Positions 1 to 41,136 of a DNA stretch of 41,136 bases are shown in pieces; position 1 is the stretch's first letter; each line of letters begins with the position of its first letter. Made by a program: the position numbers and the translations under genes. Under the pieces are notes generated by a model. That model saw nothing but the letters and a program-made list of their open reading frames with translations. It had not been told where the DNA came from and did not search any database. Origin of the DNA: an uncultured Clostridia bacterium (GTDB taxonomy: Bacteria > Bacillota > Clostridia > Lutisporales > Lutisporaceae); NCBI GenBank assembly GCA_937976095.1, contig CALJSV010000009.1, forward strand, positions 1 to 41,136. The letters are read 5' to 3'.

Positions 1-456
1 GATTATAGCGGAAGTGACTTGCTGCTGGTAGGAGTATTAAAGGGCTGTATGTTATTTTTATCGGACCTTTCAAGAGAGATAGATCTTCCATTAACTATGG
101 ATTTTATGGTTGTATCGAGCTACGGTGCTGCAACCAAGTCCTCTGGAGTTGTAAGAATAATAAAGGACCTTGAAGCAGATATTACAAATAAAAATGTTTT
201 AATTGTTGAAGATATTATTGATACAGGCTTAACACTGAGTTACTTGGTAGAAATGCTGAAATCAAGGAATCCAAAAAGCGTAAGAGTTTGCAGCTTGCTT
301 GACAAGCCTGAAAGACGAAAGGCAGACATAGATGTAGCATATACAGGCTTCTCTATTCCGGATGAGTTTGTAATAGGCTATGGGCTGGATTATGCAGAGG
401 TATACAGGAACCTGCCTTTTGTAGGTGTTCTAAAGCCGGATGTATATAATAAATAA
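1..456 (+). CDS. hpt: Hypoxanthine phosphoribosyltransferase, 3' part
   Basis: Purine salvage enzyme that joins hypoxanthine or guanine to PRPP. The reading frame is already open at base 1, so the N-terminus lies outside the window; 151 residues are visible of a family usually near 180. The PRPP-binding loop VEDIIDTG is intact, as are the upstream segments GVLKGCMLF and DFMVVSSYG and the C-terminal GYGLDYAEVYRNLPFVGVL typical of bacterial Hpt. It sits directly before ftsH, the usual order in Bacillota (tilS-hpt-ftsH). Given the purine-degradation genes further along, it is the salvage side of purine metabolism here. Identity is secure; only the start is missing. Confidence 0.96.
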   Translation, partial: DYSGSDLLLVGVLKGCMLFLSDLSREIDLPLTMDFMVVSSYGAATKSSGVVRIIKDLEADITNKNVLIVEDIIDTGLTLSYLVEMLKSRNPKSVRVCSLLDKPERRKADIDVAYTGFSIPDEFVIGYGLDYAEVYRNLPFVGVLKPDVYNK

Positions 457-460
457 AAAG

Positions 461-533
461 TGACTTCCAGCTGCTGGCTATTAGCCGCCTGGAGTCTGGA
501 AAAGTTTGGAAGCTGAAATAGCTAATAGCTGCC
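461..533. repeat. Intergenic inverted-repeat element after hpt
   Basis: The gap after hpt holds GCTATTAGC (477-485) and its reverse complement GCTAATAGC (521-529), plus CTTCC/GGAAG and several short CTGG/CCAG pieces. It can fold but has no T-run, so it does not look like an ordinary terminator. It resembles in style, though not base for base, the other G/C-skewed gap repeats in this window. Confidence 0.45.
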
Positions 534-536
534 ATA

Positions 537-565
537 TTGTATTTTGGAAACCATTATGATAAAAT
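537..565 (+). promoter_or_regulatory. Candidate SigA promoter for ftsH
   Basis: TTGTAT (537-542), a 17-base spacer and TAAAAT (560-565). The predicted leader contains two small hairpins before the ribosome binding site: GCGGATT/AATCCGC (575-581/586-592) and TCATGAT/ATCATGA (597-603/616-622). Good spacing, -35 weaker than consensus. Confidence 0.55.
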
Positions 566-645
566 AGTTGTACTGCGGATTTGACAATCCGCTATTTCAT
601 GATGCTTCTTTCTGAATCATGAGATGCATCGAAGGAGGGCTAGTA

Positions 646-2454
646 TTGAAAAAATTCCTGAGAAATATGAGTTTTTATGCATTGATCCTGATTATAATTC
701 TGATGTTTCTTTATATATTGACAAATCAGGAGGGCGGAAAGGTTGAGCTTTCGTACTCTGAATTGGTCAGATACATAGAGGATGGAAAGATAACGGAGGT
801 AGTTGTCACCTATGCTGACGGTACTTCTATTGTAACAGGAAAGACTGTTGACCAAAAACGGTTTGAGGCTAATGTGCCTACCCAGCAGTTTGATGCTAAG
901 GCTACTGAGTATATGGATAAGGATATACTTAAGGTAAAATATCTCCAGAAGTCTACCGCTTCAGTATGGTTATCAATAATTCCATCCCTGGGACTGATAG
1001 TATTATTTATTGTTTTCTTTGTAGTACTTACTCAGCAATCCCAAGGCGGAGGAAGCAGAGTAATGTCCTTCGGCAAGAGCAAGGCAAAGCTTCACGTTGA
1101 AGACAAAAGGAAAATAACCTTTGCAGATGTTGCAGGAGCTGATGAAGAAAAGGAAGAGATGGGCGAAATAGTTGACTTTCTAAAGCAGCCTAGAAGATTT
1201 ATCGAGCTTGGAGCAAGGATTCCAAAGGGCGTATTGCTTGTGGGACCTCCGGGTACAGGCAAGACCTATCTTGCAAAGGCAGTGGCTGGTGAGGCGGGAG
1301 TACCATTCTTCTCAATCAGCGGATCTGATTTCGTTGAAATGTTTGTAGGTGTTGGTGCTTCTCGTGTAAGAGACTTATTCGAGCAAGCTAAGAAGAGCTC
1401 ACCATGTATTATTTTTATAGATGAAATAGATGCTGTAGGACGACAAAGAGGCGCAGGCTTAGGTGGCGGTCATGATGAAAGAGAGCAAACTCTTAATCAG
1501 CTTCTGGTTGAAATGGACGGCTTCAGCGTAAATGAGGGAGTAATCATAATAGCTGCAACCAACAGACCGGACATCTTGGACCCAGCGTTATTAAGACCAG
1601 GTCGTTTTGACAGACAGATTACGGTAGGTATCCCTGATATAAAGGCTAGAGAAGAAATACTCAGGATACACGCTAGAAATAAGCCGTTATCAGCAGACGT
1701 AGAGGTAGAGGTGATTGCAAAGAGTACAGCAGGCTTTACTCCCGCTGATCTTGAAAACCTTATGAACGAAGCTGCACTGCTTGCTGCAAGACGTAATAAG
1801 AGAAAGATAGATACAAAAGAGCTTGAAGAAGCTACTATAAGAGTAATAGCGGGACCGGAAAAGAAGAGCAGAGTAGTCGGTGAACATGACAAAAAGCTTA
1901 CAGCCTACCATGAGGCTGGTCATGCGGTAGTTCAAAAGCTTCTTCCTGATACTGATCCTGTACATCAAATATCCATAATCCCAAGAGGAAGAGCAGGAGG
2001 ATATACGATCTCTCTTCCGCAGCGGGATAAATATTATATGTCTAAGTCAGAGCTGGAAAAGCAGATAGTGATGCTTTTGGGAGGCAGAGTTGCAGAAAAG
2101 CTTGTGCTTGATGATGTAAGCACAGGTGCCAAAAGCGATATAGACAGAGCAACCAGCATTGCAAGAAGGATGATAACTGAATACGGTATGAGTGAAGCCC
2201 TTGGCCCAATGAGCTTTAGCGGCGACCACGATGAAGTATTTATAGGAAGAGATCTTGCAAGAGGCAGAAACTACAGTGAAGAGGTTGCTGCAATGATAGA
2301 TAAGGAAATAAGACGAGTAATAGATACAGGATATACAAAGGCGGAAGCCTTGCTAAGAGAAAACATGGAGAAGCTGCACGGAGTTGCAAATGCGCTTCTG
2401 GACCGTGAAAAGCTCGATGACAAGGAGTTCGAAGAAATATTCCAAAATTCATAG
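646..2454 (+). CDS. ftsH: ATP-dependent zinc metalloprotease FtsH
   Basis: Membrane-bound AAA+ protease that degrades misfolded and regulatory proteins. I place the start at TTG 646 because GGAGGG (634-639) lies 6 bases upstream; an in-frame ATG at 619 has no such site. The protein is 602 aa. There are two membrane segments near residues 7-23 and 108-132, then Walker A GPPGTGKT, Walker [16 protein letters not shown], the second region of homology [19 protein letters not shown], the zinc site HEAGH, and the third metal ligand in the [16 protein letters not shown] segment. All catalytic elements are present and the length is normal. Followed by its own terminator. Confidence 0.98.
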
Positions 2455-2480
2455 AAACAGCGAAAGCTGTTTCTTTTTTT
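2454..2480 (+). terminator. Intrinsic terminator of ftsH
   Basis: GAAACAGC (2454-2461), GAAA loop, GCTGTTTC (2466-2473), then a run of seven Ts. The stem starts in the last base of the ftsH stop codon. TATAAT at 2483-2488 follows closely, but no convincing -35 is present at the correct distance. Confidence 0.85.
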
Positions 2481-2559
2481 GGTATAATATAAAGGGATAA
2501 TTATGTACTGTGTATTCAGTGTGCACAGTGCCTGAATAATGTTTTTTAGGAGGATGAGT

Positions 2560-2958
2560 ATGGAATTTAATATGAAGCCTGGTCTTTCGGCGACTGCAGA
2601 AAGAATAGTTGGTGAAGCTGATACAGCAGTAAGCTTTGGAAGCGGAGGTGTAAGGGTATTTGCTACTCCCATGATGATTGCACTTATGGAAAATTCAGCA
2701 TTAAGGGCTGTAGACCCCTTTCTTCCCGAGGGCTTTGCCACAGTTGGGTTGAGCTTGGATGTCAAACACCTTGCCGCAACACCGGTAGGTATGAGGGTAA
2801 GAGCGGAGGCAGAGCTCTTGAAGGTAGAAGGGAAGAAGCTGACCTTTAGGATAGAAGCCTTTGACGAGGTTGAAAAAATAGGTGAAGGAATACACGAACG
2901 CTATATAATTGAGCTCAGCAAATTCCTGAGTAGAACTGCTGCAAAAGGAGCAATTTAA
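2560..2958 (+). CDS. Hotdog-fold thioesterase, fluoroacetyl-CoA thioesterase (FlK) type
   Basis: Small 132-aa hotdog thioesterase. AGGAGG (2548-2553) sits 6 bases before ATG 2560; the earlier in-frame ATGs at 2539 and 2554 have no usable spacing. The sequence has the FlK-family layout: a substrate-side TPMMIALMENSA segment with the catalytic Glu, then VKHLAATPVG with the catalytic His. Such proteins hydrolyse small acyl-CoA esters, but the native substrate is usually unknown. It is the first gene before the methylmalonyl-CoA cluster, separated by a 341-base gap, so a role in acyl-CoA housekeeping is plausible but not shown. Family call is good; substrate is unknown. Confidence 0.82.
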   Translation: MEFNMKPGLSATAERIVGEADTAVSFGSGGVRVFATPMMIALMENSALRAVDPFLPEGFATVGLSLDVKHLAATPVGMRVRAEAELLKVEGKKLTFRIEAFDEVEKIGEGIHERYIIELSKFLSRTAAKGAI

Positions 2959-3014
2959 ATCCTGCTTAAAAGCATCCTGCAATATTCGCAAAATATTAGA
3001 AATTCAGGATTTTT
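2957..3014 (+). terminator. Possible branched terminator after the thioesterase
   Basis: AAATCCTG (2957-2964) is complementary to CAGGATTT (3005-3012), enclosing two smaller hairpins (CTTAAAAG and AATATT...AATATT). Only four Ts follow the outer stem, so termination is plausible rather than clear. Confidence 0.35.
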
Positions 3015-3299
3015 CGGTACTTTGTTAAAAAATAAACAAAAATAATTATATCCAATAAGGGCAAAAATGTGATAACATAGAATTAGTTTTAGAAGGAAAT
3101 CTTGCAAAAATTATTCTAAAATGAAAGTTATATTTCATAATGAGATCTATATAAATCACACTTAATATATTTCATTATAGATGTGGCGATTTATAATTTA
3201 GCCAACATGATTAGTTTTACCTATGTAATGTACTAAGAGTGTTGTCTATAGGATTCATTTTTATCGCTAAATATTACGATTTTCATGAGGAGGGTAATC
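3015..3299. other. Gene-free region before the mutase, with paired repeats
   Basis: Very AT-rich. It contains an 8-base inverted repeat TTTTAGAA/TTCTAAAA (3087-3094/3114-3121) and two similar direct copies, TATTTCATAATGAGAT (3131-3146) and TATTTCATTATAGAT (3168-3182), whose starts are 37 bases apart. These could be regulator sites for the methylmalonyl-CoA operon. I see no promoter with good -35 and -10 boxes at correct spacing. Confidence 0.4.
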
Positions 3300-4979
3300 A
3301 TGTTTGACAAGGAGAAAGTTACTCAGATTAAAGAGGCCGCTGACAACTGGGAGAACACAGTAATAGCTAAGACACTGGCAAAGGCGCCGGAAAAAAAGCC
3401 AGAGTTTAAAAATTCATCAGATATCACAGTTAAGAGAGTGTATACTCCGGCAGATGTGGCTGAGCTGGATTATGAAAGAGACCTGTCATTCCCTGGCGAA
3501 TATCCTTATACAAGAGGAGTTCAGCCTACCATGTACAGGGGTAAATCCTGGACAATGAGACAATATGCAGGATTTGCTACAGCTGAAGAATCAAACAAGA
3601 GATATAAATACCTTTTAGAGCAGGGACAAACAGGGCTTTCTGTTGCTTTTGACCTGCCAACACAAATCGGCTATGATTCAGACCATCCACTTTCAGAGGG
3701 AGAGGTTGGCAAGGTTGGAGTTGCTATAGACTCTCTAAAGGATATGGAGATCCTGTTTGATGGAATACCTCTTGATAAGGTTAGTACATCAATGACTATA
3801 AATGCTCCTGCATCGGTTTTACTTGCAATGTACATAGCTGTTGCTGAAAAGCAGGGAATAACACCTGATAAGCTTTCAGGAACAATACAAAACGATATAT
3901 TAAAGGAATATATAGCTAGAGGCACATACATTTTCCCTGTAGAGCCTTCTATGCGTCTTATAACAAACATATTTGAATACTGTTCAAGCAACGTTCCTAA
4001 GTGGAACACCATTTCCATAAGCGGATATCACATTAGAGAAGCAGGCTCGTCAGCGGCTCAGGAAGTAGCCTTTACGCTGGCTGACGGTATAGCATACGTA
4101 GAAGCTGCTATAAAAACAGGGCTTGATGTTGATGATTTTGCTCCAAGACTATCTTTCTTCTTCAATGCACATAATGATCTTTTTGAAGAGGTTGCAAAGT
4201 TTAGAGCAGCAAGAAGACTTTGGGCTAAGATCATGAAGGACAGATTTAAGGCAAAGAGTCCTAAGTCATGGATGCTTAGATTCCATACACAGACTGGAGG
4301 CTCAACTCTTACAGCTCAGCAGCCAGACAACAACATAGTCAGAGTTGCTATTCAGACACTTGCAGCTGTACTTGGAGGAACTCAATCCCTTCACACTAAT
4401 TCCAAGGACGAAGCTCTAGCGCTTCCAACGGAAGATTCAGTAAGAATAGCTTTAAGAACTCAGCAAATTGTTGATAATGAAAGCGGAGTTACTGAGACCA
4501 TAGACCCTCTTGCAGGCTCATACTACGTAGAAAGTCTTACAACTCAAATAGAGGATAAAGCCGTTGAATACATCAGAAAGATTGATGAACTGGGCGGAGC
4601 TGCAAGAGCAATCGAAAGAGGCTATGTACAGCAAGAGATCCAAGACAGCGCTTATAGATATCAGATGGAGATAGAGTCAGGCGAGAGAGTAATAGTTGGT
4701 ATGAACAAGTTTAAGGTATCAGAAGAAGCACCAAAGGGTCTTTTAAAGGTAGATCCTATAGTTGGAGAGCTTCAGGTTAAAAAGCTTGCTGAGCTAAGAG
4801 CTTCAAGAGAAAACGCAAAGGTGGAAGCGGCATTGGAAGCTCTGAGAAAGGCTGCCCAAAGCGAGGAAAACCTCATGCCTTATATAATTGAAGCAGTAAG
4901 AACCTACGGAACACTAGGCGAAATTTGTGGAGTACTAAGAGAAGTATTCGGCGAATATCAACAGACGGTAATACTGTAA
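3300..4979 (+). CDS. Methylmalonyl-CoA mutase, large (catalytic) subunit
   Basis: Adenosylcobalamin-dependent mutase interconverting succinyl-CoA and (R)-methylmalonyl-CoA. Start ATG 3300 has GAGGAGG 6 bases upstream, giving 559 aa; an ATG at 3285 lies in the Shine-Dalgarno itself. It is only the TIM-barrel half: the B12-binding domain is a separate gene at 5108. Family segments include [38 protein letters not shown] and [10 protein letters not shown]. Two positions that separate methylmalonyl- from isobutyryl-CoA mutase look mutase-type: Tyr in WTMRQYAGF (Phe in ICM) and Arg in IARGTYIFP (Gln in ICM). The residue assignment is from memory of the family. The neighbours MeaB, epimerase and decarboxylase support the same substrate. 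Confidence 0.93.
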
Positions 4980-4983
4980 AATA

Positions 4984-5072
4984 GTCACTGGTCCCTGATC
5001 CCTGATCCCTGGAATAAGAACTGCTTCGAAGCCGCTTCTTAAACCAGCGACTAGCGACTAGAGACACGTGAC
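4984..5072. repeat. Intergenic repeat, three TCCCTGA-type units plus inverted ends
   Basis: Contains TCCCTGA twice followed by TCCCTGG in tandem, AGCGACT twice, a near-palindrome around TTCGAA, and GTCAC/GTGAC near the ends. In reverse complement it reads CAGGGATCAGGGATCAGGGA, matching the CAGGGAN repeats at 6456 and 23005. It lies between the two mutase subunit genes. Confidence 0.65.
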
Positions 5073-5107
5073 CCCTATATATCATACATATTTTAGGAGG
5101 TTGAGAA

Positions 5108-5506
5108 ATGGACAGACCAATTAGAGTGATAGTAGCTAAGCCTGGACTTGATGGTCATGATAGAGGCGCAAAGGTTGTAGCCAGAGCGCTGCGTGATGCC
5201 GGGATGGAGGTTATATATACAGGACTCAGACAAACACCTGAGCAGATAGTAGAAACAGCTATTCAAGAGGACGCTGACTGCGTGGCTATGAGCATCCTTT
5301 CAGGAGCACACAACCACCTTTTTCCAAAGGTAGTCAGGCTTCTAAAGGAAAAGGGAGCTGATGATATTCTGGTTGTTGGCGGGGGAGTTATACCGGAGGA
5401 TGATATACCGGGGCTTATTGAGGCAGGTATTGCTGCGATATTTACACCGGGAACACCAACATCAGTAACTATTGATTTCATAAAAAGCAACATTAAGAGA
5501 AGTTAA
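5108..5506 (+). CDS. Methylmalonyl-CoA mutase, small B12-binding subunit
   Basis: A 132-aa cobalamin-binding domain protein that supplies the coenzyme site to the large subunit at 3300. It has the B12 signature D-x-H-x-x-G as [20 protein letters not shown]; its His is the lower cobalt ligand. Further family features are MSILSGAH and [20 protein letters not shown] is well placed before ATG 5108. Its separation from the catalytic subunit is the split arrangement seen in many archaea and anaerobic Firmicutes. MeaB follows 11 bases later, so the two are likely co-translated. Confidence 0.95.
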
Positions 5507-5517
5507 GGGTGGTTTAG

Positions 5518-6456
5518 ATGGATATTAGAGCAGGCTTACAGAGCGGGGATAAAAGAGCTTGCGCCAGACTTATTTCAATGGTCGAGAACGAGGATGAGCA
5601 GGCTATTGGAATATTAAAGGAGCTTTACGGGCTCACAGGCAAGGCGAGAGTGATAGGAATTACGGGACCTCCTGGAGCTGGCAAGAGTACTGTAACTGAT
5701 AAGCTTGCAAAGCTCCTAAGACAGCAGGGCAAAAAAGTAGGGATAGTTGCAGTAGACCCTACCAGCCCATTTACCGGAGGGGCAATACTTGGGGATAGAG
5801 TGCGCATGACTGACCTAAGCACTGATCCTGGAGTTTTTATAAGAAGTATGGGCACGAGAGGTGCATTAGGTGGGCTGTCTAAGGCAGCCCATGGTGCTGT
5901 CAAGGTGCTGGATATCTTTGGAATGGACTATATCTTTATAGAGACTGTAGGGGTAGGCCAGTCAGAGGTTGATATTGTAAGGCTTGCCGATACTGTTATT
6001 ATGGTTGCGGTTCCTGGTCTTGGAGATGACATTCAGGCGATAAAGGCAGGAATAATGGAGATAGGGGATGTATTTGCGGTAAACAAATCCGATAGAGATG
6101 GAGCAGAAAGAACAGCGACTGAGCTGGAAATGATGCTTGACTTTAATATCAGATCCCAATACAGACCTCCTGTTATCAACATAATTGCAAAGGACAATAA
6201 GGATGTAGATAAGCTATTAGAAGCAGTTGAGAAGCACTATGTTTATCTGGTAAACAGCGGCGAGCTGAGTCAAAGGAAAAAGAACAGTATAAAGAACGAA
6301 ATCATAGATATTTTTAAGTATGCAATGGTAAAAGCAATTGAAGAAAAGAGCCAAAGTAGTAGCTTCATAGAGCAGCTGATTAGTGATACTGTAGATAAAA
6401 GGCTTGATCCTTATACAGCGGCAGCAAAGCTGGTGGAGGAATTTCGCAGCAGGTGA
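5518..6456 (+). CDS. meaB: MeaB-type GTPase, methylmalonyl-CoA mutase chaperone
   Basis: G3E-family P-loop GTPase (312 aa) that gates loading of adenosylcobalamin and protects the mutase from inactivation. Visible motifs are Walker A GPPGAGKST (about residues 50-58), DPTSPFTGGAILGDRVRM (switch region), the ETVGVGQSE Mg/switch segment and the guanine-specificity motif NKSD. The C-terminal helices match the dimerisation arm of the family. It follows the B12 subunit at 11 bases, with a GGGTGG-type RBS. The older name ArgK refers to the same family; a role in arginine transport is not expected here. Confidence 0.95.
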   Translation: MDIRAGLQSGDKRACARLISMVENEDEQAIGILKELYGLTGKARVIGITGPPGAGKSTVTDKLAKLLRQQGKKVGIVAVDPTSPFTGGAILGDRVRMTDLSTDPGVFIRSMGTRGALGGLSKAAHGAVKVLDIFGMDYIFIETVGVGQSEVDIVRLADTVIMVAVPGLGDDIQAIKAGIMEIGDVFAVNKSDRDGAERTATELEMMLDFNIRSQYRPPVINIIAKDNKDVDKLLEAVEKHYVYLVNSGELSQRKKNSIKNEIIDIFKYAMVKAIEEKSQSSSFIEQLISDTVDKRLDPYTAAAKLVEEFRSR

Positions 6457-6490
6457 CAGGGATTAGGGAACAGGGAATAGGTGTCAGCTT
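6456..6490. repeat. Intergenic CAGGGAN repeat after meaB
   Basis: Three 7-base units in tandem, GGGATTA-GGGAACA-GGGAATA, immediately after the meaB stop codon, bounded by TGACA and TGTCA. Same family as the elements at 4984 and 23005. Confidence 0.65.
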
Positions 6491-6601
6491 GTTCAACAGA
6501 TTGACCTGTGTAAGTAGACAACTTTGGGCAATATATGTAGAATATAGTAGTAGACTTTGAAAACATTTAAATTTATATACATATTGATGGGAGGTATGAA
6601 A

Positions 6602-7003
6602 GTGACTAGTAAGGTGGACCATATCGGGATAGCAGTCAGCAATCTCGAAGAATCTATAAAATTCTATCAAGACGTACTTGGTCTTGAGCTTCATGGTACA
6701 GAGGTAGTTGAGGAGCAAAAGGTAAAGGTAGCATTTCTTCCTGTAGGGGATACTGAGGTTGAGCTTCTGGAAGCAACTGCTCCAGACAGTCCCATAGCAA
6801 AGTTTATAGAAGCTAAGGGACAAGGCGTGCAGCATATAGCTTTCAGAGTAGATGACATCGAGGCAGCACTGGAGGATATGAAGGCTAAGGGTATAAGATT
6901 GATAGATGAAAAGCCAAGATATGGTGCAGGCGGCGCCAGAATAGCCTTTTTGCATCCCAAGAGCACAAATGGAGTTTTGATAGAGCTCTGTGAAAGAAAG
7001 TAA
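6602..7003 (+). CDS. mce: Methylmalonyl-CoA epimerase
   Basis: Glyoxalase/VOC-fold metalloenzyme that interconverts (R)- and (S)-methylmalonyl-CoA, linking the mutase product to the decarboxylase. I choose GTG 6602 (7 bases after GGGAGG 6589-6594) over ATG 6596, which is only one base from the RBS. The resulting 133 aa is the family's usual length. Metal ligands are visible as His in VDHIGIAV, His in QHIAFRVDD and Glu in GVLIELCE. It is followed 16 bases later by mmdA. Confidence is high because sequence and context agree. Confidence 0.94.
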
Positions 7004-7019
7004 GGGGAGGAGAACGCTT

Positions 7020-8567
7020 ATGTCAATTGATAAAATACAAGATCTGCAGCAGAGGTTGGACAGCATAAGAGAAGGCGGCGGCAAGGACAGAATAGCAAAG
7101 CAGCATAAGGCTGGCAAGCTGACCGCGAGAGAAAGAATTAATCTTCTGATGGATGAAGGCAGCTTTGTTGAGCTTGATGCATTTGTAAAGCATAGATGCA
7201 CTGAGTTTGATATGAAGGATACAGATGCACCGGCTGAAGGCGTAGTTACGGGCTATGGTACAGTAGAAGGAAGACTTGTATATGCATATGCACAGGACTT
7301 TACTGTAGTAGGCGGCTCTCTCGGTGAGATGCATGCAAAGAAGATTTGCAAGGTGTTGGACCTTGCTATGAAAATGGGTGCACCAGTTGTTGGTATCAAT
7401 GATTCAGGTGGGGCAAGAATTCAGGAGGGCGTAGATGCACTTTCGGGCTATGGACAGATTTTCTATAGAAATACGATAGCCTCAGGAGTAATCCCTCAGA
7501 TATCAGTAATAATGGGACCTTGTGCAGGCGGAGCAGTTTATTCTCCGGCACTAACTGATTTTATATTTATGGTTGAAAAGACAAGTCAAATGTTTATTAC
7601 AGGACCTCAGGTTATAAAGGCTGTTACAGGTGAAGAGGTTAGCTCAGAAGCCCTCGGGGGAGCAATGACACACAACAGCATAAGTGGTGTTGCTCACTTT
7701 ATAAGCCAAAATGAAGAAATATGCATTGCGGAGATAAAGAGACTTTTAAGCTATCTTCCATCAAATAACCTTGAAACAGCTCCGGTTTTTGAAGTAAGCG
7801 ACGATCTAAATAGAATAGAAGAAGCTTTAAATACAATTATTCCTGAAAACTCAAACAAGCCGTACGATATGAAGGATATTATAGCAGCGTTGGTTGACAA
7901 TGGAGAGTACATGGAGGTTCAGCCATACTATGCTCAAAACATTATAACTGCCTTTGCAAGGCTTAATGGTGCAAGCATAGGAATTATAGCAAATCAGCCA
8001 AAGGTTCTTGCAGGCTGTCTGGATATAAACGCTTCAGACAAGGCAGGAAGATTTATAAGAACCTGTGATGCATTTAATATTCCAATACTTAACCTGATCG
8101 ACGTACCCGGCTTCCTGCCTGGAACAAATCAGGAGTACGGCGGAATAATAAGGCATGGTGCTAAGATGCTTTATGCTTACTCTGAGGCTACTGTGCCAAT
8201 AGTAAACGTAATTACTAGAAAGGCATATGGCGGAGCTTATCTTGCAATGTGCAGCAAGGACTTAGGAGCAGATATGGTATTTGCTTGGCCATCAGCAGAA
8301 ATAGCTGTAATGGGACCTGAAGGGGCGGCAAACATCATATTCAAGAAGGACATAGAGACAGCAGAAAATCCGGCACAGGCAAGATCAGAAAAGATTCAGG
8401 AATACAAGGATAGATTTGCGACTCCTTATGTAGCTGCAAGCAGAGGCTTTGTTGATGATGTTATAGAGCCTGCGACTACAAGACAAAGACTTATTAGTGC
8501 ATTTGATATGCTGTCAAGCAAGAGGGAAACAAGGCCTTCTAAAAAGCATGGCAACTTGCCTGTATAG
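7020..8567 (+). CDS. mmdA: Methylmalonyl-CoA decarboxylase alpha subunit (carboxyltransferase)
   Basis: Cytoplasmic carboxyltransferase that moves CO2 from (S)-methylmalonyl-CoA onto the biotin of MmdC. Start ATG 7020 follows GGGGAGGAG; length 515 aa is normal. Family marks are [51 protein letters not shown] and the second-half [20 protein letters not shown] and [13 protein letters not shown]. Propionyl-CoA carboxylase beta subunits are close relatives, but no biotin carboxylase gene is present and a membrane OadB-type subunit is, which makes the decarboxylase assignment the better one. Confidence 0.93.
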
Positions 8568-8579
8568 GAGGTATGAAAT

Positions 8580-8939
8580 ATGGATGCTGATAAGATGATA
8601 TATGCGTTGTTTGTTACAGCTATGGGAATGAGTATCGTTTTTATAGTGCTGTTACTTTTAAGATATGTAATTGCACTAATGAAGCTAGTTTTTGCTCCTA
8701 ATGCTAAAACAAATGGAGCAGCGACTGTAAAGGTAGTGACTACAGTACCTGACCCTGCACCTGAGGCCAAAGAGCCTCTAGCTGACGAAGGCGAGCTGAT
8801 AGCAGTTATAACAGCTGCGGTTGTAGCCTTCATGGGCGGTAGAAGCAACTTTGTAGTAAAGAATATTACAAGGGTTGGAGATTCTTCACCGGCTTGGGCT
8901 AAGTCTGGCAGACAAGAGCAAATGTTAAATAGATTTTAG
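8580..8939 (+). CDS. mmdD: Methylmalonyl-CoA decarboxylase delta subunit, OadG type
   Basis: A 119-aa protein with one N-terminal membrane segment (about residues 7-31) and a hydrophilic Ala/Pro-rich tail, the layout of OadG/MmdD subunits that hold the decarboxylase complex together. It contains the characteristic ITAAVVAFMGG segment and a C-terminal SPAWAKSGRQEQM region. Starts at ATG 8580 after AGGAGG. Located between mmdA and the biotin carrier, as expected. Primary sequence in this family is weakly conserved, so the call rests on topology and position together. Confidence 0.88.
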   Translation: MDADKMIYALFVTAMGMSIVFIVLLLLRYVIALMKLVFAPNAKTNGAATVKVVTTVPDPAPEAKEPLADEGELIAVITAAVVAFMGGRSNFVVKNITRVGDSSPAWAKSGRQEQMLNRF

Positions 8940-8953
8940 GGAGGATGTGCAAA

Positions 8954-9358
8954 ATGAGAAAGTTTATTATAAATGTAAATGGAAACAGCTACGAGGTTGA
9001 AGTTGAAGAAGTAAGAGATGGAGCAGCAGCTCCGACTCCAGCACCAAAGGCTGCTGTAGCAGTGACTCAAGCGCCAAAGTCAGCACCTGCGGCAGCTCCT
9101 GCAGCAAAGCCTGCTGCCGCAGCACCAGTATCTGTACCTGCAGGCGGAGCATCAGTTAATGCTCCTATGCCAGGAACAATTTTAAGAGTAGATGTTACAG
9201 TTGGCCAGGCTGTTAAGAAGGGTCAGGTGTTATGCATACTGGAAGCAATGAAGATGGAAAACGAAATTATGGCTCCGTCAGATGGGACAGTTGCTTCAGT
9301 AGCTGTTCATCAAGGTGATTCAGTAAATACAGGACAGGTTCTTGTAGTGCTTGGTTAG
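8954..9358 (+). CDS. mmdC: Methylmalonyl-CoA decarboxylase biotin carrier (gamma) subunit
   Basis: A 134-aa biotin carrier protein. GGGAGG (8939-8944) is 9 bases from ATG 8954; ATG 8945 directly abuts the RBS and is unlikely. The N-terminal MRKFIINVNGNSYEVEVEEV strand segment is followed by an Ala/Pro linker (about residues 30-66) and a biotinyl domain with EAMKMENE, where Lys is the biotinylation site, probably modified by BirA encoded at 10656. It carries CO2 from MmdA to the membrane subunit MmdB. Co-transcribed with the other subunits. Confidence 0.95.
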   Translation: MRKFIINVNGNSYEVEVEEVRDGAAAPTPAPKAAVAVTQAPKSAPAAAPAAKPAAAAPVSVPAGGASVNAPMPGTILRVDVTVGQAVKKGQVLCILEAMKMENEIMAPSDGTVASVAVHQGDSVNTGQVLVVLG

Positions 9359-9406
9359 TCATTAAGGTAGACTAGACCACACAAAGTTTGAATGGGGGAT
9401 TTTTAA

Positions 9407-10558
9407 ATGATCGATGAACTATTGAAGTTCTATTACAGCATGGGCTTTACGGCAATTACCTGGCAGCAGGCTGTAATGATAGTTGTATCATGTTTTTTGA
9501 TGTATCTTGCTCTAAAAAAGGGCTTTGAACCTTTATTGCTTGTACCTATAGCCTTCGGTATGCTATTGGCAAATCTTCCTCTGGCTGGGTTAATGGAGGA
9601 TGGAGGACTGCTTTATTATCTTTCAATGGGTATAAAGCTGGGTATATATCCACCACTGATTTTCTTTGGTGTCGGAGCGATGACGGACTTTGGTCCACTG
9701 ATTGCTAATCCAAAAAGTATATTGCTTGGAGCAGCAGCTCAGATAGGTATATTTATGACTTTTATTGGAGCTATATTGCTCGATAGATATATGCCAGGTA
9801 TTTCTTTTTCCTTAAAGGAAGCAGCAGCTATCGGTATAATAGGTGGAGCTGATGGACCTACAGCTATATTTTTAGCTTCTAAGCTGGCTGACCATCTGAC
9901 AGGACCTATAGCAGTAGCAGCATATTCATATATGGCACTTGTACCACTTATTCAGCCACCAATTATGAAGGCGCTGACTACACAGAAGGAAAGAGAAGTT
10001 GTCATGGAGCAGCTAAGACCTGTTTCCAAAATTGAAAAGATAGTGTTCCCTATATTAGTTACAATAATAGTTTCTCTTATATTACCACCTGCGGCAGCTT
10101 TAGTAGGTATGCTAATGCTAGGTAACTTGATTAGGGAAGCTGCTGACTTCCAGAGCATACTAGCTAGACTATCTAAGACTGCTCAGAATGATATGACAAA
10201 TATAGTTGTAATACTTCTTGGAGTATCTGTTGGTGCGACAGCTGATGGTGCTGTGTTTTTAAGAGCTCAGACACTGGCTATTATAGCACTTGGCATAGTA
10301 GCTTTCTCCTGTGGAACAGCTGGAGGAGTACTGTTTGGAAAGCTGATGTATAAAACCAGTGGAGGCAAGGTAAACCCTCTAATCGGCTCTGCCGGTGTTT
10401 CTGCTGTACCTATGGCAGCAAGAGTATCTCAGAAGGTTGGTCAGGAAGCAAATCCAAACAACTTCCTGCTCATGCATGCTATGGGACCAAATGTTGCAGG
10501 GGTTATAGGCTCTGCAGTGGCAGCGGGTGTATTACTATCCCTGCTGGCAGGACACTAA
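9407..10558 (+). CDS. mmdB: Methylmalonyl-CoA decarboxylase beta subunit, Na+ pump
   Basis: Integral membrane subunit (383 aa, multiple hydrophobic helices) of the OadB/GcdB/MmdB family. It decarboxylates carboxybiotin and exports Na+. The conserved [19 protein letters not shown] segment with the functional Asp is present, as are [17 protein letters not shown] and the C-terminal [19 protein letters not shown] segment. The start ATG 9407 follows GGGGGA. It is the last gene of the cluster and is followed by a terminator. With the mutase and epimerase this gives sodium-motive energy from succinyl-CoA to propionyl-CoA turnover. Confidence 0.94.
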
Positions 10559-10579
10559 ATAGTTTAGTATCAATTATTC

Positions 10580-10610
10580 GGGCAGACATTTTGTCTGCCC
10601 ATTGTTTATT
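10580..10610 (+). terminator. Terminator of the methylmalonyl-CoA operon
   Basis: GGGCAGACA (10580-10588), TTT loop, TGTCTGCCC (10592-10600). The downstream tract ATTGTTTATT is only moderately T-rich. Confidence 0.7.
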
Positions 10611-10655
10611 CTATAATTCTATAGACTTTATTTAAAAGTGGTAGGTGAAATTCTG

Positions 10656-11645
10656 ATGAAGGATAAAATACTAAAGCAATTAAAGGAAAACCAAGGGAAA
10701 TATTTATCAGGTGAGGAGCTTAGCAGCTGCTTTGACGTAAGCCGTACAGCCATCTGGAAGGCAATAAACCAGCTGAAGTCAATGGGGTATACCATTGAGT
10801 CACAAACCAAGCTTGGTTATCGCTACATTGAAGGTCCTGATTCAATTACCTCCTTAGAGCTTCAGCCCTTACTTGATACTAAGAAGATTGGAAGACAAGT
10901 AAAATACTTGGAAAGCGTTGATTCTACTAACAGCTTTGCTAAAAGACTATCTGAAAATGGCTTTGAGGATGGAAGTGTTGTGATTGCTGATGTTCAGACT
11001 GCGGGACGGGGAAGGCTTGGCAGGAGCTGGATCTCGCCAAAGTCAAGGGGAATATGGATGACAATCATGCTGAAGCCGCAGATAAACCCGATGGATGCAT
11101 CCAAGGTGACGCTTTTAGCAGCATATGCACTTTGTAAGTCTATTAAGGCTGAAACAGGCTTGGAGGCAAGCATAAAATGGCCCAATGATATTATAGCAGG
11201 AAGAAAAAAGCTGTGCGGAATACTTACGGAAATGGGTGCGGAGCTTGACATAATAAACTATCTTATAGTAGGTGTAGGTATTAATGCAAACCTTATTGAA
11301 GATGATTTTCCAGAGGAGCTTATAGAGACAGCAACATCGATAAGGCTCGAAACAGGCATGGAAGTAACAAGAAAACGCCTTGCAGCAAGCTTTTTAAATG
11401 AATTCGAGAAGTGCTATGAAGCATTTTCCTCTAGCGGGAGCATAGAGCATATTATTGATGCTTATAAAGATATGCTGCATATGCTTGGCAAAAAGGTAAG
11501 GGCTATTTATAAAAACGAAGAGCTTATAGGAGAAGCTATTGATGTAAGCTCCGAAGGACAGCTTCTAATAAGGCTTGAGGATGGATCAATAAGAGAAATA
11601 GTCTCAGGTGAGGTATCAGTAAGAGGAATATATGGATATGTATAG
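10656..11645 (+). CDS. birA: Biotin operon repressor / biotin-protein ligase BirA
   Basis: Class II BirA of 329 aa. ATG 10656 has AGGTGA upstream; the in-frame GTG at 10638 precedes the RBS. The N-terminal winged HTH (about residues 1-65) reads LSGEELSSCFDVSRTAIWKA. The ligase domain contains the biotinyl-AMP loop GRGRLGRSW, IKWPNDI and KKLCGILTE, followed by the C-terminal beta domain. It attaches biotin to the MmdC lysine and probably represses biotin genes elsewhere. Its position directly after the biotin-dependent decarboxylase is functionally sensible, although a terminator separates them. Confidence 0.95.
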   Translation: MKDKILKQLKENQGKYLSGEELSSCFDVSRTAIWKAINQLKSMGYTIESQTKLGYRYIEGPDSITSLELQPLLDTKKIGRQVKYLESVDSTNSFAKRLSENGFEDGSVVIADVQTAGRGRLGRSWISPKSRGIWMTIMLKPQINPMDASKVTLLAAYALCKSIKAETGLEASIKWPNDIIAGRKKLCGILTEMGAELDIINYLIVGVGINANLIEDDFPEELIETATSIRLETGMEVTRKRLAASFLNEFEKCYEAFSSSGSIEHIIDAYKDMLHMLGKKVRAIYKNEELIGEAIDVSSEGQLLIRLEDGSIREIVSGEVSVRGIYGYV

Positions 11646-11687
11646 ATAACTCTATGCAAAACTCTTGCATAGAGTTATAATATTTTT
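11646..11687. terminator. Strong terminator after birA
   Basis: Perfect 14-base stem ATAACTCTATGCAA (11646-11659) with TTGCATAGAGTTAT (11665-11678), 5-base loop, then AATATTTTT. Confidence 0.85.
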
Positions 11688-11709
11688 GCGACATTAGCTT
11701 AGGTAAGGG

Positions 11710-11725
11710 GTGTCAAACTTGACAC
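11710..11725. promoter_or_regulatory. Inverted repeat upstream of coaX
   Basis: GTGTCAA-AC-TTGACAC, a perfect 7-2-7 dyad 28 bases before the coaX ATG. It could be an operator. I do not recognise the regulator; it does not match the BirA operator pattern I know. Confidence 0.4.
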
Positions 11726-11752
11726 TACCGAATTCGCATTGGAGGTTTATTT

Positions 11753-12523
11753 ATGATACTTGTATTTGATGTTGGAAACACTAACATAGTAATGGGCATA
11801 TATAAGGATAAGACATTGCTTGATTTTTGGAGACTTTCAACAGATGTAAATCGAACAGCGGATGAATATGGGATGTTTATTAACCAGCTTCTAAGGCACC
11901 AAAACTTTGATGCAACAGATGTTAAGGCTATTGTTATTTCCACAGTTGTACCATCAATAATGTATACTTTGGAGCATATGACCAAAAAATACTTTAGAAC
12001 AGAACTCTTAATAATAGGACCTGGCATCAAAACGGGAATGAATATAAAGTATGATAATCCGAAGCTGCTTGGCTCGGATAGACTAGTCAACGCAGTTGCT
12101 GCATATGAGCTATACGGAGGGCCTGTTATAATAGTAGATCTTGGAACAGCTACAAAGTTTTGCGCCGTATCCGACAAGGGAGAGTATCTTGGCGGGGCTA
12201 TAGCGCCTGGTATAAAGATATCCTCTGAGGCGTTATTCCAAAGAACAGCAAAGCTTCCAAAGGTAGAGCTTGTCATGCCTGAAGCAGTCATATGCAAAAA
12301 CACAGTAAGCTGCATGCAATCAGGTATACTCTATGGCCATGTTGGTCAGGTAGACTATATAGTAAGAAAAATGAAAAAGGAGCTTGGCTGCGAAAACGTA
12401 ACTGTTGTTGCAACAGGTGGACTTTCAAAGCTGATATCCACGGAGTCTGAAACTATAGATATAGTAAATGGCTTATTGACACTGGAGGGTTTGAGAATTA
12501 TATATGAGCGGAATACAAATTAA
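11753..12523 (+). CDS. coaX: Type III pantothenate kinase
   Basis: First enzyme of coenzyme A synthesis, phosphorylating pantothenate. 256 aa, normal length. The N-terminal ATP-binding signature DVGNTN is present at residues 6-11, and the second half has the ASKHA-fold [12 protein letters not shown] and [11 protein letters not shown] segments typical of CoaX, including the catalytic Asp in [16 protein letters not shown] 11753 follows GGAGG. The 3' end overlaps dusB by 20 bases, so the two are co-translated. Confidence 0.96.
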
Positions 12524-13484
12524 GAATCTGTCAATTGCCAACAACGTTTTTCTTGCTCCAATGGCAGGAGTTACTGACATGGCTTACAGGATTCTATGCA
12601 GAAGAATGGGCTGTGGTCTTACATATACTGAGATGGTTAGTGCCAAGGGTATGCACTATAAAAGCCAAAACACAGCGGAGCTTTTGGAGCTTGCTGATAT
12701 AGAAAGGCCTTCGGCAGTTCAGATTTTTGGAAGTGATCCCTCTATAATGGCAGAGACCGCAAAGGTCGTGGAAGAACGCGGAGTGGATTTGATTGATATA
12801 AATATGGGCTGCCCGGCACCAAAGATAGTAAAAAACGGTGATGGCTCTGCACTAATGCTAAAGCCGGAGCTTATTGGAGAAATAGTTCATAAGGTTTCAA
12901 GAGCAGTAAAGGTCCCACTGACAGTAAAAATCCGAAAGGGCTGGGATGACAGCTGCATCAACGCAGTAGAGGTAGCACTTATTGCAGAGCAGGCAGGAGC
13001 AGCTGCTGTGACAGTGCATGGAAGGACGCGGGAGCAATTTTACAGCGGGAAGGCTGACTGGAGTATTATTAAGGCAGTTAAAGAAAAGCTTAAAGTACCG
13101 GTCATCGGAAACGGAGATGTGTTTAGTCCGGAGGCAGCCAAAGGATTGCTTGAGGAAACCAACTGTGATGCAGTTATGATAGCTAGGGGTGCAGAGGGTA
13201 ACCCCTGGATATTTAAACGTACCGTAGAGTATCTCAAAACAGGCATACTTCTGCCTGAACCAGGCTTTGAAGAGAAGCTGGACGCAATTATTGAGCATCT
13301 AAAGCTTGCAGTTAGCTTCAAGGGTGAAAATATAGGAGTCAAGGAGATGCGCAAGCACGCAGCTTGGTATCTGAAGGGACTCCCTAATTCTACCTATGTG
13401 AAGACGGAGATATTTAAGCTTACGACGGTTGAGCAAATAATTGAACTTATAATGAGATATAAAAATACTTTGGCTACTGGCTGA
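12504..13484 (+). CDS. dusB: tRNA-dihydrouridine synthase DusB
   Basis: FMN enzyme (326 aa) reducing uridines in the tRNA D-loop. The TIM-barrel shows [39 protein letters not shown] (catalytic Cys), [12 protein letters not shown] and GNGDVFS. It starts inside the coaX gene (20-base overlap). The possible RBS GGAGGG at 12484 is 14 bases upstream, longer than usual, so translation may depend on coupling to coaX. The coaX-dusB-greA-lysS grouping is a common Bacillota neighbourhood, interrupted here by aspS and three further genes. Confidence 0.94.
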
Positions 13485-13509
13485 TAACGTTAGCCAGTGA
13501 CCAGTAGCC
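13472..13509. terminator. Inverted repeat between convergent dusB and aspS
   Basis: GGCTACTGG (13472-13480) pairs with CCAGTAGCC (13501-13509); ACTGGCT/AGCCAGT can form an alternative inner stem. It overlaps the 3' end of dusB, ends six bases before aspS and lacks a T-run. It likely blocks read-through in both directions, but it also resembles the CCAGTGAC pieces of the dispersed gap repeats. Confidence 0.5.
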
Positions 13510-13514
13510 ATTTC

Positions 13515-14804
13515 CTATGGATTAAGTCTGTACCTATCCCTTGGGAATAACGTAGCCTCTCTTACGTTTTTGATGCCAAGTAGCTGCGCAGTAAGCCTTT
13601 CTAGACCTATTGCGAGACCTCCATGCGGGGGCATTCCGTATTTAAAAACATCCATATAACCAGGGTAGCTGTCCGGGTTAAGTCCTCTTTCAAGCATGGA
13701 GGTTCTCAACTGCTCATAACTATGGATTCTTTGACCACCTGTTGTGATTTCGAGACCTCTGAAGATAAGGTCGAAGCTGTGGGTAAGTCCTCCATCTGCG
13801 GGCATTGTATACATGGGTCGCTTTGATCTAGGATAATGGGTCAGAAAAACAAATTCACTTCCAAAGGTTTTATAGACATAGTCAGCTATAAGCCTTTCAC
13901 CCTCAGGATCTATATCATTTTCCAAATCTGTTTTTCCATATTCTCTTTTAAGTATCTCTATAGCCTCAGGCAGTGGTATTGAAGGTATCTCTCCTTTTAT
14001 TTCCGGCAGCTGAACGTTATGAAGCCTGAGCTCCTCTGAGCATTGCAGGCTTGCTTGACTAAGCATATACTTGAGCATTTCTGTTTCAAGATTTATAAGG
14101 TCGCGTTCATCTTCTATAAAGCCCATTTCAAGGTCCAGGCTTACGTATTCATTAAGATGTCGGTTTGTATCGTGGCTTTCTGCCCTATATACGTGACCTA
14201 TCTCAAATACTCTTTCAAAGCCAGAGCCTACAAGCATCTGCTTATAAAACTGCGGGCTTTGAGCAAGGTAAGCCTTTTTGTCAAAGTACTTAATCTCAAA
14301 AACCTCTGTTCCCCCCTCTGTGCCGCCGCCAACGATTTTGGAAGAAAACACTTGGGTAAAGGCATTGCTCTTCAGATATTCACCAAAGGACTGTGCTAGT
14401 ACTGCCTGCAGCTTAAAAACCGCGTTGGTTTTAGGGTGTCTTAGGCTTAACACTCTATTGTTGAGTATTGTATCTAGACCTGCCTCAAGCTCGCCTTTGT
14501 TTATCTCTATAGGTAGGTCATAGTTCACTGCTGAAATAACTTTAATTGCTTCAACTGCTATTTCACAGCCCAAATCAAGGCTTTTGTTCTCCTTAATTTC
14601 ACCTACAATTTCAATGACACTTTCCAGCTTAATGCCCTTAATGCTAATTTTTCCAGTCTCCACAATACACTGTACCATGCCGGTTCTATCACGAAGTATC
14701 AAAAAAGCTATTTTTCCAAGCTCTCTCACTCTGTGGAGCCAGCCTTTAAGTAGCACCTTTTCCCCAGCTTTACCTTGTAATTCATTTATCATTGTTCTGT
14801 TCAT
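13515..14804 (-). CDS. aspS: Aspartyl-tRNA synthetase, archaeal type (possibly non-discriminating)
   Basis: Class IIb synthetase of 429 aa, without the extra domain that makes standard bacterial AspRS about 590 aa. It has an N-terminal OB fold (GWLHRVRELGKIAFLILRD), motif 2 around GHVYRAESHDTNRHLNEYVS, and motif 3 near GGLAIGLERLTAQLLGI. The RBS AAGGAGG is 7 bases before ATG 14804. Short archaeal-type AspRS in Clostridia often charges both tRNA-Asp and tRNA-Asn, the latter then amidated by GatCAB. The His in GWLHR and the Pro in NYDLPIE look compatible with relaxed specificity, but I have not aligned these positions. Controlled by a T-box leader with a likely GAC specifier. Confidence 0.9.
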   Translation of the reverse strand: MNRTMINELQGKAGEKVLLKGWLHRVRELGKIAFLILRDRTGMVQCIVETGKISIKGIKLESVIEIVGEIKENKSLDLGCEIAVEAIKVISAVNYDLPIEINKGELEAGLDTILNNRVLSLRHPKTNAVFKLQAVLAQSFGEYLKSNAFTQVFSSKIVGGGTEGGTEVFEIKYFDKKAYLAQSPQFYKQMLVGSGFERVFEIGHVYRAESHDTNRHLNEYVSLDLEMGFIEDERDLINLETEMLKYMLSQASLQCSEELRLHNVQLPEIKGEIPSIPLPEAIEILKREYGKTDLENDIDPEGERLIADYVYKTFGSEFVFLTHYPRSKRPMYTMPADGGLTHSFDLIFRGLEITTGGQRIHSYEQLRTSMLERGLNPDSYPGYMDVFKYGMPPHGGLAIGLERLTAQLLGIKNVREATLFPRDRYRLNP

Positions 14805-14819
14805 GTTTATACCTCCTTA

Positions 14820-15184
14820 AAAATAAAAAAATTCCGTCCCCGAAATAGGGACGGAAGAATCCGCGTTGCCACCCTGATTAACCTGCATATAGCAAAGCAC
14901 AATAGTACATACCCTAGTGAGAGTAATAAAAAAAGCCTGCTCCCAAAGGAGCAAGCTATTAACTCGCGGTACCATCCTACTTTAACCTTATTCAGGTTCT
15001 CTCAATCCCTATAACGGAGGAATCCGTTTTGTCCTAGACAGCAAGGTATTTACTACCTTACGTTTCAGACAAGCTTCTCCGGGATGTCCTTCACTTTGCG
15101 GCAATTGCTCAGGCTCGCACCATTCCTGATTCGCTTTCAATGCAGACATAGCTACTTTTCCCATCAATGAATTTATTTGTATTA
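14820..15184 (-). promoter_or_regulatory. T-box leader of aspS with two antiterminator/terminator modules
   Basis: tRNA-sensing leader. Stem I carries AGTA (5' side) and, on the 3' side, GAA-G-GAC-A, which places specifier GAC (Asp) at 15086-15088, with lower stem GGGA/TCCC. A Stem III-like hairpin AAGGTA/TACCTT follows. First T-box sequence AGGATGGTACCGCGAG (14963-14978) is followed by a terminator, GCTTGCTCC/GGAGCAGGC plus seven Ts (14928-14956). A second T-box sequence AGGGTGGCAACGCGG (14861-14875) follows with its own terminator TTCCGTCCC/GGGACGGAA (14832-14856) and T-run. Only about 50 bases separate terminator 1 from T-box 2, too few for a second Stem I, so one sensor appears to serve two switches. 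Confidence 0.9.
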
Positions 15185-15190
15185 AAAATT

Positions 15191-15219
15191 ATTATAGACA
15201 CGTTATATATATATGTCAA
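15191..15219 (-). promoter_or_regulatory. Consensus SigA promoter of aspS
   Basis: On the minus strand TTGACA (15219-15214), exactly 17 bases, TATAAT (15196-15191). Both hexamers are perfect, giving a transcript start near 15184 just before the T-box leader. Confidence 0.9.
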
Positions 15220-15275
15220 TATAATATGCATAAAAAAGAAAATTATTTACAATAGCCATAATATTTAAATAAATA

Positions 15276-15304
15276 TTGTGTAATAAATAGCAAAGTATTA
15301 AAAT
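15276..15304 (+). promoter_or_regulatory. Candidate promoter for the HTH regulator gene
   Basis: TTGTGT (15276-15281), 17-base spacer, TAAAAT (15299-15304), 54 bases before the start codon at 15359. Confidence 0.5.
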
Positions 15305-15358
15305 ATTAATGTATACAAAAAAGTGCACAAAAGCAAGTGAAGGTGCGAGGTGTGAAAA

Positions 15359-15877
15359 ATGGACCTGATTAGAGTCGGAGATAAGGTCATAAGCAAAAAA
15401 AAGATAAATGAAGCTATTGAGGATATACTTAAGCTAAGGGCTCAGGGTATGTCTCAATCTGACGTAGGCGAGCGCTTGGGAATAGAGAGAACCTTTATAT
15501 CAAGGCTGGAAGGTCTTGGAGAGATAAGAAAAGGGCAAAGCATTGCTGCGGTGGGCTTTCCTATTAGAAACAAGGAAGAGGTTGAGCAGGCTTTAAAGAG
15601 CTTTGGAGTGGACTACTGCTTACTTCTATCAGAAAACGAAAGAAATGCCTTTGCAGAACAGGGCTCACAGATGATAAATAAGCTTATGGAGCTTATAAAT
15701 AAATTCAGAAGCTATGATACAGTAATAGTTATGGCTTCAGACTACAGAAACAGAACGATGAAGGATATGCTTGACAATCAGATTATAGAAATAGATGTAG
15801 GCAAATCTCCACTAAAGGACGATGTTGTTGTGGATATTGAGATGTTGACTGATATACTTAAAATATTAAAGGGGTAA
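15359..15877 (+). CDS. Helix-turn-helix protein, putative transcription regulator
   Basis: A 172-aa protein. Residues about 27-52 form a clear HTH (QGMSQSDVGERLGIERTFIS), followed by a roughly 115-aa alpha/beta domain with repeated hydrophobic strands (DYCLLLSEN, DTVIVMASDY, IIEIDVG) that I cannot place in a named ligand-binding family. Four bases separate it from the next gene, so the two form an operon. The regulator plus quinate-dehydrogenase-like pair appears to be a conserved unit in Clostridia, by memory of annotation rather than proof. Target genes are unknown. Confidence 0.75.
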   Translation: MDLIRVGDKVISKKKINEAIEDILKLRAQGMSQSDVGERLGIERTFISRLEGLGEIRKGQSIAAVGFPIRNKEEVEQALKSFGVDYCLLLSENERNAFAEQGSQMINKLMELINKFRSYDTVIVMASDYRNRTMKDMLDNQIIEIDVGKSPLKDDVVVDIEMLTDILKILKG

Positions 15878-15881
15878 AAGC

Positions 15882-16820
15882 ATGAAGCATATAGTTAGTA
15901 TAAGTATAGGATCTTCAAAAAGAAATCATAAAATTGAGCTTGAGGTGGCAGGGCAAAGCTTTGTAGTAGAGAGAATAGGTACTGACGGCGATATTCAAAA
16001 GGCAATAGAAATGGTAAGAGAGCTTGACGGTAAAGTAGATGCCTTTGGTATGGGTGGAATAGATGTATATTTAAACGCAGGGAAAAGCAGATATAAAATA
16101 AAGGATGCCGTCCCTATATATGAGGCTGCGCAAAAAACTCCTATGGTAGACGGGTCAGGACTTAAGGTATCTCTTGAAAAGGAGGTTCCGGGCTTTATTA
16201 ACGATAACGTAGAGGATATCACAGGCAAAAAGGTGTTTGTACTGCCCGCCATTGACAGGTATGCCATGGCAGAAGGCTTTGAAGCCTTGGGCTGCGAGCT
16301 TGTACTGGGAGACCTTATGGTTGCCCTGGGTATAAATATTCCTATCAAGTCCTTAAGGACTCTTGATAAAATGGCTAGTATATTTGCCCCAATTGCATGC
16401 AGGCTTCCCTTTGAGATGCTCTATCCTACCGGAAAGGAACAAAACAGCGGCGCTAGCAAGGCAGGAAAGCTAGATAAGTACTTTGAGGATGCAGATATTA
16501 TAGCTGGTGATTTCCATTACATAAGACAATTCATGCCATCAAGCATGGAAGGTAAGATGATAGTTACAAACACAGTAACCAAGGAGGACATCCAGTGGAT
16601 GGAGGATTGCGGTATAAGGGTGCTTGTTACCTCAACTCCTGATCTTTCTGGACGTTCCTTTGGAACAAACGTAATAGAGGCAATGCTTGTGACACTCATA
16701 GAAAAGGAAGTGGAGAGTATTACCTCAGAGGATTATTTGAAGGCCCTAGCCGATATTAACTTTAGACCAAGGGTTGTGCATTTCACTAAAAGGCAAGAAC
16801 TAAAAATATCAGGAGTCTAA
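15882..16820 (+). CDS. Protein annotated as quinate/shikimate-dehydrogenase-like, function uncertain
   Basis: 312 aa. The family is often labelled quinate 5-dehydrogenase, but the evidence for that activity is thin. What is visible: an N-terminal beta-rich segment (HIVSISIGSSKRNHKIEL), DAFGMGGIDVYL with a Gly-rich turn, a central TGKKVFVLPAIDRYAMAEGF, ALGCELVLGDLMVALGI which resembles a nucleotide-binding strand-turn-helix, and TSTPDLSGRSFGTNVIEAM. There are no membrane segments. It is translationally linked to the upstream HTH gene, so it may be its effector partner or target. Treat the enzyme name as a family label only. Confidence 0.6.
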   Translation: MKHIVSISIGSSKRNHKIELEVAGQSFVVERIGTDGDIQKAIEMVRELDGKVDAFGMGGIDVYLNAGKSRYKIKDAVPIYEAAQKTPMVDGSGLKVSLEKEVPGFINDNVEDITGKKVFVLPAIDRYAMAEGFEALGCELVLGDLMVALGINIPIKSLRTLDKMASIFAPIACRLPFEMLYPTGKEQNSGASKAGKLDKYFEDADIIAGDFHYIRQFMPSSMEGKMIVTNTVTKEDIQWMEDCGIRVLVTSTPDLSGRSFGTNVIEAMLVTLIEKEVESITSEDYLKALADINFRPRVVHFTKRQELKISGV

Positions 16821-16828
16821 AGCTATAG

Positions 16829-16860
16829 AGCCATGTCCTCATGAGGCATGGCTTATATTT
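16829..16860 (+). terminator. Terminator after the dehydrogenase-like gene
   Basis: AGCCATG (16829-16835)/CATGGCT (16847-16853) with inner CCTC/GAGG, followed by TATATTTATG. Good stem, modest T-tract. Confidence 0.6.
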
Positions 16861-16953
16861 ATGCCTTCACTAAGAATAAATTCAAAAACCCGGCATATTC
16901 ATACTGTAAACCATGATTTAAAGTATCCTTTCGTCTTAGCGTGGAGGTTTACT

Positions 16954-17820
16954 ATGATGACTTCAAAAAATGCATGCATACTGCTTTGCAAAAGCATAAG
17001 AGCCCCAGGTATCTTGAGTGTCTTTAACGTACCTAGAATATTAGACAAGTATGATTTAGATTTTGAGGGTCAAAAGAACTCAGTATTTTTGATAGAATAT
17101 CCGATAATATACAATGATATAACCAACAAGAGAAGACTTGGGCTATTTAAAAACCTTATAAATGAAAACAACATTGATTTTATAGTAACTAAAAGCGTAG
17201 AGCTTCGTAGGTTTCTTAAGCTTAAAAGCCCTGAATGCCTTGAGGAAGCTGCTGCCTTAAAAAGCTATGCGGCACTGAAAAAAATAAGCCTGCTGCATGA
17301 AAAAAGATACCTGCAGGGAAGCTTTGGTCTCATAATGGACTCCTATGATCTATTGCTGCTTGATATGCTTACTGATGAGGCTTCAAGCATTATGCTGTAT
17401 GAGGGAGCTAAGGCTGACAGAAATGTTAAGGCTAAAATATTCACTGACCACATGGAAAAAAAAGGGATATCCATAGTTTTTACTAAAGAGCTGGAAAAGC
17501 TCTTAAGAAATTCTGATGTTGTTTTTGTTGAGGATCCTGCAAGACTCGAAGAAATGAGGGATTTGCTGTCCGATAGGCTTGTAGCAGGGAAAGGCTGCTC
17601 GATGCTTACTGATAATTCCTTAGAGGATTCCCTTATATGGCATGGGCATATAGAGGATTTTAGTGATGACAATTTTGTTAAGCTATATAACGATGAGCTT
17701 ATTGCAGTACTAAGACACTATAACAGAGAGCTTCACTACAGTGATTTTACAGATCTTCTTGAGCATGTTTATATTTATAACAACAAGCACAAGTGGAATG
17801 CAATTTACCATCTCAAATAA
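16954..17820 (+). CDS. Uncharacterised protein
   Basis: 288 aa if started at ATG 16954, which has GGAGG (16943-16947) 6 bases upstream; an open frame extends further to 16861 but without an RBS. I do not recognise the family. The sequence is soluble, with alternating strands and helices: FLIEYPIIYND, FIVTKSVELRRFL, LIMDSYDLLLLDMLTDE, SIVFTKELEKLL and DVVFVEDPARLEEM. The last segments are reminiscent of a Rossmann-like half, but no nucleotide motif stands out. It follows the dehydrogenase-like gene after a hairpin, and precedes the greA promoter. No function is offered. Confidence 0.7.
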   Translation: MMTSKNACILLCKSIRAPGILSVFNVPRILDKYDLDFEGQKNSVFLIEYPIIYNDITNKRRLGLFKNLINENNIDFIVTKSVELRRFLKLKSPECLEEAAALKSYAALKKISLLHEKRYLQGSFGLIMDSYDLLLLDMLTDEASSIMLYEGAKADRNVKAKIFTDHMEKKGISIVFTKELEKLLRNSDVVFVEDPARLEEMRDLLSDRLVAGKGCSMLTDNSLEDSLIWHGHIEDFSDDNFVKLYNDELIAVLRHYNRELHYSDFTDLLEHVYIYNNKHKWNAIYHLK

Positions 17821-17831
17821 TAGGACTATAC

Positions 17832-17860
17832 TTGACATTGCAGTACTCCTACTTTATAAT
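17832..17860 (+). promoter_or_regulatory. Consensus SigA promoter upstream of greA
   Basis: TTGACA (17832-17837), 17-base spacer, TATAAT (17855-17860); both boxes perfect. It lies about 260 bases before the greA start. Confidence 0.88.
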
Positions 17861-17866
17861 AAACAA

Positions 17867-18126
17867 ATAAGTTAGGAAATTTTTAACGCACTGTCAAATT
17901 ATTGCAGTGCTAAATTAATGTAAAAGCAGCAGTGCATACTTTAGAAATTATCGGACATAATGGAATATGCTTAAATTGCTAGCAATAAGTATCAGCATAA
18001 AAATGTTATTGCCACATATATTATCATTAATACAAGCAGTGGCAGTAGTGCCATGTTTGTTAATTTCATTGATAATATAAAACAGCATGATTAAAATAAA
18101 CTAAAATAGTCGGGAGGCGAGCGATT
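17867..18126 (+). other. Long structured leader of greA
   Basis: If the promoter at 17832 drives greA, the mRNA begins with about 260 untranslated bases. These contain GCACTG/CAGTGC with an 11-base loop (near 17889), the palindrome ATTGCTAGCAAT, and TGGCA-GTAG-TGCCA. No known riboswitch class is recognised and no terminator-type T-run follows the hairpins. Confidence 0.5.
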
Positions 18127-18600
18127 GTGAGTAAAGAAAATATACTTACGGTTGAAGGTTTAGCAAAGCTTGAAGAGGAGTTGGATTATTTAAAAAGCAC
18201 ACGCAGATCAGAGGTTGCTCTAAGAATTAAGCAAGCTCTGGCTTTTGGTGATATATCCGAAAACTCTGAGTATGATGAAGCAAAAAATGAACAGGCCTTT
18301 GTAGAAGGCAGAATTGCACAAATCGAGAACATACTAAAGACAGCAAAGGTTATAGATGAGGACGATATAAAGACTGACTATGTAAGTGTCGGCGCAAAGG
18401 TAGTGCTGAGAGATGTGGAGTTTGGCGACGAGGTTGAATATGCAATAGTTGGTTCTGCTGAAGCAGATCCACTAAGACTAAAAATCTCAAATGAATCACC
18501 TGTAGGAAAGGCACTGCTTGGCAAAGAAGCAGGTGTTATAGTAGATATAATTGTACCTGATGGAATCATAAAATATGAAATACTTGAGATAAAGAAGTAG
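18127..18600 (+). CDS. greA: Transcription elongation factor GreA
   Basis: 157 aa, the usual size. The N-terminal coiled coil ([20 protein letters not shown], then [18 protein letters not shown] with the acidic tip residues) enters the RNA polymerase secondary channel and stimulates cleavage of backtracked RNA. The C-terminal FKBP-like domain contains the [10 protein letters not shown] segment. The start is GTG 18127 with GGGAGG 9 bases upstream. lysS follows after 13 bases, the standard Bacillota pairing. Confidence 0.97.
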
Positions 18601-18613
18601 GGGGAAGCTACAT

Positions 18614-20110
18614 ATGTCAAATGATGAACTCAATTTGAGCGAACAGCAGCAGATTAGAAGAGAGAAGCTGGAAAAACTAAAGGAAATGGGAAGAAATCCC
18701 TTTGAAGTGCTTAAGTATGATGTAACTCATCACACCGATGATATCAAGGACAATTTTGATGAAATGGATGGTAAGGATGTAGCTATAGCAGGAAGAATAA
18801 TGTCCTACAGAGACATGGGTAAAGCCTCCTTCTGCGACATTCAGGACAGAAACGGAAGACTTCAGGTTTACATCAAAATGGATGAAATAGGTGAAGAGGA
18901 ATATGAGATATTTAAGACCTATGATATCGGTGATATAGTAGGTATAAAGGGCTTTGTGTTCAGAACAAGAAGAGGAGAAATATCTGTGCATGTAAAGGAG
19001 CTCAAGCTTCTATGCAAGGCACTTCAGCCGTTGCCGGAGAAATGGCACGGATTGAAGGACCCGGATCTCAGATATAGACAAAGATACGTTGATCTGATTG
19101 TTAACCCTGATGTAAGGGAAACCTTTATAAAGAGAACGAAAATCATTGCCGGAATAAGAAGATTCTTAGATGATAGAGGCTATCTGGAGGTTGAGACACC
19201 AATACTCTCAACTATTGCCAGCGGTGCTGCAGCAAGACCATTCCAAACTCACAGCAATGCATTGGACATAGACTTATATCTTAGAATTGCAACAGAGCTG
19301 TACCTGAAGAGACTCATTGTAGGAGGCTTTGAAAAGGTATATGATATGGGCAAGAACTTCAGAAATGAAGGAATAGATATTAGACATAATCCTGAGTTTA
19401 CAATGATTGAGCTTTACGAAGCATATACAGACTATCATGGGATGATGGAGCTAATGGAGAACATGATAGCTACGGTATGTAAGGAAGTAAATGGGACTAC
19501 AAAAGTAATGTATCAGGGCGTTGAAATTGACTTTGCTCCACCATGGAATAGAATCACAATGATGGATGCAGTTAAGCAGTACGCAGGGATAGACTTTAAG
19601 GAAGTTAATACTGATGAAGAAGCAAGAGAAATAGCTGTAAGGCTTAAGCTACAGGATGAGCTGAAGAAAAAGCTTAAGGACTGCACAAAGGCGGATATAC
19701 TCAATGCTGCCTTTGAAGCATATGCAGAAAAGCATCTGATACAGCCAACCTTCCTAATGGATTATCCTGTTGAGATTTCCCCTCTTACTAAGAGGAAGAA
19801 TGATGATCCTACAATGACAGAAAGATTTGAAGCCTTTGTGTTCGGCAGAGAAGTAGGAAATGCTTATTCGGAGCTGAACGATCCTATTGATCAAAGAGAG
19901 CGCTTTGATCAGCAAGCTAAGGAAAAGGAACTAGGTGATGATGAGGCTTATGAAATGGATGAGGACTTTATGAACTCACTGGAGATAGGTATGCCTCCAA
20001 CTGGTGGTCTTGGCATAGGCATCGACAGAGTAATAATGTTCCTAACAGACTCCTATTCCATAAGAGATGTTATACTGTTCCCAACAATGAAGCCCATAGA
20101 TAATAAATAA
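18614..20110 (+). CDS. lysS: Lysyl-tRNA synthetase, class II
   Basis: 498 aa class IIb LysRS. N-terminal OB fold ([18 protein letters not shown]), motif 1 region [20 protein letters not shown], motif 2 [19 protein letters not shown], and motif 3 [14 protein letters not shown] followed by [11 protein letters not shown]. These match bacterial LysS closely. It is co-transcribed with greA and ends at a clear terminator. Nothing unusual was seen. Confidence 0.98.
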
Positions 20111-20119
20111 ACCATTAAT

Positions 20120-20160
20120 AGCCCGGTATTGCTAATAACAGTACCGGGCTTTAATATTTT
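20120..20160 (+). terminator. Terminator of greA-lysS
   Basis: AGCCCGGTA (20120-20128)/TACCGGGCT (20142-20150), 13-base loop, then TTAATATTTTT. Confidence 0.88.
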
Positions 20161-20243
20161 TGAAGGCTGAATGTCTAAATACAGCTAATGAGGGTGCCGA
20201 TATTAATAATATACAGCTATATTTCTAAAGGGTGGTGGCAGTT

Positions 20244-21881
20244 ATGTTTAAGATACTTCTGGCTGATCCGGATAAGAATAACAGAAAGAAGATAAAGGAT
20301 TATATAGCAGCCTCCAAGCTGGATTTCAGGGTGGTAAAGGAGGCTGATGACGGCAAGCAAGCCTTTGAGATGCTCGACAAGGCTGAGATAGACCTGGTTT
20401 TATGCGAGCTAAGGCTTCCTATATTGTCAGGCTATCACCTTTTCAAAAAGCTGCAGTACAGCTACCCTAATATTAGGACTATAATATATGCAAGCTATGA
20501 TGAGTATCAAAATATGCAGAAGGCACATGAGGAGGGACTGCTGGACTATATATTCAAGCCATTGAAACAGCAGGACCTTGAGCACTCCTTGGTACAGGCA
20601 AGACAGGTTCTGGAGGAGCAGCTTCAAAAAAGCGAGACTGAAAGGCTTGTAGAGGATGAGTACAGGTATATGCTGCCGCTTTTTAAGGATAGATTTTTAA
20701 TAAACCTTATTCATGGACATTTGGAAAACGACAGCTATATAGAAGAAAGCTTCAAGCACTTTGGAGTAAATATAAAAAGTGGATATACAGCAATGCTTGT
20801 AAAGGTAGATCATTATGAAAAGCTGAATCTGATTTTTGATGAGAAGGAAAAGGAAATTTTTATTTTTAGGCTTATGTCCCGTCTTCAGAAAAAGCTTAAT
20901 GAGAACAGCAATGGAATTGCGTTTATCAATAACTATGATGAGCTCTGCATAATACTTGGAAGCAGCTTAAGTAATGCTGAGGCTGTAAAGCTGGGAGAGG
21001 ATCTGCGTCAGCTTTCAAGGCTAGAAACAGTAACAACCGTAACTATAGGAATTGGCAGAAAGCAAGATAAGCCAAGGGATATCAGCACCTCCTACAGGCA
21101 AGCAAAGGCTGCTGTGAGACATAACCACTACATAGGGGTAAATTCAGTAATTCACATAGACCATGTGGAGGCAGAAAACAAAATAACCTATGGCTATCCC
21201 CTAAAGAAGGAAGAGCTTTTGGTTTATGAAGCAGTAAATGGAAACAGACAAAAGATCATGAAGCTGGCCAAGGAGCTTCAAAGCTTTCTTGAAGGCTGTG
21301 GAAGCCTTCCGGATAAGCTGGTGACGAAGATACTGGTGGATATTCTAGTTTCTGTCAGCAGATATGCTACCGAAAAGGAAATAAATCTTGAAGAGGTGCT
21401 AACTGAGCACTTTTCAATAAGAGAGCTAATGAAAAAGCCTACTCTAAAGGATGCGTTCTCCTACTTTATAGGAATACTTGAGCATATCTGTGACTATATA
21501 GAACGACTAAACAAGGAAAGCAGTGAGAAGCTGTTTTTGAAGGCCAAGGAGCTGATAGTCAATAGATATGCAGAGGAACTGAGCCTTCTCAAATCAGCCA
21601 TAGAGCTTGATGTATCACCACAGTACCTGGACAAGCTATTTAAGGATAAGGAGGGTGTGTGCTTTGTTGACTTTTGCAGCAAGTACAGGCTTGAAATAGC
21701 TAAGGAGCTGCTGTTGGAGACAAGCATGAGCGATGATGAAATCGCGTATAAGGTGGGATTTAGAGACGGGAAGTATTTGGAGTATGCATTTATGCAAAGC
21801 GAGGGAATAAGCACCTTTGATTTTAGGAACATAAACAAATCGTCAAAATACTTGGGAACTACAAAAAGTCCCTATGTCTAG
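20244..21881 (+). CDS. AraC-type response regulator with Glu at the phosphoacceptor position
   Basis: 545 aa in the YesN layout: receiver domain (about 1-120), a degenerate GGDEF-like middle region (about 150-300), and a C-terminal AraC double HTH (about 440-535; VSPQYLDKLFKDKEG and MSDDEIAYKVGFRDGKYLE). ATG 20244 is 8 bases after GGGTGG. In the receiver the acidic pair D8/D10 and the Lys of DYIFKPL are kept, but the canonical Asp in the pattern DxxxxDxRxP is Glu here (E55, in DLVLCELRLP). No sensor kinase lies next to it. Position suggests control of the cyclase gene and the microcompartment operon downstream, which is inference. Confidence 0.9.
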   Translation: MFKILLADPDKNNRKKIKDYIAASKLDFRVVKEADDGKQAFEMLDKAEIDLVLCELRLPILSGYHLFKKLQYSYPNIRTIIYASYDEYQNMQKAHEEGLLDYIFKPLKQQDLEHSLVQARQVLEEQLQKSETERLVEDEYRYMLPLFKDRFLINLIHGHLENDSYIEESFKHFGVNIKSGYTAMLVKVDHYEKLNLIFDEKEKEIFIFRLMSRLQKKLNENSNGIAFINNYDELCIILGSSLSNAEAVKLGEDLRQLSRLETVTTVTIGIGRKQDKPRDISTSYRQAKAAVRHNHYIGVNSVIHIDHVEAENKITYGYPLKKEELLVYEAVNGNRQKIMKLAKELQSFLEGCGSLPDKLVTKILVDILVSVSRYATEKEINLEEVLTEHFSIRELMKKPTLKDAFSYFIGILEHICDYIERLNKESSEKLFLKAKELIVNRYAEELSLLKSAIELDVSPQYLDKLFKDKEGVCFVDFCSKYRLEIAKELLLETSMSDDEIAYKVGFRDGKYLEYAFMQSEGISTFDFRNINKSSKYLGTTKSPYV

Positions 21882-21900
21882 CCTTTAAGACATAGGGACT
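21867..21900. terminator. Bidirectional terminator between the regulator and the cyclase gene
   Basis: AGTCCCTATGTCT (21867-21879) pairs with AGACATAGGGACT (21888-21900), a perfect 13-base stem overlapping the end of the regulator gene. TGGTTTTATT follows on +, and five Ts follow the stem on the minus strand. Confidence 0.88.
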
Positions 21901-21905
21901 TGGTT

Positions 21906-22598
21906 TTATTCTTCTACCAGTGCTACAGCACGTATAGGTGAGCCAGAGCCATCTCTTATTTTTAGCGGAAGACCAAAATATATAAAGCGCTTATTGACTA
22001 CCTTATCAAGATTGCATAGATTTTCTGTATTTGTAATATCATACTTTCCGCATATATAGTGTCCGGAGAAGTCTACATCATCAGGATGATCAATAGCCGG
22101 GGCATCAACGCCGATGTTGACTACACCCTGCTTTGCAAGCCACTCGGCAGCCTCCATATTAATACCTGAGTAAGTAGTCTGCCATTTGTCTGTGCCAAAA
22201 TTCCTGTCATAGTGTCCAGTATACATAAGAACTATGTCTCCCTTTTCTATGGTTTGTCCAGACTTCTTTACGGCCTGCTCCAGGTCCTTTGGAGTTATGT
22301 ATCGTGTTGGAGGAATATGTGTCAAATCTATACAGATCGCACTTCCCCAAAAATAATTTAAAGGCATCTTCTCTATGGTAGCTCCACTGGGCTTATACTC
22401 CCATACAGCATCACAGTGAGTACCGCCGTGCTCGCTGATCAGCAGGTTTCTAGCTGAGAAGCCAAGTGTTTTGCTTCCTGTTTTTTTCATGTTATCTTCA
22501 TGAGTCATATTAGTCATAATAAAGGTATTTTGATGCATAGGAAAAACTGACATGCCCTGAAAAATTTCCTGTGAAAGGTCTATAAGCTTTAGTGCCAT
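21906..22598 (-). CDS. Cyclase-family metal hydrolase (kynurenine formamidase-like)
   Basis: 230-aa member of the family that includes kynurenine formamidase and isatin hydrolase, enzymes that open amide or lactam bonds using Zn or Mn. The metal motif is present as HGGTHCD (H57, H61, D63), and the C-terminal NTENLCNL segment fits the family. The usual DAPxH continuation reads DAVWE, so the normal active-site His is replaced by Glu67. An AGGAGAG-type RBS precedes ATG 22598. It is transcribed divergently from the microcompartment operon, sharing a 522-base gap. It is a candidate for one of the C-N hydrolysis steps in purine breakdown; the substrate cannot be read from sequence. Confidence 0.85.
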   Translation of the reverse strand: MALKLIDLSQEIFQGMSVFPMHQNTFIMTNMTHEDNMKKTGSKTLGFSARNLLISEHGGTHCDAVWEYKPSGATIEKMPLNYFWGSAICIDLTHIPPTRYITPKDLEQAVKKSGQTIEKGDIVLMYTGHYDRNFGTDKWQTTYSGINMEAAEWLAKQGVVNIGVDAPAIDHPDDVDFSGHYICGKYDITNTENLCNLDKVVNKRFIYFGLPLKIRDGSGSPIRAVALVEE

Positions 22599-22742
22599 CT
22601 GAATCTCTCCTTCTTGGTAAAATATTTACATGAAAAAATAGTATTTGCACTACATATTGATACTTTGTTATCATTTGTTTAATAATAAGTATACCACAAA
22701 GGTACATGCAAATATAAATACAAATTTCTAAAATAACGATAT

Positions 22743-22771
22743 ATGACAAAAACAGTTAGAATAAGTATATA
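22743..22771 (+). promoter_or_regulatory. Candidate promoter of the microcompartment operon
   Basis: ATGACA (22743-22748), 17-base spacer, TATATA (22766-22771). Near-consensus boxes about 350 bases upstream of the first enzyme gene; unproven. Confidence 0.4.
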
Positions 22772-22943
22772 AAGGATAAGCATATTTTATATATTTTTTT
22801 GTGAATTTTCAATAAGAAATTTTTAATAATAATACAACAAATCAAAGAATTATGGTAAAATAAAATAGCGAGCAAAATGTGGGTTGCTCTTATATTTGTT
22901 TAATTATGTAACACAATAAGATTACCGGGATTGGAGGGGTATA

Positions 22944-22988
22944 ATGTCAATAAATATACAGACAATGCCAAGTTTAGATGAAGGCTGA
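22944..22988 (+). other. 14-codon mini-ORF with strong RBS, leader peptide or gene remnant
   Basis: GGAGGGG (22933-22939) is well placed before ATG 22944. The frame reads MSINIQTMPSLDEG and stops at TGA 22986, and the repeat family element begins just after. Either a translated leader peptide or the 5' stub of a gene broken at the repeat. It is not conserved evidence by itself. Confidence 0.35.
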
Positions 22989-23040
22989 CAGACGAAATAG
23001 TTGACAGGGAACAGGTGACGGGGAGCAGGGAACAGGCGAA
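22989..23040. repeat. CAGGGAACAGG direct repeat before the operon
   Basis: Two exact copies of CAGGGAACAGG (23005-23015 and 23026-23036) in a G-rich block. It matches the element after meaB and the reverse complement of the element between the mutase genes. Confidence 0.7.
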
Positions 23041-23120
23041 GGCGCTTGATGTCCGATATCCAATCCGAAAGTTGAAATTTAGACACAAAAAAATTTATAT
23101 ATTTTAAGGAGGCTTGCCTG

Positions 23121-24659
23121 ATGAAGTATGATGTAATAGTAAAAAATGCTAGAATACCATTGATGAATGGTAATGACACAGTAGTAACAAATATCCTTGT
23201 AAAGGACGAAAAGGTAGCTGGGTTTCTGGCAGACGTGACAGGTATAGAAGCAAACCAGTATATAGATGCAGAAGGCAATTTAGTAATGCCAGGCTGCATT
23301 GACTCACACACACATTATATGGATCCCGGTTTTACACATAGAGAGACCTTTGAAACAGGAACAAGCCAAGCGGCAGCAGGCGGAGTTACACTTACAATAG
23401 ATATGCCATGCTGCTCATCTCCAAGATCAGTCAGATGCGTTAGCTCTCTTAATGAAAAGTTAGATGCAGTAGGTCCACAAGCTATAGTAGATTATTGCAT
23501 GTGGGGTGGAGCTACAGGTGAAGACGTAAGAGAAGGTAATTTACATAATGTCAAAGAACAAGCAGACGCAGGCGTAGTAGCGTTTAAGGTTTATATGACG
23601 CCATCAGTTCCTACCTACAACAGAGTTACAGACCCAGAAATGCACGAGGTGTTTAAGGTTGTTGCTGAAACAGGACTTCCGGTAGGAGTACACGCTGAAA
23701 ACTTTGCTATGTGTGATTATTATGTTAAAAAGTATGCTCAAGAAGGAAGACTAGACGGTCCAGCATGGTCAGAAGCAAGACTTGAGCTTGCAGAAAAAGC
23801 AGCTATTCAGCTTGGTATAGCATTCTCCGAAGAAACAGGTGCAAGATACCATGTCGTTCATATGAGCACTGGCGTTGGAGCAAGACTTATTGGAGAAGCA
23901 AAGAAAAGAGGCTTAAAGGTTACATCAGAGGTTTGCCCTCATTACCTGGTTCTAAATGCAAAGGAATCAATGACAGAGCACGGTGCTTTTGCTAAGATTG
24001 CACCACCACTAAGAACTAAGCAGGACAATGTTGAGCTATGGGAAGGCCTTGCAAACGGAAGCGTAGACTTTGTTGCTACAGACCATGCTCCATATAAGAT
24101 ACAAGCAAATAAGGATAATGATGATGCAGCAGTAGAGAAGGATGCTCCAGGCATGAACATCTGGACAGCATTCCCAGGCATAGCTGGAACTGAGACAATG
24201 GTTAACATCCTTGTAAGTGAAGGACTCAATAAAGGTAGATTGACACTAGAGAGATTAGTCGAAGTTCTGAGCAAAAATGCAGCTATACATTATGGCTTGT
24301 TCCCAAAGAAGGGTGTGCTGCAGGTAGGCTCAGATGCTGACCTTACTATAGTTGATCTAAAGAAGGAATGGGCAATTGATAAGGAGCAGTCCTACATGAA
24401 AAACAAGTACACACCACTTCATGGCTTGAAGCTTACAGGAAAAGTAGTTAAGACTGTAGTACGTGGAACACTTGTTTATGAGGAAGCTAAGGATGAGATC
24501 AAGGGAAGAATCCTTGTTAAGCCTGGCTTTGGTCAATTCGTAAAGAGACAAAGCGTTCAAGAGCTTGACAGAAAGATAAAATTTGACAACTACAGAGCTA
24601 TTGGCTCAGACTACTTTGACAATGTTCATAGAAGAAACATCAACAACGTTATAGACTAA
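23121..24659 (+). CDS. Cyclic amidohydrolase (dihydropyrimidinase/allantoinase/dihydroorotase family)
   Basis: 512-aa TIM-barrel amidohydrolase that opens cyclic amides. Its binuclear metal site is complete: H63 and H65 (DSHTHYMDPG), K156 as the likely carboxylated lysine (FKVYMTP), H191 (VHAEN), H247 (HVVHMST) and D321 (ATDHAPY). The segments DPGFTHRETFETG and KIAPPLRTKQD place it nearer allantoinase/dihydroorotase than classic hydantoinase. It is the first gene of the microcompartment operon and sits upstream of an amidase and a UbiD decarboxylase. That order suits a ring-opening role on xanthine (xanthine amidohydrolase of purinolytic clostridia) or on a related ureide. The length exceeds dihydroorotase because of a C-terminal tail of about 45 residues after GRILVKPGFGQ, which could be a targeting element. 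Confidence 0.88.
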   Translation: MKYDVIVKNARIPLMNGNDTVVTNILVKDEKVAGFLADVTGIEANQYIDAEGNLVMPGCIDSHTHYMDPGFTHRETFETGTSQAAAGGVTLTIDMPCCSSPRSVRCVSSLNEKLDAVGPQAIVDYCMWGGATGEDVREGNLHNVKEQADAGVVAFKVYMTPSVPTYNRVTDPEMHEVFKVVAETGLPVGVHAENFAMCDYYVKKYAQEGRLDGPAWSEARLELAEKAAIQLGIAFSEETGARYHVVHMSTGVGARLIGEAKKRGLKVTSEVCPHYLVLNAKESMTEHGAFAKIAPPLRTKQDNVELWEGLANGSVDFVATDHAPYKIQANKDNDDAAVEKDAPGMNIWTAFPGIAGTETMVNILVSEGLNKGRLTLERLVEVLSKNAAIHYGLFPKKGVLQVGSDADLTIVDLKKEWAIDKEQSYMKNKYTPLHGLKLTGKVVKTVVRGTLVYEEAKDEIKGRILVKPGFGQFVKRQSVQELDRKIKFDNYRAIGSDYFDNVHRRNINNVID

Positions 24660-24676
24660 AAATATTAAGTTACAGT

Positions 24677-24730
24677 TTTGGAGAACGCAGCAGGTGATAA
24701 TAATGCTTATATTTGTATGCGTTCTCCAAA
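24677..24730 (+). other. Hairpin between the amidohydrolase and amidase genes
   Basis: TTTGGAGAACGCA (24677-24689) pairs with TGCGTTCTCCAAA (24718-24730), a perfect 13-base stem with a 28-base loop. TTAAGT/ACTTAA extends the fold outside it. There is no T-run, so mRNA processing or partial attenuation is more likely than termination. Confidence 0.6.
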
Positions 24731-24787
24731 TTTAAATATTACTTAAATCATAATGCAAAGCTTTATGTATAGGGAAGGAGAAATATT

Positions 24788-25399
24788 ATGCCGAGACATG
24801 GTATTGTTGTTATTGATATGTTAAATGATTTTGTAGGTGAGAAGGCACCTCTTCGCTGCCCGGGTGGAGAAGAAATAGTTCCAAACCTGCAAAAGCTTTT
24901 TAAGTGGGTCAGAGAAAGAAATGCAGCCGGTAAGGATGATATTCAGCTGATTCATATTCAAGAGGCTCACAGAAAGAACGATGCAGACTTTAGAGTAAGA
25001 CCTGTTCATGCTATCAAGGGTACATGGGGCTCAGATTTCATACCAGAGCTTTATCCTGAGGGTGAAGAGTATATAGTTCAAAAGAGAAGACACAGCGGCT
25101 TCCAACACACAGATTTAGATCTATATCTCAAGGAAGAAAATCTTGATACAGTAGTTGTAACGGGAGTTTGGACAAACGTTTGTGTAAGATCAACAGCTGC
25201 TGATGCTCTAGCTAATGCATACAGAGTTATAACTCTAAGCGATGGAGTACACTCCAAAAACGAAGAGATGCATAAGCATGGTCTAGTTGACCTTAGCATA
25301 TTTACAAAGGTTATGACAATAGACGAATATATCAACGCATGGGAAAAGGGCGCAGATCCATGGGTTGGCGGTGGAGATAAAGAAAACAAGGTAGAGTAA
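24788..25399 (+). CDS. Isochorismatase-family cysteine amidohydrolase
   Basis: 203-aa cysteine hydrolase related to nicotinamidase, N-carbamoylsarcosine amidase and ureidoacrylate amidohydrolase. The catalytic triad is visible: D10 (IVVIDMLNDF), K99 (IVQKRRHSGF) and C132 (GVWTNVCVRSTAADA). The HIQEAH and GTWGSDFIPEL segments are typical of carbamoyl/amide hydrolases. It follows the cyclic amidohydrolase, so removal of a ureido/carbamoyl group (NH3 plus CO2) from the ring-opened product is the natural guess, matching 4-ureido-5-imidazolecarboxylate hydrolysis. The C-terminus ends in a charged WVGGGDKENKVE tail. Family sure; substrate inferred. Confidence 0.88.
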   Translation: MPRHGIVVIDMLNDFVGEKAPLRCPGGEEIVPNLQKLFKWVRERNAAGKDDIQLIHIQEAHRKNDADFRVRPVHAIKGTWGSDFIPELYPEGEEYIVQKRRHSGFQHTDLDLYLKEENLDTVVVTGVWTNVCVRSTAADALANAYRVITLSDGVHSKNEEMHKHGLVDLSIFTKVMTIDEYINAWEKGADPWVGGGDKENKVE

Positions 25400-25432
25400 T
25401 CTGCCCTGATGCTCCACTAAGGAGGATAGCTG

Positions 25433-25996
25433 ATGAGAATAGTAGTAGGTATAACCGGGGGCAGCGGTGCTATTTACTCCGTGGCTCTATTGCAGGCACT
25501 CAAGCAGGCAGGTGTTGAAGCTCACGTGGTTATGTCAAGGATGGGCGAGCAGGTGCTGGAGCATGAGTGCGGCTTTAAGAGAGAAGATATTGCACAGTAT
25601 GCAAAGTGCATATATGATAACGGAGATTTATTTGCTCCTATTGCCAGCGGTACCTTTAAAATGGATGGAATGGTAATAGTGCCATGCTCCATGAAAACCT
25701 TATCAGCGGTATCAACAGGATATTCAGACGGTCTGCTTACAAGAAGCGCAGATGTTACGCTTAAAGAAGGCAGAAAGCTGGTTATAGTTCCTAGAGAAAC
25801 ACCGCTGAACCAAATACATCTAGAAAACATGCTAAAGCTTTCCCGAATGGGAGTTGTAATAATGCCGGCCTCTCCGGGCTTTTATAATCATCCGCAGACA
25901 ATTGCAGATGTAGTTGGCTCCATGGTTGGAAAAATACTGGACGCCTTCAATATAGAGCATAGTATAAGCGGGCGATGGGGAGAAGAACTAAGTTGA
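25433..25996 (+). CDS. ubiX: UbiX flavin prenyltransferase
   Basis: 187 aa. Makes prenylated FMN, the cofactor of UbiD decarboxylases. N-terminal flavin-binding GITGGSGAIYSVALLQAL, the VVPCSMKTLSAVSTGYSDGL segment and the late VPRETPLNQIHLENMLKL are diagnostic. AGGAGG before ATG 25433. It lies directly upstream of ubiD with 14 bases between stop and start. Anaerobic bacteria use this pair for ubiquinone-unrelated (hetero)aromatic decarboxylations; here the context is purine-type hydrolysis. Confidence 0.95.
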   Translation: MRIVVGITGGSGAIYSVALLQALKQAGVEAHVVMSRMGEQVLEHECGFKREDIAQYAKCIYDNGDLFAPIASGTFKMDGMVIVPCSMKTLSAVSTGYSDGLLTRSADVTLKEGRKLVIVPRETPLNQIHLENMLKLSRMGVVIMPASPGFYNHPQTIADVVGSMVGKILDAFNIEHSISGRWGEELS

Positions 25997-26010
25997 CGGG
26001 AGGTGAAAGT

Positions 26011-27372
26011 TTGGAAAAACAATCACTAAGAGCCTATATGAAAAGATTAGAGGAAAACAAACAGCTTTGGGTTTGTGATAAAGAGGTTGACCCTAAGTTT
26101 GATATGGGAGCTCTGGTAAGAAAGTTTAACGGAACAAGAGCAATGCTCTTTAAAAACCCAAAGGGCTATAATATGCCTGCTGTAGCTGGTATATGCGGCT
26201 GCCGCACACGCTATGCGGAGCTTTTGGGCGTAAAAAGTGACGAGCTGGTATTTCCTATAACAAAGGCTGTTGCTAATCCAATACCTTATAAGGTAGTTAG
26301 CACAGGAGCTGTTAAGGAAAACATAATCAAAAGGGGTATTGATATAAAGAAAATGATGCCCGTGCCAACCTTCCATGAGAAGGATTCCAACCCTTTTATT
26401 ACTGCTGGTATAGTGGCAGTAAGGGATAGTGAGACAGGCAAGACGCATACCTCAGTGAGAAGACTTCAGGTCCTCGGAGGCAACAAGCTAAGCGTTCTGA
26501 TTGAGTCTCCACTGCTAATGGATCAGGTGGCTGAATTTGATAGAAGCAATAAGCCTTTAGAGATAGCAGTTATTTTGGGCTATGACCCGATAACCATGCT
26601 GGCCTCACAGGTTAATTCTCAGGTTTATGGACTAGATAAGTATGAGGTTGACAGCGCCTTAAGAGGCGAGGCTTTGGAGCTTGTTAAATGCGAGACGGTA
26701 GATATTTTAGTACCGGCCCATGTAGAAATGATCATAGAGGGTGTTATACCTCCTAAGGTAAGGGAAAAAGAGGGTCCCTTTGGTGAAATGGCAGGCTATT
26801 ATGGCGGCGGTAACATGCAGCCAATAATGGAAGTAAGCTGTGTAACCCATAGGAACAATCCGATATTCCAGTTTAATTTCCCTTCAAGCTCAGAGCACGT
26901 GCTTCCAAATGGACTTATGAGAGAAATGCACCTTTATTGGCAGGTCAAGAATATGATATCTACTGTTAAGGGAGTGCATCTGCCCACAGTTGGCGGCTGC
27001 CGTTTCCACGCAATAATATCAATAAAGAAGACTAATGAGGGTGACGGAAAGAGTGCGATACTTGCAGCATTGGCTAGCAACAAGGACGTTAAGCATGTGG
27101 TTATTGTTGACCATGACGTTGATATATTCAATCCGAGAGACGTAGAATGGGCAATAGCTACAAGAGTTCAGGCAGATAATGATGTTGTCATAATTCCCGG
27201 AGCTAAAGGCTCACCACTGGAACCAACTCATGAAATGAGAGGGGTTACGGCAAAGATGGGCATAGATGCAACAGCACCGCTTGGTACACTGGATGGAAAA
27301 TTTGAAAGAACCAAAATACCTGGAAGTGAAAGACTTAATCTTAAGGACTACTTCCCAGGCTTGGAAGGGTAG
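26011..27372 (+). CDS. ubiD: UbiD-family prenyl-FMN decarboxylase
   Basis: 453 aa from TTG 26011, which has GGGAGG (25998-26003) at 7 bases; an upstream open frame overlapping ubiX lacks an RBS. Family marks: SVRRLQVLGGNKLS, VPAHVEMIIEG, KEGPFGEMAGYYGGG and a C-terminal DIFNPRDVEWAIATRVQ. The stretch after the RRLQV strand, where many UbiDs have His-rich residues, reads IESPLLMDQVAEFD, so this is a divergent subgroup. UbiD enzymes decarboxylate aromatic and heteroaromatic acids including five-membered rings. In this operon, 4-amino-5-imidazolecarboxylate is the best candidate substrate (inference). It is the last enzyme before the shell genes. Confidence 0.88.
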   Translation: MEKQSLRAYMKRLEENKQLWVCDKEVDPKFDMGALVRKFNGTRAMLFKNPKGYNMPAVAGICGCRTRYAELLGVKSDELVFPITKAVANPIPYKVVSTGAVKENIIKRGIDIKKMMPVPTFHEKDSNPFITAGIVAVRDSETGKTHTSVRRLQVLGGNKLSVLIESPLLMDQVAEFDRSNKPLEIAVILGYDPITMLASQVNSQVYGLDKYEVDSALRGEALELVKCETVDILVPAHVEMIIEGVIPPKVREKEGPFGEMAGYYGGGNMQPIMEVSCVTHRNNPIFQFNFPSSSEHVLPNGLMREMHLYWQVKNMISTVKGVHLPTVGGCRFHAIISIKKTNEGDGKSAILAALASNKDVKHVVIVDHDVDIFNPRDVEWAIATRVQADNDVVIIPGAKGSPLEPTHEMRGVTAKMGIDATAPLGTLDGKFERTKIPGSERLNLKDYFPGLEG

Positions 27373-27381
27373 GTGCTGTAA

Positions 27382-27669
27382 ATGATGATTAAAAAAGCAC
27401 TAGGAATGGTTGAAACAAGAGGACTGGTAGCTGCAGTACAAGCATCAGATGCTATGGTAAAGGCAGCCAACGTAGAGATAGTAAATTTTAAGGTGGTTGG
27501 CTCAGGTCTTGTAGCAGTTATGGTTGATGGAGATGTTGCTGCTGTTCAGTCAGCAGTTGATATCGGTGCTGATGCCTGTGGAAGACTGGGAGAGCTTATT
27601 GCCTACAATGTAATACCAAGACCCCATGAAGAGGTCATAAAATTCATCACAATGATGGACCTGATCTAG
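27382..27669 (+). CDS. BMC-H microcompartment shell protein 1
   Basis: 95-aa single BMC domain, forming hexameric shell tiles with a central pore. Typical N-terminus ALGMVETRGLVAAVQASDAM, the pore loop KVVGSGLVAVMV (GSG as in PduA-like proteins) and the C-terminal edge AYNVIPRPHEEV. It starts 9 bases after ubiD with only a weak RBS (AGGTG), suggesting lower expression or coupling. The first of three BMC-H genes here. Confidence 0.96.
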   Translation: MMIKKALGMVETRGLVAAVQASDAMVKAANVEIVNFKVVGSGLVAVMVDGDVAAVQSAVDIGADACGRLGELIAYNVIPRPHEEVIKFITMMDLI

Positions 27670-27681
27670 GAGGGGAGATAT

Positions 27682-28029
27682 ATGTCAAACCCATTAATGA
27701 GAGTAATGCTTGAAAACATATTAGTAAAAGAAGGCAAAATGAAGCCCGCAAGCAGCAGTGCAAGAGCTGATACTAGCCCTGGTGCAGGCAGCATACACCT
27801 CAATAAAGAGCAGCAAAGCCTTCTAATAAAAAGCGTGCTAAAGGATAATAGCAAAGCAACATATGATAGCAGGCCTGCAGCTGAGAACAGCTCAGGAAGG
27901 ATGATAACACTGGAGGCTTTAAGGGGAGACAAAAAAACTTCTCCCACCGCTGAGACAGAAAGAAAAGTCACAGCCTCAAAAACCATGGTTACATTAGCTT
28001 CAATAGGCAAGCTGGCAAAAAAGGATTAA
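27682..28029 (+). CDS. Small low-complexity microcompartment-associated protein A
   Basis: 115 aa, not recognised as a named family. Residues 1-18 (SNPLMRVMLENILVKEG) could form an amphipathic helix like the encapsulation peptides of microcompartment cargo. The middle is rich in Ser, Ala, Pro and Lys, likely disordered. Two copies of a short motif follow, RMITLEALR (73-81) and KTMVTLASIGK (100-110), separated by 27 residues. The same motif occurs twice in the protein at 28854. Strong RBS AGGAGGGG before ATG 27682. Flanked by shell genes on both sides. A linker or scaffold between cargo and shell is a reasonable hypothesis, no more. Confidence 0.8.
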   Translation: MSNPLMRVMLENILVKEGKMKPASSSARADTSPGAGSIHLNKEQQSLLIKSVLKDNSKATYDSRPAAENSSGRMITLEALRGDKKTSPTAETERKVTASKTMVTLASIGKLAKKD

Positions 28030-28051
28030 AGCAGTAAAGGAGTAGTCATAG

Positions 28052-28411
28052 ATGAATGGAGCGCTAGGTTTAATAGAAGTAGTAGGTATGGCAACTGCCG
28101 TTTCTGCATTGGACGCAGCTTGTAAAAACGCTGATGTAAAGCTGGTTGGCTGCAACAAGGTAATAGGAGCAGCAAAATCTATCAGTGTCACCATACAAAT
28201 TGCAGGTCAGGTAGCAGCTGTAAGATCAGCAGTTGATGCCGGAGTAGAAGCGGCAAATAGGGTTGGTAAGGTTCTGACTGCTCATGTGATTCCAAGACCT
28301 CATGAGGAGCTGGATAAGCTTCTTATCTGCTTCAATGAAGAAGTAGATAAGAAAAAGACTGAAAAGAGGTCAAAAAAGGCTGAACAGCCTGAAGGACAGT
28401 CAGCAGAGTAA
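28052..28411 (+). CDS. BMC-H microcompartment shell protein 2 with charged tail
   Basis: 119 aa: a BMC domain (GALGLIEVVGMATAVSALDA to TAHVIPRPHEELDKLL) and a roughly 25-residue Lys/Glu/Gln-rich C-terminal tail (after NEEVDKKK). The pore segment differs from its neighbours: KVIGAAKSISVT, lacking the usual G-x-G turn, so selectivity or assembly may differ. RBS AAAGGAG before ATG 28052. The tail may face cargo or the cytosol. Shell role is certain; pore chemistry is inferred. Confidence 0.95.
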   Translation: MNGALGLIEVVGMATAVSALDAACKNADVKLVGCNKVIGAAKSISVTIQIAGQVAAVRSAVDAGVEAANRVGKVLTAHVIPRPHEELDKLLICFNEEVDKKKTEKRSKKAEQPEGQSAE

Positions 28412-28477
28412 GAATTAGATTTTGCAATAGTACAATAAAATATTAGCTATAAAACAAATTTTAAGGAGGAAAAGCAA

Positions 28478-28759
28478 ATGAGTGGAGAAGCTTTAGGTTT
28501 AATAGAAACTAAAGGACTGGTAGGAGCAATTGAGGCAGCAGACGCAATGGTAAAGGCAGCTAACGTAACTATAGAGGGCTTCGAGAAGATCGGCTTCGGT
28601 TTGGTTACTGTTATGGTAAGAGGAGACGTAGGAGCTGTTAAGGCTGCTACTGAGGTTGGAGCAGAAGCTGCTAGAGCAGTTGGAGAACTGTTCTCAGTAC
28701 ATGTAATACCAAGACCACATACAGAAGTTGAAAGAGTTATCTTAAAGGGCAACAAATAA
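28478..28759 (+). CDS. BMC-H microcompartment shell protein 3
   Basis: 93-aa compact BMC-H of PduA/EutM type: [21 protein letters not shown], pore loop [15 protein letters not shown], edge [15 protein letters not shown]. The pore has Phe where shell protein 1 has Ser (GFG versus GSG), which would narrow or hydrophobically line the opening. It has the best RBS of the three (AAGGAGG, 8 bases), and a stable hairpin follows the gene, both consistent with it being the major shell tile. Confidence 0.96.
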
Positions 28760-28771
28760 ATAAGCCTATCT

Positions 28772-28810
28772 GGAGTCTTTGCTGTCAGATCTGCTGACAG
28801 CAAAGAGTCC
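28772..28810 (+). other. Strong hairpin after the third BMC-H gene
   Basis: CTTTGCTGTCAG (28777-28788) and CTGACAGCAAAG (28794-28805) form a perfect 12-base stem with a 5-base loop, extended by GGA/TCC outside. No T-run follows. Likely an mRNA stabiliser or processing site that sets shell stoichiometry. Confidence 0.65.
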
Positions 28811-28853
28811 TAATGTATGACTAACATAAATAAGAAGCTGGGGGTATTTCTCC

Positions 28854-29177
28854 ATGAAGGATGTAAGAACCTTTGCAAGCATGATACTTGCTGAGTTATC
28901 TGGCAGAATGAACAAAAAAAACAAAAGCATGAGCAACGCAAAAAGCCCTAGGGAAATGGTGACCTTAGAGGGTCTAACAAAAAAGCCTGTTGAAGCCGCA
29001 AAAAGCAGTACTTTAAAAGCTGTTGAGAACTCGGCTGCAGGTAAGTCTATTATTACGCTTAAGGATATAGAAAAAATGCAAAATGTCCAGGTTATTGCAA
29101 TTAAGAAGGGTGATATACTAACTCCTTCTGCAAAGGACTATTTGAAGAAAAAAAACATTAAGTTGGAAGTGAAGTAG
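28854..29177 (+). CDS. Small microcompartment-associated protein B with EutQ/EutT-like end domain
   Basis: 107 aa. Residues 2-19 (KDVRTFASMILAELSGRM) form a potential amphipathic helix. Then come REMVTLEGLTK (33-43) and, after a Ser/Ala/Lys stretch, KSIITLKDIEK (64-74), the same motif as in protein A. The C-terminal part, KSIITLKDIEK then GDILTPSAKDYLKKKNIKL (86-104), resembles the N-terminal module I remember from EutQ and EutT (ITxxDIR ... LTPxAR). That relation is by eye. It sits between the shell proteins BMC-H3 and BMC-P. Proposed as a scaffold or adaptor partner of protein A. Confidence 0.8.
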   Translation: MKDVRTFASMILAELSGRMNKKNKSMSNAKSPREMVTLEGLTKKPVEAAKSSTLKAVENSAAGKSIITLKDIEKMQNVQVIAIKKGDILTPSAKDYLKKKNIKLEVK

Positions 29178-29234
29178 AAAGCAGCTCGTAGAGTTTATAT
29201 AAATATTTATTTTAACAAAAGGTGGTATGAAGAT

Positions 29235-29504
29235 ATGCTTATAGGAAAGGTCATAGGTACCGTTATAGCTACAAGGAAAGACGAAGCTCTGGTTGGTGCC
29301 AAGCTTTTAATAACTCAACCCCTTGACATGAAGGGAAATGAAGTTGATAGCCCGCTGATAGCGGTAGATACTGTTGGTGCAGGCGTAGGCGAGACAGTTA
29401 TATATGTAAGCGGCAGTGTAGCACCCTTTGCCGTAAGAAAGCATGAAGTACCAGTGGATGCTGCCATTGTGGGCATAGTTGATAGAATAGATTTGCAGCT
29501 GTAA
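29235..29504 (+). CDS. BMC-P (EutN/CcmL) pentameric vertex protein
   Basis: 89 aa, forms the pentamers that close microcompartment corners. N-terminal MLIGKVIGTVIATRKDEALVG, a central LIAVDTVGAGVGETVIYVSG and C-terminal VDAAIVGIVDRID match the EutN/CcmL fold. A single BMC-P with three BMC-H is enough for a closed shell; no trimeric BMC-T gene is in the window. RBS GGTGG is weak, in line with the low copy number expected for vertices. Confidence 0.97.
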   Translation: MLIGKVIGTVIATRKDEALVGAKLLITQPLDMKGNEVDSPLIAVDTVGAGVGETVIYVSGSVAPFAVRKHEVPVDAAIVGIVDRIDLQL

Positions 29505-29525
29505 GCTGTACTTAGGAGGTTGCAC

Positions 29526-31337
29526 ATGAAGACGGATTATATTAAGAAGGCTATTGTTTATAGAAAGCTGATACATAACCTGATGAGTGAGGAAGGCTAT
29601 GCCGATATAGTTCTTTACGGCGGCAATGTTATAAACGTAATTACTAGAGAGATTTATACAGCCGATGTAGCAATTAAGGATAAGTACATAATGCTTGTTG
29701 GAGATTGCTCCTCCCTAATAGGTGAAAAAACACAAGTTATAGATGTTAGAGGAAAATATATCTCACCAGGCTTTATTGATTCCCATATGCACTTTGAGAG
29801 CAGCATGCTTACAGTATCAGAGTTCTCAAGGCTTTCCATACCATCGGGCACTACAACCCTTGTAGCTGATCCCCATGAGATAGGAAATGCACTTGGAGCT
29901 ATTGGTATGAAGGCAATGGCAGATGAGGCGGCAGTCATGCCAAATCATGTATATCTGGTAGTTCCGGCTCTTACGCCTGACTGTCCTGAGCTTGAAACTG
30001 CAGGCTATGATATAAACTCCAGCCATATGGAGGATCTTTTAAACTATAATAGAATAATTGGTATAGGAGAGCTTCAAGGCTTTAGCAATGCTAAGAATGT
30101 TTATGAGCATACTCCTGATATTATTGACGATCTTGTAGCATCTACGGCCTATGCTGTAGCAAACAACAAGGTTGTGGACGGCAACGCGCCTGAGCTATTT
30201 GGTAAGGAGCTTGCAGCACATATAATATGCACAGGTGGAAAGTGCTCCTGTCATGAAACAACGACAAAGGCAGAATGTGTTGAAAAGCTAAGACAGGGTG
30301 TATACGTCTTTATGAGGGAAGGCTCCACTCAGAAGAACATGGCGGAGTGCATAAAGGCAGTTACTGAGGAAGGAATGGACTCTAGAAGACTTATACTTGC
30401 AACTGATGATATGCTTTCAGAGGACCTGGTTAAGCTTGGTCATATGAATGAAATAGTAAAAAGAACTATAGCTCAAGGTGTAGATCCTGTGCAGGCAATA
30501 CAAATGGTAACAATAAACCCTGCTGAGTATTTCGGGCTGAGAGAAGTTGGCGTTCTTACTGCTGGTAAGCTTGCGGACATCGCTATTATAGAGGACCTTC
30601 ATCAAATGACAGTAGCAGGAGTATTTATAGACGGCAAGCTGGCAGCAAACGGTGGAGAGCTTCTGATAGATATTCCAAAGTATGTTTACCCTGATGAAAC
30701 CAAAAACTCAGTCAAGTGCAGCAAGGTTAGTCCTGAGCAGCTGGAAATCCACTCTAACCAAAGCGAGGTTACTGGCAGGTGTATAGGTCTCATCCCAGAC
30801 CAAAACCTTTCTGACGCAATAGAAGAGCCACTTAGAGTAAGTAAAGGTAGAGTAGAATGCGACCCAAGCAGGGATATAGCATATATAATATGCGTTGAAA
30901 GATATGGCAGAAACGGAAATATAGGAAAGGCCTTTGTTAAGGGCTTTGGACTAAGAGATGGAGCCTTCGCAGAAAGCGTAGCCCATGATACACACAATAT
31001 AATAGCAGCGGGCACAAACGAAAAGGATATAGCAGCGGCTATTAATAGAGTTATAGAGATGAATGGCGGTATAGCAGTAGCAAAGAGTGGAAGGATCATA
31101 AACGAGCTCCGTCTGCCTGTAGGTGGATTAATAACTGATGAACTGGACGGAGTTGGGCTGAATAGCAAGATAGAAGAGCTTCATAGGACACTAAGAGATG
31201 AGCTTGGCTGTAAGGTTCACGCACCGTTTATGCATCTGTCCTTCCTAGCATTATCAACTAGTCCAAAGTGGAAGATAACAGACAAGGGTCTGGTAGATGT
31301 AAATAATTACAAGATATTAAGTCCTATCGTTGAGTAA
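29526..31337 (+). CDS. Divergent adenine-deaminase paralogue of the microcompartment operon
   Basis: 603-aa amidohydrolase of the Ade family. ATG 29526 is 6 bases after AGGAGG. Metal-site residues seen: H87/H89 (DSHMHFESS), E182 (GIGELQGFS), H243 (CSCHETTT), D294 (ATDDMLS). Two positions differ from the canonical copy at 38000: DGHAP is DGNAP (Asn220 instead of a conserved His), and TDDRHP is TDDMLS. There is also a Cys-rich insert CTGGKCSCHE absent from the canonical copy. It directly follows the BMC-P gene. The changes argue against plain adenine deamination; 4-aminoimidazole deaminase is one candidate (inference). Confidence 0.88.
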   Translation: MKTDYIKKAIVYRKLIHNLMSEEGYADIVLYGGNVINVITREIYTADVAIKDKYIMLVGDCSSLIGEKTQVIDVRGKYISPGFIDSHMHFESSMLTVSEFSRLSIPSGTTTLVADPHEIGNALGAIGMKAMADEAAVMPNHVYLVVPALTPDCPELETAGYDINSSHMEDLLNYNRIIGIGELQGFSNAKNVYEHTPDIIDDLVASTAYAVANNKVVDGNAPELFGKELAAHIICTGGKCSCHETTTKAECVEKLRQGVYVFMREGSTQKNMAECIKAVTEEGMDSRRLILATDDMLSEDLVKLGHMNEIVKRTIAQGVDPVQAIQMVTINPAEYFGLREVGVLTAGKLADIAIIEDLHQMTVAGVFIDGKLAANGGELLIDIPKYVYPDETKNSVKCSKVSPEQLEIHSNQSEVTGRCIGLIPDQNLSDAIEEPLRVSKGRVECDPSRDIAYIICVERYGRNGNIGKAFVKGFGLRDGAFAESVAHDTHNIIAAGTNEKDIAAAINRVIEMNGGIAVAKSGRIINELRLPVGGLITDELDGVGLNSKIEELHRTLRDELGCKVHAPFMHLSFLALSTSPKWKITDKGLVDVNNYKILSPIVE

Positions 31338-31348
31338 ATGATATAAAA

Positions 31349-31371
31349 AGCACTTCAGATATTTTAGTGCT
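31349..31371 (+). terminator. Weak terminator-like hairpin before the permease
   Basis: AGCACT (31349-31354)/AGTGCT (31366-31371) followed by GTTTATATATT. An orphan AGGAGGTG (near 31398) without a start codon nearby lies downstream of it. Confidence 0.4.
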
Positions 31372-31447
31372 GTTTATATATTAAAAATTTTTAGCAGGAG
31401 GTGAAGCTGTAACTTTTAACTCATATAAATTTAAGGGAGGTAATGGT

Positions 31448-32764
31448 GTGAATTCAAAAGCAAACACTGGAATGTTGGAAAGATTTTTCAAGCTTAACGA
31501 AAACAAAACCAATGTAAAAACAGAAGTACTTGCTGGTATTACAACCTTTATGACTATGGCTTATATAATCATAGTTAATCCTCAGTTCCTGGAAATAGCA
31601 GGTATGCCATTTAAAGAAGTTCTTGCAGCTACATGCTTGGCAGCAGGCTTTACAACAATACTTATGGCGTTCCTTGCAAACTATCCATTTGCTCTAGCTC
31701 CCGGTATGGGATTAAATGCATTCTTTGCATTTGTAGTTGCTGCTAAGTATGGCTGGGAGTTAGCTCTTACTGCAGTATTTGTAGAAGGTCTTATATTTAT
31801 ATTAATGTCCTTCTTTAAGGTTAGAGAAGCAATAATAGATGCTATACCGCTTAACCTTAAGTATGCAGTTAGTGCTGGTATCGGTCTTTTCATAGCATTC
31901 ATAGGCTTCAACAATGCAGGTATAGTTGTTCAGGGTCAAGGTACTCCTTTAGCGCTTGGAGATATGTCAAGCCCAACTGTTATTGTTGCCCTTATAGGTC
32001 TTTTAGTAACAGGCTTCCTATTACATAAAAATGTAAAAGGTGCATTATTTATCGGTATAATAATAAGTACTATAATTGGTATATTTGCAGGAATCACAAG
32101 TCTTCCAGATAAGATTTTTGACTTCGCTCCATCTATATCAACAATAGCTTTTGCACCATTCAGAATAGGCTGGGACAAAGTTCTTACGATAGACTTTGTA
32201 ATAGTAATATTCACGTTCCTATTTGTTGACGTATTTGATACAGTAGGAACTTTGATAGGTGTTTCCTCAAAGGCTAACATGCTTGACAAGAATGGCAAGC
32301 TTCCAAGAGCTAGCAAAGCGCTTCTTACTGACGCCATTGGTACAACTGGTGGAGCACTTCTTGGAACAAGCACAGTTACAACATACGTAGAATCAGCTGC
32401 AGGTGTTGCTGAAGGTGGAAAGACAGGTCTTACTGCATTAGTAACAGGTCTTCTTTTCCTACTTTCACTGCTATTTGCTCCTGTATTCCTAATAATCCCA
32501 GGAGCAGCTACAGCACCAGCACTTATACTTGTTGGTTTATTCATGCTGGAGCCAATCCTCAAGATCAACCTTAAGGACTACACAGAGTCAATTCCTGCTT
32601 TCTTAACAATAATACTTATGCCTTTAACATACAGCATAGCTGAAGGTATAGTGTTTGGTATGCTTTCATATACAATATTGAAGGTATTAGCAGGTAAGAT
32701 CAAGGAAGTTTCCTGGGTAATGATCGTTCTATCAGTAATATTCGTTCTAAAGTTCTTTGTCTAA
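31448..32764 (+). CDS. Purine permease, AzgA/PbuG type (NCS2-like)
   Basis: 438-aa membrane transporter with about 12-14 hydrophobic segments. The N-terminal TEVLAGITTFMTMAYIIIVN, ALAPGMGLNAFFAF and the later FVDVFDTVGTLIGV and GTSTVTTYVESAAGVAEGG are the signatures of hypoxanthine/guanine/adenine permeases. GTG 31448 has GGGAGG at 7 bases. Its placement between two purine deaminases suggests import of adenine, guanine or hypoxanthine feeding the pathway. Which purine is carried cannot be decided from sequence. Confidence 0.94.
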   Translation: MNSKANTGMLERFFKLNENKTNVKTEVLAGITTFMTMAYIIIVNPQFLEIAGMPFKEVLAATCLAAGFTTILMAFLANYPFALAPGMGLNAFFAFVVAAKYGWELALTAVFVEGLIFILMSFFKVREAIIDAIPLNLKYAVSAGIGLFIAFIGFNNAGIVVQGQGTPLALGDMSSPTVIVALIGLLVTGFLLHKNVKGALFIGIIISTIIGIFAGITSLPDKIFDFAPSISTIAFAPFRIGWDKVLTIDFVIVIFTFLFVDVFDTVGTLIGVSSKANMLDKNGKLPRASKALLTDAIGTTGGALLGTSTVTTYVESAAGVAEGGKTGLTALVTGLLFLLSLLFAPVFLIIPGAATAPALILVGLFMLEPILKINLKDYTESIPAFLTIILMPLTYSIAEGIVFGMLSYTILKVLAGKIKEVSWVMIVLSVIFVLKFFV

Positions 32765-32768
32765 TATG

Positions 32769-32865
32769 ATATATTGTCGCTTAGCTGATAAACCGGCTAA
32801 GCGACAATATATTCATTACAAAGCTCCTTTACACATAAAGCAAGGGAGTCTTGTAATGAATATAT
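32769..32865 (+). promoter_or_regulatory. Two overlapping stems between the permease and the deaminase gene
   Basis: Stem 1: ATATATTGTCGCTTAGC (32769-32785) with its complement at 32796-32812, 17 bases. Stem 2: a 15-base perfect pairing of 32807-32821 with 32851-32865. The two share 32807-32812, so they cannot both form fully. This looks like an RNA switch or paired terminator/processing signal. It does not match the purine riboswitch core I know. Confidence 0.55.
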
Positions 32866-32943
32866 ATAACACAATAGGGGATATATAATATTCAGCAGCT
32901 GAAGAGCTTTTCTTTAGCTGAAATAAAAAAAGGGGGTGGCTCC

Positions 32944-34284
32944 ATGGCAACTATTCTGATTAAAAACGGAATCGTAGTTACCATGAATCCAGAAAGGCAA
33001 ATCTTTAAAGGAGATGTCTACATCGATAATGATCGCATCATGGAAGTAGCTCCTGATATGGGGGATATCAGAGCTGACAAAATAATCGATGCAGAGGGCA
33101 AGGCAGTCATACCGGGGCTGATTCAAACCCATATACATCTTACACAAACCTTACTGAGAGGACAAGCGGACGACCTAGAGCTTCTGGACTGGCTCAAAAA
33201 AAGAGTATGGCCACTGGAAGGCTCACATACAGGCGAGTCGAACTACTACTCCGCAAAGCTGGGAATAGCAGAGCTTTTAAAGGGTGGAACAACAGCACTG
33301 ATAGATATGGAAACAGTGCACCACACAGATGAAGCGATAAATGCTATTTATGAGTCAGGCATTAGAGCCATAACAGGCAAATGTATGATGGACTACAGCA
33401 GCGATGTTCCCGCTGGTCTTATGGAAAAGAAGGATGACTCAATAAAAAAGAGCGTAGAGCTTCTTAAGAAGTGGCATATGAAGGATGGCGGAAGAATAAG
33501 ATATGCATTTACACCGCGATTTGTAGTATCCTGTACAGAAGAGCTTTTAGTAGAAGTAAGAGACCTGGCCAAGGAATATGATGTTATGGTTCATACTCAT
33601 GCGTCAGAAAACCGGGGCGAAATAGAATTCGTAGAGCAGGATAGAGGCATGAGGAACATAAAGTATCTGCAAAAGATAGGTCTTACAGGCCCAAATCTGA
33701 TACTGGCTCACTGCATCTGGCTTGATGATGAAGAAATGAAGATACTAGCGGATTCAGGCACAAAGATATCCCACTGCCCAAGCTCGAACATGAAGCTTGC
33801 GTCAGGGATAGCTAAAATTCCTGAGCTTCTGGAATTGGGAGCTTATGTGTCTATCGGTGCTGACGGTGCACCGTGCAACAATAATTTAGATATGTTCAGA
33901 GAAATGCGAAATGCAGCAATGATACAAAAGGTAAGACTTCTAAGCCCGACAGTTATGCCTGCTGAGAAGGTCTTTGAGCTTGCAACCCTTGGGGGAGCAA
34001 GAGCTATGGGACTTGAGGATGAAATAGGCAGCTTAGAGAAGGGCAAGAAGGCAGATATAGCAATAGTCAACCTTGATAACATATATTCAACTCCAACTGC
34101 AGAAGTAGACATAATGTCGCAGCTTGTATATGCGGTAGGAGCACAGGATGTAACGACAACTATAGTAAACGGAAAGATTCTTATGGAGGATCGTAAGCTG
34201 ACTACTCTTGACGAAAGAGAAATAAAGGACAGCTGCAATAGACTCATAAAAAGTCAAATAATAAGAAGTGGAATAGTACTATAA
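32944..34284 (+). CDS. Guanine-deaminase-like amidohydrolase (TrzA/SsnA group)
   Basis: 446-aa aminohydrolase, single metal type. Motifs: THIHLTQTLLRGQADD, FTPRFVVSCTEELL (guanine-deaminase-like PRF), HTHASEN, LAHCIWLDDEEM and SIGADGAPCNNNLDMF. The PRF-xx-SC segment favours guanine deaminase or an 8-oxoguanine/SsnA-type enzyme over S-adenosylhomocysteine/MTA deaminases, which share the TLLRG pattern. It would turn guanine into xanthine for entry into the ring-opening route. GGGGGTGG before ATG 32944. A 4-aminoimidazole deaminase role cannot be excluded. Confidence 0.82.
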   Translation: MATILIKNGIVVTMNPERQIFKGDVYIDNDRIMEVAPDMGDIRADKIIDAEGKAVIPGLIQTHIHLTQTLLRGQADDLELLDWLKKRVWPLEGSHTGESNYYSAKLGIAELLKGGTTALIDMETVHHTDEAINAIYESGIRAITGKCMMDYSSDVPAGLMEKKDDSIKKSVELLKKWHMKDGGRIRYAFTPRFVVSCTEELLVEVRDLAKEYDVMVHTHASENRGEIEFVEQDRGMRNIKYLQKIGLTGPNLILAHCIWLDDEEMKILADSGTKISHCPSSNMKLASGIAKIPELLELGAYVSIGADGAPCNNNLDMFREMRNAAMIQKVRLLSPTVMPAEKVFELATLGGARAMGLEDEIGSLEKGKKADIAIVNLDNIYSTPTAEVDIMSQLVYAVGAQDVTTTIVNGKILMEDRKLTTLDEREIKDSCNRLIKSQIIRSGIVL

Positions 34285-34305
34285 GCTTACACTGAACCAA
34301 CACAT

Positions 34306-34330
34306 AAACCAGCCTTCGGGCTGGTTTTGT
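34306..34330 (+). terminator. UUCG-loop terminator before the xanthine dehydrogenase genes
   Basis: AAACCAGCC-TTCG-GGCTGGTTT (34306-34327), then TGT. It could lower read-through into xdhB, which starts 20 bases later. Confidence 0.7.
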
Positions 34331-34346
34331 AAAAAGGGGGATAAAA

Positions 34347-35201
34347 ATGAATATCAAGGTTTATACACCTGATGTACTTGATGAGGCTGTAAACTTCCTG
34401 CAGCAGGATGGCGGTCACATAATTGCCGGTGGAACTGACCTTATAATAGAGCTTCGAAAGGAAAAGCTAAAGCCAGAGTTTCTTGTAGATTTGACCTTTG
34501 TTAATGAGCTGAGAGGAATTTTGGTTTCGGATGAAACAATCGAAATAGGAGCTATGACAACCTTTGAAGACCTTATAAACAGTGAGTATATTAAGGCAGA
34601 GCTGCCTTCACTTTGGGAATGTGCCATCAATATGGGAGCCTGTCAAATACAAAACAGAGCAACCATAGGTGGAAACATATGCAATGCAGCAGCCGCAGCT
34701 GACAGTATTCCGGTCTTTATGGCACTTGAGGCAGAATGCATAATAGCAGGAGCCGACGGCATAAGGAAAATGTCCATTGACAGCTTTATACTGGGCACAG
34801 GCAAAAACAGCCTGCAAAAGGGTGAGCTTTTAAAGGCAGTTGCTTTTAAAAGGCCTCAGAAGTCAGAGATAAACAGCTTTGCAAAGCTGGGAAAAAGAAA
34901 CGCCCTTGCAATATCAACCATAGCATGTGCAGTAAGAGTGAAGGTAGATAATAGAATAATCACCGAGGCATTTGTAAGCACTGGAAGCTTAGGCAGCAAG
35001 GCTGGCAGAGAGCTGGGAGTAGAAGTCTACTTGATGGGCAAAAGCATAACTGACCTTAACATAGATGAGGCTGCTGAGGTATTATCAGCAGAGGTTGAAG
35101 AAAGATTGAAGTCAAGGGCTTCAATAGCATATAAGAAGCATGCAGTAAAGGGTGTCTTTAAGGAAGCAATTGAAAAGTGCATTAAAAGAGCCAATCAGTA
35201 A
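34347..35201 (+). CDS. xdhB: Xanthine dehydrogenase/purine hydroxylase, FAD subunit
   Basis: 284 aa, CO-dehydrogenase flavoprotein family. FAD contacts: HIIAGGTDLIIELR near residue 24 and NRATIGGNICNAAAAADSIP near residue 109, plus the C-terminal cluster-interacting domain. Start ATG 34347 with GGGGG upstream. Forms a heterotrimer with the iron-sulfur (35219) and molybdenum (35716) subunits and passes electrons to the electron acceptor. Likely hydroxylates hypoxanthine to xanthine or works in reverse on urate; direction is not readable. Confidence 0.94.
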   Translation: MNIKVYTPDVLDEAVNFLQQDGGHIIAGGTDLIIELRKEKLKPEFLVDLTFVNELRGILVSDETIEIGAMTTFEDLINSEYIKAELPSLWECAINMGACQIQNRATIGGNICNAAAAADSIPVFMALEAECIIAGADGIRKMSIDSFILGTGKNSLQKGELLKAVAFKRPQKSEINSFAKLGKRNALAISTIACAVRVKVDNRIITEAFVSTGSLGSKAGRELGVEVYLMGKSITDLNIDEAAEVLSAEVEERLKSRASIAYKKHAVKGVFKEAIEKCIKRANQ

Positions 35202-35218
35202 GAAAAGTAAAGGATGTG

Positions 35219-35716
35219 ATGCATGTGGAAGCACTAAAAGAAAAAATAAGCTTTAAGCTAAATGGCAAAGAAATAGAGGTAGAAGCAGACCCAAGCATGA
35301 GACTCATAGATTTTCTAAGAGAGGTGCTTGGTCTTACAGGTACCAAGGAAGGCTGCGGTGAGGGTGAATGCGGGGCATGCACAGTCATAATAGACGGCTC
35401 AACAGCCAATTCCTGCCTTGTACTAACCTCTCAAATAAAAGGTAAAGAGCTATATACTATAGAAGGACTTCAAAAGGGCGAAGAGCTTCACCCGATACAA
35501 CAGGCCTTCATTGATGCAGGAGCTGTACAATGCGGCTTTTGTACCCCAGGCATGGTGCTTTCTGCCAAGGTGCTTTTAGATAAGCAGCCTGAGCCGGCTG
35601 AAGGCGACATTAAAAGGGCGATTTCAGGAAACCTATGCAGATGCACAGGCTACAAAAAGATAGAAACAGCTATAAAGATGGCATCAGACTATATGAAAAA
35701 GGATGGTGCTGAATAA
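35219..35716 (+). CDS. xdhC: Xanthine dehydrogenase/purine hydroxylase, 2x[2Fe-2S] subunit
   Basis: 165 aa. N-terminal plant-ferredoxin-type cluster GCGEGECGAC plus the downstream Cys of ANSC, and the C-terminal helical cluster CGFCTPG ... CRCTG. All eight cysteines are present. The start is uncertain among GTG 35216, ATG 35219 and GTG 35225; RBS AAAGGA is at 35209. The stop overlaps the ATG of the molybdenum subunit (TAATG), so translation is coupled. The name follows the E. coli xdhABC scheme. Confidence 0.95.
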   Translation: MHVEALKEKISFKLNGKEIEVEADPSMRLIDFLREVLGLTGTKEGCGEGECGACTVIIDGSTANSCLVLTSQIKGKELYTIEGLQKGEELHPIQQAFIDAGAVQCGFCTPGMVLSAKVLLDKQPEPAEGDIKRAISGNLCRCTGYKKIETAIKMASDYMKKDGAE

Positions 35717-37977
35717 TGGAACAGCTCAAGGTTGTAGGAAAAAGCGAGCTAAGAGTAGATGCGAAGGATAAAGTTTCCGGCAAGGCTATTTATCCCGCTG
35801 ACATCTACATGGAAAATATGGTCTACGGCTACACTGTAAGGTCAACAATGCCCCACGCAGAAATAGCAGTTGATAAAAAGGCTGCCGAGGCTTATCCGGG
35901 TGTTTTAGCTGTATTTACAGCAGAGGATGTAACCGGACTAAACCACCATGGAGTAGTCTTTAAGGATCATGAGGTTTTTTGCAGTAAAAAGGTCAGAAGA
36001 ATAGGAGAGCCTATTGCATTTGTAGTAGCAGAAACAATGACAGCAGCAAAGGCAGCAGCAAAGCTTGTAAATGTAGAATATAAAGAGCTGCCTGCAGTTT
36101 TTGATCCAATAGAGGCCATGAAGGAAGACGCACCAAAGATACATGGTGACAGTAACATCTTATATCACTACAAGCTGAGAAAGGGAAGCATGGACGAAGC
36201 CTTTTCTAAATGTGCTGTAGTAGTTGAAAGTACCTATGAGACATCAATGGTAGATCATGCGTTTTTGCAGCCTGAGGCTGGTGTTGCCTATGTAGAGGAG
36301 GATGGGACAATAACTCTTGTAGTAGCAACACAATACCCGCACTATGACAGAGAAGAGGTAGCGGAAGCATTGGGCTTGCCTCATGACAGGATAAAGATTT
36401 TGACAGCTGCTGTTGGCGGTGCCTTTGGTGGTAGAGAGGATGTAACAGTTCAAATACATCTTACTCTTGCAGCAATGAAGTTGAATAGACCAATAAAGAC
36501 CATATACACAAGGGAAGAGTCCTTCGAAGCACATTCAAAGAGACATCCAATGAAAATGAAATACAAAACAGGTGCCCTTGCGGATGGAACTCTATATGCC
36601 ATGGAAGCTGAAATAGTAGGAGACTCAGGAGCACACGCATCCTGGGCTCTAAATGTACTTAGAAAGGCCGGCGTACACGCCACAGGCCCATATACAATAC
36701 CAAATGTTAAGGTTGACAGCTATGCAGTATACACTAACAACCCCTTTACGGGAGCAATGAGAGGCTTTGGAGCTGGACAGGTTCCTATGGCCTATGAGCA
36801 GCAGATAGATGAAATAGCCAAAAGGCTCAATATGAGTCCCATAGAAATAAGACTAAAGAATTGCTTTAAGGTAGGCTCAGAAACAGCAACAGGACAGGTG
36901 CTCGAAGAATCAGTTCCATTGACAGAGACAATCCTTAAGGCAGCTGAAGCTATGAATTTTGAAGCAAAGGATCAGTCAAGCAGCAGAAAGAAAAAAGGAA
37001 AGGGAATAGCCTCTATATTCTACGGAACAGGCTATGGCAATGGATTCCCTGATGTATCAAATGCTCGGGCTGAGCTTAAGGCTGATGGCAGGATATACGT
37101 TTATGCCGGAGCAACAGAGGTGGGACAAGGAGCAAAGACAGCTCTAAGCCAAATAGCAGCTGAGGCAGTAGGGGTTCAGCTTGATGCCATAGTATTCATA
37201 AATGAGGATACAAGTAAGACTCCTGACTCAGGAACAGCAGCTGCAAGCAGACAGACCTACAACACAGGCAACGGAATAAAAATAGCCTGTGAGCAGCTAA
37301 GACTGGAGATGCTCGAGCTGGCTAAGGAAGTACTGAAGCTTAATACAACTGTAGGATTAAGAATAAATAACGGAATAGTGGAAGTAAAGAGTCTTCCCGG
37401 AAGGAACATTTCACTGGAAGCTCTATATGCTGAAGCAGCAAAGAGAGGCAAGAACCTGAAAATTGATAGAACCTTCGTTGCACACAGTGTCAGAATGGAT
37501 GATGAGACAGGGCAGGGAGCACCTTACTGGCCTTATACCTTTGCAGCCTTTGGAGTAGAAGTAGAGGTTGATACAGATACAGGCAAAGTGGATGTGCTTA
37601 ATGCAGTATGTGCTCAAGACGTAGGTAAAGCAGTAAATCCAATGCTTATAGAGGGTCAGATAGAAGGCGGCTTTGCAATGGGTATGAGCTGGACGCTTTA
37701 CGAGGATCTTGGACTCCAGCAAGGAAAAATCAAAAACAACAACTTTTCAAATTATATAATACCAACCTCCTTGGATATGCCTGAAATAAAGAATATTATA
37801 GTAGAAGCTCCCGAATCAACAGCACCCTTTGGAGCGAAGGGCATAGGAGAGCCAGTAATGATACCTGCAATGCCGGCAATACTTAATGCTATAAACGATG
37901 CTGTAGGTATAAGAATAACTAAGCTGCCAGCAAGCCCGCAAGAGATAGTGCGACTGCTTAAAGAAAAACAAGCTTAG
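35716..37977 (+). CDS. xdhA: Xanthine dehydrogenase/purine hydroxylase, molybdenum subunit
   Basis: 753 aa, catalytic subunit binding molybdopterin cytosine dinucleotide. Motifs: VGGAFGGRED, GAMRGFGAGQ, EVGQGAKTALSQIAAE, and the catalytic Glu in FGAKGIGEPVM. The segment AMRGFGAGQ, where many XDHs have FRGFGxPQ, is a variation that I associate with other purine/nicotinate hydroxylases, so substrate could be another purine. No XdhC-type maturation or Mo-cofactor gene is in this window. One-base overlap with the upstream subunit. Confidence 0.93.
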   Translation: MEQLKVVGKSELRVDAKDKVSGKAIYPADIYMENMVYGYTVRSTMPHAEIAVDKKAAEAYPGVLAVFTAEDVTGLNHHGVVFKDHEVFCSKKVRRIGEPIAFVVAETMTAAKAAAKLVNVEYKELPAVFDPIEAMKEDAPKIHGDSNILYHYKLRKGSMDEAFSKCAVVVESTYETSMVDHAFLQPEAGVAYVEEDGTITLVVATQYPHYDREEVAEALGLPHDRIKILTAAVGGAFGGREDVTVQIHLTLAAMKLNRPIKTIYTREESFEAHSKRHPMKMKYKTGALADGTLYAMEAEIVGDSGAHASWALNVLRKAGVHATGPYTIPNVKVDSYAVYTNNPFTGAMRGFGAGQVPMAYEQQIDEIAKRLNMSPIEIRLKNCFKVGSETATGQVLEESVPLTETILKAAEAMNFEAKDQSSSRKKKGKGIASIFYGTGYGNGFPDVSNARAELKADGRIYVYAGATEVGQGAKTALSQIAAEAVGVQLDAIVFINEDTSKTPDSGTAAASRQTYNTGNGIKIACEQLRLEMLELAKEVLKLNTTVGLRINNGIVEVKSLPGRNISLEALYAEAAKRGKNLKIDRTFVAHSVRMDDETGQGAPYWPYTFAAFGVEVEVDTDTGKVDVLNAVCAQDVGKAVNPMLIEGQIEGGFAMGMSWTLYEDLGLQQGKIKNNNFSNYIIPTSLDMPEIKNIIVEAPESTAPFGAKGIGEPVMIPAMPAILNAINDAVGIRITKLPASPQEIVRLLKEKQA

Positions 37978-37999
37978 AATCAAATAGGGAGATGATTTT

Positions 38000-39718
38000 G
38001 TGAGAGATATTATTATGGCGATGATAGATGTCGCTACGGGCAGGATGAAGGCCCAGCTGGTTTTTAAAAACGTAAACCTTGTAAACGTATTTACAGGAGA
38101 AATATATAAGACAGATGTGGCAGTACATGATGGTTATATAGCAGGTGTTGGGGAATATCATGGAGCAACAGAGCTTGACATGGAGGGCAAGTACCTCTGC
38201 CCCGGCTTTATAGACGGACACGTGCATATAGAGTCCTCTCTTGTTACACCTGGTGAATTTGCAAAGGCGGTAGTAGCCCGCGGAACTACAGCAGTTATTG
38301 CAGACCCGCATGAAATTGCCAATGTAAAGGGAATATCGGGAATAAAGTATATGATAGAGGGAGCGGAAAACATACCTCTGGATGTACATGTTATGCTCCC
38401 ATCCTGCGTACCGGCTACACCCTTTGAAAACGCAGGAAGTGTACTTAAGGCAGAGGACCTTCTAGAGCTTATTAACCATCCAAGAGTACTTGGACTTGGT
38501 GAGCTAATGGATTTTCCAAATATAATTGGCTGTGAAAAGTCGATAATAAATAAAATAGTTATGGCAAAAAATGTGCATAAGTACATGGACGGACACGCAC
38601 CGGGAATATCCGGCAAGGAGCTTAATGGCTATATCCTGCCGGGAGTAAGGACAGAGCATGAATGCTCAACAGCAGAGGAAGCAATGGAGAGACTGAGACT
38701 TGGCATGCACATTATGTTCAGAGAAGGCTCAGCTGCCCGCAACCTTGTAGACCTTATACCAGCGCTTAACGATAGCACCTTCAGTCGCTGCATGTTCTGT
38801 ACAGATGACAGGCATCCGGAAGATATACTGGTTTCAGGACATATTGATAACAACATCAGAGTAGCAATAAATAACGGCGTTGACCCTGTAAAGGCTATTC
38901 AGATGGCGACAATAAATGCCGCAAGATGCTACAACATAGAAAATGTAGGCGGAATAGCTCCGGGCTATAAGGCAAACATAGTTATACTAAATGATCTTCA
39001 AAACGTTGAGGTTTATCAAGTATACAAAAAAGGCAGACTGGTAGCTCAAGATGGCAAGGCTTTATTTGAAATAAAGAGCATCAATGACTCTAAGATGAGA
39101 AACTCAGTTAACTTTAAGCCCCTTGCCGATAAGTGCTTTGAGTTTAAGAGCCTAAGCGACAGTATGAGAGTTATAGGACTCCTGCCTCACTCGCTGGTCA
39201 CAAAGGATTTGAAGCTAAATGTAGTGCGAAAGGACGGAGGCTATTACACTGAAGACGGCGAACAGCTCTTAAAGCTTGCAGTCATAGAACGACATCACGC
39301 TACAGGCAACATCGGTCTGGCACTAGTAAAGGGAATGGGACTCAAAAACGGCTCAGTAGCTTCATCAGTAGCCCATGACTCACATAATATTGTGGTTATA
39401 GGCGACAACGATGAAGACATGAAGCTTGCAGTAGAGCACCTCCAGCAAATTGGTGGAGGTATAGCTATAGCAGCCCAGGGAGAGATAAAGGACTCACTGG
39501 CACTTCCAATAGCTGGACTTATGAGTGACAAATCCTTAGAAGAGGTACAGGATAAGCTTGAAGCAATGCTTAAGATTGCATATGGCATGGGAATTTCAAG
39601 GGACTATGATCCTTTTATGACCCTAGCGTTCCTGGCACTGCCTGTAATACCTGAGCTGAAGCTCACCGACCTTGGACTCTTTGATGTAGTGAACTTTAAG
39701 TTTGTAGAACAGAGATAA
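38000..39718 (+). CDS. ade: Adenine deaminase, canonical
   Basis: 572-aa amidohydrolase converting adenine to hypoxanthine and ammonia. Complete metal and active-site set: H74/H76 (DGHVHIESS), E168 (GLGELMDFP), H199 (MDGHAPG), H220 (TEHECST) and the TDDRHPEDI segment (D269/D270). Start GTG 38000 after GGGAGA. It matches the normal length of the family, in contrast to the divergent paralogue at 29526. It is the last gene of the purine run; together with xdh it channels adenine to xanthine. Confidence 0.96.
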   Translation: MRDIIMAMIDVATGRMKAQLVFKNVNLVNVFTGEIYKTDVAVHDGYIAGVGEYHGATELDMEGKYLCPGFIDGHVHIESSLVTPGEFAKAVVARGTTAVIADPHEIANVKGISGIKYMIEGAENIPLDVHVMLPSCVPATPFENAGSVLKAEDLLELINHPRVLGLGELMDFPNIIGCEKSIINKIVMAKNVHKYMDGHAPGISGKELNGYILPGVRTEHECSTAEEAMERLRLGMHIMFREGSAARNLVDLIPALNDSTFSRCMFCTDDRHPEDILVSGHIDNNIRVAINNGVDPVKAIQMATINAARCYNIENVGGIAPGYKANIVILNDLQNVEVYQVYKKGRLVAQDGKALFEIKSINDSKMRNSVNFKPLADKCFEFKSLSDSMRVIGLLPHSLVTKDLKLNVVRKDGGYYTEDGEQLLKLAVIERHHATGNIGLALVKGMGLKNGSVASSVAHDSHNIVVIGDNDEDMKLAVEHLQQIGGGIAIAAQGEIKDSLALPIAGLMSDKSLEEVQDKLEAMLKIAYGMGISRDYDPFMTLAFLALPVIPELKLTDLGLFDVVNFKFVEQR

Positions 39719-39726
39719 TATATATG

Positions 39727-39761
39727 AAAAAGGAGTAGGGAATTTATCCTTACTCCTTTTT
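39727..39761. terminator. Terminator after adenine deaminase
   Basis: AAAAAGGAGTAGGGA (39727-39741) with TCCTTACTCCTTTTT (39747-39761), one G-U pair. T-rich on both strands, so it may work in both directions and closes the operon. Confidence 0.9.
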
Positions 39762-39887
39762 GTTTGCAAAAAAGCTCGAAAAATGTCAGACGAATGTTTT
39801 TGTGTATAATAAAATTGAGTTAAATGTTAGCAGAAAATAGTGTATAATAATGTAAGCGATAGTGACTTGATGAAATGGGGGACTCAA

Positions 39888-40988
39888 ATGGCTATTTCTG
39901 TTTTTGCAAAGAATAACACTAATCTTGAATTAACTTTTGTATACGATGAGGAATATGTACAAAAAATCAAAACAATCAGGGGTAGACAGTGGGATCCTGC
40001 TAATAAAGTGTGGATAATCCCTAATACAGATGAGTCTATTAGTCAGCTTAAGAAGCTTTTTGGTGAGGAAAATATCAGGTTTAGTAAAGTATCAGAAAAA
40101 GAAGGTGAAACTGATGCTTTAAGGCATGACTGGGAAAAGCAACTGCTGGACATTATGAAGAGTAAGCTACTGCTTAAGGGCTACAGCTTTCGTACCAGAG
40201 ATGCCTACCTGGGGCATATATCAAGGTTTATTTCCTACTACAAAAAGCATCCAAATGAGTGTACAGAGCAGGAGGTGGATGAATACCTTGTTAATCTGCT
40301 TGAAACAAAGGGAGATTCTCATTCGTACGTAAACCAAGCTATAAGCGCAATAAAGTTCCTATATCGATTTGTGCTTTTTAGGGGAAATGTTGTTTTTAGA
40401 CTTTCAAGACCATGCAGAGAAGAGACTCTACCGGATATACTTAGCTGTGATGAGGTAATGAATATACTAAAAAGCGTAGACAATCTTAAGCATCGTGCAA
40501 TGCTATATCTTACATACTCGGCTGGCTTAAGGGTCGGTGAGCTTGTAAGGCTTAGAATATCTGATATAGACGGCAAGAGAAAGATGATACATATCATAAA
40601 AGGCAAGGGAAAGAAGGACAGATATACTCTTTTATCAGACACAGCACTAGAAGTATTAAGAGAATACGCGAAAAAATATCGTCCAACTGAGTGGCTGTTT
40701 GCAAGTCAAGATGGAAACGGACATATAACTGAACGAACAGCACAGAGAGTATTTGAAAATGCCAAAGTGAAGGCTGGGGTTAAAAAGGATGTATCAATTC
40801 ACACACTAAGGCATTCATTTGCAACACACCTTTTGGAAAATGGGATTGACTTAAGGTACATTCAGGAGCTTTTAGGACATGCGAGCAGTAAAACAACAGA
40901 GATATATACACATGTAACAGAGAAAAATTTGAAACAGATACAGAGCCCATTAGATAGGTTGATCAATATGACGGAGTTTAAAAAGTGA
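39888..40988 (+). CDS. Tyrosine recombinase with HARP-like N-terminal domain
   Basis: 366 aa from ATG 39888, with GGGGGA 5 bases upstream; the frame is open from 39840 without an RBS. Residues about 7-60 (YDEEYVQKIKTIRGRQWDP, then KVWIIP) resemble the HARP domain of SMARCAL1-type proteins. Next come a SAM-like core-binding domain (about 80-160) and the catalytic domain with Arg in AGLRVGELVRLR, Lys in GKGKKDR, HTLRHSFATHLLENG, ELLGHASSKTTEIYTHV with the nucleophilic Tyr. The C-terminal motifs are XerC/D- and IntI-like. No prophage genes adjoin it within the window, and a large inverted repeat follows immediately. Confidence 0.88.
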   Translation: MAISVFAKNNTNLELTFVYDEEYVQKIKTIRGRQWDPANKVWIIPNTDESISQLKKLFGEENIRFSKVSEKEGETDALRHDWEKQLLDIMKSKLLLKGYSFRTRDAYLGHISRFISYYKKHPNECTEQEVDEYLVNLLETKGDSHSYVNQAISAIKFLYRFVLFRGNVVFRLSRPCREETLPDILSCDEVMNILKSVDNLKHRAMLYLTYSAGLRVGELVRLRISDIDGKRKMIHIIKGKGKKDRYTLLSDTALEVLREYAKKYRPTEWLFASQDGNGHITERTAQRVFENAKVKAGVKKDVSIHTLRHSFATHLLENGIDLRYIQELLGHASSKTTEIYTHVTEKNLKQIQSPLDRLINMTEFKK

Positions 40989-40989
40989 T

Positions 40990-41007
40990 ATATCTATATA
41001 TAGATAT
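40990..41007. repeat. 18-base perfect palindrome after the recombinase
   Basis: ATATCTATATATAGATAT directly after the stop codon. It may be a terminator core, but no T-run follows. Confidence 0.6.
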
Positions 41008-41024
41008 GCATTCACGACACAACG

Positions 41025-41097
41025 TCGCAGATTACATATGAGGGGCTATATTCGTGACATTTGTGCACGAATATAGTAGTTATATGATACTCTGCGA
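41025..41097. repeat. Large imperfect inverted repeat downstream of the recombinase
   Basis: Outer arms TCGCAGA (41025-41031)/TCTGCGA (41091-41097), middle CATAT/ATATG, and a perfect inner stem CTATATTCGTG (41046-41056)/CACGAATATAG (41066-41076) with a 9-base loop. TACATATGAG occurs at 41033-41042 and again at 41113-41122, 80 bases apart, so the unit may repeat beyond the window edge. A recombination target or a structured cassette end is possible. Confidence 0.7.
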
Positions 41098-41136
41098 AAA
41101 CTATATCAACTATACATATGAGATTTAGATGTTTCA

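Follow-up and report, generated by a model that had tools for sequence, protein, structure and literature searches.

The XAU/BUF1 microcompartment locus was predicted in 2019 by Ravcheev and Thiele, with deamination of 4-aminoimidazole as step 5 of its pathway (PMC6620236). In the published locus, genes for hydrolases, a decarboxylase, and shell proteins are followed by the step-5 amidohydrolase XauE (Amet_4572), an arrangement like that of the locus described here. The function was predicted from homology only, and a text search of the paper for "adenine deaminase" and "aminoimidazole" found neither term. The 4-aminoimidazole assignment for the XAU locus was already part of this 2019 prediction. 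According to PMC12507026 (2025), Tong et al. identified in 2023 the genes of the xanthinase pathway (doi 10.1016/j.chembiol.2023.04.008), clustered in the genomes of Clostridia and Bacilli that break down xanthine anaerobically.

The protein of interest here, which we refer to as XAUE, is a homolog of adenine deaminase (ADE). It resembles Agrobacterium tumefaciens ADE Atu4426 (PDB 3NQB) in fold, domain pair, HxH motif, Glu, beta-6 His, and Asp, and it differs from Atu4426 and from ADE as modeled by TIGR01178 in having Asn in place of His at beta-5 and two more residues before beta-6. A second relative is YerA, an N6-methyl-adenine/adenosine deaminase, which binds its metals through His87, His89, Glu179, His210, His231, and Asp283 (PMC12133300). 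YerA belongs to the same two-domain, binuclear-site family as XAUE and provides a precedent for a change of substrate; unlike XAUE, it retains all six ligands, including His210.

The XAU locus in the window

We analyzed a 41,136-nucleotide stretch of DNA (the window) from an uncultured Clostridia bacterium (assembly GCA_937976095.1, contig CALJSV010000009.1). The window encodes the components of an XAU locus: BMC-H and vertex proteins, UbiD, UbiX, ring hydrolases, an isochorismatase-type hydrolase, an ADE-like amidohydrolase, a permease, and a dehydrogenase (Table 1). XAUE follows three BMC-H genes and the vertex gene, and downstream of it are the permease, a deaminase-like gene, xanthine dehydrogenase, and a canonical ADE. 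A formiminotransferase gene is present elsewhere in the same genome. We equate XAUE with Amet_4572 based on gene order, not sequence; the Alkaliphilus loci in our ortholog set agree with the published locus (PMC6620236) in gene order. The domains of XAUE, an Amidohydro_1 barrel (PF01979, 99 bits) and Adenine_deam_C (PF13382, 201 bits), identify it as having the ADE-family fold.

Table 1. Features of the XAU locus and of XAUE, with positions counted from the first nucleotide of the window.
Feature	Position	Strand	Basis or remark
PF04199 cyclase-family protein, candidate 4-imidazolone ring-opening hydrolase	21906..22598	-	family and neighborhoods
Allantoinase/dihydropyrimidinase-like amidohydrolase, candidate xanthine amidohydrolase	23121..24659	+	family; function inferred from pathway
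Isochorismatase-family hydrolase, candidate 4-ureido-5-imidazolecarboxylate hydrolase	24788..25399	+	family; function inferred
UbiX-type flavin prenyltransferase	25433..25996	+	family match
UbiD-type decarboxylase, candidate 4-amino-5-imidazolecarboxylate decarboxylase	25975..27372	+	family match
BMC-H shell protein	27382..27669	+	
BMC-H shell protein	28052..28411	+	
BMC-H shell protein	28478..28759	+	
EutN/CcmL vertex protein	29235..29504	+	
XAUE, XAU-type ADE homolog, predicted 4-aminoimidazole deaminase	29526..31337	+	603 aa; domains and orthologs
His87 and His89, HxH metal ligands, kept	29784..29792	+	invariant across all XAUE and ADE
Glu182, bridging ligand, kept	30069..30071	+	alignment
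Gln184, two residues past bridging Glu	30075..30077	+	invariant in XAUE; Met in ADE copies
Asn220 (AAC), beta-5 metal-ligand position	30183..30185	+	His in all sampled ADE relatives
Pre-beta-6 loop, about residues 232-245	30219..30260	+	His232, two residues more than ADE, invariant Ser241-Cys242
His243, beta-6 metal ligand, kept	30252..30254	+	alignment
Asp294-Asp295, beta-8, kept	30405..30410	+	alignment
Xanthine/uracil-type permease	31448..32764	+	
5'-deoxyadenosine deaminase-like gene	32944		equivalog match
Xanthine dehydrogenase subunits (FAD, FeS, Mo), three genes	34347..37977	+	sequence; homologs
Canonical adenine deaminase, in-window control, His199	38000..39718	+	TIGR01178 663 bits vs. 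cutoff 472.5

An asparagine at the beta-5 metal-ligand position

An earlier note on this DNA had claimed that the ADE paralog in the operon has lost a conserved metal-site His, with the canonical ADE of the window as a control, and our analyses bear this out. XAUE carries Asn220 in the motif VDGNAPE, and the in-window ADE carries His199 in the motif MDGHAPG. In the HMMER alignment, Asn220 pairs with the His of CGHARG in 3NQB, the closest structural match of the XAUE model (TM 0.87, 30% identity). The spacing of the bridging Glu, beta-5 His, and beta-6 His is the same in the in-window ADE (168, 199, 220) and in YerA (179, 210, 231), and by motif and spacing Asn220 corresponds to the YerA ligand His210. 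AlphaFold2 models agree: in XAUE (mean pLDDT 93.5), Asn220 directly follows the beta-5 strand at residues 216-219, and in the in-window ADE (mean pLDDT 92.0), His199 occupies the equivalent place after the strand at 195-198. By both the 3NQB alignment and the end of the predicted beta-5 strand, Asn220 thus sits at a ligand position, so XAUE does not have the full set of six ADE metal ligands (H, H, E, H, H, D).

The remaining ligands, as the earlier note had also noticed, are retained: the HxH pair, Glu182, His243, and Asp294 are present in 80/80 XAUE orthologs. Two further differences had been read as part of a changed site. One of these, ATDDMLS in XAUE versus CTDDRHP in the in-window ADE, does not hold as a metal-site change, since both Asp residues are retained and what follows TDD differs from one true ADE to another, with CTDDVFP in the structurally characterized 3NQB. 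The other, a Cys-rich CTGGKCSCHE insert, is for the most part a misreading: it amounts to two extra residues, only Ser241-Cys242 is invariant among the orthologs, and Cys240 is missing in Bacilli. We also considered Cys242 as a substitute for the lost ligand and rejected this, because this Cys is also found ahead of the beta-6 His in a large, separate clade that retains the beta-5 His (L102-L118 and others). Literature searches on aminoimidazolase and on amidohydrolases with Asn ligands returned nothing decisive. What may be unreported in this system is the occurrence of Asn where canonical enzymes have a metal ligand.

Conservation and phylogeny of the asparagine

Whether homologs share Asn220, a check that the earlier note had proposed, was assessed in 80 loci drawn from a collection of 84,980 species genomes of bacteria and archaea. 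The beta-5 residue is Asn in 80/80 XAUE orthologs and His in 35/35 ADE copies from those loci (the raw counts, 82 Asn and 37 His, are higher because they also cover the window itself and the copy in its own genome). Because Asn220 is present in all 80 orthologs, it is neither chance nor sequencing error. Among 398 genomes of the phylum, drawn independently of the first set, 12 further genomes had the XAU type, all 12 with Asn, one of them identical to a locus already fetched. All 37 of the more distant ADE relatives that we sampled, from several subfamilies, have His at this position.

Identity to XAUE falls from 58% or more inside the clade to 42% or less beyond it, which makes the clade distinct. 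A tree of 25 Asn and 43 His sequences requires one Asn/His change, and a branch with a support of 100 separates the Asn group from the rest. Nineteen positions are fixed differently in XAUE and ADE, among them Gln184, His232, and Gln269, and 80 positions, the other ligands among them, hold one and the same residue in both groups. The clade-fixed changes that separate XAUE from ADE include residues 184, 232, 245, 269, 275, 426-427, and 578-579. Between XAUE and its ortholog in locus L001, dN/dS is about 0.03, with dS near saturation, indicating strongly purifying selection. This argues for a working enzyme and, together with the 80 orthologs, against decay as the origin of Asn220. Altogether, conservation shows XAUE to be a maintained, active-looking amidohydrolase and not a relic.

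XAUE could still be a second, ordinary copy of adenine deaminase in which Asn at beta-5 is tolerated, given that it scores 478.6 bits against TIGR01178 (curated cutoff 472.5) and that its overall fold is that of 3NQB. We consider this very unlikely. The same operon region contains a genuine ADE, as do 31 of the 60 loci with full flanks (described below), which would make a second adenine deaminase redundant; moreover, the His is invariant in every ADE group sampled. Annotation is also a weak guide, as C. acidurici has three putative ade genes and no adenine use (PMC3519856). The NCBI model passes XAUE and six of ten diverse XAUE orthologs (the other four fall below 472.5), so misnaming of XAUE proteins as adenine deaminase is probably common. 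In genomes with an XAU locus, adenine deaminase is probably annotated too often and xanthine fermentation too rarely, and Asn220 plus Gln184 provide a simple marker to split two enzymes that sequence models merge.

Two observations concern the sampled sequences themselves. A separate His-bearing ADE-like clade (L102-L118, L122, L124) mostly has the motifs GHYSxPE and SCHES. The locus L036, on a contig labeled Calditrichales, has the same order as the window and an enzyme that is 81% identical and close to that of the window; a recent transfer or a mislabeled assembly may account for this.

Gene neighborhoods and predicted function

We compared neighborhoods in 60 loci with at least 9 kb on either side of XAUE. 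In this set, for which the search favored close relatives, UbiD, UbiX, and shell genes occur in 59/60 loci and the cyclase in 56/60. Outside shell loci, the PF04199 cyclase is the most persistent partner of XAUE; there, Asn-bearing XAUE accompanies cyclase-family and formiminotransferase (FTCD) genes and, once, UbiD. These shell-free operons read XAUE-cyclase-FTCD-cyclodeaminase (L143), UbiD-FTCD-cyclase-XAUE (L141), and, in a duplicated version, XAUE-permease-cyclase-XAUE-FTCD-cyclodeaminase (L140). XAUE is thus found alongside steps 4, 6, and 7 of the pathway, both with and without shell genes.

A link between the Asn and the shell is not supported by our data: the Asn is retained in the genomes G164, G188, and G213, which lack any BMC protein, and in G047 and G212, where XAUE lies on contigs apart from any shell gene, so the shell is not the determinant of Asn. 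The same observations bear on the structural role that the earlier note had suggested and that would make XAUE a catalytically dead paralog serving the shell. One metal ligand is indeed lost, and XAUE adjoins the vertex gene, but none of the other ligands or catalytic residues varies, purifying selection is strong, and both gene and Asn persist in genomes without any BMC protein. A structural role is therefore extremely unlikely.

We conclude that XAUE is probably the 4-aminoimidazole deaminase XauE of pathway step 5, descended from the adenine deaminase family (probability roughly 0.8). The earlier note had raised 4-aminoimidazole as a possible substrate; gene context supports this well, but the assignment had been made in 2019 (PMC6620236). 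The strongest evidence for the function of XAUE is the shell-free operons, where Asn-bearing XAUE with cyclase and formiminotransferase genes points to 4-aminoimidazole deamination and against a shell-linked role. Formiminotransferase and cyclodeaminase process formiminoglycine-type products, so XAUE most likely acts between 4-aminoimidazole and 4-imidazolone. Based on neighborhoods with and without shell genes, it would act after UbiD decarboxylation and before ring opening to formiminoglycine by the cyclase-family protein. The proposed reaction, step 5 of the anaerobic xanthine pathway, would be 4-aminoimidazole + H2O -> 4-imidazolone + NH3. Some shell-free operons (L142, L143) have no UbiD near XAUE, which counts against this explanation.

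The choice of step 5 over step 6 rests on protein families. Imidazolonepropionase (HutI), which opens an imidazolone ring, is also an amidohydrolase, and the XAUE-cyclase pairing by itself does not fix the order, so XAUE might be the ring-opening hydrolase of step 6, with a different protein deaminating 4-aminoimidazole. This is unlikely given that ADE-family enzymes deaminate a ring C-NH2 and that kynurenine formamidase, which hydrolyzes an amide, is a member of the cyclase family. Furthermore, the other deaminase-like gene (at 32944 in the window, resembling 5'-deoxyadenosine deaminase) is missing from 18 of the 60 loci, whereas XAUE, which defines the set, is in all of them.

Proposed metal center of XAUE

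For XAUE as a 4-aminoimidazole deaminase, homology suggests that the intact alpha-metal set (HxH, Glu182, and Asp294) would activate the attacking water, with Asp294 as the base. At the beta-metal, Asn220 replaces one of two terminal His residues. The side-chain oxygen of Asn can serve as a metal ligand, as it does in other binuclear hydrolases, and adenosine and cytosine deaminases work with one metal. Most likely, either the beta site still holds a metal via the Asn oxygen, or a single alpha metal suffices; ligation by the Asn oxygen would favor Fe2+ or Mn2+. The Asn arose with Gln184, His232, and the two extra residues before beta-6, which would fit a pocket remodeled to take a smaller substrate with a single ring. 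On a more tentative note, to which we give somewhat less than an even chance, 4-aminoimidazole deaminases may form an amidohydrolase subclass in which an Asn-ligated beta-metal or a single-metal center was required for the shift from purine to imidazole deaminase.

The window offers two paralogs in one genome that differ at one of six canonical ligand positions, a natural test of the role of each metal in the superfamily. More broadly, anaerobic purine breakdown bears on gut uric acid handling (PMC12507026).

Variation among XAU loci

The loci vary in several other respects. In most relatives (L001, L002, and about 40 other loci), the xanthine dehydrogenase Mo subunit is divided between two ORFs that adjoin or overlap, and in L001 and L002 the second of these starts with its own ATG. 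The window, L036, and a few others have a single fused ORF (35716-37977 in the window, with the junction near 36997). The small protein encoded before the vertex gene has 107 aa in the window clade (28854-29177) versus 230-300 aa in most relatives; the short form keeps the C-terminal tail and has lost the central domain. The loci compared include L003, L017, L021, and L028, and the L028 copy is a flavoprotein (PF02441). This small protein and another small non-shell protein at 27682-28029 have in common a short repeated motif of the type (M/I/V)TLxxL that is rare in other operon proteins and is a possible shell or scaffold peptide.

Several XAU shell loci (L051, L052, L053, L055, L058, L069, L073, L076, and L080) have no allantoinase-like xanthine hydrolase nearby, although UbiD and the ADE-like enzyme are retained and, in most cases, so is the cyclase; these loci may start from a different substrate or use a different entry enzyme. 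Finally, two shell-free XAUE-cyclase operons with FTCD nearby (L143 and L075) adjoin genes for ABC transporters of the branched-chain-amino-acid type, which suggests that an imidazole compound is taken up.
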